Notes under the pieces: model-generated
What the model was told of the DNA's origin: nothing
The model's input: only the letters and a program-made list of their open reading frames with translations
Databases searched by the model: none
Program-made: the position numbers and the translations under genes
Shown here: positions 1 to 64,000 of the stretch, in pieces
Layout of the letters: each line of letters starts with the position of its first letter
How positions within the stretch are numbered: position 1 is the first letter of the stretch
Source: Thermococcus thioreducens
GTDB taxonomy: Archaea; Methanobacteriota_B; Thermococci; Thermococcales; Thermococcaceae
Length of the DNA stretch: 64,000 nucleotides
Direction of reading: 5' to 3'
Assembly (NCBI RefSeq): GCF_002214545.1
Contig: NZ_CP015105.1
Span: 1,364,001 to 1,428,000, forward strand

Positions 1-804
1 AAGCCGAAGGAGCTGAGAGAAAACCTCTACGCGAGCGAGCTTGACATGGAGAAGCTCATAAAGGGCTACCTTAAGCACCTGGAGGACAACCTCAAGCACA
101 TGTACCGCTATCTGACCGTGATAAACCTGGAGAAGTACTTTGAGGTTCTGAGCTTTTCCCCAGGAATAGAGGAGTACGCCACCCTTGAAGCCGTTAGGAA
201 CATACTTCTTGATGGAGATAGTTGGGACGTGATAGTCTTTGACACGCCCCCGACGGGCCTAACACTCCGTGTTCTGGCCCTGCCCAGGATATCCCTGATC
301 TGGGCCGACAAGCTCATCGAGATAAGGAAGAAGATACTGGAACGGAGGAGGATGATAGCCAAGGTTCACGGTGATCGTAAGTTCCAGCTGGAGGGGGAGG
401 AGTTCATCCTTCCAAAGGAGGAGGAAGAGGATCCCGTGATGAAAGAGCTTCTGGAATACAGAAAGGAGGTGGAGTTCGTCGAGCGAGTAATAACAGACCC
501 CAATAAGACATCCGTGGTTGCCGTCATGAACCCCGAGATGCTTCCGCTGTACGAGACAGAAAGGGCCTACGAGAGCCTCAAGAAGTTCCAGATTCCCCTC
601 AACATGATAGTGATAAACAAAGTGATAACTGTCGAGAGGGAAATACCGGAAATAAAGGTCAAGCTGGACGCCCAGAAGAGGGTTCTCGAAGAGATCGAAA
701 GAAAGTTCCCGAAGACGGAGATAATCAAAGTGCCTATGTTCGCCGAGGAACCCCGTGGACTGGAATGGCTCGAAAGGCTCGGAGGCATGGTTCTTGAGGG
801 CTGA
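1..804 (+). CDS. ArsA/Get3-family P-loop ATPase, C-terminal part (5' end outside window)
   Basis: The reading frame is open from base 1, so only the last 267 residues are present and the Walker A loop lies upstream of the window. What is visible fits the ArsA/Get3 (TRC40) family: a hydrophobic strand ending in DVIVFDTPPTG, the family's switch-region motif, followed by TLRVL, and later an MIVINKV strand, the nucleotide-base recognition strand of this P-loop class. In eukaryotes the family delivers tail-anchored proteins and in bacteria it drives arsenite export; archaeal members are usually considered Get3-like, and a cytoplasmic targeting role is an inference. The stop overlaps the DUF59-type gene that follows, so the two are probably cotranscribed. 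Confidence 0.88.
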   Translation, partial: KPKELRENLYASELDMEKLIKGYLKHLEDNLKHMYRYLTVINLEKYFEVLSFSPGIEEYATLEAVRNILLDGDSWDVIVFDTPPTGLTLRVLALPRISLIWADKLIEIRKKILERRRMIAKVHGDRKFQLEGEEFILPKEEEEDPVMKELLEYRKEVEFVERVITDPNKTSVVAVMNPEMLPLYETERAYESLKKFQIPLNMIVINKVITVEREIPEIKVKLDAQKRVLEEIERKFPKTEIIKVPMFAEEPRGLEWLERLGGMVLEG

Positions 805-1096
805 GGAGGTACTGGATCTCCTGAGAGGTGTTGAAAACCCCTTCACAGGCATGGACATAGTCAGCGAGGGCCTCGTCACAAAGGTGATCGTGGAGGAGGA
901 CAAGACCACGATATACGTTGCCTTTGCCCGGAACACTCCGGTACATCCCTTTGCCATGGCAGTCAACTGGCCGATTCAGGCCAGAATCGTGAGGGACATG
1001 GTAAAGGTTTTAGGTGGGAAGCTGGGATACTTTGAGATAGTTGACGACACCACCCTGCAGAGGTACTACCCTCTTGAAGATGAAATGGAGGTATAG
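794..1096 (+). CDS. DUF59/MIP18-like small protein
   Basis: A 100-residue protein. I place the start at TTG 794 because GGAGG at 781-785 sits 8 bases before it; a GTG at 755 would give a longer form lying inside the ATPase gene. The sequence follows the DUF59/MIP18 pattern (EEVLDLLRGVENPFTGMDIV, then SEGLVTKVIV) of iron-sulfur cluster assembly factors such as SufT and the MIP18 domain of Mrp. The usual cysteine after the central beta strands is absent; the matching stretch reads NTPVHPFAMAV, so cluster binding through that residue is unlikely. It overlaps the ArsA-type ATPase upstream and is followed within 5 bases by a membrane-anchored protein, suggesting one operon. Role unknown. Confidence 0.7.
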   Translation: MRAEEVLDLLRGVENPFTGMDIVSEGLVTKVIVEEDKTTIYVAFARNTPVHPFAMAVNWPIQARIVRDMVKVLGGKLGYFEIVDDTTLQRYYPLEDEMEV

Positions 1097-1100
1097 GCCA

Positions 1101-1757
1101 ATGGAGTTCTCGTCCACGTGGATACTGGTCATAATGGTGCTGGCGGCACTGACGACGATACAGTTCTATAAGGGCAGGAAGCTCAACCTTCAGCTGATGT
1201 ACCACTACCTCAAATCCATCGAGGAGGTCGTAAAACCTGAAGACAAGGAATACGTATGGCTCGGCGGTTACATAGGGTTCAGGGCAACCTACAAGGTCAA
1301 CCGTGAAAACATTAGAAAATTCGAGTACACACTGACCCTCCTCCCGCGACACAGCCTTCTATACTTTCCGATCGCCCTCATAACCAGCAGGCACGACAAG
1401 CTATACGTGGTCGTCAAGCCCTTCGCCCAGATAAAGCGCGAGGCGCACCTCATCCAGAAGGGATACTACCGGATGAGGCCCGACATAGAGAACGAGCCCC
1501 TCCTGCAGAAGGAGGTAATCGAGATCGCCGGGAAGAAGTACGAAGCACTCTACGAGAAAAGACGGGACATCGAGGGTCTCAGGGCCCTCATTGAGGGTAT
1601 GTCGAAGCCACACAACGTGAAGCACATCTCCCTGACGCCCAAGACGAACGTCTTCTATGTCCTCATGAAGCCCGAGCCGGACACGATCGGGGAAGACGTC
1701 GAAAAGATACTCCGCTTCGCCAACGAGAAGATAAGGGAGAGCCCGTTCTCTTCTTAA
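1101..1757 (+). CDS. Membrane-anchored protein of unknown function
   Basis: A 218-residue protein not recognised as a known family. ATG 1101 is chosen because GGAGGT at 1087-1092 is ideally spaced; an in-frame ATG at 1080 lies inside the previous gene. Residues 7-20 form one N-terminal membrane segment (WILVIMVLAALTTI), after which the chain is soluble, charged and rich in KRE. The remainder alternates predicted strands and helices (a TYKVNRENI region, a LITSRHDKLYVVVKPF strand), consistent with a cytoplasmic domain tethered by a single helix. It is the third gene of the ATPase/DUF59 run, so a role with those products at the membrane is possible but only contextual. Confidence 0.7.
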   Translation: MEFSSTWILVIMVLAALTTIQFYKGRKLNLQLMYHYLKSIEEVVKPEDKEYVWLGGYIGFRATYKVNRENIRKFEYTLTLLPRHSLLYFPIALITSRHDKLYVVVKPFAQIKREAHLIQKGYYRMRPDIENEPLLQKEVIEIAGKKYEALYEKRRDIEGLRALIEGMSKPHNVKHISLTPKTNVFYVLMKPEPDTIGEDVEKILRFANEKIRESPFSS

Positions 1758-1821
1758 CCTTTTGATCCATTGGTGGGCAATGTTTTTATGGTATAACAGC
1801 AAGTTATACAAGGTGATACCG

Positions 1822-2097
1822 TTGGTTAGCATACGCCTTAAGGTCGGCCCGAAGGGACAGATAGTCATCCCCAAAGTTTTCCGTGAGGCTTACGGCATAA
1901 AGGAGGGCGGAGAGGTAATAGTCGAACCGACGGAAGATGGTCTCGTTATAAAAAAGCCCCCAAATAAGGAGGAACTGCTCAGAAAGCTTAAGGAGTATCA
2001 CGAAAAGAGGAAGGGGACGAAACCTGCCAAACTTGGAGAGCTTAAGGGGATAAGCCTCGAAGACGAGTTCGACGAGGTCTGGGGGATTGAGGAATGA
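1822..2097 (+). CDS. AbrB/SpoVT-type antitoxin
   Basis: A 91-residue protein starting with the swapped-hairpin AbrB fold: SIRLKVGPKGQIVIPKVFRE, then a GGEVIVEPTEDGLVIKK strand pair, the DNA-binding half of MazE/VapB-type antitoxins. The charged C-terminal tail should wrap the toxin. TTG 1822 is preferred, since AGGTGAT at 1811-1817 lies 4 bases upstream and the family begins right at this point; an earlier in-frame ATG at 1762 adds an unlikely hydrophobic leader over the promoter. The ATGA overlap with the PIN gene (2094-2097) is the classic antitoxin-toxin coupling. A TATA-like TTTTTATGGTATA at about 1782-1794 probably drives the pair, which is likely autorepressed. Confidence 0.85.
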   Translation: MVSIRLKVGPKGQIVIPKVFREAYGIKEGGEVIVEPTEDGLVIKKPPNKEELLRKLKEYHEKRKGTKPAKLGELKGISLEDEFDEVWGIEE

Positions 2098-2501
2098 AAC
2101 TCTTCATAGACACGAACCTCTTCGTTTATCTTAACTCAAGGATTCCAGAAGAAATCGCTGACAAACTAGATGAATTCTACGCCAACCTCACCCAGAATCA
2201 TGAACTTTACACTGATGTGCTGGTTCTCGATGAGCTGATCCACGTTTCAAGGCGTAAGTATGGGATAGCCCAGGGAGACACAATAGAGTTCATAGATGAC
2301 ATTATCCTGCCGGCGGTTCGGGTTCTTCCGTTGACGTTCCAGGACTACTTAACTGCCAAGGGGATAATCCGCCAGTACAACCTCCGTCCCTCCGATGCCC
2401 TTCACGTTGCAGTCATAGAGAACAACGGCCTCCAGACCATAGTCAGCGAGGATGAAGACTTCGACGTTCTTCCACTGAAAAGGCTCTGGCTGGGTGGTTG
2501 A
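2094..2501 (+). CDS. vapC: VapC-type PIN-domain ribonuclease toxin
   Basis: A 135-residue PIN domain. The N terminus MKLFIDTNLFVY carries the first catalytic aspartate; an acidic pair follows in VLDELIHVSRR; RPSDALHVAV supplies the third acidic cluster and SEDEDFDVLP the C-terminal one. These residues chelate Mg2+/Mn2+ in PIN nucleases, which in VapC toxins cut tRNA or rRNA. It overlaps the AbrB-like antitoxin by four bases, so translation is coupled and toxin activity should be neutralised by its partner. The toxin appears intact. The next gene, a lipase-like hydrolase, starts immediately at 2503 but is functionally unrelated by sequence. Confidence 0.88.
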   Translation: MKLFIDTNLFVYLNSRIPEEIADKLDEFYANLTQNHELYTDVLVLDELIHVSRRKYGIAQGDTIEFIDDIILPAVRVLPLTFQDYLTAKGIIRQYNLRPSDALHVAVIENNGLQTIVSEDEDFDVLPLKRLWLGG

Positions 2502-2502
2502 G

Positions 2503-3294
2503 ATGGAGGTTTACAGGGCCAAATTCGGCGAACCCAAGCTCGGCTGGGTCGTTCTTGTCCACGGCCTAGGGGAACACAGCGGAAGGTATGGAAGGCTCAT
2601 TTCGATGCTCACAGATGCCGGCTTTGCCGTCTATGCCTTCGACTGGCCGGGGCACGGTAAGAGTCCCGGCAAGAGGGGACACACGAGCATCGAGGAGGCA
2701 ATGAACATCATCGACGGCATCATCGAGGAAATCGGGGAGAGGCCATTTCTATTCGGCCACAGCCTTGGAGGGCTGGCGGTGATAAGGTACGCGGAAACCA
2801 GGCCCTACAAAATAAGGGGTGTGGTAGCTTCCTCCCCGGCCCTCGCCAAAAGTCCGGAAACACCGGACTTCATGGTGGCCCTCGCAAAGTTCCTCGGAAA
2901 AATCGCACCGGGAATTGTTCTCTCCAACGGTCTCGACCCAAAGCTTCTCTCCCGGAATCCTGAGGCTGTGAAGCGCTACGTCGAAGACCCGCTCGTTCAC
3001 GACAGGATTTCGGCGAGACTCGGCAGGAGCATCTTCAAAAACATGGAGCTGGCACACAGAGAGGCTGAAAGGATAAAGGTTCCAATCTTGCTTCTCATTG
3101 GCACCGGTGATGTGATAACCCCACCGGAGGGCTCACGCAGGTTCTTTGAGAAGCTCGCCGTCGAGGACAGGGAGATACGGGAATTCAAAGGGGCGTACCA
3201 CGAGATATTTGAAGACCCGGAATGGGCCAATGAGTTCCATAGAGCTATAGTGGAATGGCTGGTCAAAATGGCAAAAAGGGAAAGCGTCAGATAA
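2503..3294 (+). CDS. Alpha/beta hydrolase, monoacylglycerol lipase/lysophospholipase-like
   Basis: A 263-residue Hydrolase_4 (serine aminopeptidase S33 group) protein. The oxyanion region [16 protein letters not shown] is typical of monoglyceride lipases. The nucleophile elbow is GHSLGG, the acid is the Asp of [11 protein letters not shown], and the base is the His of [10 protein letters not shown], so the Ser-Asp-His triad is complete. It lacks a signal peptide and should act in the cytoplasm on esterified glycerides or lysolipids; the true substrate in an ether-lipid archaeon is uncertain. ATG 2503 follows GGTGGTTGAG directly. Its 3' end overlaps the convergent purA gene by 8 bases. Confidence 0.85.
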
Positions 3295-4306
3295 CTTCCC
3301 TTCTATCTATTATGTGCTCCAGCTCCGGCCCCGTCTTGATGAGCCCAACGGGAACACCGACGCGCTCCTCGATCTCCTCAATGAACTCTTTCGCCCTCAT
3401 GGGAAGCTTGTCGTAGTCGGTGACGCCGAAGGCATCCCTGTCGTACTTGTCGAGCATCGTCAAAGCGAGCATCGTTGCACTGTTGATCCTCGCCGAATAG
3501 CGGGCGAACTCGAAGTCAAACCAGCCCACACGGCGCCTCCTACCGGTGACGGTTCCGTACTCGATGAGTCCCAGCCTTTCCGCTTCCTCTTGGCTCATCT
3601 CTGTTGGGAACGGGCCGGCCCCAACCCTCGTCGGAAAGCTCTTGAAGACAACAATGACGTCGTCTACCCTCGTCGGGCCTATTCCGACGTCGCTCGCTAT
3701 GGCGGAGGCTGTCGTGTCCTTGGAGGTCACGTAGGGGTAGGTTCCGTAGTAGAGGCTCAGCCCGAAGCCCTGCGTTCCCTCAACCAGGACGAGCTTTCCG
3801 TCATCAAGGGCGTCGTTGACTTCACTGGCCACATCAGTGAGGTACGGCTCGAGTTCTTTGATGTCCTTTGCAAGCTTCGCTGTCCTCATTACTCTGTCTG
3901 CGTTTGCCGGGCCGCACCCGCTTCCAGTGGTGCCTATCCCCTCGTGAAGGTGGGAATTCGAACGGTCAAGCCTCTTGTGTTCGTCCTCGATTATCGCGCA
4001 GCGGTAGTCTATGCCGACCCTCCGGGCAACGTCAAAGTCCCTGAGGTGCTCAAGTTCGTGGAAGAAAACCTCAGGATCAACGAGAACGCCGGCGCCGATG
4101 AGAAGTCTTGCCTTTCTCTGAATGAACGCCGTTGGGAGCTGTCTCACCGCGTACTTTTTACCGCTGATAAAAACGCTGTGCCCTGCGTTCGTCCCCACTC
4201 CACCGCGCGCTATGATTTCAGGTTCGTCCTTCAGGGCAAGGTAAGCTATAACGGAACCCTTGCCCTCGTCTCCCCACTGGCCTCCAACAACGATGTAGCT
4301 CGGCAT
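3287..4306 (-). CDS. purA: Adenylosuccinate synthetase
   Basis: A 339-residue adenylosuccinate synthetase, the short archaeal form (bacterial enzymes are about 430). It makes adenylosuccinate from IMP, aspartate and GTP, the first step of AMP synthesis. The N terminus holds the GTP-binding loop [23 protein letters not shown] carries the catalytic His and IMP-binding residues; [16 protein letters not shown] and [17 protein letters not shown] are family signatures, with [13 protein letters not shown] and KYD near the base-specificity region. The start is supported by GGTAAGGAGCC before the ATG. PurB, which acts on the product, lies 15 kb away rather than in the same operon. The next gene on the other strand converges and overlaps slightly. 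Confidence 0.97.
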
Positions 4307-4438
4307 GGCTCCTTACCCAGGTTTAAGTCAATAGGGGGCTTATAACGGTTTCGAATTTAACAAGAACAAGTCAAAACACTGTGCACTGACCCGGCAAAAG
4401 GTTAAAACCTGTGGCAAACACTACCAACGGGGGTAGCA

Positions 4439-5371
4439 ATGAGGAACAAGCTTGTGGTCGTCACCGGGGGGGCGGGATTCATAGGCTCCCACATCGCCTG
4501 GGAGCTGGTCAAAGACAACGAGGTAGTCATAATCGACAACCTCTACACGGGAAAGGAGGAGAACGTTCCGCCGGGAGCGAAGCTCGTTAAAGCCGACATC
4601 AGGGACTACAGCGCGATAGCCGAGCTGATAAGCCACGCGGATTACGTATTTCACGAGGCGGCACAGGTCAGTGTCGTTGAGAGCATAAGGGATCCGGTTT
4701 TCACGGAGGAAGTGAACGTCATCGGCACTATCAACATCCTTAAAGCACTGCTCGATGGGCACGGAAAGCTAATTTTTGCATCTTCGGCAGCGGTCTACGG
4801 GGACAATCCGAACCTCCCGCTAAAAGAAGCGGAGAGACCAAGACCGCTCTCGCCGTACGGCCTGACCAAGGCAACCGCTGAAGAGTATCTCCGCGTCTTT
4901 CATGAGCTGTACGGACTTCCCGCTGTTGCGCTGAGGTACTTCAACGTCTTCGGCCCCAGACAGGGCTTTAATCAGTACGCCGGCGTCATCAGCATCTTCA
5001 TCAACAGGGCGCTGAAAAACGAACCGCTGGTCATCTTTGGGGACGGGAAGCAGACAAGGGACTTCATTTATGTGAAAGACGTTGTGAGGGCCAACCTGTT
5101 GGTGGCTGGAAGCAGGCGCGCCAACGGGAGGGTCTTCAACGTCGCCACCGGAAGAGGGACGAGCATACTGGAGCTCGCCACCAAGATAATCGAGATAACC
5201 GGAGCAAATACACCAATCCTCTTCGACAAGCCGAGGCCCGGGGACATAAGGCACAGCCTCGCAGATATAGGAGAGATAAGAAAGCTCGGCTTCGAGCCGG
5301 AGTTCTCGCTGGAGGAGGGACTAAAGAAAACGGTGGAGTGGTACGCTACGGGCCATCGGAGGGGAGAGTAA
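4439..5371 (+). CDS. NAD-dependent epimerase/dehydratase, UDP-glucose 4-epimerase-like
   Basis: A 310-residue extended SDR protein. The dinucleotide fold starts VVVTGGAGFIGSHIA (GxxGxxG). DNLYTGKEENVP follows the second strand and FHEAAQVSV the fourth, and the catalytic pair is in SPYGLTKATAE (YxxxK) with the Ser of FASSAAVYG. FNVFGPRQ and DGKQTRDFIYVKDVV are the sugar-nucleotide binding signatures of GalE/WbpP-like enzymes. It probably interconverts UDP-hexoses for glycan or glycolipid synthesis; exact substrate cannot be read. It stands alone, with GGGGGT before the ATG, and its 3' end overlaps by 26 bases the convergent gene for a secreted protein. Confidence 0.9.
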   Translation: MRNKLVVVTGGAGFIGSHIAWELVKDNEVVIIDNLYTGKEENVPPGAKLVKADIRDYSAIAELISHADYVFHEAAQVSVVESIRDPVFTEEVNVIGTINILKALLDGHGKLIFASSAAVYGDNPNLPLKEAERPRPLSPYGLTKATAEEYLRVFHELYGLPAVALRYFNVFGPRQGFNQYAGVISIFINRALKNEPLVIFGDGKQTRDFIYVKDVVRANLLVAGSRRANGRVFNVATGRGTSILELATKIIEITGANTPILFDKPRPGDIRHSLADIGEIRKLGFEPEFSLEEGLKKTVEWYATGHRRGE

Positions 5372-7076
5372 GGTTCGCGTTCCTTGCCAGCTCTTTAATT
5401 CTCTCTGTGGTGTTACTCTGACCCCTAGTCTCATCGGTCTCGTTCTGAAGCTGTGGGATAGTCTTTTCGCCGGAAGTCTGACCCTCGATTGGGAGTGCCA
5501 CAGGGGCAGATTTTCCAATAGTTGCTATTGTGGGGATACCAGTTGAGGCAACCGAGGCCCCGGTTGTTGATGTGGCAGGCGGCTTCGGAACGAAGGTGAG
5601 GTGGTAGTACACGTTCCCCAGGGTGTACGTGGGTTCGGGAGAAACATACTTTCTCACAAATACAAAGTCCACTCGGGTGGGCCCACCACTCCACTGGCCG
5701 AGCAGTATCCTGCCGTCGGACGTCACTGTTATGGTGTAGGAACTCGTGCTCTGGGCGTACGCTGGTATTCCTGTGGAGGGGCTGGCAGAAAGAACCCACC
5801 TGGCACCGTTCCATGTCAGGAACAGTACCTGCGAGAAGTCAACGGATGTGGAGGTTACCGTCGCATTGAGGATCTCCCACTGCCCCATAATGTATTGGGG
5901 ATTGCTGTTTCCGTAGTTCCAGTTCAGCGTTGTGATCGGGGAACTCGCGTCGGCCTGAACCAGCCCGTCCTGCTGACCCCAGGGGATCAGAGTGCCCGCC
6001 CAGTTCAGGTATTCCATCCCTATTCCCTCCCCCGTTCCAGAACCAGCTGAATCCACGTAAGGGAGGATAAACGGCCCGAGTGAATAGACCCAGGAGAAAA
6101 ACCCCCCTCCCCTTGTGTCGTAGGGAGTCCCGTCGTCATAGGCAAGGTTAGTAAAAACTTCGAGAGAATAGGGCACCGGAAAGCTCCTCGTGCTCAGTAT
6201 CCAGTCACCCCTATCCAGCTGGAGCTCCCCTCCGGAGATGGTTGGGGTACCTCCCGTCTGCCAGTTGGCGAGAGTGCTGAAATTATCATAGAATAAAAAC
6301 ACCTTGTTGGGATTCACATAAGCAGAACACGGATTTCCGCTTCCCAGGTAGTTCACAAAGATAGTCTCATTGGAATTGGCTGGGATATTTGTGACGTTTA
6401 CCCAGAATACCGCCCAGGAGTAAGTTCTCCCATCGGAATTGACAAACGTCCCATTGAACTCCTTCCAATAATACAGGCAGCTCCCCGTTGTATTCGTGAA
6501 ATACAGCGAGTCCCACGGGAACGATGGATTGGACGATATGAACAGCATCCGTATCGGATAGTAATCAAGAAAAACAGAAGACCCCTGGATTATTATGGGA
6601 CGGGAATAACTGCCATCATAAGTACCCAGGCCGAGTTTTTGAGTATTCACGAATATCGGGCCCGACAAATCGGTGTTGTAGTCAGAGGACAGAATGATAA
6701 CCTCTGTCTGTGTCGGATCCACCCATGCGGAATTAACGGGGGTAACTGTAACATTGAAGGGTGTCCCCGCAGGAATGCCCCCCGGCCCCACAACAAGGGT
6801 GCCGTTCGAGACAACAACGCCCGAAGAGTTTTTCAGGATGACGTGTACAACCGTGCCCGCTGGCATATCGGCGGTCAATATCAGCTCCACGGCAACGAGA
6901 TCGGTACCCGACTGCCACAGTGTGTATCTCCCCTCCCAAACCGGGCTCACAAGCCTGTTGGCACCGGTTCCAATCTCCTGAACGTTAACCGTAATCGTGG
7001 GTACAGCTAGCCCAAAGGTTCCAAGAAGCAGGATTAAAACCAGCATGATTGAAGTTATCCTGAGTTTCCTCCACAT
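5346..7076 (-). CDS. Secreted DUF2341-domain protein
   Basis: A 576-residue exported protein. Residues 1-24 form a Sec signal peptide (RK then a leucine-rich core ending near GLAVPT). Residues 25-160 look like a beta-sandwich rich in Val/Thr. Residues 175-310 match DUF2341 (RPIIIQGSS, FWVNVTNIPANS, IFVNYLGSGN, VFLFYDNFS), often found in surface proteins of archaea, followed by a concanavalin-like half (TPTISGGELQLDRGDW) and DFVFVRKYVSPEPTYTLGNV. The tail is Thr/Ser/Gln rich without an obvious membrane anchor. Many NxS/T sites suggest glycosylation. Function is unknown; binding of carbohydrate or the S-layer is plausible. Its promoter is bracketed by an inverted repeat (7091-7119). Confidence 0.8.
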   Translation of the reverse strand: MWRKLRITSIMLVLILLLGTFGLAVPTITVNVQEIGTGANRLVSPVWEGRYTLWQSGTDLVAVELILTADMPAGTVVHVILKNSSGVVVSNGTLVVGPGGIPAGTPFNVTVTPVNSAWVDPTQTEVIILSSDYNTDLSGPIFVNTQKLGLGTYDGSYSRPIIIQGSSVFLDYYPIRMLFISSNPSFPWDSLYFTNTTGSCLYYWKEFNGTFVNSDGRTYSWAVFWVNVTNIPANSNETIFVNYLGSGNPCSAYVNPNKVFLFYDNFSTLANWQTGGTPTISGGELQLDRGDWILSTRSFPVPYSLEVFTNLAYDDGTPYDTRGGGFFSWVYSLGPFILPYVDSAGSGTGEGIGMEYLNWAGTLIPWGQQDGLVQADASSPITTLNWNYGNSNPQYIMGQWEILNATVTSTSVDFSQVLFLTWNGARWVLSASPSTGIPAYAQSTSSYTITVTSDGRILLGQWSGGPTRVDFVFVRKYVSPEPTYTLGNVYYHLTFVPKPPATSTTGASVASTGIPTIATIGKSAPVALPIEGQTSGEKTIPQLQNETDETRGQSNTTERIKELARNANLTLPSDGP

Positions 7077-7090
7077 ACTAAAACGTACTC

Positions 7091-7119
7091 TGGGATAAAA
7101 AGTTTAAAATATTATCCCA
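7091..7119 (-). promoter_or_regulatory. Promoter of the DUF2341 gene bracketed by inverted repeat TGGGATAA/TTATCCCA
   Basis: Arms TGGGATAA (7091-7098) and TTATCCCA (7112-7119) are perfect complements around a 13-base spacer that contains the TATA-like TTTTAAAC read on the minus strand. The gene starts at 7076, so the repeat covers the TBP/TFB site. This layout suits a repressor that blocks TBP binding. The binding protein is unknown. Confidence 0.5.
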
Positions 7120-7158
7120 AGATTTTGCTGTTCGGAGCCGAAAAATTTTGGATAAACA

Positions 7159-7599
7159 TCACCTCTTAACACTAAAGCCCATAGCCTGTCTCTGCTGTAT
7201 CTCTTGGGCCCTCTTGGCGAGGTCTCCGAGCTGGGCTTCAAGCTTCCTCAGGGCCTCCTGGGTCTTGGCTATTGCCTCCTCATATTCCTTTATACGAGCG
7301 TCGAGGTACGATACAGCATCGTCGAGGTTTTTCTCTATGGCGTAGCCGGCGCCAACGCTGACTATCGCGTTTTCCTTGTCTTCTATCCTTGCCTTCAGGA
7401 ATGAGCCTGCCCCAATGGGCACCAGGATTTCCGGCTTCTCTTCCTCGACCTTCCTGAGCTCCTCCAGCGTTTCTTTTACCGCCTGAAACTCGTTCCTTCC
7501 AAGGGTGAGCAGTTCGAGGTTCTGGGCCAGAAGCTGTGCCTGGGCCTGAAGGATCTGGTACTCGTAAGCGAGCCTCTCCATCTCGTTGGTCTCGGCCAT
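7159..7599 (-). CDS. pfdA: Prefoldin subunit alpha
   Basis: A 146-residue prefoldin alpha subunit. Two long coiled-coil helices (residues about 5-50 and 100-140, rich in E, K, L, Q) flank a beta-hairpin region with [16 protein letters not shown] and [18 protein letters not shown], the signature of the alpha subunit. With the beta subunit (not in this window) it builds the hexameric jellyfish-shaped cochaperone that captures unfolded proteins in the cytoplasm and passes them to the thermosome. The start is supported by GGTGGTGTAAA before the ATG. The gene stands between the secreted DUF2341 gene and a divergent membrane-anchored protein. Confidence 0.95.
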
Positions 7600-7701
7600 T
7601 TTACACCACCGGTGGGACTAGGCGGCTGGGCTTTTAAGGTTTGGGTCGGTAATTACTATTAAAACGAAAACTTTATTTACAGCATATTAAGATGAAATCA
7701 C

Positions 7702-8541
7702 ATGATTATCATGAACTTCGGGAAGCTACTTGTTGTCGGGATGATCATCGTTATAGCAACCGGGCTCATCGCATCCTTCTCAGACTTCCGGAATCCCAGT
7801 GAAAACCACCAGGAACCCCAACCCATCTCGTACACGATATGCCCCTTCGTGAATCCAGCATACGTTGAAGAGTGGGCCAAGGAAGTGGACGATCCTGAAA
7901 ACCTCGCGACTGTTCTGATGAAGTCATTCAACGCCTCGCTTGACCCCAACTACCCGCTCGCCGTGCTACACAAACTGGCCGAGGATGGAAAGGTAAGAAG
8001 GGTCTATCAGAGGTACGCCTATTCCTTTGCCAACGGCTCCAAGACGGTCAGTGCCTCCTCGGGGTGGCATATGGAAAATCGCTATCTGGCCGTGCCTCCG
8101 ATCAGAGAAATCACTCCAGACTCCAAGAACTTCGACCTTCTTTACGGCATGATTTACACGGAGATGGACGGAAAAGCGGTCGTGTTCCTGTACTATCTAT
8201 CGAATCCCGCGACGGTGGAGAAGGTTGAGGGTATCTCACTCTTCTATCCAGAGAACCTCGACATCATCAATACTACCGGAGGGATGGCTTGGAGGTGCTG
8301 GCACCACACTGAAAACGGAGAAAAGATAGGCTCCTGCGAGGGAGAGGGGAAGGGAGAATTTGCCCCCTCAGTGGTGGACACTGCAAACTCCGTAGGAATT
8401 GAAACTGACGGCTCTTACGGATATTTCGTGGTTGTTTTCAACGGCACGGTAAACGAGCAAGAGAGTCTTCCAATCTCCACAAAAATCGCAGTGGTGACAA
8501 ATGGGAGAGAAGTGGGGCTTCCCTTGGGGAGAGCCCCCTGA
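7702..8541 (+). CDS. Membrane-anchored extracytoplasmic protein of unknown function
   Basis: A 279-residue protein not recognised as a known family. Residues 5-26 (FGKLLVVGMIIVIATGLIAS) form one hydrophobic segment, either a signal anchor or an uncleaved signal peptide; no lipobox cysteine follows. The rest is extracellular in character: Tyr, Trp and Asn rich, with N-glycosylation motifs (FNASLD, NTTGG, FNGTVN) and a few cysteines (TICPF, WRCWHH, GSCEGE). Start could be ATG 7702 or ATG 7711. It abuts the convergent MinD-like ATPase gene (stop codons touch at 8541/8542), and no operon partner is present. Confidence 0.7.
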   Translation: MIIMNFGKLLVVGMIIVIATGLIASFSDFRNPSENHQEPQPISYTICPFVNPAYVEEWAKEVDDPENLATVLMKSFNASLDPNYPLAVLHKLAEDGKVRRVYQRYAYSFANGSKTVSASSGWHMENRYLAVPPIREITPDSKNFDLLYGMIYTEMDGKAVVFLYYLSNPATVEKVEGISLFYPENLDIINTTGGMAWRCWHHTENGEKIGSCEGEGKGEFAPSVVDTANSVGIETDGSYGYFVVVFNGTVNEQESLPISTKIAVVTNGREVGLPLGRAP

Positions 8542-9429
8542 TCACTTGAGTATCTCTTCCATGACCTTTTCCGCTATTTCCCTCATCGCATCGGCCGCCT
8601 TCGACTCGGGGAAGGCCTCGACGAAGGGCTTGAGCATGCTCATGCTCCTCGGAATTGCTCTGTCGTAGGGTATCTCGCCGAGTATCGGGATCCCCTCGGC
8701 CTCGGCCCATTCCCTGAGCTTTGTGAAGCCCGGGTTGATGTCTGCCTTGTTGATTACCAGGTAAGCCGGCTGTCTGAAGTGCCGGACGACCCTGTAAACC
8801 CTCTGGACGTCGCTGAGGGAGGCGGGAGTAGGCTCCGCCACGAGTATTGCCAGATCCGCTCCGCCGATGCTCGCTATGACCTGACATCCTATTCCAGCGG
8901 CACTGTCCACTATCATGTGCTCCAGGCCGAGCTCCTTCATCAGCTTTTTCGCCCACTCCTTCTCCTCGGTGACCAGCTTTCCACTGTTGGGCCTTCCGAC
9001 GTCGAGCTGGGCCGAAACCAGCGGGAAGCCGTATTTCGTGGTGGCCTTCCTCACCACGCCGGAACGCACCTCTTCGAGGATTATCGTCCCCGGAACAGGA
9101 CAGACGAGGCCGCAGACGTTGCAGCCCTCACAGGTCAGCTCGCTGACAACGTAGTCCCCGTCAATAACCTTGATGCAGTCGTAGGGGCAGCGCTCCTGGC
9201 AGATACCGCACCTTATGCAGCTCTCCGCATTTATCCTTGCCACCTTTGCACCTATCAGCTCCCTCTCCCCCTCCCAGTGCTCCACGCCGAGGAGCAGGTC
9301 GAGGTTCGGCGCGTCTGCATCGGCATCAACGGCAACGAAACGGTACTCGTCCTTCAGCAGATAGAGAAGCGAAGCGGTGATGGTGCTCTTCCCAACGCCG
9401 CCCTTGCCGCTCGCTATCGCTATCTGCAT
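8542..9429 (-). CDS. MinD-like ATPase with inserted 2x[4Fe-4S] ferredoxin domain (second copy)
   Basis: A 295-residue deviant Walker A ATPase (SIMIBI class, COG1149 type). Residues 1-15 are QIAIASGKGGVGKST, with both signature lysines. Residues 62-105 form an inserted bacterial-type ferredoxin: CIRCGICQERCPYDC, then CEGCNVCGLVCPVPG, eight cysteines for two [4Fe-4S] clusters. MIVDSAAGIGCQ is the Walker B/switch. Such proteins are thought to be soluble ATP-driven Fe-S or metal-cofactor carriers. ATG 9429 is chosen, overlapping the stop of the upstream paralogue (TGATG), so both are translated as one unit. The pair sits divergently from a NifX-like gene, a pairing seen in many anaerobes, which suggests joint work on metal clusters. 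Confidence 0.9.
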   Translation of the reverse strand: MQIAIASGKGGVGKSTITASLLYLLKDEYRFVAVDADADAPNLDLLLGVEHWEGERELIGAKVARINAESCIRCGICQERCPYDCIKVIDGDYVVSELTCEGCNVCGLVCPVPGTIILEEVRSGVVRKATTKYGFPLVSAQLDVGRPNSGKLVTEEKEWAKKLMKELGLEHMIVDSAAGIGCQVIASIGGADLAILVAEPTPASLSDVQRVYRVVRHFRQPAYLVINKADINPGFTKLREWAEAEGIPILGEIPYDRAIPRSMSMLKPFVEAFPESKAADAMREIAEKVMEEILK

Positions 9430-10298
9430 CACTCACCACCTCCGAGGAACTCAACGACCCTGGAAGCAATCTCCCTGAAGAGCCCCGCTTCGGGATAATC
9501 CGTCAGTACTATTGGCTTCCCCTCAACGTAGCTCCTTATGATGTTCTCGCTGTACGGAATCTCCGCGATTACCTCCGCACCGTACTTCCCGGCGATCTCG
9601 CGCACCTTAGCCACTTCGCCGAGATCCGAGCGGTTCACAACGACCATCGCGGGAACATTCATCAGCTTCGCGAGTTCCAGAATCAGCTCGCCGTCGTGGA
9701 TTCCGAGGGGTGTCGGCTCGGTGATGGCTATGATGAGCCCCGAATCCTCAAGGGCCTTCGAGACGGTGTTGCTCGTCCCCGCGGCGGTATCGACCATCAG
9801 AAGCTCCTTACCAAGCCCCTGGGCGCGCCTCTTGGCCCTAGAAACTACCGGCATCGCCCTCTCCTCGCCTTCCAGTAGTCTTCCGGTGACGAGCGGGAAG
9901 CCGTAGGGAGTCTCTGTAAGATAAGTGTGCCCCATCAGCTTCTTGTCAGGCAGAATCGCCCCCGGAACCGGACAGACTATCTCGCACGCACGGCAGCCAG
10001 AACAGAGGTTCGGCATCAAGAAGGGCGTCCCGTCGCGCATGGTTATTATCGCGTGCTCCTCACAGACCTCGGCGCACTTCCTGCACCGGGTGCACTTCCC
10101 GTAATCAAAGCGCGGCATGAACAGCTCGACCGGCTCCTCGTTGGCCAGCTCCACGCCGAGGAGAAGGTGGTCGTTAGGGGCTTCAACATCGAGATCGGCT
10201 AAGACAAGGTCATACCTTTCGGCCAGTGCTATCGCCAGGTTAATCGCGACTGTGGACTTACCGGTGCCACCTTTTCCACCGCTCACCGCTATCTGCAA
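9429..10298 (-). CDS. MinD-like ATPase with inserted 2x[4Fe-4S] ferredoxin domain (first copy)
   Basis: A 289-residue paralogue of the next gene. It starts QIAVSGGKGGTGKST with the deviant Walker A, has an inserted ferredoxin domain (CTRCRKCAEVC, then CSGCRACEIVCPVPG) and MVDTAAGTSNTV as the switch region. TTG 10298 is preferred as start because GGAGGTGA sits just upstream and the family begins MQIAVSGGKGG; GTG 10307 is the alternative. It heads a two-gene operon whose promoter faces a NifX-like gene across a 74-base gap that holds two palindromes. The two paralogues may form a heterodimer; ATPases of this class act as dimers sandwiching ATP. Confidence 0.9.
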   Translation of the reverse strand: MQIAVSGGKGGTGKSTVAINLAIALAERYDLVLADLDVEAPNDHLLLGVELANEEPVELFMPRFDYGKCTRCRKCAEVCEEHAIITMRDGTPFLMPNLCSGCRACEIVCPVPGAILPDKKLMGHTYLTETPYGFPLVTGRLLEGEERAMPVVSRAKRRAQGLGKELLMVDTAAGTSNTVSKALEDSGLIIAITEPTPLGIHDGELILELAKLMNVPAMVVVNRSDLGEVAKVREIAGKYGAEVIAEIPYSENIIRSYVEGKPIVLTDYPEAGLFREIASRVVEFLGGGE

Positions 10299-10316
10299 AG
10301 CCCTCACCTCCAGGAA

Positions 10317-10330
10317 TTAGGCTAACCTAA
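10317..10330. promoter_or_regulatory. TTAGGnnnnCCTAA box in the divergent MinD/NifX promoter
   Basis: TTAGGCTAACCTAA is a 5-4-5 inverted repeat, resembling the half-sites of DtxR/IdeR-family metal repressor boxes. It lies 19 bases before the TTG of the MinD-like operon and upstream of the NifX TATA-like CTTTTAAG (10334-10341). Matching boxes occur at 11496 and 17604. Confidence 0.6.
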
Positions 10331-10342
10331 AAGCTTTTAAGC

Positions 10343-10360
10343 TTTGTGCATACGCTCAAA
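10343..10360. promoter_or_regulatory. Operator TTTGTGCATACGCTCAAA before the first NifX-like gene
   Basis: An 18-base near-palindrome located between the TATA-like CTTTTAAG and ATG 10373, where a bound protein would block RNA polymerase. Two close matches lie before the other NifX-like genes (10828 and 11470), giving the consensus TnTGCATAyGCnCAAA. No matching site was noticed elsewhere in the window, though this was an eye scan. Confidence 0.6.
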
Positions 10361-10372
10361 ACGGTGATGCTC

Positions 10373-10759
10373 ATGAGGTGCCTGAAGGTCGCGTTCGGAA
10401 TGGAAAACGATGAGACGCTCATAGATGCCCACTACGGGGACTCGGAGTTCTTCGCGATATACGAGGTCTGCGAAGATGGAAGCGTTAAGCTTCTCGAAAA
10501 GAGGCACAATAAAGCTAAAGACTTCGAGGAGCATGATAAAGGCCACGGAGACCCTGGGAAGTTCAAGGCCGTGATCAACCAGCTTTCAGACGTTGATGTT
10601 CTGGCCGCTTTCAGGATGGGGCCCAATTTCCTCAGGATACGAGACAATACCAACAAGGTGGTCTTTTTCACGAGGACGAGGGAGCTGAGTGTGGCGCTTC
10701 AGAGGATTGCGGAAAACTTCGACGATCTCTGGGAGCAGGTTCAGGCGAAGAGGGCCTAG
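10373..10759 (+). CDS. NifX/NifB-type dinitrogenase iron-molybdenum cofactor family protein (no tail)
   Basis: A 128-residue PF02579-type protein: RCLKVAFGMENDETLIDAHY, then DSEFFAIYEVCEDG, then VDVLAAFRMGPNFLRI. The fold is the MTH1175/NafY ribonuclease-H-like domain that binds Fe-Mo or other metal cofactors in diazotrophs. Thermococcales do not fix nitrogen, so a general Fe-S or metal-cofactor storage role is more likely. ATG 10373 follows GGTGAT; upstream in-frame starts would run through the operator. It is divergent from the MinD-like ATPases and followed by two more family members, which differ in carrying long Gly/Arg tails that this one lacks. Confidence 0.82.
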   Translation: MRCLKVAFGMENDETLIDAHYGDSEFFAIYEVCEDGSVKLLEKRHNKAKDFEEHDKGHGDPGKFKAVINQLSDVDVLAAFRMGPNFLRIRDNTNKVVFFTRTRELSVALQRIAENFDDLWEQVQAKRA

Positions 10760-10827
10760 AACTGCACACCCAAAGACGCATGATCGTGGAGTCCAACCTG
10801 CCATCATAGTGGCCAAAAGATTTAAAT

Positions 10828-10845
10828 ACTGTGCATATGCACAAA
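10828..10845. promoter_or_regulatory. Operator with perfect 14-bp palindrome TGTGCATATGCACA before the second NifX-like gene
   Basis: TGTGCATATGCACA (10830-10843) is perfectly self-complementary and is followed by AAA as in the other two sites. It begins right after the TATA-like TTTAAATA (10821-10828), so a bound factor would cover the initiation region. Translation starts at 10873 after GAGGTGGTGA. Confidence 0.65.
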
Positions 10846-10872
10846 ATACCAAAGGAACGTGAGGTGGTGAAA

Positions 10873-11454
10873 ATGAAGATCGCAGTACCCACGAACGGTG
10901 GAGGAATCGATGACGTCGTTGCCCCCGTTTTCGGGAGGGCTCCGGCGTTCCTCATAGTGGAAGTGGATGAAAACGGCACCATAGTTAGCAGCAAGGTCCT
11001 CCAGAACCCCGCCGCAAGCTCTGTCGGTGGGATTGGCCCGCTGGCGGTTCAGGCCCTGATCAACGAGGGCGTCGATGCCGTGATAGTTCCGCAGGTGGGG
11101 CCCAACGCCCTTGGTGCCCTCCAGGCTGCGGGCATAAGGGTCTATCAAGCTGCACCTGGGACCCCCGCAAGAGAAGCAATAAAGAGCACCACTGGGAACA
11201 GTTCTGGACAAACTGGAACCTTTTCAGGCCCTACACAGGAAATCGGAGTGGGTATGATGGGAGCAACCCCAGCACCCGTGTATGGCACCTACCCAGTCTA
11301 TCGGGCATACGGCTACGGTTCCGGCTGGGGAAGAGGTCGTGGCAGAGGTTTTGGACATGGACGGAACAACGGCAGGAGATGGGGCGCTAGGCTCGAATAC
11401 TGCCCCAGAACCAACCAGCCGAGGAGAAAGGCACACTGGCGCGACTGGTGGTGA
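10873..11454 (+). CDS. NifX-like protein with Gly/Arg/Trp-rich C-terminal tail
   Basis: A 193-residue protein. Residues 1-110 form the PF02579 domain (KIAVPTNGGGIDDVVAPVFG, FLIVEVDENG, AVQALINEGVDAVIVPQVG, ALGALQAAGIRVYQA). Residues about 115-155 are a Thr/Pro/Gly/Tyr linker, then GSGWGRGRGRGFGHGRNNG and a basic end with CPRTNQPRRKAHW. The start is ATG 10873, since GAGGTGGTGA is just upstream and the domain begins here. The tail resembles the Gly/Arg runs of the next gene and of the DUF134 protein at 17172. A tail of this type could bind nucleic acid or metals (His, Cys present); this is inference. It has its own TATA box and operator. Confidence 0.85.
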   Translation: MKIAVPTNGGGIDDVVAPVFGRAPAFLIVEVDENGTIVSSKVLQNPAASSVGGIGPLAVQALINEGVDAVIVPQVGPNALGALQAAGIRVYQAAPGTPAREAIKSTTGNSSGQTGTFSGPTQEIGVGMMGATPAPVYGTYPVYRAYGYGSGWGRGRGRGFGHGRNNGRRWGARLEYCPRTNQPRRKAHWRDWW

Positions 11455-11469
11455 AGCATTCCTTTAATT

Positions 11470-11487
11470 TTTGAGCGTATGCAAACT
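11470..11487. promoter_or_regulatory. Operator TTTGAGCGTATGCAAACT (inverted) before the third NifX-like gene
   Basis: The reverse complement, AGTTTGCATACGCTCAAA, matches the sites at 10343 and 10828 at 15 and 13 of 18 bases. Here the site lies just upstream of the TATA-like CTTTTTTAAG (11487-11495) rather than downstream of it. Confidence 0.55.
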
Positions 11488-11495
11488 TTTTTAAG

Positions 11496-11509
11496 TTAGG
11501 TTTTCCTAA
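11496..11509. promoter_or_regulatory. TTAGGnnnnCCTAA box before the third NifX-like gene
   Basis: TTAGGTTTTCCTAA is a perfect 5-4-5 inverted repeat between the TATA-like element and the ribosome site GGAGGTG, so it overlaps the probable transcription start. Together with the site at 11470 it gives this promoter both operator types, like the divergent promoter at 10317-10360. Confidence 0.6.
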
Positions 11510-11529
11510 TTCTCCAGGAGGTGATGTGA

Positions 11530-11988
11530 ATGATGATCATAGTCTCAACCGTAAACGGAGGACTCGATGACAGGGTGAACCCGGCATTCGGGAGGACACC
11601 AACCTTCACGATAGTTGACGTCGAAAACGGAGAAATAACCGGCGCCCAGGTCGTTCAGAACCCCGGCTACAGCCAGCCGAGGGGAGCAGGAGTTACCGCG
11701 GCGCAGTTCGTCATAGACAATGGTGCCGATGTGGTTATAGCGGGCCAGTTTGGGCCCAACTCATCGGGAGTACTCCAAGCTGCTGGCATAAGGATGGTCT
11801 CGGCCCCGGCCACGATGACCGTCAGAGAAGCCGTCGAAGCCTTCCTGAGGGGTGAGCTCACCGGGGCCGTTTTTGGCCCGGAAGGTGGAGCCGGCGGAGG
11901 AATGGGAAGAGGTATGGGACGAGGAATGGGCCGTGGCATGGGAAGGGGCAGAGGCATGGGGCAGGGAACAGGAAGATTGTACCGGTAA
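11530..11988 (+). CDS. NifX-like protein with Met-Gly-Arg repeat tail
   Basis: A 152-residue protein. Residues 1-115 are the PF02579 domain (IIVSTVNGGLDDRVNPAFG, FTIVDVENGEI, AAQFVIDNGADVVIAGQFG, SGVLQAAGIRMVSAPA). Residues about 124-150 are a tandem tail of the four-residue unit GMGR (MGRGMGRGMGRGMGRG), ending GQGTGRLYR. Such methionine/glycine/arginine tails occur in several archaeal and bacterial NifX homologues; function unproven. ATG 11530 follows GGAGGTGATGTGA. It is probably the most strongly metal-responsive gene of the group as it carries both operator types. The right end of an IS200/IS605 element lies about 10 bases after its stop. Confidence 0.87.
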   Translation: MMIIVSTVNGGLDDRVNPAFGRTPTFTIVDVENGEITGAQVVQNPGYSQPRGAGVTAAQFVIDNGADVVIAGQFGPNSSGVLQAAGIRMVSAPATMTVREAVEAFLRGELTGAVFGPEGGAGGGMGRGMGRGMGRGMGRGRGMGQGTGRLYR

Positions 11989-11998
11989 ATCTTTTCTC

Positions 11999-13400
11999 TG
12001 ACTTCCTCCCCGCTTTAAGCTGGATTCCAACGAGGAACCCCCTAACCCAAGGGCAGGGAGGTTTGAGGGGTCTCATTCAAACCCAGGATAAAGCGGGTTT
12101 TCAACCCCTCTGGCCCGGTCTTAGGCCAATTACCCCTACCTCCCGATAAACCCGGCAGATTCGGGGTTATCGTTCTAACAGCCTTCTTCAAAATGTTAAA
12201 CGCTCCAACTAAATCAGCATTCATTACAACGCCCTCTCTACGGCACTTAAACAAACCCCTGGAAATTCTTCCACCAGAATGGCGTTGGCCGCAGAGAGGG
12301 CAAGTTTGAGAAGTGAAAGCCTCATCAACAACCACAACAGAGATACCATACTCTTCCGAGACTTCTTTGAGGCGTTTGATAACGTAATTAAACCTCCAAA
12401 CGTGAGAGAGAAGGAAATTCTGCTTTTTACCCTTATCAGAGTTTCTAGCAATGCCTTTCGGATAACCCACGATAATTCTTGAAACGCCGAGTTCATAAAG
12501 CCTTTTGACAGTTTGCCTGACTGCCGTGTTAATGTAGTGTTTTGCCTGAAGTTTGGCTCTATCGTGCATTCTCCTAAGTTTTCTGCTCGTTTTAGCTCCC
12601 GATTTGTTTAGTTTTGACTGATACTCTGCAATCTTTTTCCTCCAGTAAAAGTCAATGCTCTTCAATGCCCTTCCATTCACGAGAAAACTTTCACCATTCT
12701 CAACGTAAACTGCCATTAAGTTGTTCACACCCAAATCAATTCCCGCCGAGAGACTTCCTTTTGGCTTTCTCGGGAGTTTAATCCACTCTCCACTCTCAAG
12801 TTTCTCCTCAACGTTAAAGCTCACGTGAGCGTACCATTTTCGCTTTACCTCATCATAAGTGATTTCCAACCTTCTCTGCTTGCCTCTCAAGTGTATCCTG
12901 CCTTTGAATTGAATTCTAAGCCTGCCGAATTTTCCCAGTCTCCTCAGTTCGAGAACGTTACCAGTAATCCGGTACTGGTCATTCCTGAGTGGAATGATGA
13001 AGAGTTTTTTGCCCTTCTTTTCTCTAACGAATTTGGGCGGTTTTGGTTTGAACCATTCTGGCAGTTCTCCCTTCTTTTTCTTCCTGTTGAGTGAGAAGAA
13101 TGAACGCCATGCTTCAGCGTTTTTTCTGGCTAATTGCTGGACTGTCGAACCACCAATCCAGTTTTTGAACTCGTGATAAGCTTCTTTTTCTGTCGTTGAG
13201 AAGTCGATTTTGCCGAATTCTTTGAACTGTTTCAAACGCTGGTAATTGAGCCTGTTCCAGATTATTGCTGAAGCGTAAGCTAACTCGAAGAGAGCTTTTT
13301 CTTGAGCTTTTGAGGGTTGTAGTTTGACCGTTACCGTTCGCCTCATTTCAATAAGTGGTATTGATTTTAGGCTTTAAAAGAGTGTCGCTTTCCTGCTTAA
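11999..13400 (-). mobile_element. IS200/IS605-family element carrying tnpB only
   Basis: The element is read on the minus strand. Its right end is placed at about 11999 because the minus strand ends GCGGGGAGGAAGTCA there, the typical terminus of archaeal IS200/IS605 elements, and a similar terminus recurs at 15261-15270. The left end cannot be fixed; it is upstream of the tnpB start at 13346, roughly 13380-13450. No tnpA (Y1 transposase) is present, so movement would need TnpA supplied in trans. The last 180 bases on the tnpB strand are GC-rich and can fold, as expected for the omega RNA scaffold that overlaps the tnpB 3' end. Confidence 0.75.
12042..13346 (-). CDS. tnpB: TnpB, IS605-family RNA-guided nuclease
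   Basis: A 434-residue TnpB. The N-terminal recognition domain (residues 1-190) is basic. The RuvC core has all three acidic residues: D204 in AGIDLGVNN, E342 in VVVVDEAFTSQTC and D378 in NADLVGAFNIL. The zinc ribbon is odd: the first pair is C349/C352 (CPLCG) but the second is C368 with Glu at the place of the last Cys (FKCRREG), so one zinc ligand is missing. The tail after residue 390 is encoded over the omega RNA region. TnpB cuts DNA next to a transposon-adjacent motif, guided by the RNA from the right end. A TATA-like TTTTAAA about 30 bases before the ATG suggests a leaderless transcript. Confidence 0.93.
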   Translation of the reverse strand: MRRTVTVKLQPSKAQEKALFELAYASAIIWNRLNYQRLKQFKEFGKIDFSTTEKEAYHEFKNWIGGSTVQQLARKNAEAWRSFFSLNRKKKKGELPEWFKPKPPKFVREKKGKKLFIIPLRNDQYRITGNVLELRRLGKFGRLRIQFKGRIHLRGKQRRLEITYDEVKRKWYAHVSFNVEEKLESGEWIKLPRKPKGSLSAGIDLGVNNLMAVYVENGESFLVNGRALKSIDFYWRKKIAEYQSKLNKSGAKTSRKLRRMHDRAKLQAKHYINTAVRQTVKRLYELGVSRIIVGYPKGIARNSDKGKKQNFLLSHVWRFNYVIKRLKEVSEEYGISVVVVDEAFTSQTCPLCGQRHSGGRISRGLFKCRREGVVMNADLVGAFNILKKAVRTITPNLPGLSGGRGNWPKTGPEGLKTRFILGLNETPQTSLPLG

Positions 13401-13573
13401 CGGTAATTTGCAGAACTCAATTACACCCCAAAATAGCGAGGCTTGCAAAAGAAAAATGTCATGTCTGCTCCTTGTCTCTTCTCCCTTCAACGCATGGAAA
13501 GCCATTATAGTGCCTTTTCGGGAATGAGTAACTTCTTATACCTGGAACACGAAGATGCTGGGGGTGGCCGGGA

Positions 13574-14155
13574 ATGAAAAAGGGTCAGCTCTGGGCCGGT
13601 ATTCTCTCACCCCTGATTAGCTTGGGCGGGATAGGCGTTGCAATCATGATAAACCGCCCCTGGTGGAGGCTCACGGACAACGCGATAAGCGACCTGGGAA
13701 AGGTCGGCCTCCCGTACAGCTGGGTGATGAACGTTCCGTTATTCATCTCCGCGATCCTTGCCATTTATTACGCGGCAGGCCTGTTTGGTGAAGTTAAAAA
13801 CACGGTTTTCAGGCTTGGAATTGCCCTCTTCATGATCGGACTGGCCTTCTTGGCCGGGGTGGCGCTCTTCCCGGAGGGGACTGAGCCTCACTACCACGTC
13901 AGCTGGGGTTTCTTTCTGGCCGGAAGCGTCGGATATCTGATAGCAGGAGCCGGCCTATGGCTCGAGGGCATGCGGAAGTTTGGAGCCTTCACGACCCTGC
14001 TTTTCACCGCCGAGGTTCTCCTCGCGAGATGGGCGTTTAATACCTTCAGCGGCGTTGCTATCGCCGAGTTCATCGGAATTTTCGCTATGATAATCTGGCA
14101 CTACTCCCTGATGGGAACACTTCTAAAAGCAGGGTTTTTAGGGACTAGGGATTAA
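13574..14155 (+). CDS. DUF998 integral membrane protein
   Basis: A 193-residue membrane protein with about six helices (residues 8-28, 50-70, 80-100, 112-130, 138-155, 162-182). The first loop has the DUF998 pattern WWRLTDNAISDLGKVG, followed by VMNVPLFIS and LFPEGTEPHYHVSWGFF, with conserved His and acidic residues facing one side. DUF998 proteins are of unknown function; the conserved polar loop hints at an enzymatic or transport role in the membrane. GGGTGGCCGGG lies just before the ATG. The SDR gene follows after only 18 bases, so they are probably cotranscribed. Confidence 0.85.
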   Translation: MKKGQLWAGILSPLISLGGIGVAIMINRPWWRLTDNAISDLGKVGLPYSWVMNVPLFISAILAIYYAAGLFGEVKNTVFRLGIALFMIGLAFLAGVALFPEGTEPHYHVSWGFFLAGSVGYLIAGAGLWLEGMRKFGAFTTLLFTAEVLLARWAFNTFSGVAIAEFIGIFAMIIWHYSLMGTLLKAGFLGTRD

Positions 14156-14173
14156 CAAATAGCGGTGATCGGT

Positions 14174-14965
14174 ATGCTCAGGACAGACCTTTCCGGCAGG
14201 TTAGCCTTTACAACGGCCTCAAGCAAAGGCATCGGCTTCGGCGTCGCGAGGGTTCTGGCAAAGGCCGGCGCGGACGTGATTCTGCTGTCGAGAAGCGAGG
14301 AAAACCTGAAGAAAGCTATGGAGAAAATTAAAGCCGAGAGCGACGTTGAAGTCCACTACATAGTTGCCGACCTAACCAAGCGGGAAGACCTTGAGAGAAC
14401 CGTTAAAGAACTCAAAGACATTGGGGAGCCCGACGTGTTCTTCTTCTCAACCGGTGGCCCAAAGCCGGGCTACTTCATGGAGATGAGGATGGAGGACTGG
14501 GAGAAGGCCGTTGAGCTGCTCCTCTATCCAGCGGTTTATCTCACCAGAGCCCTCGTCCCCGCGATGGAGAGAAAGGGCTTTGGGAGGATAATCTACTCGA
14601 CCAGCGTCGCCATAAGGGAGCCGATACCGAACATAGCTCTCAGCAACGTTGTGAGGATCTCAATGGCGGGCCTCGTGAGAACGCTCGCGAAGGAGCTCGG
14701 GCCGAAAGGCATAACCGTCAACGGCATAATGCCCGGAATAATAAGAACCGACAGGATGGTACAGCTTGCAAAGGACAGGGCGGAGAGGGAAGGAAAGACC
14801 GTCGAGGAAGCCCTAGCCGACTACGCGAAGCCGATACCCCTCGGGAGGCTCGGCGAGCCGGAAGAGATAGGTTACCTTGTAGCATTCCTTGCAAGCGAGC
14901 TTGGGAGTTACATAAACGGCGCCATGATTCCTGTCGATGGGGGAAGACTTAACTCCGTCTTCTGA
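14174..14965 (+). CDS. SDR-family oxidoreductase with altered catalytic motif
   Basis: A 263-residue classical-length short-chain dehydrogenase fold. The NAD(P) loop is FTTASSKGIGFGVAR (TGxxxGxG-like, with Thr-Ala-Ser), then LLSRSEEN after strand two, VADLTKRED, and FFSTGGPKPG at strand four. The catalytic Ser is kept in IIYSTSVAI, but the YxxxK pair is replaced: counting back from RTLAKELGPKG the Tyr position is Ser and the Lys position is Arg (SNVVR). ITVNGIMPGIIRTD and the C-terminal GAMIPVDGG are standard. Either the enzyme uses a variant mechanism, as some ketoacyl-reductase-like SDR groups appear to, or it is a non-catalytic binder. ATG 14174 follows GGTGATCGGT. Confidence 0.82.
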   Translation: MLRTDLSGRLAFTTASSKGIGFGVARVLAKAGADVILLSRSEENLKKAMEKIKAESDVEVHYIVADLTKREDLERTVKELKDIGEPDVFFFSTGGPKPGYFMEMRMEDWEKAVELLLYPAVYLTRALVPAMERKGFGRIIYSTSVAIREPIPNIALSNVVRISMAGLVRTLAKELGPKGITVNGIMPGIIRTDRMVQLAKDRAEREGKTVEEALADYAKPIPLGRLGEPEEIGYLVAFLASELGSYINGAMIPVDGGRLNSVF

Positions 14966-14976
14966 GATGGCGTCTC

Positions 14977-15005
14977 TTTTTATAACTACCTACTGAACCG
15001 GTTCA
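14977..15005 (+). promoter_or_regulatory. TATA box and 12-bp palindrome TGAACCGGTTCA
   Basis: TTTTTATAAC (14977-14986) is a good archaeal TATA box, and a perfect palindrome TGAACCGGTTCA (14994-15005) follows 8 bases later. CCTAC and GTAGG on either side extend the symmetry (14989-15014). This is a repressor-type layout upstream of the broken small ORF at 15014. Confidence 0.45.
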
Positions 15006-15013
15006 AAGTGTAG

Positions 15014-15197
15014 GTGACGGAGTTTTGCCTTCACGGGAATTTTTGTAGCATTCACTGCATACCTGTTGCCCAAATCGGTGCCTCTGGTGGTAATGGCCTG
15101 GATACCCTGGGTGGGATTTGGGATTGTGGTTTTTTGCTCCGCAGTGCTTAGGATAATCAAAAATAAACGTCAGGGGCATAAGCCCTCTTCTCTATGA
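15014..15197 (+). pseudogene. Possible small membrane protein, frameshifted in a T run
   Basis: The 303-base gap between the SDR and PPC-domain genes holds a hydrophobic reading frame ending at TGA 15195-15197: FVAFTAYLLPKSVPLVV, then MAWIPWVGFGIVVFCSAVL, then a basic tail IIKNKRQGHK. It looks like one or two membrane helices with a positive cytoplasmic end. No start codon lies in frame near the promoter, but GTG 15014 opens a frame (VTEF) that would join it if the four T at 15023-15026 were three. Intact, the product would be about 60 residues. It has a TATA box and operator-like palindrome upstream. Family not recognised; chance cannot be excluded. Confidence 0.4.
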
Positions 15198-15237
15198 AGT
15201 TACCGATAAGTCCCGGTAGGCGTTACTTTTTTCTCTT

Positions 15238-15270
15238 GAAAGTCTCGCCCTTTAGGGCGGGAGGAGGTCA
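15238..15270 (+). repeat. Solo IS200/IS605-type right end with hairpin
   Basis: GAAAG-CTC is followed by the hairpin CGCCCT-TT-AGGGCG (15246-15259) and the terminus GGGAGGAGGTCA, which parallels GGGGAGGAAGTCA at the end of the tnpB element. The last three bases double as the stop codon (read TGA on the minus strand) of the PPC-domain gene. It may act as a transcription-ending hairpin today. Confidence 0.5.
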
Positions 15271-15687
15271 GACTTCCACGTCCCACAGTGCCAGCCCGTT
15301 CTCCTGCGGTTTTCTCTCAAGGAGTTCTCCGAGGAGCTCCTGTATAAAGACCTCAGCCACAAAGACCTCACCTTCAATGAGGTGGCCCCCGTAAAGCATG
15401 CCGTCGGAGTCCCCAAGGGCAACATGGATATGTGCGAACGGCTCGCCGTCCTTTACGCTTATGTTGCCCAAAAGGGAGACCAGCTCATAGGTTCCTCTGA
15501 GCGCAATGATTTTGTACTCCCCTGCTTCTTCATCAAAGTAGCCTATCTTTGGATTCCTCAGGGTACCAATGGCACTAACCGTCCCGATGAGGATGTTGTT
15601 TTTCTTTGCAAACCGGTTAATAAATTCAAGGAACTCTTCCCCCTCTGGAATCCGGAAGAGGAAATTCCGCCCCCTTGAAAACCTCAC
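15268..15687 (-). CDS. PPC/DUF296 domain protein, putative DNA-binding
   Basis: A 139-residue single PPC (DUF296, AF0104/Ptd012-like) domain. RFSRGRNFLFRIPEGEEFLE begins the fold, NNILIGTVSAIGTLRNPKIGYF is the central motif, and HIHVALGDSDGMLYGGHLIEGEVF supplies the conserved His-rich metal site and Gly-rich strand. In plants this domain is paired with AT-hooks; in prokaryotes it stands alone as a trimer of unknown function. I place the start at GTG 15687, with GAGGTGA 5 bases before it; GTG 15696 is the alternative. The stop overlaps a remnant of an IS end. Confidence 0.85.
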   Translation of the reverse strand: MRFSRGRNFLFRIPEGEEFLEFINRFAKKNNILIGTVSAIGTLRNPKIGYFDEEAGEYKIIALRGTYELVSLLGNISVKDGEPFAHIHVALGDSDGMLYGGHLIEGEVFVAEVFIQELLGELLERKPQENGLALWDVEV

Positions 15688-15744
15688 GGCACTCACCTCA
15701 AAGCTAATAAGCGCACCTCGATTTAACCGTTTGGGTGGAAGGCG

Positions 15745-16314
15745 ATGGATATTAAGAAAACCGTAATGGCAGTACTCCCGGAAATCCCCGAGCTTGAGGA
15801 AGTTGACTTCTCAAAGTACTCCACCCCCTACTGGAGCGTTCTTGCGGAGTTTGAGAGAAGTGGCAGGAGGGGGCTCGTTGAGTTCCAGAGGTTCGTTGAG
15901 GAGAACGGTGAGGGAACGCTCGTCGGCAGGCTCTTAATCTCGATCCTCCAGTACCTGCTCATCAGATACCGCCGCTATGGCGAGTACTCCACCGTGAAGC
16001 CTGCCGTCAAGATATTCATTACACTCAAGGGCTGGCTCAACGAGAACGGCTATGAAGGAGACTGGCTCAAAATACTCCACAGCTTCATAGGATACCTGGT
16101 GGACATGATGCCCGCCATAGCGGAGCATGAAGAGTGTGATGTTGCCAACGCGTACCTGACCCTGATCCACAGCCTGACCATTGAAGCGGAGGATACGTTC
16201 ACGGAGGAATACTACGCAGAGCTCGAAGAAAAAGCCTCCTCAAATCTCAGAAACCTGCGGGAAAAGTGCGGTATTGACGGAGAAACAGCAAAAGAAAACG
16301 GAAAGGGCTGTTAG
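15745..16314 (+). CDS. Helical protein of unknown function
   Basis: A 189-residue, largely alpha-helical, acidic soluble protein that I do not recognise. There is no signal peptide or membrane segment. Helices can be seen at residues 35-55 (WSVLAEFERSGRRGLVEFQR), 58-75 (GTLVGRLLISILQYLLIRYR), 85-105 and 120-150 (YLTLIHSLTIEAEDTFTEEY). The only cysteines are in EECDVA, near KCGID, and at the C terminus. ATG 15745 follows GGTGGAAGGCG. It is divergent from the PPC-domain gene and convergent with the 6-pyruvoyl-tetrahydropterin-synthase-like gene, so it forms a single-gene unit. Confidence 0.7.
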   Translation: MDIKKTVMAVLPEIPELEEVDFSKYSTPYWSVLAEFERSGRRGLVEFQRFVEENGEGTLVGRLLISILQYLLIRYRRYGEYSTVKPAVKIFITLKGWLNENGYEGDWLKILHSFIGYLVDMMPAIAEHEECDVANAYLTLIHSLTIEAEDTFTEEYYAELEEKASSNLRNLREKCGIDGETAKENGKGC

Positions 16315-16329
16315 ATAAGCCAACAAAAC

Positions 16330-16788
16330 TCATCTCTCAAGGGTTACCTCTGCGTAGCTCCTTGGATCCTCCCAGATTTTTACACGGATTTTCTTTACGT
16401 TGTCCCCTGCCTTCTCCGCTATTCTCTCCGCGAACCACTCGGCTATGTACTCCGCCGTAACGTTGGGCTTGTCCAAGATTACTGATTCGTCCTCGGGAAG
16501 TTCGAGCCTCTTTCCGTTCTTCTCGATGATGAGCTTGCCGTTCCCCCTCTCAACGACCCAGTTCTCGCTCACCAGAATCCTATGGTCGAGGAGCTTTATG
16601 AGCCTGCTGAGGTGGTTGAAGTCAAAGATCATGCCGTTCTCATTAACGTCGCCCCATATCTCGACGTCAACGTTGTACGTGTGGCCGTGAATCCTGAGGC
16701 ATTTGCTCTCATAGGGGAGTGCAAGAAAGTGCGAGCTGTCAAAGTCCTTGTGCCAGCCTATCTTCCTCTCGGAAAGTCTAAACGCCAT
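16330..16788 (-). CDS. 6-pyruvoyl-tetrahydropterin synthase/QueD-family protein
   Basis: A 152-residue T-fold enzyme. The zinc site is visible as a His in FDSSHFLALP and the HxH of LRIHGHTYNVDVE. DFNHLSRLIK is the conserved strand-helix of the family and NVTAEYIAEWFAERI carries the substrate-binding Glu region. The family acts on 7,8-dihydroneopterin triphosphate to give 6-pyruvoyltetrahydropterin or 6-carboxy-tetrahydropterin, feeding queuosine/archaeosine or pterin synthesis. No Cys precedes the HGH in the usual position of QueD except the C of KCLRIHG, which fits the catalytic Cys. ATG 16788 has GGTGG 5 bases upstream. Archaeosine precursor synthesis is the best guess. Confidence 0.88.
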   Translation of the reverse strand: MAFRLSERKIGWHKDFDSSHFLALPYESKCLRIHGHTYNVDVEIWGDVNENGMIFDFNHLSRLIKLLDHRILVSENWVVERGNGKLIIEKNGKRLELPEDESVILDKPNVTAEYIAEWFAERIAEKAGDNVKKIRVKIWEDPRSYAEVTLER

Positions 16789-16899
16789 TTTTCCCACCAG
16801 GTTAACTTGGGAGTGGGGGATTATAACAGTTACTGCCTAATCAGCCTTCAAAACCTTCGAACCTATCAAATATTTTCCCGTTTAATAAGGGCCTCGAAG

Positions 16900-17120
16900 A
16901 GGCCACCATAAGGCGACCCGATGAGATGAGGGGTTTCACGTTACCCTCTGGCATTAGAGGGTTGACGCCGGTAGGCGTCCTTTCAAGGACTGCTCAACGA
17001 GCAGTCCAAAACTCTGAAGGGTGGCTTTTGAGTAATAACCCCAATCCGCTCTGCGGTAGGGGTAACGGGCCCGAGACCGGGCCTGTGGGCCGAGCCGAAA
17101 CTCGCGAGGGGAGGAGGCCA
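16900..17120 (+). mobile_element. Decayed tnpB 3' end with omega-RNA-like folds
   Basis: This GC-rich stretch fills most of the 370-base gap before the DUF134 gene. It folds into successive hairpins: GGCCTC/GAGGCC (about 16888-16902), CCCTCT/AGAGGG, GACGCC/GGCGTC, GGACTGCT/AGCAGTCC and CCCC-TCCGC/GCGGT-GGGG. The part from 17035 resembles the 3' end of the intact tnpB in this window: ATAACCCC, then GGTAGGGGTAA and AGACCGGGCC occur in the same order, and the translated GRGN.P.TGP matches. It closes with GGGGAGGAGGCCA at 17120, one base off the IS right end at 15270. The best reading is a 5'-truncated tnpB/omega RNA relic; an active RNA gene is possible. Confidence 0.5.
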
Positions 17121-17171
17121 GTGGAGGCGGAAAGCCTATAAAGTGGAGCGTCGTTAGGATATCCGATAACT

Positions 17172-17528
17172 ATGCCGATGGGAATGGGGCCGGGCAGGGG
17201 CCGCGGAAGGGGCAGAAGAAGGAAGATGAGGATGATCGGATTCGTGCCAGAGGTTAGACATTTCTATCCCGCGCTGCCGCCCGTTGGACAACCCAAACCG
17301 CCGATTTTCATGACCTACGAGGAGTTCGAAGCGCTCAGACTGGTAGACCATGAAGGCCTAACGCAGGAAGAGGCAGGGAAGAGGATGGGCGTCTCCAGGG
17401 GTACGGTGTGGAGGGCGCTGAGCTCAGCTAGAAAAAAGGTTGCTCAGATGCTGGTTGAGGGAAGGGAGCTTATCATCCTGCCGCAGGGCAACGAGGTTCC
17501 CAAAGGGATGACTGAAGAAAAGCCGTGA
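17172..17528 (+). CDS. DUF134-family predicted DNA-binding protein
   Basis: A 118-residue DUF134 protein. Residues 1-20 are a low-complexity basic head (MPMGMGPGRGRGRGRRRK). RMIGFVPEVRHFYPAL and FMTYEEFEALRLVDHEGLTQ are the family core, followed by a sigma-like helix-turn-helix EEAGKRMGVSRGTVWRALSSA. The family is often found beside NifX-type and MinD-type genes; here it lies 5 kb away but shares their Gly/Arg-rich composition, so it is a candidate regulator of that cluster (inference). TATAAAG at 17138-17144 is about 30 bases before the ATG and there is no ribosome site, so the mRNA is probably leaderless. Confidence 0.85.
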   Translation: MPMGMGPGRGRGRGRRRKMRMIGFVPEVRHFYPALPPVGQPKPPIFMTYEEFEALRLVDHEGLTQEEAGKRMGVSRGTVWRALSSARKKVAQMLVEGRELIILPQGNEVPKGMTEEKP

Positions 17529-17603
17529 GAAGGCCTACTGGCCGGATTAAACTCTTTTACTGGATTTCCTGGCGATTAGAGTCCCCTCAATGCCTTATTG
17601 TTT

Positions 17604-17617
17604 TTAGGCTTTCCTAA
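17604..17617. promoter_or_regulatory. Orphan TTAGGnnnnCCTAA box
   Basis: TTAGGCTTTCCTAA repeats the 5-4-5 palindrome found before the MinD/NifX genes. It lies 76 bases after the DUF134 stop, facing the gene-free AT-rich segment, with no gene start nearby. It may be the leftover promoter of a lost metal-uptake gene. Confidence 0.5.
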
Positions 17618-18235
17618 TTTCCGTGTCAGATTTTATCTCTCAAATTTTTGGGTGAATTATAACCATGTGAAAAAGTAATTTATATGAGAACTTACAGAAT
17701 TGAAATAATAACGCTTATAAAAAGTTAGAATAAAAGTATTTTGATTAATTGTATATTTTCGAAATATAATGGAAAAATAAAAATACTATTTAAAACATTA
17801 AAAAATCTGAAAAATCTACTACTGTAAAAAATAAATTCTGGTAAAAGAGTATACATCCAGACATCAAGCCAATGGATTAAACCCCAGTTTGGGGAACATC
17901 ACTGAAAGCCAGGATAGTCACTATAAGTCCAGACAACACAAACCAAAATTTGGTTACGAATAAAGGTGGTTCCTCTGAGCGGGCGTGAGAGCGCTACAGA
18001 CACTATGAATGGCCCAAGGAAGCCCAGAAACAGAGGGGCACGGGCACGAGTCTGCCACGGTTACCTGTCTTGAATTGCCCTATAACAGAGCTGATCCGCA
18101 AGAGTTTATGCCCCACTATACAAAGGGCCCTAACAACTGCAGGGATCTTTTACTCACTTAAATGTCTGTTGCCTTACTTTTGACAATCATAGTCCTGTGG
18201 GATTCCCCTTAAAATGACCAATCCTGTACTTCAGA

Positions 18236-18263
18236 ATTGGATATAATGTACCTTATATCCAAA
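18236..18263 (+). other. dif site for XerA-type chromosome dimer resolution
   Basis: Perfect arms TTGGATATAA (18237-18246) and TTATATCCAA (18253-18262) flank a 6-base centre TGTACC, giving a 28-bp site with its outer bases. As I remember it, the dif site characterised with XerA in Pyrococcus abyssi is also 28 bp, with arms TTGGATATAA and TTATATCTAA, so this differs mainly in the centre. Tyrosine recombinases of the Xer family join sister chromosomes here to resolve dimers. The site sits in the middle of a gene-free segment, which fits a structural chromosome locus near the terminus. No xer gene is in the window. Confidence 0.88.
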
Positions 18264-18943
18264 ATTAAAGTACAATCATGTTCATAGAAAGGACAACGGA
18301 TGCACACGTTCCACCAGTTCCCAGCGCTTGGAGTCTACCCCTCCGCACATCCCTAAATCGACACTAACCAGCGGATGAAGGTTTCCACTATAGTGGGGCA
18401 ACTCAGGGAACTATAAAGTTCCGCCGTTATTGACCCCTCCTGCTGCTTTATGGAGATTCCTTGATGAAACCAGTAAGCCCGTGCCAGGATTTCGGCACCA
18501 TATATACCATCTTTAATTGTAACCGAATTTTGTTCCATGAAAGCCCGATCTCAGAATAAACTTTTAGCACTCTGGGATTAATTAACAACGTCCCCCTTAA
18601 GGGTTCATGGGAAAGAATGTACTGCAGTATAGGTAGAGTCGTACCCTTCATCGAGAAGCGCCATCCCCTTAGCATAGACACTCCTGTACACCTATTCTCA
18701 TTTGTACTACCCCGGATGGTCAAAAATCACCGAAATTTAATTTTCTAAATTGTAAGTTATAACCGATAAATAATGATAATAAAAGACAAACATTTAAGAT
18801 ACCAAAAATAAAACGATAAAAATGAGACATAATTATAATTAAATTAAAAAGTAAAAATTTAGCAAAAAATTTGAGAGTCATTTGGCATCATCAGGCCAAA
18901 AATTCAAAAAGAGTATTGTGGCGTTAAATCAAATAAAAAGGGA

Positions 18944-20299
18944 TTAAAGCCCTTCTTTTCGCTCTTTCTCCTTTATATAGGCAATTACGTTATCGACTAT
19001 CTGCGGTGCCATGCCTATGTAGTTCTCCGGCTTCAGGCTCTCAAAGTCTTCCTCGCTGAGGAACTTTCTGACCTCCTCATTCTCCTTCGCGATCTCCATA
19101 AGGTCCCTCTTCTCGTAGAACGCCCCCATCGCCAGTCTTCTCACCAATTCATGCGCCTCCTGTCTTCCCATGCCTCTCTCAGTAAGCTTGAGCATGAGTG
19201 GCTCGGCCATTATGAGGTTGTGAGTCATGTGGAGGTTCCTCTTAATGTTCTCCGGGAAGAACTCCAGCCCGGAGAGGACCTTCTTCATGCTCTTGAGCAT
19301 CTCGTCAAGCAGGACAAAGCTCTCAGGAAGGATAACGCGCTCGACAGAGGAGTTCGTCAGATCCCTCTCGTGCCAGAGGGGATTGTTGAGCAGTGCAGGA
19401 ATGACGTTGGAGTAGAGAACCCTCGCCAGGCCGCTCACCTTTTCGCTCAGTATGGGGTTCCTCTTGTGGGGCATTGTTGAAGAGCCCACTTGCCTCTTCC
19501 CAAAGGGCTCGCTGATTTCAAGTATCTCCGTCCTCTGAAGGTTCCTTATCTCCAGGGCAATCTTGTCAAGGGTCGAGGCGATGAGAGCCAAAACCATCAT
19601 AAGCTCCGCATAGACATCGCGCTGGATTATCTGGCTGCTTATTCTGGCAGGCCTGAGACCGAGATCCTCCATCACAAGGCGCTGAATTTCAAGGCCCTTA
19701 TCTCCAAAGCTCGCCATCGTCCCGACGGCGCCGCTCATCTGACCGACCAAAATTCTTTTCTCCAGCTCTTCTATCCTGTCTATATGCCTCTGTATCTCAT
19801 CGAGCCATAGCGCAAACTTCATGCCGTAGGTCGTTGGAACCGCGTGCTGACCGTGGGTCCTTCCTATGCAGACGGTGTACTTGTGCTCTCCGGCAAGGTT
19901 CTTGAGGATCGAGCGTATCTCCCTGAGGTCGTTCTTCACAATCTCCAAGCTCTCCTTTATGAGGAGGGCATTGGCAGTGTCTATTATATCATTGGAAGTA
20001 GCGCCGAGGTGAACGTATTTTCCATGATCGCCGCAGACCTCGCTAAGGGCCTTAACGACGGCCATTATGTCGTGGTGTATCTCGGCCTCAATTTCTTTAA
20101 CCCTCTCAAGCCTTACCCACTTTGTGTTGGCCCTCTCCGAGATAACCCGTGCACTCTCCTCGGGTATATTCCCGAGCTTCGCATGAGCCCTCGCCAACGC
20201 TGCCTCAACGTCGAGGAGCTTCTGGAGCTTGTTCTCCTCGTCCCAAATTCTTCTCATCTCCTCGCTACCGTATCTGTAATCAATGGGATGAACGGCCAT
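18944..20299 (-). CDS. purB: Adenylosuccinate lyase
   Basis: A 451-residue fumarase/aspartase-superfamily lyase. It catalyses two steps of purine synthesis, cleaving SAICAR and adenylosuccinate with release of fumarate. HPIDYRYGSEEMRRIWDEE is the start; GRTHGQHAVPTTYGMK carries the catalytic His; HLGATSNDIIDTA is conserved region 1; GSSTMPHKRNPILSEK is the mobile signature loop with the catalytic Ser. ATG 20299 is chosen because GGTGATAAA precedes it; the frame stays open for another 52 codons upstream but with unrelated sequence. PurA, its partner for AMP synthesis, lies at 3.3-4.3 kb. Confidence 0.97.
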   Translation of the reverse strand: MAVHPIDYRYGSEEMRRIWDEENKLQKLLDVEAALARAHAKLGNIPEESARVISERANTKWVRLERVKEIEAEIHHDIMAVVKALSEVCGDHGKYVHLGATSNDIIDTANALLIKESLEIVKNDLREIRSILKNLAGEHKYTVCIGRTHGQHAVPTTYGMKFALWLDEIQRHIDRIEELEKRILVGQMSGAVGTMASFGDKGLEIQRLVMEDLGLRPARISSQIIQRDVYAELMMVLALIASTLDKIALEIRNLQRTEILEISEPFGKRQVGSSTMPHKRNPILSEKVSGLARVLYSNVIPALLNNPLWHERDLTNSSVERVILPESFVLLDEMLKSMKKVLSGLEFFPENIKRNLHMTHNLIMAEPLMLKLTERGMGRQEAHELVRRLAMGAFYEKRDLMEIAKENEEVRKFLSEEDFESLKPENYIGMAPQIVDNVIAYIKEKERKEGL

Positions 20300-20491
20300 T
20301 TTATCACCAGATATATGGCAATTTAAAGCCATTAAAACCTTTCGCTTAACATGAATTTGCAGGAGCATGGATGAACACTTGATTAATTCATTAAAGCCAC
20401 AGGATTGTCCAATAAAGCAGGGAAAATACCGAAAAGTATTTAACCAAAATCCCACGACAGGTTAACGACAAAATTCCCGGAGGTGCCAAAG

Positions 20492-20767
20492 ATGGCAGAG
20501 GAGCATGTCGTCTACATCGGAAAGAAGCCGGTTATGAACTACGTCCTCGCCGTGATAACCCAGTTCAACGAGGGCGCTAAGGAGGTCAGCGTCAAGGCTC
20601 GCGGTAGGGCCATCAGCAGGGCCGTTGACGTCGCCGAGATCGTCAGGAATAGGTTCCTCCCAGAGGTCAGAGTCAAGGAGATCAGGATCGGTACCGAGGA
20701 GCTCCCGACTGCCGACGGCAGGACCGCCAACACCTCGACCATCGAGATTATCCTTGAGAAGCCGTGA
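20492..20767 (+). CDS. albA: Alba DNA/RNA-binding chromatin protein
   Basis: A 91-residue Alba protein. [20 protein letters not shown] holds the conserved lysines and the GKKPVMNY motif of the nucleic-acid-binding loop. [19 protein letters not shown] is the helix 2 signature, and [19 protein letters not shown] is the flexible beta-hairpin that reaches into the minor groove. Alba dimers coat DNA and structured RNA in archaea. ATG 20492 is 6 bases after GGAGGTG; an in-frame ATG at 20483 has no proper spacing. The promoter has a TATA-like AGTATTTAACC at about 20434. It is divergent from purB. Confidence 0.97.
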
Positions 20768-20878
20768 ATTTAGGTTCCCTTTCCTTTTACTCTCACGCTA
20801 TTCTGGTAACTTCAAGCTCGCTTGAAGCTGTGAAAAGCTTTAATATGTCCCCGCCGTATTCTTCCCGGGTGGCGCCGC

Positions 20879-21529
20879 TTGGACTATGAAACCATAGACA
20901 TCCACGATGAAAGGGCGAAAGAACTCGCACAGATACTGATAAACGAAAAAGCGATAGCCATCCTTCATCTTCTAGAGGATCGGGCCCTTTCGATGAGTGA
21001 GATATCCCGCGAACTGGAACTTCCAATTTCAACTGTGTCATATCATGTAGACAAGATGCTTAAAGTCGGCCTCATCGAAGTTGCGGGGAAGAAGTACGGG
21101 AAGAGACTGCAGGAGGTCAAGCTTTACAGGGCATCCAACAGGCCGATTCTTCTCGTCCCGAGAAAAAGCGTCGCCAAGGTAAAGAAGAAGGCGATTCTCG
21201 GTTTTGAGAGGCTCCATGTCATCAGCCTTTCGATAGCCGGCCTCATTTCCGCTGGAGTGTACGCTATTTCAAAGGACCTGCTGGCCCCTATGGTGAGATC
21301 GGGAGCCAACACCACATACGAGGCTGGCAACATGACGGTAATGTCAACGCCCGAAAAGTCGATAGTTCCGATGGCAGTTAACACGAGCACATCTGCAATC
21401 CCCCAGGCAACGACGTCACCAATCCATGCAGTGGAGAGTGCAGGTTCAAACGTCCCAATAATTCTCGCCGTTGCGGCGTTCGTCTTAACGTTTCTCCTTG
21501 CCTCACACTTCCTGAGGCGCCGTCTTTGA
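20879..21529 (+). CDS. Membrane-anchored ArsR-type winged-helix regulator
   Basis: A 216-residue protein with an N-terminal winged helix: ILHLLEDRALSMSEISRELE, then PISTVSYHVDKMLKVGLIE, then GKKYGKRLQEVKLYRAS. Two membrane segments follow, at residues about 112-132 (LHVISLSIAGLISAGVYAI) and 190-210 (VPIILAVAAFVLTFLLASH), separated by an extracellular Thr/Ser/Ala-rich loop with N-glycosylation sites. It ends in the basic RRRL. Such a layout suggests a transcription factor held at the membrane that senses something outside. Start is TTG 20879 following GGGTGG. It stands alone between albA and a CBS-domain gene. Confidence 0.82.
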   Translation: MDYETIDIHDERAKELAQILINEKAIAILHLLEDRALSMSEISRELELPISTVSYHVDKMLKVGLIEVAGKKYGKRLQEVKLYRASNRPILLVPRKSVAKVKKKAILGFERLHVISLSIAGLISAGVYAISKDLLAPMVRSGANTTYEAGNMTVMSTPEKSIVPMAVNTSTSAIPQATTSPIHAVESAGSNVPIILAVAAFVLTFLLASHFLRRRL

Positions 21530-21578
21530 AGAAAGCTTTTTAAGTTTCTCTCCTAACCCCCGTTGGCGAGGTGATAAA

Positions 21579-22112
21579 ATGGCACCTAGGATAGCCGTGG
21601 GACAAGTGGTTAAGAGGAAGGCAGTCATCGTCAAGCCGGACGACACCGTCCACAGAGTCGCCAGAATCCTCTCAAAGAACAAGGTAGGGAGTGCCGTTGT
21701 GGTTAAGGGCGACGAGATCGTTGGAATAATAACCGACCGCGACATACTCGACAAGGTCGTCGCAAAGGGACGCGATCCGAAGACCGTCAAGGTCGAGGAG
21801 GTCATGACCAAGAAGCCAATAACAATCGAGGACGACTACGACATAAGCGATGCCATTGACAGGATGATGGAGAAGGGCATCAGGAGGCTTCTTGTTACCA
21901 GGCTCGGAAGGCCGATAGGCTTTGTTACCGCCGCTGATCTCCTCGCTGCGCTCAACACTTACAGCAGCGAAGAAGAGACCGAAATGGAGGAAGAGACCGA
22001 GGTCTACGGAATCTGCGAGCTCTGCGGACAGTACGGCCCGCTCTACAAGGTCTACATAGAGGGCGGCGAGAAGTGGATATGTGAGAGCTGTAAGGACAGC
22101 CTCAACCTCTGA
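21579..22112 (+). CDS. CBS-domain pair with C-terminal zinc ribbon
   Basis: A 177-residue protein. Two CBS motifs (residues 10-65: AVIVKPDDTVHRVARILSKN and GIITDRDILDKVV; residues 75-130: PITIEDDYDISDAIDRMMEK and GFVTAADLLAAL) form a Bateman module that usually binds adenine nucleotides. After an acidic linker (SSEEETEMEEE) comes a CxxC...CxxC ribbon (CELCGQYG, CESCKD). The fusion suggests a nucleotide-sensing unit that contacts nucleic acid or protein through the zinc ribbon. Target not known. ATG 21579 follows GGCGAGGTGATAAA. Its 3' end overlaps the convergent NTPase gene by 11 bases. Confidence 0.9.
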   Translation: MAPRIAVGQVVKRKAVIVKPDDTVHRVARILSKNKVGSAVVVKGDEIVGIITDRDILDKVVAKGRDPKTVKVEEVMTKKPITIEDDYDISDAIDRMMEKGIRRLLVTRLGRPIGFVTAADLLAALNTYSSEEETEMEEETEVYGICELCGQYGPLYKVYIEGGEKWICESCKDSLNL

Positions 22113-22644
22113 CTCCCTTCAGTTCTTTCATAACTTCATCGAGCACCTCAGCGAAGGCCCTGTTTCTGTTCTCGACGCTCAGTGTATGAAGTTTCCCAAG
22201 GGGGCGGAACTTGTCGGCCATTTTTCTGTGGACGACGGCCAAGAGGGGCTTTTCCGACTTCAGAACCTCGCCAACAACGCAGATGAACTCATCGCTCTTG
22301 TACTCCATCGGGCCGATCTCATCGATGACTATCAGATCCGCCTCAACGAGCGCCCTTCTTATCGCCGAAACGCCGACGCGGTTTATCTCATCGATGTGGA
22401 CAACGTACTTCCCGAAGGGAACCCCTGGCAGACGCGAAGCTCCACGGAGGCTCGCGAGGGTTCCCTCTTCACCCGTGTCGAGTGCGGTGATCTTGAATCC
22501 CACGCGCCTTCCTCCCCTCCGCACTTCTTTCGTGATCATTCCACCGACGAGGTAGCCCCAGCGGTCGGCTTCCCTCGCAACCCTCTCCACCAGCGTTGTC
22601 TTCCCGACTCCCGCCGAACCGGTCACGAATATCCTCAGCGTCAT
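22102..22644 (-). CDS. THEP1-type nucleoside-triphosphatase
   Basis: A 180-residue NTPase of the THEP1/NTPase_1 family. The P-loop is FVTGSAGVGKTTLVERV, the switch includes GGMITKEVRRGGRRVGF, and Walker B is LIVIDEIGPMEYKSDEF. The thermophilic homologue from Aquifex hydrolyses ATP, GTP, CTP and UTP slowly; a role in nucleotide pool or RNA-related processes is suspected but not proven. ATG 22644 follows GGTGGTTGAA; the frame stays open further upstream but overlaps the divergent mtnA gene. It converges with the CBS/zinc-ribbon gene. Confidence 0.9.
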   Translation of the reverse strand: MTLRIFVTGSAGVGKTTLVERVAREADRWGYLVGGMITKEVRRGGRRVGFKITALDTGEEGTLASLRGASRLPGVPFGKYVVHIDEINRVGVSAIRRALVEADLIVIDEIGPMEYKSDEFICVVGEVLKSEKPLLAVVHRKMADKFRPLGKLHTLSVENRNRAFAEVLDEVMKELKGVRG

Positions 22645-22699
22645 TTCAACCACCGAAGGAGATTTAAGCTCCTCCCTTAAACCCTTTGGGGTGGTGGCT

Positions 22700-23773
22700 G
22701 TGGAGGTAAGATACAGGCCAGAGGAGCTGACGAGACTTCCGAGAAGCGTGAGGTATGAGAAAGGAAAGGTCATCATGATCGACCAGACCCTTTTGCCGGG
22801 GGAGTTCAAAACGATAGAGCTGACGACCGTTGACCAAGTCGCGGAAGCGATAGTCACGATGAAGGTCCGCGGTGCGCCGGCGATAGGCGCGGCTGCCGCT
22901 TTCGGCCTGGCTCTCTACGCGGACACAACGAAGGCCAAAACCAAGGACGAGTTCATGGACGGCTTTTATCGTGCCTACGAGGGGCTCAAGAACACGAGGC
23001 CGACGGCTGTAAACCTCTTCTGGGCCCTCAACAGGATTAAAAAGCTCGTGGAGGAGAACCTTGAAAGCCCGCTCGGTGAGATTAAGAGGATTATTGTCGC
23101 CGAGGCTCAGAAAATAGCGGACGAGGATGTTGAAGCAAACCTCAGGATGGGACACTACGGAGCCGAGGCCCTGCCGGAGGGAAACGTTCTCACCCACTGC
23201 AACGCCGGAAGCCTCGCAACTGTCCAGCTCGGAACGGTTGGAGCCGTTCTGAGGGTAATGCACAAGGACGGAACGCTGAAGCTCCTCTGGGTGGACGAGA
23301 CGAGGCCCGTCCTTCAGGGCGCGAGGCTTTCCGCGTGGGAGTATCACTACGACGGCATTCCGCTAAAGCTGATAACCGACAACATGGCCGGTTTTGTGAT
23401 GCAGCAGGAGAAGGTTGACGCGATAATAGTCGGTGCCGACAGGATTGTAGCGAACGGCGACTTCGCCAACAAGATTGGCACTTACACACTAGCAGTTCTC
23501 GCGAAGGAGCACGGGATACCGTTCTTCACGGTCGCACCGCTGTCAACGATTGACATGAGCCTCAAGAGCGGGAAAGAGATACCCATAGAGGAGAGGAAGC
23601 CGGAGGAAGTTCTCACCTGCGGTGGCTGTAAGATTGCCCCAGATGTGGACGTATACAACCCTGCCTTCGACGTCACGCCCCACAAGTATCTCACTGGAAT
23701 AATCACGGATCAGGGCGTTGTCTACCCGCCCTTCGAGAGGAATTTGAAGAGGCTTTTCAAGGAAGAACCGTGA
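22700..23773 (+). CDS. mtnA: S-methyl-5-thioribose-1-phosphate isomerase (eIF2B-like fold)
   Basis: A 357-residue MtnA. It isomerises 5-methylthioribose-1-phosphate to methylthioribulose-1-phosphate in methionine salvage. MKVRGAPAIGAAAAFG binds the phosphate, THCNAGSLATVQLGT carries the catalytic Cys, and VGADRIVANGDFANKIGTY carries the catalytic Asp. The relatives are regulatory eIF2B subunits and ribose-1,5-bisphosphate isomerase; the Cys/Asp pair and the length favour MtnA. GTG 22700 gives the family start VEVRYRPEEL after GGGGTGGTG; GTG 22691 is the alternative. Its 3' end overlaps a convergent PIN toxin gene. Confidence 0.93.
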   Translation: MEVRYRPEELTRLPRSVRYEKGKVIMIDQTLLPGEFKTIELTTVDQVAEAIVTMKVRGAPAIGAAAAFGLALYADTTKAKTKDEFMDGFYRAYEGLKNTRPTAVNLFWALNRIKKLVEENLESPLGEIKRIIVAEAQKIADEDVEANLRMGHYGAEALPEGNVLTHCNAGSLATVQLGTVGAVLRVMHKDGTLKLLWVDETRPVLQGARLSAWEYHYDGIPLKLITDNMAGFVMQQEKVDAIIVGADRIVANGDFANKIGTYTLAVLAKEHGIPFFTVAPLSTIDMSLKSGKEIPIEERKPEEVLTCGGCKIAPDVDVYNPAFDVTPHKYLTGIITDQGVVYPPFERNLKRLFKEEP

Positions 23774-24173
23774 AGCCTTCCTTTTCCGCGGCGTTTTTCA
23801 ATCTTTCATCAAAGGTGGCAAAGATCGAGGCCTCATCTTTAATCCTTAGGGCAGATGCAAGTTGCAGGGAATCCAGGGTTTTAAGTCCATGTTTGAGAAC
23901 AAGGGAGATCGCAAGGCTTATGGTCTCGCTTGAGATTGTAACGACCACATAGTCTTCAAGGTCTGAGTAAAACCTTTCAAGAACCCAATCAAGCTTGCGT
24001 TTTGTGAGTTCCCCACTAAGAAATCGCCTGTTTAGTGCCGATGTCATTTCAAGTATGGCCAGCTCTGAAATAGCAACGATGTAATTTCTCATAAGCTCAT
24101 TAACAATTGAACTTCCGCGTTCGATATGGTAACGTTTCACAAGCGCGCTGGTATCAAAAAACGCTACCTCCAC
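23757..24173 (-). CDS. vapC: VapC-type PIN-domain toxin
   Basis: A 138-residue PIN nuclease. VAFFDTSALVKRYHIERGS has the first Asp and the typical VapC start, SELAILEMTSALNR has the second acidic residue, and LKTLDSLQLASALR and FATFDERLKNAAEKEG hold the third and fourth. All four acidic positions are present, so it should be active. It starts at GTG 24173 and overlaps the antitoxin stop by ten bases, indicating coupled translation. It would cleave tRNA or rRNA when free of its antitoxin; the actual target is unknown. Its end overlaps mtnA by 17 bases in a tail-to-tail arrangement. Confidence 0.87.
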   Translation of the reverse strand: MEVAFFDTSALVKRYHIERGSSIVNELMRNYIVAISELAILEMTSALNRRFLSGELTKRKLDWVLERFYSDLEDYVVVTISSETISLAISLVLKHGLKTLDSLQLASALRIKDEASIFATFDERLKNAAEKEGFTVLP

Positions 24174-24328
24174 TCCTCATCCCTCTCTCTGAGAATCTCA
24201 CCGCTAAGTTCGCCCTTGACGGATTTCAAAATCTCCCTAACTTCATCGATTGGAGGAGCTTTTTTCAAGAACCTTTTCAGGTGGGGGTAGGTTATCATGA
24301 GCTGAACGCGCCTCGCTGAGAGGGGCAT
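24164..24328 (-). CDS. vapB: Short VapB-like antitoxin
   Basis: A 54-residue protein beginning PLSARRVQLMITYPHLKR and ending ILRERDEEWR. It lies directly upstream of and overlaps the PIN toxin gene, has the charged amphipathic helix expected to occupy a VapC active site (ILKSVKGELSGEILRERDEE), and is preceded by GGTGATG. The N-terminal DNA-binding part is short, so a full ribbon-helix-helix is not obvious; a homologue search would be needed to name the antitoxin class. The identification rests mainly on position and size. Confidence 0.7.
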   Translation of the reverse strand: MPLSARRVQLMITYPHLKRFLKKAPPIDEVREILKSVKGELSGEILRERDEEWR

Positions 24329-24353
24329 GGCATCACCGGTTAAAGTTTAGCCA

Positions 24354-24644
24354 TCAACCAATAAAACGTTTTCCCCAGAGCACCCCTCTAAGCTGTTCCA
24401 AGGGAGACCTCTTTTCCTCAACGACCTCCTCAACAAAAACGCCCTTTATCTCCCCGATTTCTTCCTCTATGGCCGGCAGGAGGAGGCCGAGAAGTTCCAA
24501 TGGCTCAAGGCAGTTGCAGTCGGTGGAATACTCAAAGGGTTCTTCGGAAAGCTCGACCCGGAGCGACACTCCGCCGCCAGTTTTCAGCACCTCAAAGGGA
24601 AACGTGCCGTTTTCTGCAATTATCTTACCTTTAACACGCATCAT
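24354..24644 (-). CDS. Small acidic protein of unknown function
   Basis: A 96-residue protein that I do not recognise. It begins MMRVKGKIIAENGTFPFEVL, followed by VSLRVELSEEPFEYS, then DCNCLEPLELLGLLLPAIEEE and a C-terminal stretch with GVLWGKRFIG. The alternating strands in residues 3-45 and the helix in 50-70 suggest a small alpha/beta domain; a DCNC pair could bind metal but has no second half. It is probably a monocistronic unit between the TA pair and the divergent alcohol dehydrogenase. Start could be ATG 24644 or 24641 (AGGGG lies just upstream). Confidence 0.65.
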   Translation of the reverse strand: MMRVKGKIIAENGTFPFEVLKTGGGVSLRVELSEEPFEYSTDCNCLEPLELLGLLLPAIEEEIGEIKGVFVEEVVEEKRSPLEQLRGVLWGKRFIG

Positions 24645-24759
24645 CCCCTAAATTGAGCCCCAGGATTAAAGGGTTTCTTAATCGGAAGGTTTTAAACCGG
24701 TGGTTAAACCCTCCGAGAACGTTAAAAGCTCTCCATCCAACTTAATCCCGGTGGTGGGG

Positions 24760-25896
24760 ATGTTCTGGCTGAAAACCCGGATAATTGAGGGAGAGGGAAG
24801 TTTGAGCCGTCTCTCCAGGGAAGTCAAAGGCCACGAGCGCGTTCTTATCCTTGCCAGCGGTTCGATGAAGAGGCACGGCTTCCTGAGCGAGGCCGAGGAC
24901 TACGTGAAGGAGGCCGGTGCGGAGGTCTTCTCGATAGCCGGTCTTCCGGCGGAGCCGAGCGTCGAGGTCATAGAGGAGTTCCTGCCCAAGGTGCGGGAGT
25001 TCGGGCCGGATCTTCTCGTGGCTATGGGTGGGGGGAGCGTGATAGACACCACCAAGGCCCTTAAAGTCTTCTATGACGCGCCAGAGCTGAACTTTGGGGA
25101 GATTGCCTTCATAGACAGGTTTTCGAAGCCAAAGCCTGTCCCCAGGCTCAAAACACTCCTCATAGCGATACCCTCGACGAGCGGAGCCGGTAGTGAGGTT
25201 TCGGGGGCGAGCGTGCTGAAGAAGGGCGGCGTCAAATACAACATAGTCACCCCCGAGATAGCACCCGACGTTGCCATACTCGATCCCAGGTTGCCGAGGA
25301 CGATGCCCCCTGAAGTCGCGAGGAATTCCGGCCTTGACGTCCTCGTCCACGGGATAGAGGCCTACACGACGAAAGTTGCCAGCCCCTTCAGCGACGCCAT
25401 GGCGATCAAGGCGATAAAGACCGTTTACAGGTGGTTGCCCTTGTCAGTTAAGGGCGACGAAGAGGCCAGGGCGAGGGTCCACTACGCGGCGACGATGGCG
25501 GGGATAGCTTTCCTCAACGCGCGCCTCGGCCTGTGCCATGCTATGAGCCACAAGGCGGCGTGGATTGGCCCTCACGGCCTACTCAACGCGGTATTCCTCC
25601 CCTACGTGATGGAGTTTAACGCAAGCAAAAGCGACTACGCGAGGAGACGCTACGCTGAGATAGCGAGGGAGCTCGGCTTCCAGACAGCTAAAGACCTCAT
25701 TGAGGTTGTCAAGGAGCTCAACGAGATGCTTGGCGTTCCAAAACTGGGCGAGCTGGTTGACGAGGAGACGTTCGCCTCGAAGGTCGAGGAGATGGCCGAG
25801 AAGACCTACCACGACGGGCTTATAGCCTTCAACCCGGTCGAGCCGAAGCCAGAGGAGATAAAGGAGCTTTACCTCAAGGCATACAGGGGAGAATGA
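24760..25896 (+). CDS. Iron-containing (group III) alcohol dehydrogenase
   Basis: A 378-residue Fe-ADH. The NAD(P) binding region is VAMGGGSVIDTTKALKVF and TSGAGSEVSGASVL. The metal ligands are Asp and His in SGLDVLVHGIEAY and two His in GLCHAMSHKAAWIGPHG, a full set for Fe2+ or Zn2+. Relatives reduce aldehydes or oxidise primary alcohols and diols; the substrate here is unknown, but Thermococcales Fe-ADHs usually detoxify aldehydes from fermentation using NADP(H). ATG 24760 is chosen because GGTGGGG precedes it; the upstream frame contains no family sequence. The MFS exporter gene lies convergently downstream. Confidence 0.92.
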   Translation: MFWLKTRIIEGEGSLSRLSREVKGHERVLILASGSMKRHGFLSEAEDYVKEAGAEVFSIAGLPAEPSVEVIEEFLPKVREFGPDLLVAMGGGSVIDTTKALKVFYDAPELNFGEIAFIDRFSKPKPVPRLKTLLIAIPSTSGAGSEVSGASVLKKGGVKYNIVTPEIAPDVAILDPRLPRTMPPEVARNSGLDVLVHGIEAYTTKVASPFSDAMAIKAIKTVYRWLPLSVKGDEEARARVHYAATMAGIAFLNARLGLCHAMSHKAAWIGPHGLLNAVFLPYVMEFNASKSDYARRRYAEIARELGFQTAKDLIEVVKELNEMLGVPKLGELVDEETFASKVEEMAEKTYHDGLIAFNPVEPKPEEIKELYLKAYRGE

Positions 25897-25905
25897 AAAG
25901 AGAAA

Positions 25906-27399
25906 TCAGCCGACGGTTATTTCCTTTTCTCCACCGTTTTCAACCTCGCGAATCTTTCCGCCCTTCATGACCTCCACTATGGCAAGGCTCAGCAGGGCGA
26001 GGAAGAGGTATATTCCAGCGGAAGTGCCGAAGAGCACCTCGTAGGCTTTCGTCGTTGGCACCTTTATCTGCACCCAGCTCGGAGCACCCGGCGGGTGGAA
26101 GAGGATGTAGTAGGTGCTCATAACCGTTCCGGCTATGGCTGGTCCCCACGTCGAGCCAAAGTTTCTGAACAGGCTGTTGGCACCGGTCGCCACACCCATG
26201 ACCCTCGGCGGGACGCTGAAGACGAGCACGTTGATGAGGGAGATGTTCATCAGAGTTATTCCAGCGCCAACGTAGGTTATCAGTCCAACGAAGGCCCAGA
26301 GGTGGTTCGGCGGAAGGTTCGGGGCGTACTTCGCGAGTATTCCAAGTCCAGAACTTGCTATCAATGCGCCAGTTATTGCGAGGGGCTTTGCCCCAACTTT
26401 CGGCATTATCCTGCCTGCGAGGGGAGCTACGATCAGCATCGCGAGGGCCATTGGGGTCATGAGCAGGCCACTCTCAAGGATGCTCTTGCCGAAGCCGTAT
26501 GGGGGCATCATCTGGAAGATGTAAGTGTTGGCCTGGCTCATCATCGAGATTCCAAAGGCCGCGAACATTATCCCAAGGTTCACTATGGCCGGGTTTCTGG
26601 AGGATATTATGTCAAGCGGAATCAGCGGGTTTTTCGCGCGCTTCTCCCAGAGGACAAGCAGAAAGGCACCGACTACCGAGACCGCAAAGAGGGCGAGCGT
26701 TTCCCTCGCGGTCCAGCCGACGTTCGGGGCACGGGTTACCGCAACCAGAGCAGGCACGACGGCCCAGACCAGAAAGATTACCCCTGGCCAGTCGATCTTC
26801 CCTGGATTCACGTAACGGCTCTCGCGGAGGATTTTCCATGCGAGGATGAACATCAGAACCGCAAAAGGTGCCGCCGAGTGGTAAGTCCACCTCCACCCCC
26901 AGTTCTGGGTGACGTAAGCACCCAAGGGAAGCGCAATGACCATCCCAACTCCAAACATGGCGCTTATCATTCCCTGAACCTGAGGCACCATCTCCGGAGG
27001 AAACTCCTCACGGACGAGGGAAAAGGCGAGGGGAAATATCGCCATGCCGAAGCCCTGTATAGCCCTCGTGAAGAGGAGCCACCCGAAACTCGGTGCAAAG
27101 CCGTTGAGGATAACGCCGAGGGTGTAGAAGCCGAGGGCAACCAAGAACATCCTCTTTTTGCCGTACATGTCGCCGAGCTTTCCAAACAAAGCCACGCTCA
27201 CCGTTCCGACGAGGAGGTAGATGGTCAGAATCCAGCTGACGTCGTTGGGGTTTACGGCAAATTCTTTCTGGATAGTTGGAAGTGCAGGGGTAAGCATCGC
27301 CTCGGTGTACATGACGAGCAGTGGGAGGATGACGACGACGAGCATCGCTTTTTTTGCATAGCTTAGGTCGTAGGCTTCGCCGTTCCTCTCGATTATCAC
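25906..27399 (-). CDS. MFS drug exporter, DHA2 (14-helix) family
   Basis: A 497-residue transporter with about 14 membrane helices. Motif A reads GKLGDMYGKKRMFLVAL in loop 2-3 and motif C follows in GMVIALPLGAYVTQNWGWRW. The first helix is preceded by an acidic/basic N-terminal stretch and MYTEAMLTPALPTI is the conserved helix-1 signature of DHA2 exporters such as EmrB and QacA. It should export hydrophobic or cationic compounds at the expense of the proton gradient. GTG 27399 follows GGTGATG. Two CGATRTATCG palindromes lie between the TATA box and the start, so it is likely under a local repressor, though no regulator gene is adjacent. Confidence 0.92.
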   Translation of the reverse strand: MIIERNGEAYDLSYAKKAMLVVVILPLLVMYTEAMLTPALPTIQKEFAVNPNDVSWILTIYLLVGTVSVALFGKLGDMYGKKRMFLVALGFYTLGVILNGFAPSFGWLLFTRAIQGFGMAIFPLAFSLVREEFPPEMVPQVQGMISAMFGVGMVIALPLGAYVTQNWGWRWTYHSAAPFAVLMFILAWKILRESRYVNPGKIDWPGVIFLVWAVVPALVAVTRAPNVGWTARETLALFAVSVVGAFLLVLWEKRAKNPLIPLDIISSRNPAIVNLGIMFAAFGISMMSQANTYIFQMMPPYGFGKSILESGLLMTPMALAMLIVAPLAGRIMPKVGAKPLAITGALIASSGLGILAKYAPNLPPNHLWAFVGLITYVGAGITLMNISLINVLVFSVPPRVMGVATGANSLFRNFGSTWGPAIAGTVMSTYYILFHPPGAPSWVQIKVPTTKAYEVLFGTSAGIYLFLALLSLAIVEVMKGGKIREVENGGEKEITVG

Positions 27400-27409
27400 C
27401 GTTCATCAC

Positions 27410-27431
27410 CGATGTATCGGACGATATATCG
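27410..27431 (-). promoter_or_regulatory. Double operator CGATGTATCG / CGATATATCG at the MFS promoter
   Basis: Two ten-base sites, CGATGTATCG (27410-27419) and the perfect palindrome CGATATATCG (27422-27431), are centred 12 bases apart, about one helix turn. They follow the TATA-like CTTTATAAG (27432-27440, read on the minus strand) and would cover the start of transcription. A MarR/TetR/PadR-type repressor is likely. Confidence 0.55.
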
Positions 27432-27492
27432 CTTATAAAGTTAGCGGTAGGGGTTATAAACTCGTGGAACAAACCAAAAGATGGGTGAGTGC

Positions 27493-27690
27493 ATGTCTGA
27501 GGTAATACCGGGAATATACCGAAAGGGGGAACTCATCTTAATTGATGGAAAGGAACTCCACGAGGGAGATACCATTACTGTCAGGATACTCACCCGGAAG
27601 GAACTGGTTGAAAGGCTGGCCGGAATCCTCGGCGAGGGAAGGGCGAGCGAGGTGGAAGAGTACCTGGAGGAACTCAACGAGAGGTTTTAG
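27493..27690 (+). CDS. Orphan DUF104/AF2212-like antitoxin
   Basis: A 65-residue protein: EVIPGIYRKGELILIDGKEL, then HEGDTITVRILTRKELVERL, then a helical tail. The first half is the small beta-barrel of the AF2212 (DUF104) antitoxins that pair with PIN toxins. ATG 27493 has GGTGAGTG just upstream. No PIN gene follows on this strand; the next 150 bases hold only a hairpin of IS200/IS605 type (27757-27787). The toxin was either lost or is provided elsewhere. The 27840-28594 PIN pair on the other strand has its own antitoxin. Confidence 0.75.
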   Translation: MSEVIPGIYRKGELILIDGKELHEGDTITVRILTRKELVERLAGILGEGRASEVEEYLEELNERF

Positions 27691-27756
27691 GCCATTAATG
27701 AACGCTTTGGAGATGTTTTTGTGCTCGTGCTCACCTCAATCGGGAGGTTCCCTCAC

Positions 27757-27787
27757 GAAAGCCTCATCCTTTAGGGATGGGTTGACC
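27757..27787 (+). repeat. IS200/IS605-like terminal hairpin remnant
   Basis: GAAAGCCTC is followed by the hairpin CATCCT-TT-AGGGATG (27765-27779) and GGTTGACC. It has the same GAAAG-CTC...CCTTTAGGG...GGG layout as the end at 15238, with paired changes in the stem. It probably marks a past insertion that removed or replaced the toxin gene after the orphan DUF104 antitoxin. Confidence 0.45.
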
Positions 27788-27839
27788 AGATATTAGGGAA
27801 TATTGGAACGAAGAGTTAAGGATTTTGGCGCTTTAGGTT

Positions 27840-28337
27840 TTATTCTTTATTGTGCATCATGAGAAACTCTTTGGGATTGAGGATGTAGAATTCGTGGCTA
27901 TTCAACTTGAATTTTTTGTTCTTGTCCCTCATTTTCAGCAGGTGTTTTCGATCGTACGTTATCAGAAACTCAGCCTTTGAGTTGTACACCACGTCGAGGA
28001 ACGGAACATCCCTCGGGTCATGAACCGTCTCAAGAAGAGCCTTCGAGTTTTGGAAGGAGCGCTTTACGGTAACTCTTGTGGACATGGCCAGAACGGCATC
28101 AATTCTTGTCCTTGAGATTGCAGGAGGAATTCGCTTGGCAACTTTTGGGTACGTCGCGACCCTATAGTACTCGCTTTTAGTTGAACCGGAATAATAGTGC
28201 CGGACTTTTCCCTCTGCAAGAAGTCTCACCACGTCGAAAGCATGGCCTTTCGGAGAAAGGAGTGCAGCTATTAGAACTGAAGTGTCAATGACTATTCGAG
28301 GCCGAGTTCCTTCAGCTTTTTCTCTATTCGCTGCCAT
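27840..28337 (-). CDS. PIN-domain toxin, COG1569-like family
   Basis: A 165-residue PIN nuclease of the family named putative toxin component. The core begins RPRIVIDTSVLIAALLSPKG (first Asp), with the second acidic residue near STKSEYYRVATYP, and the third and fourth in DVVYNSKAEFLITYDRKHLL and DPRDVPFLD. The family is distinct from standard VapC: it has a longer N terminus and a C-terminal PKEF extension. ATG 28337 lies inside the upstream helical gene (46-base overlap), which implies coupled translation and makes that gene the probable antitoxin. Target RNA unknown. Confidence 0.85.
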   Translation of the reverse strand: MAANREKAEGTRPRIVIDTSVLIAALLSPKGHAFDVVRLLAEGKVRHYYSGSTKSEYYRVATYPKVAKRIPPAISRTRIDAVLAMSTRVTVKRSFQNSKALLETVHDPRDVPFLDVVYNSKAEFLITYDRKHLLKMRDKNKKFKLNSHEFYILNPKEFLMMHNKE

Positions 28338-28594
28338 TTCTTTATCTCCTCCCTGGCCTTGTAGTAAAGCCTGACTGCGCCCTCTTCATTCATTGCAGGT
28401 TCCTCATTGCCCCATTCCTCAATGATTTTTTTGGCCTTTTCCTTCGTCACTTTCATTCGGGTCTTTTTGAGCTTCTCAAGGTTGGCCTTCCACTCGTAGT
28501 ACTCAAGGAGCTCCTTTGGGGAGACCCCAACGGCCTTGGCGACTTCCTCTATGAGGAGCCTTACACCTTCTGAATTCCTCACACTGACGGCCAT
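28292..28594 (-). CDS. Helical antitoxin of the PIN pair
   Basis: A 100-residue helical, highly charged protein (EVAKAVGVSPKELLEYYEWK, then KVTKEKAKKIIEEW, then EEIKKWQRIEKKLKEL). The first half resembles a helix-turn-helix (residues 10-32), the second half is a long amphipathic helix likely to bind the toxin. It immediately precedes and overlaps the COG1569-like PIN gene, the usual antitoxin position. The antitoxin class is not named here; assignment is by context. Confidence 0.75.
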   Translation of the reverse strand: MAVSVRNSEGVRLLIEEVAKAVGVSPKELLEYYEWKANLEKLKKTRMKVTKEKAKKIIEEWGNEEPAMNEEGAVRLYYKAREEIKKWQRIEKKLKELGLE

Positions 28595-28665
28595 TCATCA
28601 CACCTTAAAGGGGTTGAAGAAAAGGAATGTTATTAACTTTTCTTTAGCGGTACACTATCATCGGC

Positions 28666-28684
28666 TCAGTGTAGCACACACTGA
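28666..28684. promoter_or_regulatory. Inverted repeat TCAGTGT-AGCAC-ACACTGA upstream of the helicase gene
   Basis: Seven-base perfect arms with a 5-base spacer lie in the 215-base gap between the antitoxin and helicase genes, 82 bases past the antitoxin start on the divergent side. It could be the operator of the toxin-antitoxin operon. Nothing else was recognised in this gap. Confidence 0.35.
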
Positions 28685-28809
28685 CCATTGATACTTTGCA
28701 CACATTTTGAGTTCTTCGGTTCCCGGAAAACATAGTCAATGAAATGAAAACCCGGCTTAACGTTTTGGGACACAGTAAAGTTCAAGAGGTGAAGATTCTC
28801 CCTTAAACC

Positions 28810-31581
28810 ATGCACCCCCTCCTCAGAAAGGCCATCAGGGAACGCTTCGGGAAGCTAAACCGCCTCCAGCAGGATTCCTTCAGGGAGGTTAGCTCCGGGA
28901 AGAGCGTTCTGATCATCGCCCCCACCGGTTCCGGCAAAACCGAAGCGGCCGTTCTGCCCGTCTTCAGTGAAATCCTTGAAGAGGGGCTTAAACCGATTTC
29001 AGCCCTCTACATAGCCCCACTCAAGGCCCTCAACAGGGACCTGCTTGAGAGGCTCGAATGGTGGGGAAAGAAGCTGGGAATAACGGTTGAGGTGAGGCAC
29101 GGCGATACATCAGCCTACAGGAAGGCAAAGCAGACAAAGAACCCTCCGGGGATGCTCATCATAACCCCGGAAACGCTGGGCGTTATTCTGACGGTTAAGT
29201 CGCTCAGGAAACATCTTGAGAACGTCAAGTTCGTGATTGTTGACGAGATAGCCGAGCTGGTCGATAACAAGCGCGGTGCCCAGCTCCTCCTCGGCCTTGA
29301 GCGGTTGGCCGAGATAGCGGACTTCAGGAGGATAGGCATGACGGCAACGGTGGGCAACGAAGAGGAAGTTAGGGAGTGGCTGAAAGCCGATATCATAGTG
29401 AAACCTTCCTGGAAGAAACACTACCGCTTCCACGTGCTGTATCCATCCCCTACGGAAGAGGACGAAAAGCTCGGCCGGGAGCTGAGCCTTTCACCCGAGA
29501 TAGCATCTCGCTTGCGGCTCCTCTGGGAGATAGTTGAGGGGCACGGAAAGGCCCTCATATTCACCAACACGCGCCAGTTCGCGGAGATCTTAACCCACCG
29601 GCTGAAAGCATGGGGGAAGCCGGTTGAAGTCCACCACGGCTCACTTTCGAGGGAAGCCAGAATTAAGGCGGAGAAAGCTTTGAAAGAGGGCAGAATCAAA
29701 GCCTTAATCTGCACCTCCTCGATGGAGCTTGGCATAGACATAGGCGACGTTGACGTTGTAATCCAGTACATGAGTCCAAGGCAGGTGAACAGGCTCGTCC
29801 AGCGCGTCGGTCGGGCCAAGCACCGCATAGGTGAAGTCAGCGAGGGCTACGTCATAACCTCCAACGTTGAGGACTACATCCAGAGCCTCGTCATAGCGAA
29901 GCACGCCCTTGAGGGTCGCTTTGAGGCCGTCGAGCCGATTGGAGGTCTGGACGTCCTGGCGCACTTCGTCGTCGGCCTGCTCATCGAGTACAAGAAACTC
30001 CCGCGCGAGAGGCCCTACGAGATAGCAAAGAGGGCCTACGTTTACCGGGATTTGAGCTGGAGCGATTACCTCGACGTTCTCCGCGTTTTGGAGGATGCCC
30101 GGCTGATAGGCTACGACGAGGAGAAAAACCTTCTCTACCTGAGGAGGGGGGCCTTCCAGTACTACTACGAGAACCTTTCGACGATACCGGACGAGGTCTC
30201 GTGGAGGGTCTTCGATGCTGGAAGCGGGCACGTCATAGGTCGCTTAGACGAGAGCTTTATCATGGATCTGGAGGAGGGCATGGACTTCGTGATGTCCGGC
30301 AAAAGCTGGATAGTGCTCAAAATAGACGACGAGGCAAGGCTTTTGAAGGTCAAGGAGAGTAAAAGCCTTGAGAGCGCGATACCGAGCTGGGAGGGCGAGA
30401 TGATCCCCGTTCCCTTCAGCGTTGCCCTCGATGTCGGCCGGCTGAAGAGGGAGCTGGCTTTCGACTTCGAGAAGGGGCTCAAGCTTCTGGAGGGGGTCGA
30501 TTTCAGCGAGGAGGAGCTGAGGAGGGCCTTTGGGGAAATCAGGGACGAGCCATTCTCAACCGACCGCGACATCGTCGTCGAGAGCACGCCCAAGGCGCTC
30601 GTCATCCACGCCGATTTCGGGAACAGGGCCAACGAGGCTCTGGGGAGATTAGTTCACTCGCTCCTGATCCTGCGCTACGGGAGAGTCTTCTCCGTCCGCT
30701 CACAGGCCCACGCGGTAGTCTTCAAGACTCCCTTCCAGCTGAACCCGGAGGAGGTGAAGGGCTACCTCTATCAGGAGCCCGAAACTCTGGAGTTCATAGT
30801 GGCGAGAGCCCTCAGGGACTCACACGCCTACCGGTGGCGCATGCTGAACGTGGCGAAGCGCTTCGGCGCTTTGAGAAGGGACGCGAAGATAAGGAGAATC
30901 GAGAGGCTCTTCGAGGGGACGGTTATTGAGAGAGAAACCCTCAACGAGCTCTACCACGACAAGGTAGATGTGAAGAAGGGGAAGCTGGTTCTTGAGATGC
31001 TCAAGAGGGGCACGATGAGGGTGAAGACCGAGCTCAGGAGGGAGCCTTCGACTCCGGCTAAGCTCAACATGACGGTCGGCGGCGAGTTCCTGCTCTCCGG
31101 CGTCCTGGAGAGGGACGAGATACTTGAACTGTTCAGGGAGAGATTGCTCGACCACGAGGTCGTTTTAGTTTGCACCAACTGCGGCTGGCACTCGAAGACG
31201 AAGGTTGTAAGACTACAAAACATAAAGCTGAGGCAGTGCCCTCGCTGCGGCTCAAAGATGCTCGCCGTTGCCCACCCGATCGACGCGGAAGAGTTTCTTC
31301 CCGTTCTGGAGAAAGTTCGCCACGGGAGGCCGCTGGAGCGGAAAGAGGAGAGAACCTACAGGAAGCTGTTGAAAGCCGCTGATCTGGTGGATTCCTATGG
31401 CTTTGAGGCTGTTTTAGCGTTAGCCAGCTACGGGACGGGGCCCGACACAGCAGCGAGGCTTCTGGCACAGTACAGAGGAGAGGCTTTACTTGTCGCTCTC
31501 ATGGAGCGGGAGCGGCAGTTCATAAGGACGAGGCGCTTCTGGGTGGATAAGAGGGAGGAGAAGAACGAAGAGGGCCAATGA
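28810..31581 (+). CDS. Lhr-type superfamily 2 helicase
   Basis: A 923-residue DExH helicase. Motif I is APTGSGKTEAAVLP, motif II is VDEIAELVD, motif III is GMTATVGN, motif IV region has ALIFTNTRQFAEIL, motif V gives ICTSSMELGIDIGDVD and motif VI QRVGRAKHRIGEVSEGYVI. A winged helix and the Lhr-specific domain follow, then a zinc finger near residues 780-815 (CTNCGWHSK, CPRCGSKM) and a charged C terminus. Archaeal Lhr proteins remodel RNA or DNA forks and affect repair or RNA metabolism. Which of the archaeal Lhr subgroups it belongs to cannot be told by eye. It has no obvious ribosome site and is monocistronic. Confidence 0.93.
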   Translation: MHPLLRKAIRERFGKLNRLQQDSFREVSSGKSVLIIAPTGSGKTEAAVLPVFSEILEEGLKPISALYIAPLKALNRDLLERLEWWGKKLGITVEVRHGDTSAYRKAKQTKNPPGMLIITPETLGVILTVKSLRKHLENVKFVIVDEIAELVDNKRGAQLLLGLERLAEIADFRRIGMTATVGNEEEVREWLKADIIVKPSWKKHYRFHVLYPSPTEEDEKLGRELSLSPEIASRLRLLWEIVEGHGKALIFTNTRQFAEILTHRLKAWGKPVEVHHGSLSREARIKAEKALKEGRIKALICTSSMELGIDIGDVDVVIQYMSPRQVNRLVQRVGRAKHRIGEVSEGYVITSNVEDYIQSLVIAKHALEGRFEAVEPIGGLDVLAHFVVGLLIEYKKLPRERPYEIAKRAYVYRDLSWSDYLDVLRVLEDARLIGYDEEKNLLYLRRGAFQYYYENLSTIPDEVSWRVFDAGSGHVIGRLDESFIMDLEEGMDFVMSGKSWIVLKIDDEARLLKVKESKSLESAIPSWEGEMIPVPFSVALDVGRLKRELAFDFEKGLKLLEGVDFSEEELRRAFGEIRDEPFSTDRDIVVESTPKALVIHADFGNRANEALGRLVHSLLILRYGRVFSVRSQAHAVVFKTPFQLNPEEVKGYLYQEPETLEFIVARALRDSHAYRWRMLNVAKRFGALRRDAKIRRIERLFEGTVIERETLNELYHDKVDVKKGKLVLEMLKRGTMRVKTELRREPSTPAKLNMTVGGEFLLSGVLERDEILELFRERLLDHEVVLVCTNCGWHSKTKVVRLQNIKLRQCPRCGSKMLAVAHPIDAEEFLPVLEKVRHGRPLERKEERTYRKLLKAADLVDSYGFEAVLALASYGTGPDTAARLLAQYRGEALLVALMERERQFIRTRRFWVDKREEKNEEGQ

Positions 31582-31630
31582 TGGTTCAAGGCAGTGACTC
31601 CATAAAGACCATGTTCTCGTGAGGAAATCC

Positions 31631-31660
31631 TTAAATAGTTGCAACACGATTAGTCTAATC
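31631..31660 (+). promoter_or_regulatory. Leaderless promoter with 13-bp palindrome, first DUF234-type ATPase gene
   Basis: TTAAATAG (31631-31638) is 30 bases before ATG 31661, so transcription should begin at or near the ATG. The palindrome GATTAG-T-CTAATC fills 31648-31660, directly against the ATG. The second paralogue has GAGTAT-T-ATACTC at exactly the same place (53228-53240). TTGCAACACGA in between also matches TTGAAACGCGA of the other promoter. Confidence 0.65.
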
Positions 31661-33010
31661 ATGATGCAACAATTTGTGGACAGGGAGTACGAGATCAAAG
31701 CCTTAAGGAGGGCGTTTGAAAGCGAGAGGGCCGAGCTGATAGTGGTTTACGGCAGGAGGAGGGTCGGAAAGACAGCCCTCATTCTGAAGTCCGTCGAGGG
31801 GTTCAGGCACCTTTACTTCCTCGCGGACGAGAGAAGCGAGGGGGAGAACCTCGCGGAGTTCCGGAAAAAGGTTGCTGAGCTTCTAGGGGACGATGTAATA
31901 GCCCGTTCCGACCTTGACTGGGTCGAGTTGTTCCGCCTCCTTGGGGAGCGAGGAAAAGGAGTCGTCGTAATAGACGAACTCCCCTATCTCGTTGAGGGGA
32001 ATCCCGCGTTCCCCTCGCTTCTCCAGAAGGCGTGGGATTTGCACCTCCAGAACTCAAGGGTTAAGCTCGTGCTCGTGGGTTCCTCAATTGGCATAATGGA
32101 GAGGCTCCTCGGCCACAAGAGCCCCCTCTACGGGAGAAGAACCATGCAGCTCGACGTTAAGCCGCTGAGGTACTGGCACGTTGGGGAGTTCCTTCAGGGC
32201 TATTCTCCGGAGGACTGGCTGAGGGTCTACGGCGTAACCGACGGGATCCCTGCCTACCTGAGGCAGTTTGATGAAAGATTGTCATTCTGGGAGAACGTCG
32301 AGAGGCTGTTCCTTCAGAAGGAAAGCCCCCTCTACACCGAGGCGGAGTTCCTCCTCAGGCAGGAGTTCAGAGAGCCCGCACGGTACTTCTCGATACTCAA
32401 GGCCATAGCCTTCGGGAAGACAAGCTTCGGCGAGATAGTGAACTTCACGGGCTTCGACAGGGGAACTGTTTCGCGCTACCTCGACAACCTTGCAAGGATA
32501 AGGGCAATAACCAAAGTTCACCCGGCCTTCGAGCCCGAAAAGAGGAGGAACGCCCGCTACGAGTTCGCTGACAACTACTTCCGCTTCTGGTTCCGTTTCG
32601 TCTATCCGAACAGGGAGAGGATTGAACGGGAGCTCTATGGCGAGGTTATTGAGGACGTTAAAGTAAACTTCGACCACTACATGGGACGGGTCTTTGAAAC
32701 AGCCGCTGCCGATTTCCTCTGGAGAAAGTTCGCCTTCGAGAGAGGCGGGAGGTGGTGGAGCAGGGGCGAGGAGATAGACTTCGTGGGGCTGAAGAAGGGC
32801 AAAGCGTACTTCTTCGAGGTCAAGTGGAGTAAACTGACCTACCATGGAGCCCGCGAAGTCCTCAGAAGTCTTGAAAGAAAGGCGAGATACGTCAGAACAG
32901 GGACGAAGGAGATGCTGTTCGGCCTCATTGCAAGGGGTGTTGAGGGAAGGAAAAAGCTTGAAGAGAGAGGTTTCCTCGTCTTTGAGCTCGATGACCTGTT
33001 TGCCCTATAG
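31661..33010 (+). CDS. Archaeal ATPase with DUF234 C-terminal domain (first copy)
   Basis: A 449-residue PF01637-type ATPase of the STAND group. Walker A is VVYGRRRVGKTALIL, Walker B is VVVIDELPYLV, and LVLVGSSIGIMERLLGH is the sensor strand. Residues 215-290 form a winged helix (YFSILKAIAFGKTSFGEIVNF, then TGFDRGTVSRYLDNL), and the C-terminal DUF234 region (FADNYFRFWFRFV, WWSRGEEIDFVGL, FFEVKWSKL) looks like a restriction-endonuclease-like fold with EIDF/EVKW. Such genes are expanded in Thermococcales, and their function is unknown. ATG 31661 (or 31664) is set by the promoter layout. A close paralogue begins at 53241. The winged helix and the palindrome on the promoter suggest self-regulation. 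Confidence 0.9.
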   Translation: MMQQFVDREYEIKALRRAFESERAELIVVYGRRRVGKTALILKSVEGFRHLYFLADERSEGENLAEFRKKVAELLGDDVIARSDLDWVELFRLLGERGKGVVVIDELPYLVEGNPAFPSLLQKAWDLHLQNSRVKLVLVGSSIGIMERLLGHKSPLYGRRTMQLDVKPLRYWHVGEFLQGYSPEDWLRVYGVTDGIPAYLRQFDERLSFWENVERLFLQKESPLYTEAEFLLRQEFREPARYFSILKAIAFGKTSFGEIVNFTGFDRGTVSRYLDNLARIRAITKVHPAFEPEKRRNARYEFADNYFRFWFRFVYPNRERIERELYGEVIEDVKVNFDHYMGRVFETAAADFLWRKFAFERGGRWWSRGEEIDFVGLKKGKAYFFEVKWSKLTYHGAREVLRSLERKARYVRTGTKEMLFGLIARGVEGRKKLEERGFLVFELDDLFAL

Positions 33011-33128
33011 CCCCCCCAGCCTTTCTGGTTCGTTCCTCTTTAGTTTTCCAATCTGGTAAAAAAGGAACAGTAATTGAGAAGGCACGGGTGTGATATGCAC
33101 GCAATAACGTTTCAATGAAAATTTAGCC

Positions 33129-33149
33129 CCCCACCAGTAACTGGCGGGG
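33129..33149. terminator. Hairpin between convergent genes
   Basis: CCCC-a-CCAG-TAA-CTGG-c-GGGG forms an 8-bp stem with one mismatch, in the 180-base gap between the ends of the ATPase and M20 peptidase genes. Its place between two 3' ends suits a transcription stop or RNA-end structure, though archaeal terminators are usually just T runs. Confidence 0.3.
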
Positions 33150-33191
33150 TCTTCCTTAAAAAACATTGGCTCAAAAAGGGAAAAGCAAAGC

Positions 33192-34247
33192 TCACTCGCC
33201 CTTCCCGTAAATCTCGTTCAGCGCCTTCAGAAACTCGCTGGCGGTAACGACGTCCCTCACGTCGATGTGCTCGTTCTTCGTGTGAGATATGTCGAGGTTG
33301 CCCGGCCCGAAGACTATGGTTCTCGTCCCGTTGTACATGAAGTTTATCGCGTCCGTCCAGCTCCTCATTCCGCCGAACTCGTCTATGTCGGTAACTTCCA
33401 TCGCCTTTTTGGCGAGCTGAACTATCTCTTCGTCCGGCTCAAGCTCGTAGCCGTCCCATATCTCAGTGTACTCGTATTTGAGAGTATACTCGTCGAATAT
33501 CGGGTCGAGCAGGTCGAGTATGTCCTCGACTTCCTGGTCTGGTAAAAGCCTCGCCTCAAGCCGGCCCTTGCAGAGAGCGGGGATTAGATAGACCGGGTTC
33601 TCGCAGACGAGCTCCTGGATTCCGATGTGAGGATCGAAGTACTTGCCCTTCCTCTTGAAGGGTTCGAGGTTCTTCATCTCCTCCAGCATCTTATACGTTT
33701 CCTCTATAGCATTAAGGCCGCTCTCCGGACAGGCGCCATGAGCTTCTTTGCCGTCCACCTCAAAGTAGGCCTCGATGTTGCCGGCGTGGGCTATATGAAC
33801 CTCTAAATCCGTCGGCTCAAGGACAACGGCCATCTTCGGCTTGTACCGCTCCATGAAGAGTGCAGAACCCCTTCCTCCGTGCTCCTCGTCGCTGACGAAA
33901 ACTATGCCGACGTTGAGTTCCTTACCTTCCCTGCGCAGGTTCTCAAGCATAAGGAGTATAGCAGCGGCGCCGCCTTTGATGTCGCTCGCACCGGTTCCGT
34001 AGACGATGTTGCCCCTCACGAAGGGCTGGGCTCTAATCGGTATGGTATCAACGTGAACCTCGTAGAAGAGCTCGGCCTCAGGGTTGACGACCAGGTCTAT
34101 TATCTCACCGTCGCTCTCGATGTGGACGTCGTAGTTCAGCCTGTGGAGAAACTCCATAATGTGGAGCATTATCCTGTCTTCCTGTCCAGAGGGAGAGGGT
34201 ATCTTCAAGAGCTGAAGGAGTATCTCCTTGGCTCTCTCGGTCTTCAT
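33192..34247 (-). CDS. M20-family metallopeptidase/amidohydrolase
   Basis: A 351-residue ArgE/DapE/CPG2-type enzyme. YEVHVDTIPI has the first metal His and Asp; GTGASDIKGGAAAIL the bridging Asp; VFVSDEEHGGRGS the catalytic Glu and metal Glu; VLEPTDLEVHIAHAG a further metal ligand; SHTKNEHIDV the last His. The lid domain sits at residues 170-280. The substrate is an N-acyl or peptide-type amide; relatives include LysW-lysine/ornithine hydrolase and acetyl-ornithine deacetylase. The lysine biosynthesis cluster is not next to it. ATG 34247 has GGTGA 5 bases upstream. TTTATAAGG (34279-34287, minus strand) is the probable TATA box. Confidence 0.9.
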   Translation of the reverse strand: MKTERAKEILLQLLKIPSPSGQEDRIMLHIMEFLHRLNYDVHIESDGEIIDLVVNPEAELFYEVHVDTIPIRAQPFVRGNIVYGTGASDIKGGAAAILLMLENLRREGKELNVGIVFVSDEEHGGRGSALFMERYKPKMAVVLEPTDLEVHIAHAGNIEAYFEVDGKEAHGACPESGLNAIEETYKMLEEMKNLEPFKRKGKYFDPHIGIQELVCENPVYLIPALCKGRLEARLLPDQEVEDILDLLDPIFDEYTLKYEYTEIWDGYELEPDEEIVQLAKKAMEVTDIDEFGGMRSWTDAINFMYNGTRTIVFGPGNLDISHTKNEHIDVRDVVTASEFLKALNEIYGKGE

Positions 34248-34291
34248 TTGGGTCACCTAATACCAGTTTTTCAGAGGGCCTTATAAACCCG

Positions 34292-34326
34292 CCCCAGGGT
34301 TTGAAGGTTTTCCTCAAACCCAGGGG
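34292..34326. promoter_or_regulatory. Long hairpin/palindrome between divergent promoters
   Basis: CCCCAGGGTTTGA (34292-34304) and TCAAACCCAGGGG (34314-34326) form a 13-bp stem with a single A.A mismatch and a 9-base loop that itself contains GG/CC. It sits right behind the TATA box of the M20 peptidase and just ahead of the TATA-like CTAAGTATTT of the small ORF at 34365. A shared operator is likely. Confidence 0.5.
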
Positions 34327-34364
34327 CTAAGTATTTCGGGGCCTATTCTCAAACGGGTGGTTCC

Positions 34365-34523
34365 ATGAACATCCTCATTACGGTTTCGGACGCGTCTCCC
34401 CCTGTCGTGTTGATGGGGACAATGCAGATGTCCGAAAAACGCCCTAAAACCCGCCTACCAAACTCCTTAAAGACGGTTTTGATGGGACTCGTGCTCCTCA
34501 ACGTCCCCCTGAAGAGGGGTTGA
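34365..34523 (+). CDS. Small ORF, 52 residues, unknown
   Basis: ATG 34365 follows GGGTGGTT and opens a 52-codon frame: NILITVSDASPPVVLMGTMQ, then MSEKRPKTRLPNS, then LKTVLMGLVLLNVPLKRG. It ends 3 bases before the next small gene, with which it would form a two-gene unit. The composition (a mid-basic linker, a hydrophobic C-terminal helix) is protein-like but no family was recognised. A TATA-like element lies about 35 bases upstream. It could still be a chance frame. Confidence 0.4.
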   Translation: MNILITVSDASPPVVLMGTMQMSEKRPKTRLPNSLKTVLMGLVLLNVPLKRG

Positions 34524-34526
34524 AAA

Positions 34527-34679
34527 ATGCTCAGGGAGATCAAGAAGGAGCTCGTGGAGTACATAAGCAGGAACACGGGTATCGATAAGGAAACGGTAGT
34601 TAGAGTCCTCCGAGCGGAGGAGGCTTTCTTTGTTCTCCAGCTTGAGAAGGCCCTTGGGGAGAACGGGAGGAATGAGTAA
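34527..34679 (+). CDS. Small helical protein, 50 residues, unknown
   Basis: ATG 34527 follows GAGGGGTTGAAAA. The product is LREIKKELVEYISRNTGIDK, then ETVVRVLRAEEAFFVLQLEK, then ALGENGRNE: an acidic/basic helical protein that may fold as a three-helix or helix-turn-helix unit (TGIDKETVVRVLRAEEAF). Good ribosome site, codon usage like the neighbours and strong helix propensity argue that it is a real gene. It lies just upstream of the giant secreted beta-helix gene and may be cotranscribed with it. Confidence 0.6.
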   Translation: MLREIKKELVEYISRNTGIDKETVVRVLRAEEAFFVLQLEKALGENGRNE

Positions 34680-34730
34680 TGTTCCCTTTCGTTATTTCAA
34701 TCCATTCCCGTTCCTAACGGGGGGAGGAGT

Positions 34731-37700
34731 ATGAGAAGGCTGGGAGCTTTCGTCATTGGAATGCTCCTTGTATTTAGCATTATGGGAACGTTTTACCCTG
34801 TGAAGGGAGAACAACAGTGCACGCCCGATAACCCGTGCTACATAACCCAGTGCACCATGATAACCCAGAGTGGCTACTACAAACTCGCAAACGACATAGT
34901 CGTGAACGATGTCAGCCAGCTGATACCAGTCCATTTTGACAACGAGGGAAACAACGCGGGTTTATCCTGCATAGCCATCTACTCAAAAGGCGTAATAATA
35001 GACGGAAACGGGAGAGCGATAATTCTAAAAATCCCCATGGAAGAAAGACCTCCCCTGGCCCTCTCGGCGGTCTATGTTGAAAGCGTCGAGACGTTTGCAA
35101 TGGAAGAGGAGATAAGAAACCTCGTGATAGACGGCTGGGACGTAGGGGTGGACACGGGGGTAAGTGGACTCCGCTATACCGTTGAGGACATAATGAACCC
35201 AAGCCTGGAGGTGATTTACTCCAACCACTACGTTACGTTCAGCGTACTCCCCGGGAAGAAGACGAACTTCCTCCTGTACAACAACACCATAAGAAACACG
35301 ATAGTTGGCATCGCAATAACCGGGCCGGTTGTATCGGACCCAGGGATATTGGAAGGGGACGTCTTCGGGTATTTAGGGGATGTCCTGCCGACGTTCTCAG
35401 GTCTCGTGGAGAACACCTTCGAGGACAACGTTATAAGTGTACATATCTATGGTGTAACAGCGGGAGGCAATGTTACAGTCCCGTTTCTCATAGCTAATAA
35501 CACGGTGAGAAGGTCATACCTAGGCATCTATATATTAACTTCTGTTCCGGCAGTTAGGGAAGTGGGTTATTTCGATAAGCTTCCAATAGCCACGGGATCA
35601 ACGCTCGTAAACAACGAAATAGTGAACAACACGCAGGGAGTGACTATAGTAGCATCAAAGAGGGTCGGGTTCATAAACAACTCGGTGAGGAACAACAGGT
35701 TTGGAGTAGTTGTCCTCGGAGAGAAGAACATATCTAGGATTATCCTCGAAGCCAGGGAACATGAGGGGATACTCGGGTGTGACATGGACTGTCTCTCTGA
35801 TTACTGGATCGGCATCACCTCGAACGTAACAATTTCAGGAAACGAGATAACCAACAACACGTGGGGAATAGCAATATCAACGGCGGAGAACCTGACCATC
35901 TCGGGCAACTTAATAGCGGACAACAGGGATACCTATGAGGAAGTGTCCTACACCCTGCCAAACGGAAAGGAAGTAGAAGCCTATGCAATTCCCAGCTTCC
36001 CCCTCTACGGCATAGGGCTTTACCTTCACAACGTCTCCAACTCATTGATAGAGAACAACGAGCTCTTTGGAAACGGTATCGGACCACTCACTCTGGAGTA
36101 TTTCCCCTTCTGCGACTCCTGCAGGTATATAGCTGACATGGCCAGAAACCACGCCCCCCTCGGCTATATCGGGGCTTTAATAGACATCGAAGGTGAGAAC
36201 AACACTATCAAGGGAAACTACATCCACGATAACGCTGGAATTGGTATCTACCTCCGCTCCAGGGATGAGCTAGAGAAAAACGTTCTCGTTAACGATTACA
36301 TCTCCACGATTGGCACTGACGGCTACTTTACGGATTTTGAGGTAAAGGAAACGACCGTGAACGGAAGGCCTGTGCTGATGGTGAAGAATGCGAAAAACGT
36401 CCTCATAAACAATGCAGGCCAGGTGTTTGTGGTTAACTCAAGCAACGTTAGGATTGAGGGGCTGGAGTTTCAAAGTTACAAGGCAACGCCTGTTATTGTG
36501 TCAGGTTCCTCGGACGTTGAGATAATGGGAATAAATGCTAAAGAGCTTGAGGGCATAGCAGGCATCTACGTCCAGGATTCAAGTGGAGTCAGGATAGTGG
36601 AGAGCAGCTTCGAGAGAAACTATTACGCCTCTATTGGGGTTAAGGGTTCGAAGGATGTCCTAATTGAGGGCAACAGGTTCTCTGAAAACTTCGGGATTCC
36701 GGTGCTTGCCAGTGGGGTTGAGGGACTTGATATTGGAAACAACGAAATGTCATCTTCAGGTGGAGGAATTGTTGCCCTCAACATCGAAAACGGCAGAATA
36801 GCAGACAATAGGGTTCATGACGCGGTAATGAGAAAAAGGCTCCTCGGATGGAGCGGCAAATACTATTACGACCCCGTCTTCGGTTACTACTTCTATGCAG
36901 TGCCAGTCTTTGAGCGTCCTTACCCCTGGCTCCCCGGGATAAACGTAGGATACTCGCCGATTGCTACGATAGTGGTCAACGGCACCGGACTGGAGATAAC
37001 GAGCAACGAGATTCTCGAAAACGAGCTTGCGGGAATACACGTCTGGAACAGTAAAAATGTAAAAATTACCAGCAACAGGATTGAAAACAACTCCCGTGGG
37101 GGACTTATCCTTGGACTCCCTGTCAGAACGGGAAATAGCATTAGGGTTGAGGAAGTTATAGTCAGGGGCAACACCTTCGTCAACAACGGTCTTTCCATCA
37201 CTGGGGATTACGGTTCAACCTTCATCGACAGACTTCTCATACCAGAGGTGCCGCTGGTGAGGAACATAAGGGTCGAGGACAACACCGTTAACGGCAGGCC
37301 CTTGGTTTACCTCGAAAACGAAGAGGGAGTGGAGATAAGCAACGCGGGTCAGGTAATAGCCGTTAACAGCACGTTCACCGTTAAAGGCCTTGACGTTGCC
37401 TTCACAGACCTGCCACTTTTGGCCATAGATTCAAGGGTCACCATCGAGGACTCAAGCTTTCAAGGACGCTGGGGAGTGGCAATCCTGAGGTCGAACGCAT
37501 CAATCAAAAACACCCGCGTGGAGCACGGCGCGGAGTGGGTGTATTATTCCTACCAGGATCCCGTCTCAGAAAAAATCGTCAACGAGAGCACACCGCTATT
37601 GTCGTTTGGCTTCCATCTGGTGTACTCGAACGCGACTTTACTCGACGTCGATGTTGTCTCAAAGGTGGAGAGCAACTCCTCCATGACGGGTATAGACGTC

Positions 37701-39905
37701 TACGCAGAACCCACAAGGCTCTATTCGCCCGTCTCGGTGAAGATTTCGGGGGCAAAGGTGGAGAACGAGCTCACGGGAATTGACGTAACCGCTCAGGACG
37801 TTGAAATAATGTATTCGGAGATTGAGAATTCCCACACAGCCATAAACGTCAAAGCCTACGGTAAAGCCACAATAAAGGGCAACTGGATAAGCAATGCCAC
37901 CTGGGGACTGTGCATCTCGCCGAGCAGACACGGGCAGGTCATCATAGCGGAGAACATTATCCACAACGTTGAAGAGGCCGGGATAAACATTGGGGGCAAA
38001 GATGACCTCAGCAGCTTCAATGTAACGGGCAACGAGGTTAGAAATTCGAAGTACGGTCTCCTAGTGACGGTTCCCTACCAGGGCATGGGGAACGGAGTTA
38101 TCTCGAACAACCTCTTTGCGGAGAACTACTACGGGCTGATTCTGGGAGCAATGACTATGGAGAACGTAGAGGTTCACACCAACTGGCTGGTTAACAACAC
38201 CTATGGCCTGACAATAAACGCTGAGAAATCTGAAGAAGTGACGGTTTATAACAACTACTTTGACAACTACCGGGACATTTACATATCCCACACTCTGGGT
38301 GGGGTTTCATTCAATACAACGGTAAGGCCGGGAAGAAACATCGTCGGAGGACCTTTGATAGGGGGCAACTACTGGGAGAGGTACGATGGAACCGATGAGA
38401 ACTTCGACGGAGTAGGGGACGAGCCGTACCAAATAGCCTATGGCACCTACGACTACCTGCCCCTGATAAAGTTCAAACCGAAGTCCATAGGTGGAGAGTT
38501 CCCGATAATCATTAACGAGCCCGGCTATTACAGGCTTGAAACCGACGGGGATAACCTCTCGATGGAATACGCGGTACTCATAAACGCGAGCAACGTCCTC
38601 CTCGATGGAGAAAACCACACGCTGAGCGGAAAAGAATTAGCGCTCTACGGGGTGAAGGTGGAGAGCGTAGAAAACGTCACGGTGGTGAACCTCAACCTGA
38701 AGGGCTGGCTTTTGGCGGGAATTTACGCGGAAAACACAGTCAATGCCAGGATTTCCGGAAACACCGTAACCGGGAACACCGCCGAGGGGATAGACGTCAG
38801 AAACTCAAGGGGAGCTGAGGTTTCATACAACACCATTAAAGACCTCACCGGGGACGGCGTTTACCTGAAGGACACCGTAAACTCCTCGATTTCGCACAAC
38901 ACCCTGGAGAACGCCAAGGGCTCAGGGGTGGAGCTCGACACTGGCTCGGCTGGAAACCTCGTGTGGGAGAACTCAATAAGTTCCGGAGGGGTCGGCTTCT
39001 ACCTAAGACCTGGAAGCAGAAGCAATGTAATCTTTTCAAACTTGGTTATCAACAACAGCCTTGGAGTCTACGTTAGCAACTCCAAGTTCAACTTGATCTA
39101 CAACAACTACTTCGACAACGCAAGGAACGTTAAGGTTCTTGGCAACGTTACCAACCACTGGAACGTCACGAAAAGGGAAGGCAAGAACATCCTCGGTGGC
39201 AATTTACTCGGCGGAAACTACTGGAGCGAGCTTAAGGACTGCGAGGACAAGAACTTAGACGGCTTCTGCGACGTTCCCTACGTCATAGATGACAACAACG
39301 TTGACTATCTGCCCCTAACGGTGTCGTCTGATACGAAGCCGCCGGAAGTTGAGATAATCTCTCCGGAGAACACGACCTACTACCAGAACGTCACAGAAAT
39401 CAAAGTTAGGGCAAGTGACGATCACGTGGTTGAAAAGGTCATGGCATTGGTTGACGGCTCAACGTGGATCACCCTAGAATTCGATGGCGAGTACTACACG
39501 GCAAAAATAACCCTGGGAGAGGGACATCACGCCATAGAAGTTTATGCGTATGATGCCGCTGGAAACGTCAACTCAACTGGGGTTGAGTTCACCGTTGTGG
39601 TCAAAACCGCCAGCAGTTGGCAGGGAACGGCTCAGGTGTCGTTCGTAGCTCTAACCTACATATACTACCAGTGGTACCACAGGACGCTTGAGGAATTCAA
39701 TGTCCTGTACAACAGCTCTGCCCAGAACCTCGACAACGAGACCCTCGCAAGGATAAAAGACCTCCTTGTCCTCGCGAAGAAAGAGTACCGCTGGGTTGAA
39801 GAGCACTGTGCAAATCTAACTGCAGCGGACGTTAGGGCCTTCATACACATGCGGAAGGCGTATATATACATCACAAAAGCCATTGAGCTCCTTGGGGCTC
39901 CATAA
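34731..39905 (+). CDS. Giant secreted right-handed beta-helix (NosD/PbH1 repeat) protein
   Basis: A 1724-residue secreted protein. Residues 1-26 form a signal peptide (RRLGAFVIGMLLVFSIMGTF...VKG). Residues 30-1500 are successive PbH1 rungs (patterns like VTISGNEITNNTWGIAIS), the fold of NosD and of carbohydrate-active or adhesive beta-helix proteins. Two NosD-type closures occur: GGNYWERYDGTDENFDGVGD and GGNYWSELKDCEDKNLDGFC, each followed by PYxIxxxxxDYLPL; the DxNxDGxxD loops look calcium-binding. Residues about 1540-1620 form an Ig-like domain (PPEVEIISPENTTYYQNVTE). The C terminus is helical. No S-layer or membrane anchor is seen. It is probably a cell-surface or secreted adhesin/polysaccharide-binding protein; enzymatic activity unproven. 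Confidence 0.9.
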   Translation: MRRLGAFVIGMLLVFSIMGTFYPVKGEQQCTPDNPCYITQCTMITQSGYYKLANDIVVNDVSQLIPVHFDNEGNNAGLSCIAIYSKGVIIDGNGRAIILKIPMEERPPLALSAVYVESVETFAMEEEIRNLVIDGWDVGVDTGVSGLRYTVEDIMNPSLEVIYSNHYVTFSVLPGKKTNFLLYNNTIRNTIVGIAITGPVVSDPGILEGDVFGYLGDVLPTFSGLVENTFEDNVISVHIYGVTAGGNVTVPFLIANNTVRRSYLGIYILTSVPAVREVGYFDKLPIATGSTLVNNEIVNNTQGVTIVASKRVGFINNSVRNNRFGVVVLGEKNISRIILEAREHEGILGCDMDCLSDYWIGITSNVTISGNEITNNTWGIAISTAENLTISGNLIADNRDTYEEVSYTLPNGKEVEAYAIPSFPLYGIGLYLHNVSNSLIENNELFGNGIGPLTLEYFPFCDSCRYIADMARNHAPLGYIGALIDIEGENNTIKGNYIHDNAGIGIYLRSRDELEKNVLVNDYISTIGTDGYFTDFEVKETTVNGRPVLMVKNAKNVLINNAGQVFVVNSSNVRIEGLEFQSYKATPVIVSGSSDVEIMGINAKELEGIAGIYVQDSSGVRIVESSFERNYYASIGVKGSKDVLIEGNRFSENFGIPVLASGVEGLDIGNNEMSSSGGGIVALNIENGRIADNRVHDAVMRKRLLGWSGKYYYDPVFGYYFYAVPVFERPYPWLPGINVGYSPIATIVVNGTGLEITSNEILENELAGIHVWNSKNVKITSNRIENNSRGGLILGLPVRTGNSIRVEEVIVRGNTFVNNGLSITGDYGSTFIDRLLIPEVPLVRNIRVEDNTVNGRPLVYLENEEGVEISNAGQVIAVNSTFTVKGLDVAFTDLPLLAIDSRVTIEDSSFQGRWGVAILRSNASIKNTRVEHGAEWVYYSYQDPVSEKIVNESTPLLSFGFHLVYSNATLLDVDVVSKVESNSSMTGIDVYAEPTRLYSPVSVKISGAKVENELTGIDVTAQDVEIMYSEIENSHTAINVKAYGKATIKGNWISNATWGLCISPSRHGQVIIAENIIHNVEEAGINIGGKDDLSSFNVTGNEVRNSKYGLLVTVPYQGMGNGVISNNLFAENYYGLILGAMTMENVEVHTNWLVNNTYGLTINAEKSEEVTVYNNYFDNYRDIYISHTLGGVSFNTTVRPGRNIVGGPLIGGNYWERYDGTDENFDGVGDEPYQIAYGTYDYLPLIKFKPKSIGGEFPIIINEPGYYRLETDGDNLSMEYAVLINASNVLLDGENHTLSGKELALYGVKVESVENVTVVNLNLKGWLLAGIYAENTVNARISGNTVTGNTAEGIDVRNSRGAEVSYNTIKDLTGDGVYLKDTVNSSISHNTLENAKGSGVELDTGSAGNLVWENSISSGGVGFYLRPGSRSNVIFSNLVINNSLGVYVSNSKFNLIYNNYFDNARNVKVLGNVTNHWNVTKREGKNILGGNLLGGNYWSELKDCEDKNLDGFCDVPYVIDDNNVDYLPLTVSSDTKPPEVEIISPENTTYYQNVTEIKVRASDDHVVEKVMALVDGSTWITLEFDGEYYTAKITLGEGHHAIEVYAYDAAGNVNSTGVEFTVVVKTASSWQGTAQVSFVALTYIYYQWYHRTLEEFNVLYNSSAQNLDNETLARIKDLLVLAKKEYRWVEEHCANLTAADVRAFIHMRKAYIYITKAIELLGAP

Positions 39906-40026
39906 AACCCTGTTTTTTATTTTGTCTCATTGGCACAGTCTGTTCGGCACTACTTGGTTATTTGCCAAGGTAGAATGCGATGAATATAAAAATGTGCTGT
40001 GCCTAACTTGGAGTCAGGTGTTGCTC

Positions 40027-42301
40027 GTGAACGCCTCCAGTCTAATTAAGTTACTGTCCAACGAGACCAACCTTGAGATACTCTCCGTCCTCAGATCTGG
40101 CTCCTTCAATCCGCGAGAGCTTGCCCGAATACTGGGAAGGGATGAAACAGACGTCTCAAGGCGTTTAAGGGCGATGGAGAGAGCTGGTCTCGTCGAGGGC
40201 AGGTGGATGAGGGTTAGAGGGAAAAACGTCAAGGTATATTCTCTCAAGGTTGAAGACATCAGGATAAGGTTTGAGCCGGGGGAGATACTTGTCAGCACTT
40301 CAAAGGGAGACCGATACGAGGTTCCCCTATTGGAGAGCAGGCATCCTCTTGTCGATATATTCGTTGGGCGGGAAAAAGAAATTGACCTAATCACCTCCTC
40401 CGAGAAGAGCGTTATAGTAATCTACGGAATAGCTGGGATTGGAAAAACAGCCCTAGCGGCGAAGCTTTTCAGTGATGCATTCTGGTACCAGATGAGCGAA
40501 GGGGACAGTCTTGACTACTTTGCCTGGCAGGTTGGGCTGTTCCTTAACTCTCTCGGCTATGATGCCCTTCTCGAGTATTTAAGAGCCGGAGGGAGGGAAG
40601 AGAGGGACATCTTTGAGCTACTCCTAGATGGGGGTTGAGAAAAGCTCGGCAAAGATCGTTATTGATGACCTCCACAAATGCAGGGATGAGAGGATACTCC
40701 ACCTGCTTGCATTCCTTTCCGAGAAGCTCGATAAAGGGAAGCTGGTGGTGACCTCAAGGGAGAAACCAAACCTCGGTTTGAATGCCCTCTACATACGTCT
40801 ATCCGGCCTAAGCCTGAAGGAGGCGTATTCACTGATAAAAGCCAAAGGCATCAACGTAAGCTCTGAGGAGTTTGCTGAGATATACCAGGTAACGTTTGGT
40901 CACCCCCTCGCCCTGACTCTTTTTTCTGAAGCCTACGATGTGGGAAAGGAGTTCAAACGAGAGAGCTTCTTTGATTTTATCCTGAGTGAGGTTTATGAAA
41001 AGCTAAGGGAAAACGAGAAACTTTTGCTTCAGATCATGTCTCTTTTTGATGAACCCCTTGAATACGACGAAATAAAGGCGCTCTATGGAAAGAACATTTT
41101 TTCAGTCCTGTACTCCCTCCTGAACAAGGGGCTCATCGAGAGAAGAGGGAACCTTTACTTCGTCCACGATCTCATCAGGGGCTTTTTGAGTGAAGTTAGG
41201 GAGGTTGATGAGGCCAAACTTTACTCAAAGTACATAGGGTTTCTCCTGGAGAAGAACAACGCCAGGGACTTTTTGAAGGCCTTCAAGTACGCGGTAAAGC
41301 TCAAGGATGATGAGACCATCAAAAGGCTCGTTGAATTGAGATTGAGAAAGTTCAAGAGGATCGTTCAAGATTTCCCCGATGCCTACTTGAATGTCTTATC
41401 CATCATAAAAGACAACCCGTACGCCAAGGAGGAGCTCGCCAGCATTTATTTCCAGAAGGGCTTCTTTGAAAAAGCATTAAAGCTCTGGCTTGAAATCAAG
41501 GACGAACTGGAAGGGATTCACAAAGCTTATGTGCTGAGCTCTTTGGTGGATGTTTACACAGAGCTCAACAAGCTTGATGAAAGTAAAAAATATCTCAAAG
41601 AGTTTGAGAAGATGAGGGAAATCATGAACGACGCGGAGGTTGACTTCTGGTACTTTGTGGAGCTCACCAAGCTGAACTTCTACCTTGGAAAGCCTGAAAA
41701 GGCCCTCAAAAGTGCCTTCAACGAGCTGGGGGCATTAAAAAGGCTCAACCCATATCCTGAGCTTGAAAGCCTCGTTCTCCTCCACATAGGAGACATATAC
41801 ATTGAGCTGGAACGGTACGGGGAAAGCCTGAAGTACTATTCCCAGGCTTTAGACCTCGCAAGGGCGTACAGTCTGTCCTTCATGGAGCACCTCTCGCTCT
41901 CCGAGCTCTCCAAGGCTTATTACCTTGTGGGGAACTATAAGAAGGCCGTTGAACATGCCACAGAGGCAGTGGATTACTTTTTAAAGGTCAGAAACTATCG
42001 GAGGGCCGTTGATGCTCTCGCTTACAGGTGCTTCTCCTACATTGCCCTTGGAGAGCTTGACGGGGCCCAAAAAGATGCCGAGGAGATGATAAGAATCGCC
42101 CAGAGCACCGGCTATCCACTTGGGTGGGCAGGGTACATAGCTTTAGCTGCAGTTGAGAACCTCCGAGGCGGAAACTTCAAAGAATACATCAACATCGGAA
42201 GGGAAAAGCTAAAGGGATACCCAAGACTCTATGAAGCTATCCTCGAAGAGCTCGGAAGGGTTTTTGACGTTTCGAGATTCTCTGAGCTGAGACAAATTTA
42301 A
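40027..42301 (+). pseudogene. HTH-STAND-TPR regulator, frameshifted at a G run
   Basis: Two frames together make one protein. Frame one (GTG 40027 to 40638) has a winged helix (LIKLLSNETNLEILSVLRSG, then RILGRDETDVSRRLRAMERAG) and a P-loop IYGIAGIGKTALAAKLF. Frame two (to 42301) continues with Walker B KIVIDDLHK, a winged-helix sensor (LLLQIMSLFDEPLEYDEIKA), and TPR-like helices to the end. They join if the five G at 40630-40634 were four (DGVEKSSAKI). This is a MalT/NB-ARC-like STAND regulator expected to bind DNA on ligand or signal sensing. Broken as sequenced; may be a real null allele, programmed slippage or a sequencing error. AGGTG precedes GTG 40027. Confidence 0.8.
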
Positions 42302-42416
42302 TAACCTACCCCCGAAATGTGTATGGGCGATGAAGAGATTCATCCCTCCTGACGGGGACTCGCTCCCCCCGAGATGAAGACGCGGTCCCCCCTCGAGCCC
42401 CTTTGGAGGTGAAAGC

Positions 42417-43133
42417 GTGAGGATAAGCTCCATCGAAGAGTTTCCGCGGGAACTGGTTCCAGTTGAGATTCCACCACACACAGTCATGCTAAGGGGCATA
42501 GGCTGGGACTCCAACGTTTACCTCGTGAAAAACGGTAGCGAAGTGCTGATAGTCGATACGGGCACCGGGATCAACTGGCACGTTTACACCGAAATCTGGG
42601 AGAGGGAGGGCTACCTAAACGGCGTGAAAAGGATTGTAATCTTCAACACCCACGAGCACTTCGACCACATCGGCGGAAACGTGGCACTAAAAAGATGGCT
42701 TGAAGGGAAAGGGATGGAGGTTCCCTTCGCAGCCCACGAGGTCACGGCGAAAACGCTGGAGCGGGGAGACGACTACATCATCCTCGCCTATTCATACGGG
42801 ATGAAGTTCGAGCCTCAGAAGGTTGACATCCGCCTTAAAGATGGAGATGAGCTCAGAATAGGTTCCCTCAGGCTGGAGCTGATCCACACGCCCGGCCACA
42901 CCGCTGGAAGCTCGTGCCTCTACCTCGATGATGAAGTCAAGATTATGTTCACAGGAGACACCCTTTTCAACGGTACGGTCGGCAGGACTGATCTGCCAAC
43001 TGGAAACGGCTGGAAGCTCCAGGAGAGCCTCGAAAGACTCCTCGAATACGAGGTCGAGTTTGGTCTTCCCGGCCACGGGTGGGTTGTAAAGGACTGGAAG
43101 GGGAACATCAACGAAGTCCTGGGGTGGCTCTAA
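42417..43133 (+). CDS. Metallo-beta-lactamase-fold hydrolase
   Basis: A 238-residue MBL-fold enzyme. The metal motif is FNTHEHFDHIGG (HxHxDH), followed by HTPGHTAGSSCLYL (third His), IMFTGDTLFNGTVG (bridging Asp) and VEFGLPGHGWV (last His), so a two-metal site is complete. It resembles glyoxalase II-like or MBLAC2-type hydrolases that act on thioesters or small esters. The GTG 42417 follows GGAGGTG at 42405-42411, well spaced. The stop overlaps the start of the UPF0248 gene (TAATG), suggesting coupled translation. Substrate not determined. Confidence 0.9.
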   Translation: MRISSIEEFPRELVPVEIPPHTVMLRGIGWDSNVYLVKNGSEVLIVDTGTGINWHVYTEIWEREGYLNGVKRIVIFNTHEHFDHIGGNVALKRWLEGKGMEVPFAAHEVTAKTLERGDDYIILAYSYGMKFEPQKVDIRLKDGDELRIGSLRLELIHTPGHTAGSSCLYLDDEVKIMFTGDTLFNGTVGRTDLPTGNGWKLQESLERLLEYEVEFGLPGHGWVVKDWKGNINEVLGWL

Positions 43134-43378
43134 TGAGGAAGGGCTCCGTGAAGGAGGTTCTGGCAAAGATAAAGTATGACCCGCGGGAGAATGAGAGCGA
43201 CTACTACATAGTCATCGAGCACCGCGGGGCCTATGGAGGCATCAAGAAGATTCCCGTTGAGATGATCGAGCTCGGGCACGGCTACTTCTTCGTCGGGGAG
43301 GCCCAGATACCGTACCATCGGATTTTGAAGGTCGTAAGGAAAGATGGGAAAGTGGTGTGGGAGACCAGAAAACTGTAG
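43133..43378 (+). CDS. UPF0248 (DUF504) family protein
   Basis: An 81-residue protein. It starts RKGSVKEVLAKIKYDPREN, then DYYIVIEHRGAYGG, IKKIPVEMIELGHGYFFVG, QIPYHRILKVVRKDGKVVWE, which matches the DUF504 pattern closely. The family is a small OB-like or SH3-like domain, sometimes linked to RNA ligase/phosphodiesterase-type proteins; its function is uncertain. The start overlaps the preceding MBL gene's stop by one base, so the two are translated together. The gene ends one base before the convergent ferritin-like gene. Confidence 0.9.
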   Translation: MRKGSVKEVLAKIKYDPRENESDYYIVIEHRGAYGGIKKIPVEMIELGHGYFFVGEAQIPYHRILKVVRKDGKVVWETRKL

Positions 43379-44353
43379 TTATGAAACCTGCTGGAGCTCC
43401 GAGGTAAGGAGCGCCCACTCTCTCCTGTCAAATGCATCTCTAAGCGCGGTGACGATTAAGTAGCCCCCGTTTAGGATTGCACAGTCTTTCAGATAAAGAA
43501 TGACGTCCATCATGCTCTTGAAGCCAAGCTCAAAGGCAATGTACCCGAGGTTCTGGATGAACGCCGCTCTCTTCTCCTCCGGTTCGATGGTTTCCTCAAT
43601 AAAATCACAGAGCGTCTTCTTAAGGATGGGTATCTCCTTCGGTCGTATAGAGTTCTTGGCCTCGGTTTTTGTCACCCAGAGAACCTTAACATCGATGTCA
43701 CCAAACAGCTCCAAGAACTTTTCGGGCTTTTCTCTGACCACAGCATAGAGCTTCACGCCACCGCCAGCAAGGTCTACCAGGAAGTACTTAGCCTTCGTTT
43801 CGTCGGTAAAGAGGTATGCGCCGGGTTCAAGGGTTGCGGGCACGATTTTCTGCTCCTCCAGGGACAGCATGAGCTCATACAGCTTGCGTATCTCCTCGTA
43901 GTGCTCTTCCTCCATAACGGCCAGGTTGAGGGCAAAGACTCTGGTTTCATCGTCCTTCGCTGCTTTAGCAAGGACCTCGTAGGTTTTCTTTGCGAACAAC
44001 TCGCTTTCCATGCAGTACTCAAGGACAGAGAGGTAGTCTTCAACGCTCTCGAACTCCGGGTAAAATGGGGCAACCTCAACAGGGGGAGCGTCGACTTTTA
44101 CAGGCTCTTCCTCAGGATAGAGCTTTTTGAACAGGTTGTAAAGCCAGTCATGGTGGTCTTTGCTCTCCTCGCTCATCTTGATAAACAGTGCTTTAATGCT
44201 GGCCCTTTTGGCCTTTTGGGCCAGTTTCGAGTAGTACTTTACCTCCTCTTCCTCGTTGAAAATAGCGTAGCTCAGGAGTTCCTTTGGGGACTTATCCTGA
44301 AGCCTATCCACGATCTCTTTCATCACTTTTTTGGGCTCGCGTTCAGCCTCCAC
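43379..44353 (-). CDS. Ferritin-like (rubrerythrin) domain fused to DUF835
   Basis: A 324-residue two-domain protein. Residues 18-170 form a four-helix bundle with rubrerythrin-type di-iron motifs (NEEEEVKYYSKLAQ, SEESKDHHDWLYN, CMESELFAKKTYE, MEEEHYEEIRKLY). Residues 180-320 match DUF835 (GAYLFTDETKAKYFLVDL, FGDIDVKVLWVTK, YLKDCAILNGGYLIVTALR), a domain found in Thermococcales next to signalling and motility genes. Fusion suggests a redox or iron signal passed to the DUF835 partner. GTG 44353 has GGAGGGTGAAGG before it. No operon partner on this strand. Confidence 0.85.
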   Translation of the reverse strand: MEAEREPKKVMKEIVDRLQDKSPKELLSYAIFNEEEEVKYYSKLAQKAKRASIKALFIKMSEESKDHHDWLYNLFKKLYPEEEPVKVDAPPVEVAPFYPEFESVEDYLSVLEYCMESELFAKKTYEVLAKAAKDDETRVFALNLAVMEEEHYEEIRKLYELMLSLEEQKIVPATLEPGAYLFTDETKAKYFLVDLAGGGVKLYAVVREKPEKFLELFGDIDVKVLWVTKTEAKNSIRPKEIPILKKTLCDFIEETIEPEEKRAAFIQNLGYIAFELGFKSMMDVILYLKDCAILNGGYLIVTALRDAFDRREWALLTSELQQVS

Positions 44354-44425
44354 CCTTCACCCTCCATTAACAATAAAACCCCAAACTATGGAAAAGCTTT
44401 TCTATCCCCAACAAAAGCCAGGAAT

Positions 44426-45184
44426 ATGATAGACAGCCACGCCCACATAGAGATGTTCAAGAAGGACGCGCCGAGGATCGCTGAAGAGAGCAGAAAACGT
44501 CTAAGGGCAGTTGTCGATTCCATCACAGAGTACCGCAAGTTTCACGTCTGGAAAAGCTGGGAGCTCCTAAAGCCATACTTTGGGTTTATCTTCCCGACGC
44601 TCGGCTACGCGCCCAACGAAGCGAGGAGGGGCAACTGGGAGAAGGTCAAAAAGGTCGAAGAGTTTATCATAGGGCACAGGGACGAGATAGTTGCCATCGG
44701 AGAGATAGGCCTCGACTATTACTACGCCAAGACCCCGGAGGAAAGAAAAAACCAGAGGGAGATATTCCACCATTTCCTTGACCTGGCGGTGGAGCTTAAT
44801 CTTCCCGTGGTTCTCCACGCCCGTGATGCTGAGCTGGAGGTCTTTGAAGCCGTGCAGAGGGCAGGGGTTAAGGCTTATTTTCACTCCTACAGCGGGCCGA
44901 GGGAGCTCGCACTGGAGATAGCTGAGGGTGGCCACATAATCGGCGTGAACACCGGAATCGATTTCATACCTGCCGTTAGGGAGGTAGCGGAAGTCCTGCC
45001 CCTGGAAAGCATGGTTCTTGAGACGGACGCGCCTTACATGAGCCCTTATAAGGGGGAGAGGAACTACCCCTGGAACGTGGAGTACGCGGTGAAGAGAGTG
45101 GCGGAGCTTAAAGGGGCAGACTTCAAGGAAGTCGAGAGGGTAACCGAGAGAAATGTGGTAGATTTCTTTGGACTGAAGCTTTAG
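44426..45184 (+). CDS. TatD-family metal-dependent hydrolase/DNase
   Basis: A 252-residue amidohydrolase-fold protein. The HxH is in IDSHAHIEMF, the Glu in IGEIGLDYYYAKTPEERKNQ, two His in VVLHARDAELE and YFHSYSGP, and the Asp in VLETDAPYM. These five ligands make the typical TatD metal site. TatD proteins are 3'-5' exonucleases or hydrolases in DNA repair and RNA quality control. ATG 44426 has a weak site; a TATA-like element lies within the divergent ferritin promoter. The small gene at 45196 follows after 11 bases, so they may be cotranscribed. Confidence 0.92.
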   Translation: MIDSHAHIEMFKKDAPRIAEESRKRLRAVVDSITEYRKFHVWKSWELLKPYFGFIFPTLGYAPNEARRGNWEKVKKVEEFIIGHRDEIVAIGEIGLDYYYAKTPEERKNQREIFHHFLDLAVELNLPVVLHARDAELEVFEAVQRAGVKAYFHSYSGPRELALEIAEGGHIIGVNTGIDFIPAVREVAEVLPLESMVLETDAPYMSPYKGERNYPWNVEYAVKRVAELKGADFKEVERVTERNVVDFFGLKL

Positions 45185-45195
45185 GGGGTGATGGA

Positions 45196-45498
45196 ATGCC
45201 AGTTGATGTGCCTGAGGTTAAGGGGGTCAGGAAACTGCTCGAAGATCTGAACGAAAAAGCGCTCATAGCAAGGCTCGACTCATTCCTGAGGCTCAACGAG
45301 GGGCTGGAGACTAAGAAGGGCGAGGACTTCATAAAGGTCTCCATCATGGGCTTCCTTGAGGGGATACTGGTGAGCCTGAGAAGAAAATATCCAGAAAACA
45401 GCGAGGTCAGAGGGCTCTTAGAGGTGGTGAGCGCGAGGAGGCAGGAGCTGGACGAGCTGTTCCGAAAGCCCGCGATGCAGAACCTCAGGGTTGAGTGA
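45196..45498 (+). CDS. Small helical protein, possibly DUF3216
   Basis: A 100-residue helical protein: PEVKGVRKLLEDLNEKALIA, then RLDSFLRLNEGLETKKGEDF, then IKVSIMGFLEGILVSLRRKY, and RQELDELFRKPAMQNLRVE at the end. It resembles the Thermococcaceae-restricted DUF3216 family as I recall it; a search is needed to confirm. No signal or membrane segment. GGGGGTG lies 5-8 bases before ATG 45196. It follows tatD closely, but a functional link is unproven. Confidence 0.7.
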   Translation: MPVDVPEVKGVRKLLEDLNEKALIARLDSFLRLNEGLETKKGEDFIKVSIMGFLEGILVSLRRKYPENSEVRGLLEVVSARRQELDELFRKPAMQNLRVE

Positions 45499-45524
45499 AA
45501 AAGGCAGCCCAGCCGGCCCCAAAT

Positions 45525-46400
45525 TTAAAGCACTCCAGCGGTCTTCAGGGCTTCCTTTATGTCCCCAAGCGCGTCTTCACCGAGCGGCAGGGATGGAAAC
45601 CTGGGCTTCCCTACTTTCAGGCCCCTCATCCCCATCGCGGCCTTTATCGCGCTTATCTGGTTGTATCTCTTCACAACGACCTCGTTGACGAGGTTTATCT
45701 TAAGCTGGAGCTCCCTCGCCCTCCTATGGTCGTCCTCTTTAAATGCCCCGTAGAGTTCGGCGCAGAGCTCCGGAACGACGTTGGCAACGGCCACAACTGC
45801 CCCGTGCGCCCCAATGACCCACGAGGGATACATAACGTCGGCAGTTCCCGCGAGGACGGTAAACTCATCCCCCATGCGCCTCAGGAGCTCGGTTATCCTC
45901 CCCATGTTCGCGCTTGAGTCCTTAATGCCGATTATGTTCGAGTGCTCCCCGGCAAGCCTCTCGATGATGTCGAGTGGAACGTTAACCCCAGTGAACCTGG
46001 GGACGTTGTATATGAGGACTTCGCCGTCGAGCTTGTCGGCGAGCGTTGAGTAGTGGGCGAAGAGCTCCTCCTGGGATGGTTTGAAGTAGTAGGGAGGGCC
46101 GATGAGGAGGGCATCAGCGCCGAGGTCAAGGAGGGCCTTTCCGAGGCGTATAGTTTCTCTTGTAGAGTTCTCGGTGGCACCGGCTATTACCGGGAGGGAA
46201 CTCTCCTCACGGACTATTCCGACGACCTCAAGTTTCTCCTCGAAGCTCAGGTACGGAAACTCACCGTTGCTCCCCAGCGTCACGAGGCCGCTGAGGCCGG
46301 CATCCTCGAAGCGGTGAACCAGCTCCCTTAGAGCCTCCCCGTTTACATCCTCCCTTTCGTCGAAGGGTGTGACGTGCGGAACAAAGACTCCCCTCAGCAT
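45525..46400 (-). CDS. Dihydrodipicolinate synthase-family aldolase
   Basis: A 291-residue class I aldolase of the DapA/NanA/KDG-aldolase family. The Schiff-base Lys is K160 in IIGIKDSSANMG; Y131 in IYNVPRFTGV is the active-site Tyr; GSNGEFPYLSFEEK is the carboxylate-binding motif (GTTGE in DapA). FVPHVTPFDE at the start fits the family. Thermococcus often makes lysine by the AAA-LysW route, so this may instead act on KDG, 2-oxo-acids or hydroxyproline-type substrates; the exact reaction cannot be read. It starts at ATG 46400 with a TATA-like TTTAAC about 30 bases upstream and no ribosome site, so is probably leaderless. Confidence 0.88.
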   Translation of the reverse strand: MLRGVFVPHVTPFDEREDVNGEALRELVHRFEDAGLSGLVTLGSNGEFPYLSFEEKLEVVGIVREESSLPVIAGATENSTRETIRLGKALLDLGADALLIGPPYYFKPSQEELFAHYSTLADKLDGEVLIYNVPRFTGVNVPLDIIERLAGEHSNIIGIKDSSANMGRITELLRRMGDEFTVLAGTADVMYPSWVIGAHGAVVAVANVVPELCAELYGAFKEDDHRRARELQLKINLVNEVVVKRYNQISAIKAAMGMRGLKVGKPRFPSLPLGEDALGDIKEALKTAGVL

Positions 46401-46431
46401 AGGGCATCATGGGAAGTTGTGCCTCCAGGAG

Positions 46432-47979
46432 TTAAATGTTATGCCCGAAGTAGAAATCGGGAAAGAGCCCGACCTCCTGGACGTAGCTCCTCCTCAGCCT
46501 TAGCGCTGTATGGGCTTTCTCAAGCTCCCGGCCGAGGTAGAATGCGTGCCTCGGGGAAATCCTGAAGTGCTCAAGGATCGTGTCGATTATCGCGTTCGGC
46601 TCCTCGCCGACTATCGTGAGGATTAGATCGGTTCCGCGGTGGGCGTTGACCCAGATTTTCCCGTGCTCGACCCAAATCCGGAAATAGAGGGGCTCAAGCT
46701 GAACCGGCCTTTCCCTTGCCTTAACGACTTCCCCAGCGGGTTCAAAACGCCAGTCTGGGGTTCTCTTCTCCTTGAGGATCAGCAGGCCAAAGCCCAAATC
46801 CTTCGGCATCTCAAAGAGGTTCATGTCCACCGCCCTTCTAAGCTCCCGAACGGAACCTTTTGCCTTGGCGCTCGTCTCGGTCGTGAGGAGCAGACTTATC
46901 GAGAGCTCCTTCGCAATTCCAGCCAATAGGGCGTTCATCCCGACGCTGTCCGCGTCGCAGAGTTCAACCACGTTGCCGACACCTGCTAAAAGAACGTCGT
47001 CCGGATTCCTCTCGCGGTAGAGCTGGAAGGCCGCTATTGAGCGCGCCAGATGGGGTACGTGCTCCAAAATCAGGTCGGGGATTACCGTTCTGTATCCGAG
47101 GTCGATGGCTCTCTCCTTCAGTTTCTCAAGAAATTCAACACGCTCAGCAGGTCTGGTGGGGAAAAAGCCCTTCTTCTGATTGGTCGGGATCAAAACGACA
47201 GGCTTCTCTGTCATGAGCTCCTCCAGGTTGCCCCCATCAACACTGAGGAAGAGGTCGGCGTAGATTAAGGCCTTCTCGATTTCAGAGGTGTTGAGGGAGT
47301 CAAAGCTTATCGGCACTTCAAAGCCGTTCTCTATAAGTCGCTCACGGATTTCAGGGATTAGCTCAATGAAATCGAGATTAGTCTCTCCCGCCACCATGCC
47401 GATGTCGATTATATCTGCTCCCTCGCGGAGATAGTAAAGGGCCTTTTCGATGACCTTTTCAATCCCTAGCTTTGGAGCATCTACCACTTCCCCTAAGATC
47501 CTCGCGGGGAAGTCTCTCCCAGCCGGAAGGTTGCCAATCATGATATTCCACGGCTTTTTGAGGGCCTTCTCTATGTAGCGCCTGTTTCTGGTCTTATTCC
47601 TTATGTCCTCGACGCGCTTTAGGGCATCGAAGGAGAAGAGCTCATCCGCCGGGAGTTCTTTGCTGAGCTTGAAGCCCTCGCTCAGGGCCTTAAGCGTTTG
47701 GGGCAAATCAACCGCGTTTCTCGGGCCCTTAAATGTAGGGATTCCGAGCTCATCTTCGATAGGCTGAGCCGAACCGCGGACGAGACCGGGAATTAGGATC
47801 AGGTCGTAGTCCTCGCTCCTTATGCCGGCTTTTTTCAGGTAACGTACTATAAGCTCAGGGGTGAGGAATGCCGCCACGCTCACGGGCGTAACGAATACGT
47901 CGCGGCCTTTCCCGTACTTTCTAACAAGCGGCTCGGCGAGTTTCCCAGTAACGAGGAGGATTTTTTCGGGTGGCTTCAT
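46432..47979 (-). CDS. Archaeal dihydropteroate-synthase-related protein
   Basis: A 515-residue protein of the archaeal DHPS-like family (TIGR00284-type). Residues 1-170 are a non-catalytic N-terminal region (KILLVTGKLAEPLVRKYGKG, then LILIPGLVRGSAQPIEDELG). A TIM-barrel pterin-binding half follows: REGADIIDIGMVAGETNLDF resembles the DHPS signature, PISFDSLNTSEIEKAL the next, and LFLSVDGGNLEE, then VLLAGVGNVVELCDADSVG. The C-terminal part is mixed alpha/beta. These proteins are thought to take part in methanopterin/tetrahydrofolate-type cofactor synthesis. ATG 47979 is placed by homology and a TATA (ACATATAATA) about 30 bases upstream; the mRNA is probably leaderless. Confidence 0.85.
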   Translation of the reverse strand: MKPPEKILLVTGKLAEPLVRKYGKGRDVFVTPVSVAAFLTPELIVRYLKKAGIRSEDYDLILIPGLVRGSAQPIEDELGIPTFKGPRNAVDLPQTLKALSEGFKLSKELPADELFSFDALKRVEDIRNKTRNRRYIEKALKKPWNIMIGNLPAGRDFPARILGEVVDAPKLGIEKVIEKALYYLREGADIIDIGMVAGETNLDFIELIPEIRERLIENGFEVPISFDSLNTSEIEKALIYADLFLSVDGGNLEELMTEKPVVLIPTNQKKGFFPTRPAERVEFLEKLKERAIDLGYRTVIPDLILEHVPHLARSIAAFQLYRERNPDDVLLAGVGNVVELCDADSVGMNALLAGIAKELSISLLLTTETSAKAKGSVRELRRAVDMNLFEMPKDLGFGLLILKEKRTPDWRFEPAGEVVKARERPVQLEPLYFRIWVEHGKIWVNAHRGTDLILTIVGEEPNAIIDTILEHFRISPRHAFYLGRELEKAHTALRLRRSYVQEVGLFPDFYFGHNI

Positions 47980-48066
47980 GTGGGTAGCTGGTAAACTGGG
48001 GGTATTATATGTTTCGGAGCCAAAAGATTTTAACATCAATTTCCTATGGGCAGTATGGGGAGTGGA

Positions 48067-48276
48067 ATGAAGGTGATAAACGTTCCCGTTCCAAATGGCG
48101 TTGACGAAGAGACGTTTAAGAGGATAGTGCTCGGCATATCCAGGCGGCTGGAAGAGTCGCACAAACGGCTTCAGGAGCTGGACGAGCTCCTAAAAGATTC
48201 GGAGCTGTCCGATGACGAGGCCATTGAGATGGGTAGGGAGTTAAAGCGGCGCGCGAGGGAGAGAGGTTGGTACTGA
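48067..48276 (+). CDS. Antitoxin of a PIN pair
   Basis: A 69-residue protein: KVINVPVPNGVDEETFKRIV, then a long charged helix (RRLEESHKRLQELDELLKDS, then DDEAIEMGRELKRRARERGW). The first strand and following helix can form a ribbon-helix-helix DNA-binding unit, and the helical tail is typical for toxin binding. ATG 48067 follows GGGAGTGGA. It overlaps the start of the PIN gene by ten bases. Assigned as antitoxin by position and shape. Confidence 0.78.
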   Translation: MKVINVPVPNGVDEETFKRIVLGISRRLEESHKRLQELDELLKDSELSDDEAIEMGRELKRRARERGWY

Positions 48277-48692
48277 AGCTTGTCGTTGACACCAACGTTC
48301 TCTTCTCTATCTTTAAAAAAGAAAGTCAGACGAGGAAACTGATTTATCTGTCTGCCTATGAGCTTGAACTCCATTCTCCCCTCTTTGCCATTGGAGAACT
48401 GAAAAACTACAGAGATGTTATCATAAGGAAAGCAAAAATCTCTGATGTGCAGTTTTACGAGATACTCTATGAGATGGGCGAAAGGATAAGACTGTGGCCT
48501 ATTAAAGACTACGCGGAGTTCATATCCCTTGCCGAGAGGATAACTCCGGATCCAGACGATGTCCCCTTTGTTGCACTTTCGCTGAAACTCAATGCCCCTC
48601 TTTGGAGCAATGACAAAAGGTTAAAGAAAATAACGCAAATCCACGTTGTGAACACCTCGGAACTGATCAAACTCCTGGAGGAGTTAAGGTGA
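48267..48692 (+). CDS. vapC: PIN-domain toxin
   Basis: A 141-residue PIN protein. KLVVDTNVLFSIFKKESQTR has the first Asp, LFAIGELKNYRDVI the Glu, ITPDPDDVPFVALSLKL and LWSNDKRLKKI the C-terminal acids. The family is the archaeal group with a short, N-terminally truncated start. Start is TTG 48267 right after GAGAGG; the frame begins inside the antitoxin gene. The stop overlaps GTG 48689 of the DUF72 gene. The nuclease should target tRNA or rRNA in stress; the target is unknown. Confidence 0.85.
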   Translation: MVLKLVVDTNVLFSIFKKESQTRKLIYLSAYELELHSPLFAIGELKNYRDVIIRKAKISDVQFYEILYEMGERIRLWPIKDYAEFISLAERITPDPDDVPFVALSLKLNAPLWSNDKRLKKITQIHVVNTSELIKLLEELR

Positions 48693-49401
48693 TTCACATC
48701 GGAACATGCGGCTTCTGCGAGAGCCACTCCCGCTATTACCGCGACTTCGACGCGATAGAGGTGCAGCAGACCTTCTACCGAATCATTCAGGAGAAGACGC
48801 TCGAACGCTGGCGGAAGGAGGCTCCGAGGGACTTCACCTTTGCAATAAAGGCCTTTCAGGGAGTAACCCACCCGCCGAGCAGCCCGACCTGGAGAAGGAG
48901 CAACGTTAAGCCGGGCAGGGAAGTAGGCCTGTTAAGACCCAACAGCGAGGTGCTCCGCTTCTGGCGTTTGACGCTGAGGGAGGCTGAGATTTTAGGGGCG
49001 CGCTTTATTCTGATTCAGCTCCCGAGGAGCTTCAGGGAGAGCGAGGAGAGCTTTATCAACACGGGGAGGTTCTTTGAAATGGCGGAGCGGAAAAACTTTG
49101 AGATAGCGGTGGAGCTGAGGGGCTGGAGCGAAAAAACGTCAAGCGCTTCGTCAGGGAGTTCGGGGTTATAGACGTAACCGACCCGCTCGTGCGGATTCCA
49201 CTCCACAAAGGAGAGACAAACTATTACAGGCTTCACGGGCGCTACGAGAACGGGAAGATTGTTTACAGGCACACATACAGTGAAGGGGAGCTGCAGAAGA
49301 TAAGGGAAAGGGTTCTCGGCTGGAACCGCTCGGAGAGCTTCGTCTTCTTTAACAACTCGGACATGTGTCGGGATGCCAAGCGCTTTAAGGAACTTCTTTA
49401 G
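48689..49401 (+). pseudogene. DUF72-family protein, frameshifted at an A run
   Basis: A DUF72 TIM-barrel protein split over two frames. The first (GTG 48689 to 49171) has IHIGTCGFCESHSRYYRDFD, then FYRIIQEKTLERWRKEAP, then FAIKAFQGVTHPPSSP and ENFEIAVELRGWSE-like sequence. The second continues VKRFVREFGVIDVTDPLVRI, then RLHGRYENGKIVYRHTYSEG, then FFNNSDMCRDAKRFKELL. They join if the six A at 49131-49136 were seven. DUF72 is linked to DNA or nucleotide-related hydrolysis but has no firm function. The gene follows the PIN toxin with overlapping stop and start. It could be a sequencing error. Confidence 0.75.
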
Positions 49402-49477
49402 GCTCAGGCACGGGTCCAGTTCATCACGGGTCAGACGAGGGTGTCGTCATCATCACCTTGAAAAGGAAAGGAGAGGT

Positions 49478-50482
49478 TCACTCGAACCCCGGCTTCCTGA
49501 CATTCACCACTTCCCTATTCACGAGCGTCGGGGGGATTTGGCCGTTCTTGAAGGCTATGAGGTTCCTCGCCACGAGCTCAGCCATTCCCTCCCTTGCACC
49601 GTGGGTCGCGCTCCCTATGTGCGGGGCTAAGACGACGTTGTCGAAGCTGAAGAGCTCTTCGTGGTAGTACGGCTCCTCTTCATAAACGTCCAGGCCGGCC
49701 CCGGCAATCCAGCCCTCTTTGAGCGCCTTAACGAGCGCCTCTGTATCGACAACCTTTCCGCGCGCTATGTTCACGAGTATCGCTGTTGGCTTCATCAGCC
49801 TAAGCCGCCCCTCGTTGATGAGGTGGTGAGTTTCCCTCGTCAGCGGGACTGCCAAAACCACGAAATCGCTCTCGCGCAGGAGCTCGTCCAGCGGTTTGAA
49901 CTCGGCGCCGAGCTCCTTTTCAACTTCTGGCTTCCTCGTGCGGGAGTTGTAGAGTATCCTCATCCCGAAACCTTTCGCGCGCCTCGCTATTGCCTGGCCG
50001 ATCCTTCCGAAGCCGACTATGCCGATGGTCTTTCCGTAAGCGTCGTAGCCGAGGAACCAGCGCGGGTGCCAGGCTATTCCTTTCCTCTTCCACTCGCCGG
50101 AGCGGGTGAAGCTGTCCGCCTCAATTAAGCGCCTCGCGGTGGCAAGCAGAAGGGTCCAAGCGAAGTCGGCGGTCGCGTTGGTAAGAACGTCCGGGGTGTT
50201 CGTGACGTAGATTCCCCTCCGTGTCGCTTCCTTAACGTCTATGTTGTCGTAGCCGACGGCGTAGTTGGCGACTATTTTCAACCTCGGTGCTGCATCGAAC
50301 AGCTCACCATCAACCCTCTCACTGAGCATAGAAACCAGAGCGTCCACGTCCCGAACTTTCTTCAGCAGGACTTCCCTTGGAATCTCGTGTTCCTCCGACC
50401 AGACCTCGACCTCAAAGTGCTCCCTCAGCATTTCGATGCCGTTCTCGGGGACGGCGCGCGTGATGAAGACCTTAGGCTTCAT
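49478..50482 (-). CDS. gyaR: Glyoxylate/hydroxypyruvate reductase (D-2-hydroxyacid dehydrogenase)
   Basis: A 334-residue D-isomer-specific 2-hydroxyacid dehydrogenase. It begins [20 protein letters not shown]. The NAD(P) loop is [18 protein letters not shown]; the substrate Arg is in [15 protein letters not shown], the Glu in [15 protein letters not shown], and the catalytic His in [15 protein letters not shown]. By memory it is close to glyoxylate reductase of Thermococcus litoralis, which reduces glyoxylate and hydroxypyruvate with NADH. ATG 50482 follows GGTGATGGG. The divergent gene is an aminotransferase, and the pair could cooperate in glyoxylate/glycine or serine-type metabolism. Confidence 0.92.
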
Positions 50483-50558
50483 TTCCCATCACCCGAATAC
50501 CCTTATATATCATTTCGACGTAAATCTAAATGCTGTCACCCATGTTGAGGTGAGTGAT

Positions 50559-51773
50559 ATGGAGCAGATAAAGTTTCTGGCCGGAAGGGCAAACTGGATT
50601 AAAGGGTCGGCACTGGCGGAGGTCATGAAAAAGGCCGCGGAGCTCAGGGCCGGGGGGAGAAAGCTCATAAGCCTCTCAGCGGGCGACCCAGATCCCGGCC
50701 TCATACCCCGGAAAGTCCTCGGGGAGCTTGCCAGGGAAGTCCTTGAGGAAGTTCCCCAGTCCGTCATGTACACCCCCGCAAACGGCATCCCTGAGCTGAG
50801 GGAAGAGCTCTCAGGGTTCCTCAAAAAATACGAGGGCTACACAGTGGATCCATCAGAGATAATCATCACGGTGGGCGGAACCGGGGCGATAGACCTCCTG
50901 GGAAGGGTTCTCATAGACCCCGGAGACATAGTCATAACCGAGAACCCGAGCTACATCAACAGCCTCCTGGCCTTCGAGCAGCTTGGGGCCAGAATAGTGG
51001 GAATCCCAATGGACGGGGACGGCATGAGGGTAGACCTCCTCGAAGAGAAGCTTAGGGAGCTTGAAAGCAGGGGGGAGAGGGTCAAGTTCATCTACACCAT
51101 CCCAACGGGACAGAACCCCATGGGGATCACCATGAGCATGGAGCGGAGGAAGGCCCTGCTGGAGGTGGCCGAGGAGCACGACCTCCTCATAGTGGAAGAC
51201 TCTGCATACAACTTCATGCGCTACGAGGGAGAAACAAAGCCGCTGAAGGCCATGGACGGCGCCGGAAGGGTCATCGTGGTCGGGACGTTCAGCAAGGTCA
51301 TGGGGACTGGCTTCAGGATCGGCTGGCTCATAGCCGGGGGTGCCATAGGAAAGAAGGTTCTCATGGGGAAGTCCCCCATAGACTTCTGCGCCCCCACCAT
51401 TTCCCAGTATATAGCCCTGGAGTACATAAGGCGCGGCTACTTCGAGGAATACCACCTAAAAGAGGCACTGCCCGGGTACAAAAGAAAACGGGACACTATG
51501 CTTAAAGCCCTCGAAGAGGGCCTCCCGGAGGCAGAATTCACGCGGCCGATAGCGGGAATGTTCGTGATGCTCTTCCTGCCGAAGGGAGCAGACGGGATGG
51601 TCTTTGCCTCGGAGCTCATGGAGGAAACCGGAGTCGTAACGGTGCCAGGAAAACCATTCTACACCGACGAGAGCGGAGGAAACGCACTCCGCCTCAACTT
51701 CTCACGGCCGAGCGAGGAAGAGATACTGGAGGGCGTCAAAAGGCTCGCGGAGTTCTATCACAGGAAATTCTGA
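50559..51773 (+). CDS. PLP-dependent aminotransferase, class I/II
   Basis: A 404-residue fold-type I aminotransferase. SLSAGDPDPGLIPRKVLGEL is the N-terminal substrate-side motif; IITVGGTGAIDLLGRVLID starts the PLP domain; IYTIPTGQNPMGITMSMERR and LLIVEDSAYNFMRYEGETKP supply the Asn and Asp for the pyridine ring; VGTFSKVMGTGFRIGWL contains the Schiff-base Lys. The Arg of LRLNFSRPSEEE binds the carboxylate. Relatives include aromatic and 2-aminoadipate aminotransferases (LysN). ATG 50559 follows GAGGTGA. Substrate not assignable by eye. It is divergent from the glyoxylate reductase. Confidence 0.92.
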   Translation: MEQIKFLAGRANWIKGSALAEVMKKAAELRAGGRKLISLSAGDPDPGLIPRKVLGELAREVLEEVPQSVMYTPANGIPELREELSGFLKKYEGYTVDPSEIIITVGGTGAIDLLGRVLIDPGDIVITENPSYINSLLAFEQLGARIVGIPMDGDGMRVDLLEEKLRELESRGERVKFIYTIPTGQNPMGITMSMERRKALLEVAEEHDLLIVEDSAYNFMRYEGETKPLKAMDGAGRVIVVGTFSKVMGTGFRIGWLIAGGAIGKKVLMGKSPIDFCAPTISQYIALEYIRRGYFEEYHLKEALPGYKRKRDTMLKALEEGLPEAEFTRPIAGMFVMLFLPKGADGMVFASELMEETGVVTVPGKPFYTDESGGNALRLNFSRPSEEEILEGVKRLAEFYHRKF

Positions 51774-51835
51774 CGCTCCATTCTTTTCCTTTCCGACGCT
51801 ATCTGGGAAGAACGTTCTTAAGCCATAAAATCCAA

Positions 51836-53107
51836 ATGGGCTCCATGATAGGAGGGAGGATAGAGGGGATAAGTGACGACGGTCTGGGAATACTGGAAAC
51901 GGGCGGAAGGCTGATCTACGTGCCGTTCTCATATCCCGGCGACGAGGTGAGGGTTAGAGGAACCAAAAGGCGCTTCGGCAGACTTCTTGCAAAGGACTTT
52001 GAGCTCATCGAACCCTCTCCACTCAGGGAGAGGGCGAGATGTCCCCGCTTTGGGAGATGCGGCGGCTGCCTCTGGCAGGAGTTGAAGTACAGGGAGCAGC
52101 TGAGGCTTAAAGCGGAGGTTTTCGAACGGATTACCGGGATAGAGGCGGAGATTAAGGGCTCGCCCAAAATCTGGGGGTTTCGCAACATCAGCAACTTCAT
52201 CGTTACAACCGCTGGAATCGGCCTCAAGGAGTACGGAAGCCCGTCGGAGGTGGTGAACCTTTCGGAATGCCCGGTTTTCTCGAAGAGAACGGCTGAATAT
52301 CTCCGTGCCCTCAGAGATTTTCTCTCTGAGATGGGGCTTAAGCCCTGGAACTTAAAGCGGAAAGCTGGCGACGTCCACTACCTGCAGGTCAGAGAGGGCA
52401 AGTTCACGGGGGAGGTGATGGTGAACCTCATTGCCCACAGGAAACCCTCGAAAGATGCTGCCGAAGCCTTCAGAGACTACTTCTCCTTCGCGGATTCCCT
52501 CTACTGGAGCGTTAAGAGGGACGAGCGGGACGATCCGAGGGGAAATCCTGAGCTTATTGGTGGGGATCCCTTCATACGCGAGAGGATCGGGGATGTAACT
52601 TACCTCATCCACCCGAATTCATTCTTCCAGACCAACAGCTACGCCCTGGAACTGCTCCTCAGGGCGGTTGAGGGCTTCACCGATGGCGAAAAAGTCCTCG
52701 ACCTTTACTCCGGCGTCGGAACCTTCGGTGTCTGGCTGGCAAAGAGGGGGTTTAACGTTGAGGGAGTCGAGCTCAACCCCTTCGCTGTGGAAATGGCTAG
52801 AAAAAACGCCAGGCTAAACGGTGTTGATGCCGTCTTTAAAGTTGGCCGGGCCGAGGAAACGTCGATCGGCGATTACGACACGGCGGTGGTTGATCCGCCG
52901 AGGAAGGGGCTGAAGGAAACGGCTGAACTGCTGGTGAAAAGTGGCGTTGAGAGAATCGTCTACGTTTCATGCAACCCCAAAGCCTTCAGGCTCGACTACG
53001 AGAACCACATGGCGAAGAATTACAGGGTTGAGGGGGCGGTTTTAGTGGATATGTTCCCCCACACGCCGCACGTTGAGGCTGTTGTTAAGCTGGTGAGAAA
53101 GTGTTAA
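51836..53107 (+). CDS. RNA 5-methyluridine methyltransferase, RlmD/TrmA-like
   Basis: A 423-residue TRAM-SAM-dependent methyltransferase. Residues 1-55 form a TRAM domain (GGRIEGISDDGLGILETGG). CPRFGRCGGCLWQELKY is an Fe-S cysteine set (CxxxxxCxxC). VLDLYSGVGTFGVWLAKRG is the SAM loop, VVDPPRKGL and YVSCNPKAF hold the catalytic Asp-Pro-Pro and nucleophile Cys. Members methylate U747/U1939 of 23S rRNA or U54 of tRNA at C5; archaeal PAB0719/PAB0760-type enzymes do U54 or rRNA, and which one this is cannot be told. ATG 51836 or 51845; a TATA-like TTCTTAAG about 24 bases upstream suggests a leaderless message. Confidence 0.9.
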   Translation: MGSMIGGRIEGISDDGLGILETGGRLIYVPFSYPGDEVRVRGTKRRFGRLLAKDFELIEPSPLRERARCPRFGRCGGCLWQELKYREQLRLKAEVFERITGIEAEIKGSPKIWGFRNISNFIVTTAGIGLKEYGSPSEVVNLSECPVFSKRTAEYLRALRDFLSEMGLKPWNLKRKAGDVHYLQVREGKFTGEVMVNLIAHRKPSKDAAEAFRDYFSFADSLYWSVKRDERDDPRGNPELIGGDPFIRERIGDVTYLIHPNSFFQTNSYALELLLRAVEGFTDGEKVLDLYSGVGTFGVWLAKRGFNVEGVELNPFAVEMARKNARLNGVDAVFKVGRAEETSIGDYDTAVVDPPRKGLKETAELLVKSGVERIVYVSCNPKAFRLDYENHMAKNYRVEGAVLVDMFPHTPHVEAVVKLVRKC

Positions 53108-53210
53108 ATGGTTCGTTCTTCATTATCATAATCGTGACTGAACTCTTGAAAACCTTTCTCCTCTGAACGGACGACGGGTTCCAATGGGGAACTTCGGAGC
53201 TCCAAAACTT

Positions 53211-53240
53211 TTAAATAATTGAAACGCGAGTATTATACTC
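53211..53240 (+). promoter_or_regulatory. Leaderless promoter with 13-bp palindrome, second DUF234-type ATPase gene
   Basis: TTAAATAA (53211-53218) is 30 bases before ATG 53241. The perfect palindrome GAGTAT-T-ATACTC fills 53228-53240, directly against the ATG. Spacing is identical to the promoter of the first paralogue (31631-31660), but stem bases differ in paired fashion: G/C at one place where the other has T/A, and T/A where the other has G/C. Confidence 0.65.
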
Positions 53241-54650
53241 ATGAGTAGACAAAAGTTCATAGACAGGGAACGCGAACTGGAGTTCCTTGAGAGGACATAT
53301 TCCAGTGACAGGGCAGAATTTCTTGTAATCTATGGTAGAAGAAGGATAGGCAAGACTGAACTGCTTCTTCACTTTGCAAGGGATAAACCTCATGTCTACT
53401 TTCTGGCAACGGAAAAGCCCTACAGAGACAACCTGAAGGAGCTCCAGAGACTCCTGTCGGAATTTCTCGGGGACAGGCTCTTTGGGAAGATTGTCTTCGA
53501 GGACATAGACGAGCTCCTCATGGCGTTCGCCGAAAGAATTGGTGATGAGAGAGTGATCCTGATAATTGACGAGTTCCCCCTGCTGGTTGAGCACCGCCGC
53601 CCTGTTCTCTCGCTCCTTCAGAAGGCGTGGGATTTGAAACTGTCCGAGACAAGGATAATGCTCATCCTCTGCGGTTCAAGTGTCTCTGCGATGGAAAGCG
53701 AGGTTTTGGCCTATAAAAGCCCCCTCTACGGAAGGAGAACCGGGCAGTGGCGTTTGACGGAGATCCCCTTCTTCCACATCGGGGAGTTTCTTCCCGGCTA
53801 TGGCGTTGAAGAACTCGTCAAGGTTTGGGGCATCACTGGGGGAATTCCAGCTTATCTGCTCCAGTTCAGCCCAGAAAAAAGCTTCGACGAGAACGTGGTC
53901 AAGAGAGTTCTCTCCAAGGGAGCGTTTCTCTACGAGGAGGCGGAGTTTCTGCTCAGAGAAGAGCTCAGAGAACCGGCAAATTACTTCGCCATACTGCAGG
54001 CGATAGCGAGCGGGAGGAGCAGGTTCGGCGAGATAGTGAGCTCAACGGGTCTCGACAAGAGCCTCGTGTCAAAGTATCTTTCCGTCCTCCAGAGGCTTGA
54101 AATAGTTAAGCGCGAAGTCCCGGTAACCGCGACACCGAAGGAGGCGAGCAAGAGAGGTCTGTATTCCATAGCCGACAACTACTTCGCCTTCTGGTTCCGA
54201 TACGTGCTCCCGAACAGGAGCTACCTTGAGGCAGGCCTCGCGGAGGAAGTCTGGGAGCGCTCGAAGAGCGACTTTAACGCCTATATGGGTTCCGTCTTCG
54301 AGAAACTCACCAGGAATCCGGAAGTTTTCTTAAGGCTCACGAGCTTCCGCTTCACGAAGCTTGGCAGATGGTGGAGACAAGGCGAGGAGATTGATATCGT
54401 CTCTCTGAACGAGATGGAGAAGAGGGCTTTGCTCATTGAAGTCAAGTGGAAGGATCTGAGCGAGAGGGAGGCGAGAGGGATTCTGAAGGACTTAAAGAGG
54501 AAGGGCGAGCTTGTGGGACTGGATGGCTGGAGAAAGGCTTACGGACTGGTGGCTAAGAGTTTAGAAGGAAAAAAAGAGTTAAGAGCTGAAGGCTATCTTG
54601 TATGGGACTTGGAGGATCTCGATGGGCCAAGGTTCAAAGGGAAAGGATAG
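53241..54650 (+). CDS. Archaeal ATPase with DUF234 C-terminal domain (second copy)
   Basis: A 469-residue paralogue of the 31661 gene. Walker A is VIYGRRRIGKTELLLH, Walker B is ILIIDEFPLLVEHRRP, sensor strand LILCGSSVSAMESEVLAY. The winged helix is at residues 215-285 (YFAILQAIASGRSRFGEIVS, then STGLDKSLVSKYLSVLQRL). The C-terminal region has FADNYFAFWFRYV-like sequence (IADNYFAFWFRYVLPNRS), WWRQGEEIDIVSL and LLIEVKWKDLSEREARG, a nuclease-like EID/EVK motif. Function unknown; an NTP-driven regulator or defence role is possible. The ATG is fixed by the leaderless promoter with its palindrome. Confidence 0.9.
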   Translation: MSRQKFIDRERELEFLERTYSSDRAEFLVIYGRRRIGKTELLLHFARDKPHVYFLATEKPYRDNLKELQRLLSEFLGDRLFGKIVFEDIDELLMAFAERIGDERVILIIDEFPLLVEHRRPVLSLLQKAWDLKLSETRIMLILCGSSVSAMESEVLAYKSPLYGRRTGQWRLTEIPFFHIGEFLPGYGVEELVKVWGITGGIPAYLLQFSPEKSFDENVVKRVLSKGAFLYEEAEFLLREELREPANYFAILQAIASGRSRFGEIVSSTGLDKSLVSKYLSVLQRLEIVKREVPVTATPKEASKRGLYSIADNYFAFWFRYVLPNRSYLEAGLAEEVWERSKSDFNAYMGSVFEKLTRNPEVFLRLTSFRFTKLGRWWRQGEEIDIVSLNEMEKRALLIEVKWKDLSEREARGILKDLKRKGELVGLDGWRKAYGLVAKSLEGKKELRAEGYLVWDLEDLDGPRFKGKG

Positions 54651-54664
54651 AGAAATCTGAGAAC

Positions 54665-57600
54665 TCAAACCGCCTTCCAGAAGGGGTCCTTCTGGGCCTT
54701 AACCTTCGCCGTCATCTTGAGGGCTTTTATGTCCGTCTCGTCGAGCTCGTTCTTGAGCTGCTTGGCGAGGATTATGACGTCGTTCTTGCTTAAATCGACG
54801 TAGAGCGTCTCTCCCGGGTGTATGTGCCTGCCGACGATTGCTCCCTCGATGGCTATCGCAACGGCATCGCCCTTCTTGGCCTCGCTAACGAAGTCGTTCT
54901 TGTTCTTGATGGACTTTATCGTTCCGACCTTCTCCCCGTTCTGCTTTATCAGAACCACGCCAGGCCTTATCCTCCCCTCAACGACCTCAACACCAACTAT
55001 GGCCGGCTTGCTCCTCCTGAAGACGTAGCGCTCGTCCGGATAGAGCCTTATCACCCCGGGGAAGGTGACGTTCTTGAGCAGCTCGCGCTTCCTCTTCTCC
55101 TCCTCAGCCTTGACCCAGGCCTCGTAGTCTTCAATGAGCTTGTAGATGATGTTGCCGGTGAAGATGGGCACTCCTTTGGCCTTCGCAACTTCCTCAGCGT
55201 CTTCGTTCACCTTGACGTTGAAGCCAAGGACAACGCCGTACTTCTCTTCCTCCTCGCGGACGCTCAAAGCCTCCATGACGTCGGTCTTGCTGATGTTCCC
55301 GACGTCGGCCTTCCTTATGGGGATGTTTTTCTCGCCGAGCTCCTTGCTGAGGGCTTCGAGCGAGCCAAGGGTATCTGCTTTGACTATGACGCCCACCTTG
55401 CCGGTGCTTATGACGACGCTCTGTATCTGGCTCAGAATCTCCTGCCTGGCCTTCTCGACTTCTTCCTCCGAGCGGGCCGCTATAACCGGCGAGCCCGCTA
55501 AGGCCTCCTCAAGACCGGGGGCGGCTATCTTTATTCCCGCAGCAGCGACGACCTCGTCAACCTGGTCGAAGCGGAATCTTGGATCGCGTATCTCGTCGAG
55601 GGGCTTCGGCTTGAGGAGTGCGCGGATTTTAGTGACTATCGCCTTGTCCTTGCCGCCAACCACTATTGTGTCGTCCTTGTGGAGCGTTCCGTCGTAGATT
55701 ATGACGTCTATCGTTGTCCCGAGGCCGAGTTCCTCCCTAACCTCAAGGATTGTGCCGCGTGCAGGCCCTTCAACCTCTATCTTGAGCTTCTCCTCAAGGT
55801 ACTTCTGGCTCAGACCGGCTATGAGCACGAGCAGCTCCGGAACGCCTATGCCGTATTTTGCCGAAATCGGGACTATCGCAAGCTCTCTCGTAAAGTTCTG
55901 CACCCTGTCAAAGCGGTTGGCCTGAAAGCCCATCTCGTAGAACGTGCCTATCAGCTCCCAGAGCTTGGTTTCGAGTTCCTGCTGAGCTCTCGGATCCTGC
56001 TTCTTGATGTTGACGAGAAAAGGCTCGTCCTCCTCCACCTTCCAGCCCTTTATCCTGTCTATCTTGTTGGCGGCAACTATGAACGGTGTCCTGTTCCTCC
56101 TGAGGATTTCGATGCTCTCTATGGTCTGGGGCTGGAAGCCCTCGTTGATGTCCACGATGAGGACGGCCAGGTCGGCAAGGCTCCCTCCCCTCGCGCGCAG
56201 GCTCGTGAAGGCCTCGTGACCGGGCGTGTCAATGAAGAGCAGGCCAGGGAGCCTTATCTCGCCCTTCCAGAGCTTGATGAGCGGACCGGCGAGCTGCTTT
56301 ATGGTGTCGATAGGAACCTCGGTCGCGCCTATATGCTGGGTTATTCCACCGGCCTCCTTGCCGGCGACGTTCGTGCGCCTGATGCGGTCAAGGAGCGTGG
56401 TATTGTGCACCAGTATACCGTTGGCTACAAAACTGTGGGTTTCAGTGGTGAGGTCATACACGTAGCCGTCGTAGTCAAACTCTTCGATCTTCTCAACGGG
56501 GACGAAAACGAAGTTCTCGACTATGTTGCGGACGTATTCCACGTCCCTTGAGTCGAACTCCCTGTTGCGCCAGACCTCAAGGAGTTCCCTTCCGAGTTCG
56601 GTCAGTCTTCCATCCTTTATGAGGCCGTCCTTTTCAAGGGCAATCAGGTAGTTACGGTCTCTGATTTTGCCCTCAAGGACTGCAAGTTTCCTGGAGAGGC
56701 TTGGTGAGCCATTTTCTATGGCATCGAGAATCCTCATAAGGGTCTCGTAGCTCGGAGCCTCCATTGATTCATACTTTGAGTAAAACGGAACGAACGAGTT
56801 CAGCTCCGTCCTCGTGAAGCCAAAGAGGAGCCTGAGGCGTTTGAGTTCCTCAAATATAGGGTAAGTTTCGCTCTTCTTGCTCTTTTCGATGGCTCCCTCC
56901 AAGTCTTTCGCCTTCTTTTCCACGGTGAATCCTATGAAATGCCTGAAGGCCTTGAGGTTTCTTCTTCCCGAGATTACGAGGGTAGTGTACTTCGAGCGGT
57001 AGAGCTTTGAGACTATCCCGAACCTCAACAGAACAAGTGAAAGGTCCTCAAGGAACTCCTGCGAGGCGCTGGTTATCTCTATTCTGGCATCCTTCAGGTT
57101 AACGTAGCCGTCGGTGTCAAAGTACCCCCTCAGGAACTCGGCGACGTATTCCCTCGGTGCAATGAACAGCACTTTGGGAACCTTGATGCTCCGCGCTTTC
57201 TGTTTCTCGGGATAGTCAAATAGAACCCTGAGGAGTCGTATCAACGCGTTCTTGCCCTTTCTAATCTCAATTTCCCATGAGGTTCTTCTCTTGACCCTTA
57301 CGAGCTCCACCCCGAGGGATTCTATCCCCTTGAGCCTCTCAAAGACTTCAACGTCGTTGTTGGCTATCTTGTCCTGGCTCCCATCGCCAAACATGACACC
57401 GGCAAAGTAGAAGAGCGACCTCCACTCTTCATTGCCCCTTGGAAGTTTGATGTAGTGAAGTGGCTTTCCTGAGCGGTGGATCCTTGGGGTGAAAGCTACC
57501 CTCTCGACTTCATCCCAGAGGCGGAGTTTTTCAATGTCCTCTACCCTGAAGACGTTCTTTTTGACCTTGTAGTCCCTCTCGCCCCTGAAGTACTTTCCGA

Positions 57601-58093
57601 GCTCCTCAAGGGCTTCTTCCTTCAACCTTACTATGAGCTCTTCAACGGAAAGCTTTCTCCTCACGAAGCCCTCAAAGTCCCCATCAGTATCGGGGATTTT
57701 CCTTGGAACTGCAACATAATCTCCAGGGCGTAGCTCTTCGGCCCGGATCCAGCCCCTGGTGGTTAAGAACGGGTGCTCCGGTGTTACGGAAACGCTGTGC
57801 CAGTTCCTGAGCTTTACCCTGAGCATCTTGCCCCTATGCCTGAGACGCCATACGTGTGTTCCCTTCACAAGCCCTATTCCACCGCTGGAAACCGCTCCCG
57901 GGACGGGCAGTTCCAGTTTTCTGATCTCCTTTTCAGAATCCCTGTGAACAACCTCTCCCGAGTATGCAAAGAGTCTTTCAAGCTCAACTGGCCCAAGTCC
58001 GGGTAAAATAACCTTCTCTTCTGGCAGGAGGCACTTGCCGTGGTCAACATGTCCGAGAACCGCAATAATTGGCTGCCTAATTCTCTTCGTCAT
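54665..58093 (-). CDS. infB: Translation initiation factor aIF5B (IF-2) with intein
   Basis: A 1142-residue precursor; after removal of the 544-residue intein the host protein is 598 residues, the standard archaeal length. Exteins: GHVDHGK (G1) is split from TTLLDRIRR by the intein, DTPGHEAF (G3) and AANKIDRIKG (G4) follow; domains II-IV run to the C-terminal DIKALKMTAKVKAQKDPFW. aIF5B is a GTPase that joins ribosomal subunits and places initiator tRNA. ATG 58093 follows GAGGTGA; GTG 58102 is a longer option. The gene belongs with the rpl7ae-rps28e-rpl24e-ndk set but is separated from it by a gene on the opposite strand. Confidence 0.96.
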   Translation of the reverse strand: MTKRIRQPIIAVLGHVDHGKCLLPEEKVILPGLGPVELERLFAYSGEVVHRDSEKEIRKLELPVPGAVSSGGIGLVKGTHVWRLRHRGKMLRVKLRNWHSVSVTPEHPFLTTRGWIRAEELRPGDYVAVPRKIPDTDGDFEGFVRRKLSVEELIVRLKEEALEELGKYFRGERDYKVKKNVFRVEDIEKLRLWDEVERVAFTPRIHRSGKPLHYIKLPRGNEEWRSLFYFAGVMFGDGSQDKIANNDVEVFERLKGIESLGVELVRVKRRTSWEIEIRKGKNALIRLLRVLFDYPEKQKARSIKVPKVLFIAPREYVAEFLRGYFDTDGYVNLKDARIEITSASQEFLEDLSLVLLRFGIVSKLYRSKYTTLVISGRRNLKAFRHFIGFTVEKKAKDLEGAIEKSKKSETYPIFEELKRLRLLFGFTRTELNSFVPFYSKYESMEAPSYETLMRILDAIENGSPSLSRKLAVLEGKIRDRNYLIALEKDGLIKDGRLTELGRELLEVWRNREFDSRDVEYVRNIVENFVFVPVEKIEEFDYDGYVYDLTTETHSFVANGILVHNTTLLDRIRRTNVAGKEAGGITQHIGATEVPIDTIKQLAGPLIKLWKGEIRLPGLLFIDTPGHEAFTSLRARGGSLADLAVLIVDINEGFQPQTIESIEILRRNRTPFIVAANKIDRIKGWKVEEDEPFLVNIKKQDPRAQQELETKLWELIGTFYEMGFQANRFDRVQNFTRELAIVPISAKYGIGVPELLVLIAGLSQKYLEEKLKIEVEGPARGTILEVREELGLGTTIDVIIYDGTLHKDDTIVVGGKDKAIVTKIRALLKPKPLDEIRDPRFRFDQVDEVVAAAGIKIAAPGLEEALAGSPVIAARSEEEVEKARQEILSQIQSVVISTGKVGVIVKADTLGSLEALSKELGEKNIPIRKADVGNISKTDVMEALSVREEEEKYGVVLGFNVKVNEDAEEVAKAKGVPIFTGNIIYKLIEDYEAWVKAEEEKRKRELLKNVTFPGVIRLYPDERYVFRRSKPAIVGVEVVEGRIRPGVVLIKQNGEKVGTIKSIKNKNDFVSEAKKGDAVAIAIEGAIVGRHIHPGETLYVDLSKNDVIILAKQLKNELDETDIKALKMTAKVKAQKDPFWKAV
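56402..58033 (-). mobile_element. Intein in the P-loop of aIF5B, with LAGLIDADG homing endonuclease
   Basis: The intein is 544 residues (1632 bases) and interrupts GHVDHGK|TTLLD. It begins CLLPEEKVILPGLGPVELER (Cys1), has splice block B near TPEHPFLTTRGWIRAEELRPG, and closes with VHN before the Thr+1. Two LAGLIDADG-type motifs are visible, LFYFAGVMFGDGSQDK and VAEFLRGYFDTDGYVN, each with the catalytic Asp. Inteins at this IF2 position are known in Pyrococcus and Thermococcus. It should self-splice and may home into intein-free alleles. Confidence 0.95.
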
Positions 58094-58188
58094 CGTCCTC
58101 ACCTCTGAGCTTAACTCCGGTGGGGGCTTTTAAAGGTTCGCCGGCGGAAGGATTAAAAGGTTTACTCGTAAGTTTTCACGGTGGTTGG

Positions 58189-59060
58189 ATGATAGCGCTC
58201 GCACTCGGGTTAATTGTTTGCCTGGGAACGGCCCTCGTACTCGGGAAGCTGAAGGGAAGGAGCTATGAGCTAACGATGGCCCTCAACACCCCCTGCTAAC
58301 GTACCTCATCGCGGACGGCCTCTACGGTGACTGGAAGGATATCGGAAACGTTTTCTTTTCCACACCACTCGGTGATTTCACTCCAGGGGAGCTGATAGGC
58401 ATCCAGACGTTCTTGGCAATTCTCATCGTCGTTGCCTACCTCTGGCTCAGAGGCGGGAAATCCCTGACAGTGGACGAGTTTTCCGGCATCTCCCCAATGT
58501 TCTGGGTGGTTCTCGGCACGGGGATGGCTCTTGCATCAAGCGCACTTCCCCTCCTGGCTTTACCAAGTCTGATGCTATACTCGGCCCTCGTTCTGCTCTC
58601 CGAAAAGAACCCGCTGGGCTGGTTAAACGCTGAACCCTGTCACGGGGAGCTCGGGGAATTCGCAGAGGAGCTAGGTCTTAAATGCCTAACCGATGAGGAA
58701 AGCCTTTCAATCTACAGGCTCAAGGGGTACATCATAGTGGGCGGAAAAGCCCGTCGCGATTTTCCCCGCTGGAGAGAGGTAGTAAAGTGTCTCTCCGAAC
58801 TTCCGGAAACCGGGAGGTTCCGCCTCGCCCTGTATCTGGTGGGCCTCATTCCTCTTCCAGTCGGGATAATCCTTGGGGAGGGCTTCGTAACTGCGCTGAT
58901 TCTCGTCCCTCTGATGTTGCTCCTGTATATGGCCATCTTAATCGCCACGGTCAGAGGAACGCGCTCGCTCCTCCCTGAAACGTGTAGGGAGGTTATGGAT
59001 GAATACGTGGAATTTGTTAGAAGGAACCAGAAGGGAAAAAGAGGGTTCGTGATAGGCTGA
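58189..59060 (+). pseudogene. Membrane protein gene, frameshifted at a C run
   Basis: The first frame (ATG 58189, after GGTGGTTGG) gives IALALGLIVCLGTALVLGKL and ends at a stop after ALNTPC. The second frame continues PLLTYLIADGLYGDWKDIGN and GELIGIQTFLAILIVVAYLW, then SPMFWVVLGTGMALASSALP, a cytoplasmic stretch, and two more helices (LALYLVGLIPLPVGIILGEG, ALILVPLMLLLYMAILIATV). They join if the five C at 58289-58293 were six. The protein would be about 290 residues with five or six helices. Family not recognised. It sits on the opposite strand between ndk and infB. Confidence 0.7.
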
Positions 59061-59080
59061 CTCTCCTCCACATTTCATGG

Positions 59081-59593
59081 TCAGTCCATGCTGTCCATGT
59101 ACTCCCTCTTTCCCTTTGCGTGGGTGTGGTAGAACCAGTCGGCGGCCTTCCAATACTCAAAGAGTTCTTCTGGCTTGAAGTAGAGGTTTATCTCCCTCTC
59201 GGCGCTTTCAGGGCTGTCGGAGGCGTGGATGACGTTGTATATGGCATCGCCAACGTCGAGGCCGTAGTCGCCCCTTATGCTTCCGGGCTCTGCATCCTTC
59301 GGATCGGTGGCACCAGCCATCTTCCTGACGACGCTTATGGCGTAGCGTCCCTCGATCACCATTACAACACTAGGCGCTTTGGTGATGTAGTCTATGAGCG
59401 GCTCGAAGAAGGGCTTGCCCCTGTGCTCCTCGTAGTGTTTCTCGGCAAGCTCCCTGTCAATCCATATCATCTTCATCCCGACGATTTTAAGTCCGCGCTT
59501 CTCAAAACGGCTGATTATTTCACCCACGAGACCCCTTACAACGGCGTCGGGCTTCAGTATAACGAGTGTCCTCTCTATCTTCCTCTCGGCCAT
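59081..59593 (-). CDS. ndk: Nucleoside diphosphate kinase
   Basis: A 170-residue Ndk. [20 protein letters not shown] is the N terminus; [12 protein letters not shown] binds the nucleotide; [16 protein letters not shown] carries the catalytic His that is phosphorylated. It equilibrates nucleoside di- and triphosphates in the cytoplasm and usually works as a hexamer. The archaeal form is slightly longer at the C terminus. ATG 59593 follows GGTGTTGCCA; TTG 59602 would add three residues. It is the last gene of the rpl7ae-rps28e-rpl24e-ndk operon. The next gene is on the other strand. Confidence 0.97.
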
Positions 59594-59694
59594 TGGCAAC
59601 ACCGAAGTTAGTTGGCCGGGTGGTTAATAGGTTTTTTGGAGGTACTTGAGGCGTAAGAAACGCCAAGACAGAAACGGGAAGAGAAAGAAAGAAA

Positions 59695-59901
59695 TCACTT
59701 TCTCCTCTTGGCCCTCTGGAGCCTGGCCTCCTGGAAGGCCTTGGTCCACTTGAGCTTCCTCGGGTTCCTGCCCATGAAGTAGTACTTCTCGCACTTGCTG
59801 GAGCAGAAGAACAGGACTCTGCCGTCGTTCCTGACGTACATTTTGCCCGTTCCCGGCTCGAACTCCTTTCCGCAGTAAGAGCAGACGTTCCACCTGGCCA
59901 T
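59695..59901 (-). CDS. rpl24e: 50S ribosomal protein L24e
   Basis: A 68-residue L24e. [20 protein letters not shown] has the first Cys pair, [17 protein letters not shown] the second, making a CxxC-CxxxC zinc finger, and [15 protein letters not shown] is the conserved end. It sits on the large subunit near the factor site. Good GGAGGTAATCGCG precedes the ATG. It lies 5 bases downstream of rps28e and is part of the classical archaeal ribosomal/ndk operon. Confidence 0.98.
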
Positions 59902-59906
59902 CGCGA

Positions 59907-60119
59907 TTACCTCCTAGCCCTGATCTCCCTGGCTTCACGCTCGGTCTCCCTGAGGATGACTATATCGCCGACGCGGACCGGGCCCTTGATGTTCCTTCTT
60001 ATGACGCGGCCCTTGTCGCGGCCTTCCAAAACCCTGACCTTGACCTGAGTAACGCCACCGGTGACGCCGGTTCTGGCAACGATCTCAATAACCTCAGCCG
60101 GGTATCCTTCGTCGCTCAT
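59907..60119 (-). CDS. rps28e: 30S ribosomal protein S28e
   Basis: A 70-residue S28e. [21 protein letters not shown], then [20 protein letters not shown], then [19 protein letters not shown], an OB-fold specific to archaea and eukaryotes. It binds the small-subunit head near the mRNA exit. It follows rpl7ae after 78 bases and precedes rpl24e by 5, so it belongs to the same operon. Sequence shows nothing unusual. Confidence 0.98.
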
Positions 60120-60197
60120 TTCTCACACCCCTTAACCTAAAAATCCCTCGCACGGATGAACTTAAACTTTTCCGTGAGTGAAGGAAGGAAAAGGAGC

Positions 60198-60569
60198 TCA
60201 CTTCATGAGCTCCCTGACCTTCATAGCGATGTCCTCAACGAGCTCGCGGCCCTTGCCGGGCTCAATTATGGCGACGCTCGCGGCCGGAACCTCGATTCCA
60301 GCGGCGGCGCCGAGCTCCTTCTTGCTCGGAACGTAGATGTACGGAATCTCCTTCTCCTCGCACAGCGGCGGGAGATGGGCAACTATCTCCTCAGGGTCAA
60401 CATCCTCAGCGATGACAACGAGCTTGGCCTGGCCCCTCTCAACGGCCTTGGTCGTCTCGTTGGTACCCTTCCTAATCCTTCCGGTGTCGCGAGCGAGCTC
60501 AACAGCCTCAAGGGCCTTCTCAGCAAGCTCGGCCGGAACCTCAAACTTGACGTAGCTTGGCTTCGCCAT
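60198..60569 (-). CDS. rpl7ae: 50S ribosomal protein L7Ae
   Basis: A 123-residue L7Ae. [20 protein letters not shown], then [20 protein letters not shown], the kink-turn binding motif, followed by [20 protein letters not shown] and [20 protein letters not shown]. It binds K-turns in 23S rRNA, C/D and H/ACA guide RNAs and RNase P RNA. It leads the rpl7ae-rps28e-rpl24e-ndk operon; TATA-like CTTTTAAAG lies about 60 bases upstream. C/D and H/ACA guide RNA genes that would use it were not found in this window. Confidence 0.98.
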
Positions 60570-60721
60570 CCTTCATCCCTCCGAAACCTCATCGTTCATC
60601 GAGTTTTGCGTGCTCAATTCCGGAGGAGGCTTTAAAAGGATTTCGATATCAGCAGCGGCCAAGCTCTTCATTCCCTAAAGGGTCAGGATGGAAAAAGAAA
60701 GGCTCATCACGCCCGGGTCTT

Positions 60722-61336
60722 TCACGCGGATTCCTTGGAGTAGCCCCTGTATATCTCCAGGCTCCGTCTTGCCCTCGCGCGCGGTATCTGGTGCCCCATC
60801 AGGGCGACTATTCTATCAGCCTTCGCCTTTCCGTGGTGGAGCATCTTGGTTTCCGTTTTAATCTTCTCGACCCTGAAGGTGTAGCCGCCGACCTCCAGCA
60901 CCTCGCCGACGACGAACTCCTCGTTCCTCGGCACCTTCACCTTGAAGGCCTGGGTAACGCCCTTGGGGAGGTATATGGAGACCTTGATGACCTTCGGGTA
61001 GGTCAAACTCTCGCCCCACAGCGTTTTAATCTTCCCTATCATGGCCTTGTTGACCCTCCTGTCTCCTTCGAGCTCTATTCCGGTTATCCTGACCTCATCG
61101 TCTTCGGTCTCGACGATGTCGCCGACCTTTATCTCCTCACCCTCCGGTAGCTCGACCTCGCTCTTAAAGCTCCTCTCGTGCTTACTGACGATGAGGGGAA
61201 CCTTGACCATCTTTGGCAGGGTGATTATCCAGACGTTGCCGCATTCATTACAGCGGAGCATCAGCTCCCTTCCTCTCTCCCTGATTACCTCGACGTCATC
61301 GCTACCGCATTCTGAACAGATAAAATACTCCTCCAT
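60722..61336 (-). CDS. HVO_0476-type zinc-finger protein
   Basis: A 204-residue protein with an N-terminal zinc ribbon (FICSECGSDDVEV, LMLRCNECGNVWI) and a second domain of mixed strands (VKVPLIVSKHERSFKSEVE, EEIKVGDIVETEDDEVRITG, GEVLEVGGYTFRVEKIKTET). It ends in a basic segment (GHQIPRARARRSLEIYRG). The family (HVO_0476, archaea only) is of unknown function; the ribbon and basic end suggest RNA or protein binding. ATG 61336 follows GGTGAGAG. It lies just upstream of the ribosomal operon on the same strand but probably has its own promoter. Confidence 0.85.
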   Translation of the reverse strand: MEEYFICSECGSDDVEVIRERGRELMLRCNECGNVWIITLPKMVKVPLIVSKHERSFKSEVELPEGEEIKVGDIVETEDDEVRITGIELEGDRRVNKAMIGKIKTLWGESLTYPKVIKVSIYLPKGVTQAFKVKVPRNEEFVVGEVLEVGGYTFRVEKIKTETKMLHHGKAKADRIVALMGHQIPRARARRSLEIYRGYSKESA

Positions 61337-61424
61337 ATCTCTCACCAGATGGAAGAATAGGGAAGGCGTTTATAAAAGTATTCAAAAATGCAAATAGACT
61401 TGTCTTATGAAAATAAAGAAAGAC

Positions 61425-62627
61425 TCACCCAACTTTTATCATCCAAATCCAGCCGACACTGACCGTTTTTGAGTCGAAGTACCAGTAATCCGGTATCGAT
61501 GCCTCAAAGGTCACGTCGTACTGAACTTGAACTATTTTGTGCCAGTTTCCATCATGCAATGCCAATTCATCAAAGCTGGCAACAGAACCGGCCATTGTTG
61601 AAAACGTATATTTGGCATTATCGGAATTCGGATCGAAGTAGAGATACCACTTAACAAGTTCTTGACTGGAATCTGATACCGGAACCATCTTGTATTTTGG
61701 TACTTCAACATTAAACGATACCCCAACCCCATAAGCACCTAATTGTACCTGAATACTCTTGTAGCCGTATTGTGTACTGCCGGGGGCTATCTCACCAAGC
61801 TGTGGATTCAATGATGGTTCCAAGTTCCAATACTGGGTTATAACACCTTTCTTGGTTCTGTAACAGCAGTAATCAGGATTCAGAGGATACAGAGAGTATC
61901 CCTGCTCACTTTTGAAGTAGGCGCCATCACTAGATACTGCCCCAGATACCATGAAATACTCCCTCGATGGGTCAGGGTCATTTTTAAGTGCTCGGTAGTG
62001 GACTTTTACGTAAACGTTTCCTGCCGGGGGACTCAAAGTCTCGTCTTCTATTGGTCCAAAGTCGTACCAGTAAGGCTCAGAAGTTCCGGTAGGCATTATT
62101 ATGTCCTTCCCTGTAATTGCCGTAGCTTTTGCTTCCATATTCTCGGGGATACCCGCCTCTTTGAAGGTTCTAATATCATTCCCAAATGTCATGGGAGACC
62201 TGGCCCACATCTCAAGCTCTTGGTAAAGCTTGGCAATGTCTCCAGAATAGTCCTCTGTAATCCTCTGGATTTTTATATTGACCCTTCCCTCAGGGGATAC
62301 CTTTATGCTGTATCCTACAATTTTTGTCCCGGGTACCTCTAGAGGAAGTGCATATACCTTATACCGTCCTGAGGTTGGGAGGGACTCAATAGCTTTCTGT
62401 ATTCTATTCGCAATATCCTCGGGAGCCAAAGGCCGTTCAGGACTTCCAAAGATAACAAATGCAGTATGGTTGGGAAGGACAATCTTTCTGAATTGTATCT
62501 CCTTGATTGCCGGAATATTGTTGCCTTCCGAAATTCCAGAACGAGTATCCAGTGTTGGTGTACCGGAAACTAAAAAGAGACTACCAACCAAGACTCCAAT
62601 CACGAACCAAACAATCCCATGCCGCAT
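61425..62627 (-). CDS. Secreted or membrane-anchored protein of unknown function
   Basis: A 400-residue protein. Residues 1-24 form a signal peptide or anchor (RHGIVWFVIGVLVGSLFLVS). The rest lacks membrane segments and has extracellular features: aromatic, Ser/Thr and Pro rich, with a CC pair in PDYCCYRT. Segments such as YKVYALPLEVPGTKIVGYSI and KVSPEGRVNIKIQRITEDYS alternate strands; the C-terminal half (GAYGVGVSFNVEVPKYKMVP, YWYFDSKTVSVGWIWMIKVG) is beta-rich, like a carbohydrate-binding or jelly-roll domain. Family not recognised. ATG 62627 follows GGAGGGGGG; the TATA-like TTTAAATATT is about 40 bases upstream. Confidence 0.7.
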   Translation of the reverse strand: MRHGIVWFVIGVLVGSLFLVSGTPTLDTRSGISEGNNIPAIKEIQFRKIVLPNHTAFVIFGSPERPLAPEDIANRIQKAIESLPTSGRYKVYALPLEVPGTKIVGYSIKVSPEGRVNIKIQRITEDYSGDIAKLYQELEMWARSPMTFGNDIRTFKEAGIPENMEAKATAITGKDIIMPTGTSEPYWYDFGPIEDETLSPPAGNVYVKVHYRALKNDPDPSREYFMVSGAVSSDGAYFKSEQGYSLYPLNPDYCCYRTKKGVITQYWNLEPSLNPQLGEIAPGSTQYGYKSIQVQLGAYGVGVSFNVEVPKYKMVPVSDSSQELVKWYLYFDPNSDNAKYTFSTMAGSVASFDELALHDGNWHKIVQVQYDVTFEASIPDYWYFDSKTVSVGWIWMIKVG

Positions 62628-62735
62628 TCGCCCCCCTCCAAGGGTGATCAAACCTACTCGGTAACCAAAATATTTAAATTTTCGCTTTGTAGTTACTAAG
62701 CACAAATTTTGGACATTGTCATGTATATACGAGAT

Positions 62736-64000
62736 TTAATAGTAAAATGGTTTCTCAAGAAGCCACCGCCAGAGGAGAACGAATCTGATGGTCTTTCTCC
62801 CAACCTGGTGAATGTCCTCGTAGTCCCATGTCACAACGGTCAGTTTTTTATAACTCAGCGACTCTGAGGCTCTTAGAAGGGCTTTAATCTCCCTGTTCAT
62901 TGTTGCCGTGTCATCGACGTCGTAACTGACCTGTATAAGCTCAACAACATTAAACCCCTTCGAAACCACGAAATCAACCTCTCCCCTCCCATCGTCCCAG
63001 TAATGAACTTCAAGCCTTGGCTCGAAGTAGTGCTTCCTCCTCAGGAGCTCCACCGCCACTATGTTCTCGATTCTGTACTCCTTGTCCTCAACACCAAAGG
63101 CACTTGCAAAGCCAGTATCGGCGAGGTATATCTTCGGAGTGCTCCTTAGCGACTCTACCTCGCTTGGGTGATACTTTCTTATTGGGATTACAAAACCTAC
63201 ATCCTCCAGGTAGGAGAAGTACTCCGAGGTCGTTGGTCGGCTCAGCTTTGTGCCGGTAGAAGCAAGAAGGCCATTGAGCTTTCTTATGGAGATTTTTCTG
63301 GCAAAGTTTCTCACAACAACCCTCATCAACGCCTTCATGGCCCTTGTTTTCTCAACTCCGTACCTTTCAACCAGGTCGCGGTAAACTATGAGATCGAGGT
63401 ATTCCTGAAGGGTTCTGATCTTTATCAGCTCAGAGGAATCCACTATCCCGGGAAAGCCTCCGTACCGAACGTACTTTTCCAAAAACCCCCTAAGCCTGCC
63501 CCTGCGTGCTTCTGTTAGTGGTTCGGAGTAATCAAAACCTTTGAAGAACAGAAACTCCCTGAACGATAGCGGAAACAGTCGAAAACTCAAACTCCTACCT
63601 CTAAGAGATGTGGCTATTTCCTTGGAAAGAAGCTTCGACAAGGAACCCGTTACGAATACCTGGCCCTTTTTCTCTCAAGGAGCCTTCTGACGAACTTTTC
63701 CCATCCTTCAACTTCCTGAACCTCATCGAGGAACAGGTACATAATGTCGGCGTCAGGATTTAACTTGTGGTACAGCTCCACTATTTTGGAGAGGCCTCCC
63801 GCCTTCAATCCTTCCAGCCTCTCATCTTCGAAGTTGATGTAGAAAAGCCTTCTCATCGGCATTCCCGACCGGAGGAGCTTCTGCATTGCATTGTACAGGA
63901 GGTGGGTTTTTCCTACTCACCTTAATCCAAAGAGGACAACAGCCACATCAACGTTATGGGCACTTCGAGCTCTCTCCTTTGTCTCAGGTATGCTGAACTC
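62736..64000 (-). pseudogene. AAA_14/DUF4143-type ATPase, broken (5' end outside window)
   Basis: The gene enters from beyond 64000. Walker A is cut by an in-frame TGA (63917-63919): VAVVLFGLR then stop then VGKTHLLYNAM. After Walker B (YLFLDEVQEVEGWEKFV) a second lesion occurs: RRLLERKRARYS meets a stop, but the frame resumes as GQVFVTGSLSKLLSKEIATS if the five T at 63667-63671 (minus-strand A run) were six. The remainder follows the DUF4143 pattern (PLSFREFLFFKG, VRYGGFPGIV, DTGFASAFGV, EVDFVVSKGFNVVELIQVSY). Two independent breaks, one a plain nonsense codon, argue for real decay. ATPases of this group are fast-evolving in Thermococcales. Confidence 0.82.

Follow-up and report, generated by a model that had tools for sequence, protein, structure and literature searches.

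The genome of Thermococcus thioreducens carries, in the gene-free DNA between two convergent genes, a 28-bp inverted repeat with the appearance of a dif site. This raises two questions: is the repeat indeed the chromosomal target of the Xer recombinase, and is the gene-free DNA around it simply the space between two gene ends or a setting conserved for the sake of the site? Here, we address these questions in the window, i.e., the whole 64,000-nucleotide stretch that was analyzed (G000:1364001-1428000), and across 94 genomes of the Thermococcaceae.

The dif site and a XerA orthologue

The 28-mer ATTGGATATAATGTACCTTATATCCAAA lies on the plus strand at positions 18236..18263 of the window and has the layout expected of a dif site, namely two 11-bp inverted arms and a 6-bp spacer. 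The initial annotation had described perfect arms around TGTACC, and these are present where it had placed them: TTGGATATAA (18237-18246) and TTATATCCAA (18253-18262) are exact reverse complements on either side of the spacer (18247-18252), which includes the palindromic GTAC. The outermost eleventh pair (18236/18263) is A/A and remains unpaired, such that 10 of the 11 arm pairs are perfect. With up to three mismatches allowed, no second copy was found in the window, and dinucleotide shuffles likewise returned zero; the same threshold applied to the 2,065,932-bp (2.07 Mb) single-contig genome, with a backwards control of zero, recovered neither a better match nor any further one. An RNA gene was considered as an alternative reading of the locus and rejected, as no Rfam family and no tRNA were found within the window.

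A degenerate pattern search recovered a dif-type site in 88 of the 94 Thermococcaceae genomes (72/74 of the good-quality ones). A site of the Pyrococcus abyssi type, TTGGATATAATCGGCCTTATATCTAA (G004, 1,765,118 bp; L005), differs from that of the window at four of 28 positions, of which three belong to the spacer, bearing out the earlier remark that the two diverge mainly in the central bases. This family-wide conservation agrees with the published description (PMC2958812): there, Cortez et al. 2010 predicted dif sites in the Thermococcales that have flanking inverted repeats as well as conserved AT-rich flanks of ~23 bp, and P. abyssi XerA bound and recombined such sites in vitro. The same account offers further parallels, in that the published and the present sites are both 28 bp long with near-identical 11-bp arms and a 6-bp spacer, are single-copy, have a XerA that is encoded away from the site and lie 120-142 degrees from oriC, with short AT-rich flanks that are conserved in the family yet weak in the window; the spacer is TGTACC in the window and TCGGCC in the published form (PMC2958812).

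The recombinase that such a site presupposes is also present. A single tyrosine recombinase bearing a PF00589 domain is encoded in the genome, a XerA orthologue of 280 aa (L032) with P. abyssi XerA as its best PDB match (4A8E, E = 1e-116) and a GLR / K / HxxR / H / Y signature as judged by eye. Its gene (G000:1509199-1509696) does not adjoin the site, being located 127 kb from it. Hence, we regard it as close to certain that the 28-mer is the chromosomal Xer recombination site dif, a member of the kind known from Cortez 2010. Farther afield, a dif-like 28-mer, TTTAAATATAATGTTCATTATATTAAAA, occurs in a distant archaeon of the same domain but of another family (L033 1501-1528, genome G116).

A composite domain centered on dif

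The site is flanked by a gene for a DUF134 (PF02001) protein on the plus strand (17172..17528) and a purB-like gene for adenylosuccinate lyase on the minus strand (18944..20455), both transcribed toward dif; this convergent arrangement is retained in 32 loci. The gene for the nucleoid protein Alba (20483-20767) follows just past purB, within 2.5 kb of dif. The segment between the two genes (17529-18943) is the sole stretch of the window of at least 600 bp that lacks an ORF of at least 100 aa, as had been proposed from the gene-free setting of the site. Three further ORF-free gaps of at least 900 bp are found in the sampled 60% of the genome (L114 12852-14160, L121 9670-11220 and L161 17461-18629); the gene-free state is therefore not unique in the genome.

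What sets these 1.4 kb apart is that they constitute a conserved composite domain, a structure that the initial annotation had overlooked. In an alignment of 41 loci, conservation is concentrated in dif and its inner flanks, in a mid box, CAAAATTTGGTTACAATTAAAGGTGGT, and in an outer box, TCTCTCAAATTTTTGAGTGAATTTTTACTTTAT, with poorly conserved stretches in between, and both boxes are inverted between the two sides of dif. The mid and outer boxes form a module of ~300-360 bp, while the spacing from the module to dif varies freely. In the window, pattern and consensus searches place the left copy of the mid box, CAAAATTTGGTTACGAATAAAGGTGGT, at 17944..17970 on the plus strand and its inverted right copy, CAAAATTCGGTTACAATTAAAGATGGT, at 18506..18532 on the minus strand. 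The left outer box (17636..17668, plus strand) matches 27 of 33 consensus positions, with its T-rich strand facing dif; the inverted right copy (18846..18878, minus strand) also matches 27/33 and has two mismatches by pattern, and it was missed by an HMM trained on left copies (E <= 0.01). The ~23-bp AT-rich inner flanks are clear family-wide and weak in the window's species: the left one (18211..18235, plus strand) is conserved across the family but here degenerate and no better than background, and the right one (18264..18287, plus strand), which corresponds to the flanking repeat of Cortez 2010, can be recognized and agrees with the consensus at 17 of 23 positions, a score not above the shuffle maximum.

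The second component of the domain is a pair of AT-rich tracts, one at 17626..17876, with a minimum of 17% G+C in 150 bp, and one at 18701..18901, with a minimum of 17-18% over the same span. In the 1.244-Mb sample from which the genome background statistics were drawn (60% of the genome), the G+C content drops to 22% or below over 150 bp at just two places, the ones flanking dif. Tracts of no more than 25% G+C within 1.3 kb on both sides are seen at 44 of the 50 distinct non-Pyrococcus dif loci; among the exceptions, some have the tracts farther out (L069, L070, L078) and some lie at a contig edge (L060, L072). Several contigs end at the AT tracts of the domain (G047 C68 and C70, G054 C37), which hints at difficulties in the assembly of this region.

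The boxes are nearly confined to dif. The mid box pattern was found in 31/94 genomes and the outer box in 44/94, with zero matches in the backwards controls, and by their coordinates the matches across the 94 genomes lie almost exclusively at dif; those apparent strays that were fetched turned out to be located at dif as well, or else next to an AT tract where a contig ends. The HMM built from left outer boxes alone recovered 29 right copies, all of them inverted, with none the wrong way round and none in the reversed control, and all 67 outer-box copies (67/67) face inward. The orientation of the mid box is looser, 12 of 60 copies facing the opposite way. The outer box also has predictive value: in G042 and G070, two genomes from which the dif search had recovered no site, the pair encloses a divergent but clear dif, and hence it can serve as a finder of dif where the 28-mer has diverged. 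Two other readings of the symmetry were rejected, namely that the boxes are transposon terminal repeats, which would be dispersed rather than confined to a single locus, and that the two halves are mutual duplicates, their similarity being limited to the short conserved boxes.

Other genera retain the domain next to other neighbors (L071, L168), and Pyrococcus lacks the outer boxes. Since the Pyrococcus dif nonetheless works in vitro, recombination as such does not require the domain. The published description, in the part drawn on here, deals with the ~23-bp flanks and not with AT tracts, outer or mid boxes, dif-linked genes or swaps of half-domains (PMC2958812). The domain looks like a variant setting so far described only in part: the site itself is real and an ordinary dif, and it is the setting that is unusual and reproducible.

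Putative transcription terminators and the AT tracts

T runs downstream of genes are expected of archaeal terminators. One explanation of the domain would be an ordinary dif in an ordinary convergent intergenic region: the AT-rich, T-run-bearing flanks would terminate the transcription of DUF134 and purB, and the symmetry would arise from nothing more than the convergence of these genes. Several observations fit this. On the inward strand 3' of the convergent genes, runs of five or more Ts outnumber those of five or more As by 242 to 26, and the spacing between stop codon and outer box is constant (~86 bp for purB and ~127 bp for DUF134). Further, where a divergent pyruvate kinase gene takes the place of DUF134 (G019, G020, G021, G030, G042, G056 and G068; L020, L021, L022, L031, L063, L056 and L073), the outer box on that side is weaker, with a mean score of 21.3 as against 25.3 of 33 (p = 6e-4). 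The outer boxes may hence be mere terminators. As an account of the whole domain, this explanation is nevertheless unlikely: neither box occurs at other gene ends in the 94 genomes, the mid box and the tracts lie hundreds of bp beyond any terminator, no equally AT-rich tract exists elsewhere in the sampled 60% of the genome, the domain is retained across genera despite the change of neighbors noted above, and the AT tracts are still present where the neighboring gene is divergent, their minimum G+C averaging 0.13 there. As the AT tract stays while the outer box weakens next to a divergent neighbor, we therefore separate two functions, that of a terminator-like outer part and that of an AT tract whose role is independent.

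The DUF134 side also carries a TTAGG-N4-CCTAA palindrome 3' of the gene (17602-17621 in the window), which recurs on the DUF134 side of several relatives. It resembles the operators of DtxR-like metal regulators.

Half-domain swaps and dif-restricted orphan genes

Comparison of the loci indicates that dif is also a point at which neighborhoods are rejoined. In 46 loci oriented by purB, the dif spacer points toward this gene in 24 and away from it in 22, such that the orientation of dif relative to its neighbors flips in evolution. Among 32 pairs of loci with similarity reaching the edge of dif, 15 are similar on both sides and 17 on one side only, with nothing opposite; in none of the 32 does similarity end part-way across, and the join is at dif in 17/17 discordant pairs, at a breakpoint resolution limited by the conserved dif to ~42 bp on either side. 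All four combinations of left and right half types are seen (L001, L049, L051, L077). The pairs of loci are not independent, and by eye at least five swap events can be counted. These half-domain swaps between species fit a history of recombination at dif; other routes, for instance a homologous transfer in which one half was lost, may also explain them. The mosaic halves joined at dif can be read as a natural record and suggest that the site is recombined in nature.

Two orphan genes are restricted to the same place. Gene A (~250 aa), either intact or as a relic, is found in 10 of the 94 Thermococcaceae genomes and only beside dif (L164, L165, L167, L168), its start lying within tens of bp of dif where the 5' end is preserved; given this closeness, dif could overlap with its promoter. 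Gene B (~105-140 aa) is located inside the dif domain in 23/94 genomes (L176-L198), with dif on the same fetched stretch in 22 of the 23 and the remaining one cut by a contig end. Decayed copies of both are common, while the window has neither gene, and a six-frame profile search of its core found no relic of either. No known family was found for A or B, gene A being without a Pfam, NCBIfam, PADLOC or PHROG family; in the genome collection, it matches only a T. paralvinellae MAG, and a single-sequence structure prediction was unusable (mean pLDDT 36). We rejected a nuclease reading of gene A, for which a weak D...E.K pattern and sub-threshold Pfam matches were the sole support, and likewise an origin in a mobile element, as it has no plasmid, phage or viral match.

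The confinement of A and B to the vicinity of dif, where they decay, together with the exchange of half-domains with the break at dif, recalls an integrative element that entered at dif via XerA, of which the domain would be the remnant, with the two genes as cargo and the outer boxes as ends. We consider this quite improbable, given the absence of a second dif and of a recombinase gene in the domain, the lack of relatives of gene A in plasmid, phage and viral collections, the conservation of the domain across genera, invariably in single copy, and the fact that the window has no detectable relic of A or B. Elements of the IMEX type are recognized by two flanking dif-like sites or by a free form in mobile elements, and the locus has one dif only.

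Position on the chromosome

The initial annotation had placed the site at a probable chromosome terminus, and this is borne out for a broad region. With the Orc1/Cdc6 gene (cdc6, 25.4-26.5 kb) as a proxy for oriC, dif at 1,382.2 kb (~1.38 Mb) is 124 degrees from the origin, which falls within the published dif-oriC separation of 120-142 degrees in the Thermococcales (PMC2958812). In the 60% genome sample, the cumulative GTTG/TGGT skews start to climb near the origin and end in a broad plateau, whose maxima fall at ~1.10-1.19 Mb; dif lies on the declining side, 210-280 kb past the summit, and the GC skew is uninformative on the terminus. Hence, "terminus region" is a fair label for dif, supported only broadly, while "terminus point" goes beyond the evidence. 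That the inverted modules are polar replication-fork barriers trapping forks at dif is highly improbable: their strictly inverted orientation and the broad terminus region would suit this, but the word-skew summit lies 210-280 kb away, the T-rich directionality suits transcription termination better, and we know of no Tus-like protein in the Thermococcales.

A proposed insulated dif

The reading that we consider probable is that of an active dif at the center of a conserved domain that insulates it from transcription and loop extrusion, likely by means of terminator-like boxes and tracts coated by TrmBL2. XerA bound to both arms would exchange strands across TGTACC and thereby convert chromosome dimers to monomers. 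The inward-facing, T-run-rich sequences with the outer box are predicted to stop transcription from both convergent genes, and the two AT-rich tracts would exclude genes from the domain. The most likely coat of these tracts is TrmBL2; its orthologue in P. furiosus assembles cooperatively into stiff filaments (PMC4877046). The window's genome codes for TrmBL2 (264 aa; PDB 5BPD, E = 1e-142), and such a coat may be a barrier to SMC loop extruders on either side of dif. In T. kodakarensis, SMC is reportedly stalled by TrmBL2 at dif, at a boundary dependent on this protein (Yamaura et al. 2025). A genome of the size of that of T. kodakarensis (G024, 2,088,737 bp; L025) has the same architecture, its tracts having 18% and 17% G+C and its outer boxes lying at -858 and +813. 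The inverted conserved boxes are sequence features with a putative link to TrmBL2.

Roadblocks of this kind could unite sister dif sites and hold them in register, covering part of the job of bacterial FtsK. The archaeal system shares with bacterial XerCD/dif, with its FtsK and KOPS, the logic of dimer resolution and the layout of the site, but it uses one recombinase and has insulating tracts beside the site rather than genome-wide KOPS. A more elaborate version, which we put forward as a tentative and somewhat doubtful possibility, is a compound orientation-dependent insulator, in which inverted boxes dedicated to dif and AT tracts position SMC/TrmBL2 instead of FtsK, with a gene pair of its own and exchange of half-domains between species at dif.

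FtsK is absent from archaea (PMC2958812), and the dif domain thus bears on how archaea without it control Xer recombination and locate the terminus. As the domain is compact, has separable parts (inner flanks, mid boxes, AT tracts and outer boxes) and belongs to a genetically tractable genus, its proposed role is directly testable.

Follow-up and report, generated by a model that had tools for sequence, protein, structure and literature searches.

Nearly every copy of a large family of archaeal ATPase genes in the Thermococcaceae carries a dyad of its own, locked to its promoter, and it appears probable from sequence comparison that each of the encoded proteins switches off its own gene. Of the mechanisms considered, autorepression through such a private operator is the likeliest, and one in which we have reasonable confidence. 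Each ATPase gene would have one such operator, a dyad of 27-34 bp built from two or four inverted half-sites. Its centre would lie some 6 bp upstream of the point where transcription starts, and its arms would reach from the TATA box to slightly beyond that point. The binder would be the gene's own STAND/AAA-type ATPase, which has an internal winged helix and to which the DUF234 class adds a PD-(D/E)XK-like nuclease. Bound as a dimer or tetramer, it would block access of TBP, TFB and RNA polymerase and so keep its own level low, until a ligand or infection signal acting via the ATPase lifted the repression.

The window, a stretch of 64,000 nucleotides (contig NZ_CP015105.1, positions 1,364,001 to 1,428,000), comes from the genome of Thermococcus thioreducens, a single contig of 2.07 Mb. 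Two paralogous ATPase genes on its forward strand start with ATG at 31661 and 53241. The letters that the initial annotation gave for the two promoters proved correct on re-reading the sequence, and the palindrome that it described is confirmed and is larger than first reported. Upstream of the 31661 gene, the TATA box CTTAAATA (31630-31637, + strand), whose first base lies at the family's usual distance from the dyad centre, 24 bp, is followed by the left outer arm TTGCAACACGA (31639-31649, +) and by a perfect 13-bp inner palindrome, GATTAG-T-CTAATC (31648-31660, +), which abuts the ATG. These belong to a putative 33-bp dyad operator, GTTGCAacacGATTAGtCTAATCatgaTGCAAC (31638-31670, +), centred on T31654, in which 14 of the 16 arm positions pair. 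The dyad runs from the TATA box across the ATG and into codon 4, with its right outer arm, TGCAAC, lying within the coding sequence. The codons for MMQQF at 31661-31675 double as the right outer arm; related archaeal genes retain a GTTG...CAAC pair at the equivalent position, and the N-terminus of the protein may have been shaped here by the constraint of the operator.

At the 53241 gene, the TATA box TTTAAATA (53210-53217, +) is followed by TTGAAACGCGA (53219-53229, +) and by the perfect inner palindrome GAGTAT-T-ATACTC (13 bp; 53228-53240, +), centred on T53234, 24 bp from the start of the TATA box. The 33-bp dyad score is poor here (9/16); only the 13-bp core is perfect and the outer arms are reduced to TTG/CAA flanks. 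These flanks are part of a putative extended operator, TTGAAACGCGAGTATTATACTCATGAGTAGACAA (53219-53252, +), which is kept in orthologues, and a third half-site, GAGTA, lies within the coding sequence at 53243-53247. The initial annotation had also picked out TTGnAACnCGA at both promoters; the letters are right, but the motif makes better sense as the longer dyad's left outer arm than as a separate element. As a box of its own, tolerating one mismatch, the motif is no more frequent in the window than expected by chance. For comparison with the score of 14 at the 31661 gene, none of the other window genes scored (44 of 45) has a 16+16 dyad above 11 near its start. When the 2.07 Mb genome is searched with either full window operator, the operator matches at one site, except that the second also gives a 3-mismatch match at the operator of a paralogue.

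The 31661 gene (31661-33010, +) and the 53241 gene (53241-54650, +) encode proteins of 449 and 469 residues that are 46% identical and share the same make-up of ATPase_2, winged helix and DUF234 (PD-(D/E)XK-like) domains. Pfam ATPase_2 and DUF234 are above cut-off in both, and the PADLOC profile PDC-S27 covers most of each protein, with E values of 4.1e-50 and 1.9e-46 for the two; PDC-S27 is a candidate defence family, and an antiviral role is suspected for its members. A 2026 survey describes PDC-S27 and PDC-S01 as fusions of an ATPase domain with the PD-(D/E)XK superfamily that are enriched in archaea, and for most candidates of this type experimental validation is pending (PMC12988326). The Walker and nuclease residues (G32-R-R-R, G37-K38, D110-E111, E383, D385 and E400-V401-K402) are invariant in 27 of 27 diverse members. 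The nuclease-like DUF234 domain of the 53241 protein, which holds invariant E383, D385 and E400-V-K402, comprises residues 318-414 (54192-54482, +).

The winged helix-turn-helix of the 53241 protein (residues 245-310; 53973-54170, +) matches HTH_IclR above the cut-off. In the AlphaFold2 model of this protein (mean pLDDT 93.4) helices at 245-256, 262-269 and 273-285, the last being the third helix, precede a two-stranded wing. In the 31661 protein the HTH_IclR match is weak and below the cut-off, and the corresponding segment (residues 241-284; 32381-32512, +), with the recognition helix FDRGTVSRYLDNL, was placed by alignment to the modelled paralogue. The solved folds nearest to the 53241 model are 2QEN and 2FNA, with DNA-bound Orc1/Cdc6 next, and a sequence search against solved structures gave similarity to ORC4 alone, and that weak. 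Not all winged helices of STAND proteins bind DNA. The Pfam match of the 53241 protein and the model indicate that the product carries a winged helix, a predicted DNA-binding domain.

The pattern extends well beyond the two window genes. The window's genome has 12 clear ATPase_2 genes, nearly all with a promoter dyad or alternating half-sites, each different, and 61 Thermococcaceae genomes yielded 124 DUF234 ATPase genes in about 15 groups. The best 16+16 dyad score of these 124 paralogues, which include related and hence non-independent genes, averages 12.24 versus 8.73 (sd 1.01) in dinucleotide shuffles, and 89 of the 124 score at least 12 versus 0.7% of shuffles. The dyad centre was picked to maximise the score and the shuffle control picks likewise, which makes it a fairer yardstick than the permutation test. 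When left and right arms of group consensus sequences were compared, 12.9 of 16 positions matched within a group and 7.0 of 16 between groups, and none of 20,000 permutations attained the observed match. Each paralogue group retains its own dyad, in which both arms change in concert, and the initial proposal of covarying arms at the promoters of paralogous winged-helix ATPases is borne out by this matching and by the domain evidence. That proposal would have been undermined by paralogues lacking a palindrome at this place; nearly all of the others have one at the promoter. Operator similarity is 0.81-0.97 where the proteins are more than 60% identical and 0.52-0.57 below that, while sequence upstream of the TATA box stays at a background of 0.40-0.43 up to 90% protein identity. 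Compensating palindromes at the promoters of winged-helix ATPases fit autoregulation. Two trivial origins were rejected: a chance palindrome by the shuffles, the arm permutations and the scores of the other window genes, and a leftover of recent duplication because the sequence upstream of the TATA box is unrelated and orthologues retain their dyads across deep divergence.

The operator travels with its gene. Nine orthologues of the 31661 gene (62-100% protein identity) lie in about six neighbourhoods and all keep the core GATTAG[T/A]CTAATC. Of the 61 genomes, 23 contain the 34-bp operator of the 53241 type, each in a single copy, and by coordinate comparison and inspection 21 of these occurrences are at ATPase starts and 2 at broken copies. 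Both observations point to the gene's own product as the binder. The two window operators would be specific to their own genes, as they are nearly single-copy in their own genome, though dyads of the 31661 type and of the L003 type also occur in other genomes without the gene. The initial annotation went further and supposed a set of mutually insulated autoregulators. The distinct dyads of the groups fit autoregulation, but some paralogues of the same genome have common core half-sites, so that insulation among them is incomplete: the 53241 gene and its paralogue L004 both have a GAGTAT-type core, L004 being the 3-mismatch match to the 53241 operator, and GATTAG is common to the 31661 gene and L009, though at different spacing. 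Over the full 33 bp, DUF234 paralogues of this genome are mostly 42-57% similar, with a few pairs at 63-72%.

If the winged helix reads the half-site, its sequence should follow that of the operator, and here the evidence is suggestive only. We compared protein distance with operator distance in sliding windows along 14 DUF234 groups and 56 SSO1545-like proteins. In the latter, of all protein windows the one containing the recognition helix takes the top rank when the outer arms are compared (0.27-0.29) and comes third or fourth when the inner arms are (0.23); other windows follow closely and reach similar values. In the SSO1545-like protein L178 the ATPase domain resembles group 2 (0.54-0.58) more than group 1 (0.46-0.49), whereas its recognition helix is nearer to one branch of group 1 (0.60-0.73) than to group 2 (0.33-0.60), and its inner half-site is that of this helix-matching branch.

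Dyads that outlast the ATPase are not predicted by a pure self-operator. In five genomes without an adjacent ATPase, solo L003-type dyads lie directly past the stop codon of tiaS (L386 1711-1741, L387 1742-1772, L389 1896-1926, L391 1753-1783 and L392 1755-1785). Elsewhere this locus holds both dyad and ATPase, as in the window's genome and several others, or neither, as in several more; in one pair of an occupied and an empty locus the two sequences become alignable again no more than about 10 bp from the dyad on one side and from the stop codon of the ATPase on the other. Six genomes (L454, L455, L456, L459, L460 and L461) have a 31661-type dyad without an intact gene, most of these loci being occupied by the intact ATPase in relatives, and some retain up to about 25 remnant codons. 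The lost segments start either at the dyad itself or no more than about 25 codons from it, and end near the stop codon. The search for losses was keyed on dyads, so that losses that took the dyad are under-counted. In three genomes (L398, L399 and L400) a single ATPase gene is preceded by two L003-type dyads with 53 bp between them.

These observations could mean that the ATPase-nuclease forms a cassette that is mobile or protects itself, and that the dyad is chiefly the recognition site at which the protein cuts, inserts or excises, with promoter control being secondary. The nuclease-like domain with its invariant E-x-D and E-V-K, the differing neighbourhoods in which operator and gene are found together, the remaining dyads and the paired dyads would all suit such a site. 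However, the dyad stands in the TATA register in most genes, and the search could find only those losses that had kept a dyad; we regard this reading as unlikely. A combination, in which the dyad serves both as self-operator and as the DNA address by which the protein tests for its own site in self-recognition, homing or excision, is a tentative proposal that we also think doubtful.

The persistence of dyads in genomes without the cognate ATPase would also be expected if they were bound by another host regulator, or by several. Against this, the dyad sequence tracks the ATPase paralogue group rather than the genome or the neighbourhood, a single genome contains many unrelated half-sites, and dyads go with the family in bacteria too, which together make binding by other regulators quite improbable.

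Autorepression by the gene's own product accords with the position of the dyad. In this family a symmetric element overlaps the core promoter, and the distance from its centre to the first TATA base has a median of 24 bp and is 22-25 bp in 73% of genes, the same 24-bp register being found for the SSO1545-like ATPases; in one DUF234 group it is instead about 31 bp. The distance from the centre to the ATG varies from -2 to 21 bp. A dyad spaced from the TATA box with a variable distance to the ATG argues for a DNA operator rather than an RNA hairpin. In Thermococcus onnurineus some 27 bp separate the middle of the TATA box from the start site downstream (PMC5316973), which would place the dyad centre near -6 and the left arm outside the transcript; judging from the TATA register and this published spacing, the two arms are not both expected in the RNA. 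The initial description of the starts as leaderless fits both window genes, by prediction, but not the DUF234 groups with a later ATG, which have a Shine-Dalgarno-like GGTG in the right spacer of the dyad.

The dyads might instead be operators for self-activation. The mycobacterial STAND regulator IniR, which is related to SSO1545 in its ATPase domain, is a DNA-binding activator with a single target operon; it differs in that this is another operon, and it has a LuxR-type DNA-binding domain and a putative sugar-binding domain, with no nuclease described (PMC5760070). Since the dyad fills the space from the TATA box to past the start, a bound protein is expected to obstruct the initiation complex, and activation is very unlikely. 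The conserved RNA hairpin at the mRNA start, controlling translation or decay, that the initial annotation offered as its alternative was rejected as highly improbable, for although the 31661 region with its left arm would reach -13.1 kcal/mol if fully transcribed, the dyad's register is set by the TATA box and not by the ATG, the left arm of the two leaderless genes should lie upstream of the start site, and pairing is lost in a transcript starting at the ATG.

Similar elements are found beyond the DUF234 genes of the Thermococcaceae. Most of the SSO1545-like genes (105, in 11 groups) have strong dyads of repeated half-sites. AAA_14 ATPases (L196-L225) have nested inverted repeats around the TATA box and not at the start site, for example TTGGACggcgtaCAGTACAAGggtttataaagggTTGTACTGtatgtaGTCCA in L209, as judged by visual inspection and from dyad scores that had no shuffle control. 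A 414-residue ATPase type with GRRKTGKT (L393, near 696400 of the window's own genome, L394, L396 and L401) has its own operator variant, resembling TATAACCNCCATTATNATAACGGTGGTTATA. Outside the Thermococcales, shuffling gave p<0.05 for a dyad near the start of the DUF234 gene at 13 of the 19 archaeal loci and at 24 of the 47 bacterial ones; the bacterial dyads are mostly found 25-45 bp before the start codon. Upstream of the Methanomicrobiales DUF234 gene L384, whose match starts at 713, is CTAATCtaGATTAGtaCTAATCatGATTAG, which is nearly the operator of paralogue L009.

The nearest solved folds are those of the archaeal ATPases SSO1545 (2FNA) and PABY2304 (2QEN), at 22-24% identity; the Thermococcaceae relatives of these that we studied lack a DUF234 domain and have dyads in the same promoter register. 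Orc1/Cdc6 proteins likewise combine AAA+ and winged-helix domains, with paralogues each specific for a cis element beside their own gene (PMC3936714), but those elements are replication origins rather than a promoter dyad and the parallel is architectural only. The PDC-S27 and PDC-S01 proteins have the same make-up of ATPase and PD-(D/E)XK as the window proteins, and private operators, which are a feature of the present genes, are not mentioned in the available part of the survey (PMC12988326). We found no prior description of palindromic self-operators in this ATPase family in the open-access literature, a scope outside which most subscription journals lie. In toxin-antitoxin operons and with the controller proteins of restriction-modification systems, a potentially harmful protein is kept low by a DNA-binding component acting at its own promoter. 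In the present genes one polypeptide would serve as both binder and nuclease-like effector, and the family would, if this is true, provide a single-polypeptide self-repressing nuclease, unlike those two-gene systems.

There are thousands of ATPase-nucleases of the PDC-S27 and PDC-S01 types, and in the literature consulted most such candidates are without an experimentally established function. If the operator of each can be read from its own promoter, every member would gain a predicted DNA ligand, making binding, regulation and the inducing signal testable, and the dozens of paralogues in related genomes would form a natural panel for winged-helix specificity. Should the retention of dyads after gene loss prove real, the dyad must do more than serve self-repression; were it both operator and address, these genes would be a large family of candidate defence elements, each a single gene and turning over fast, with private addresses that outlive the gene.
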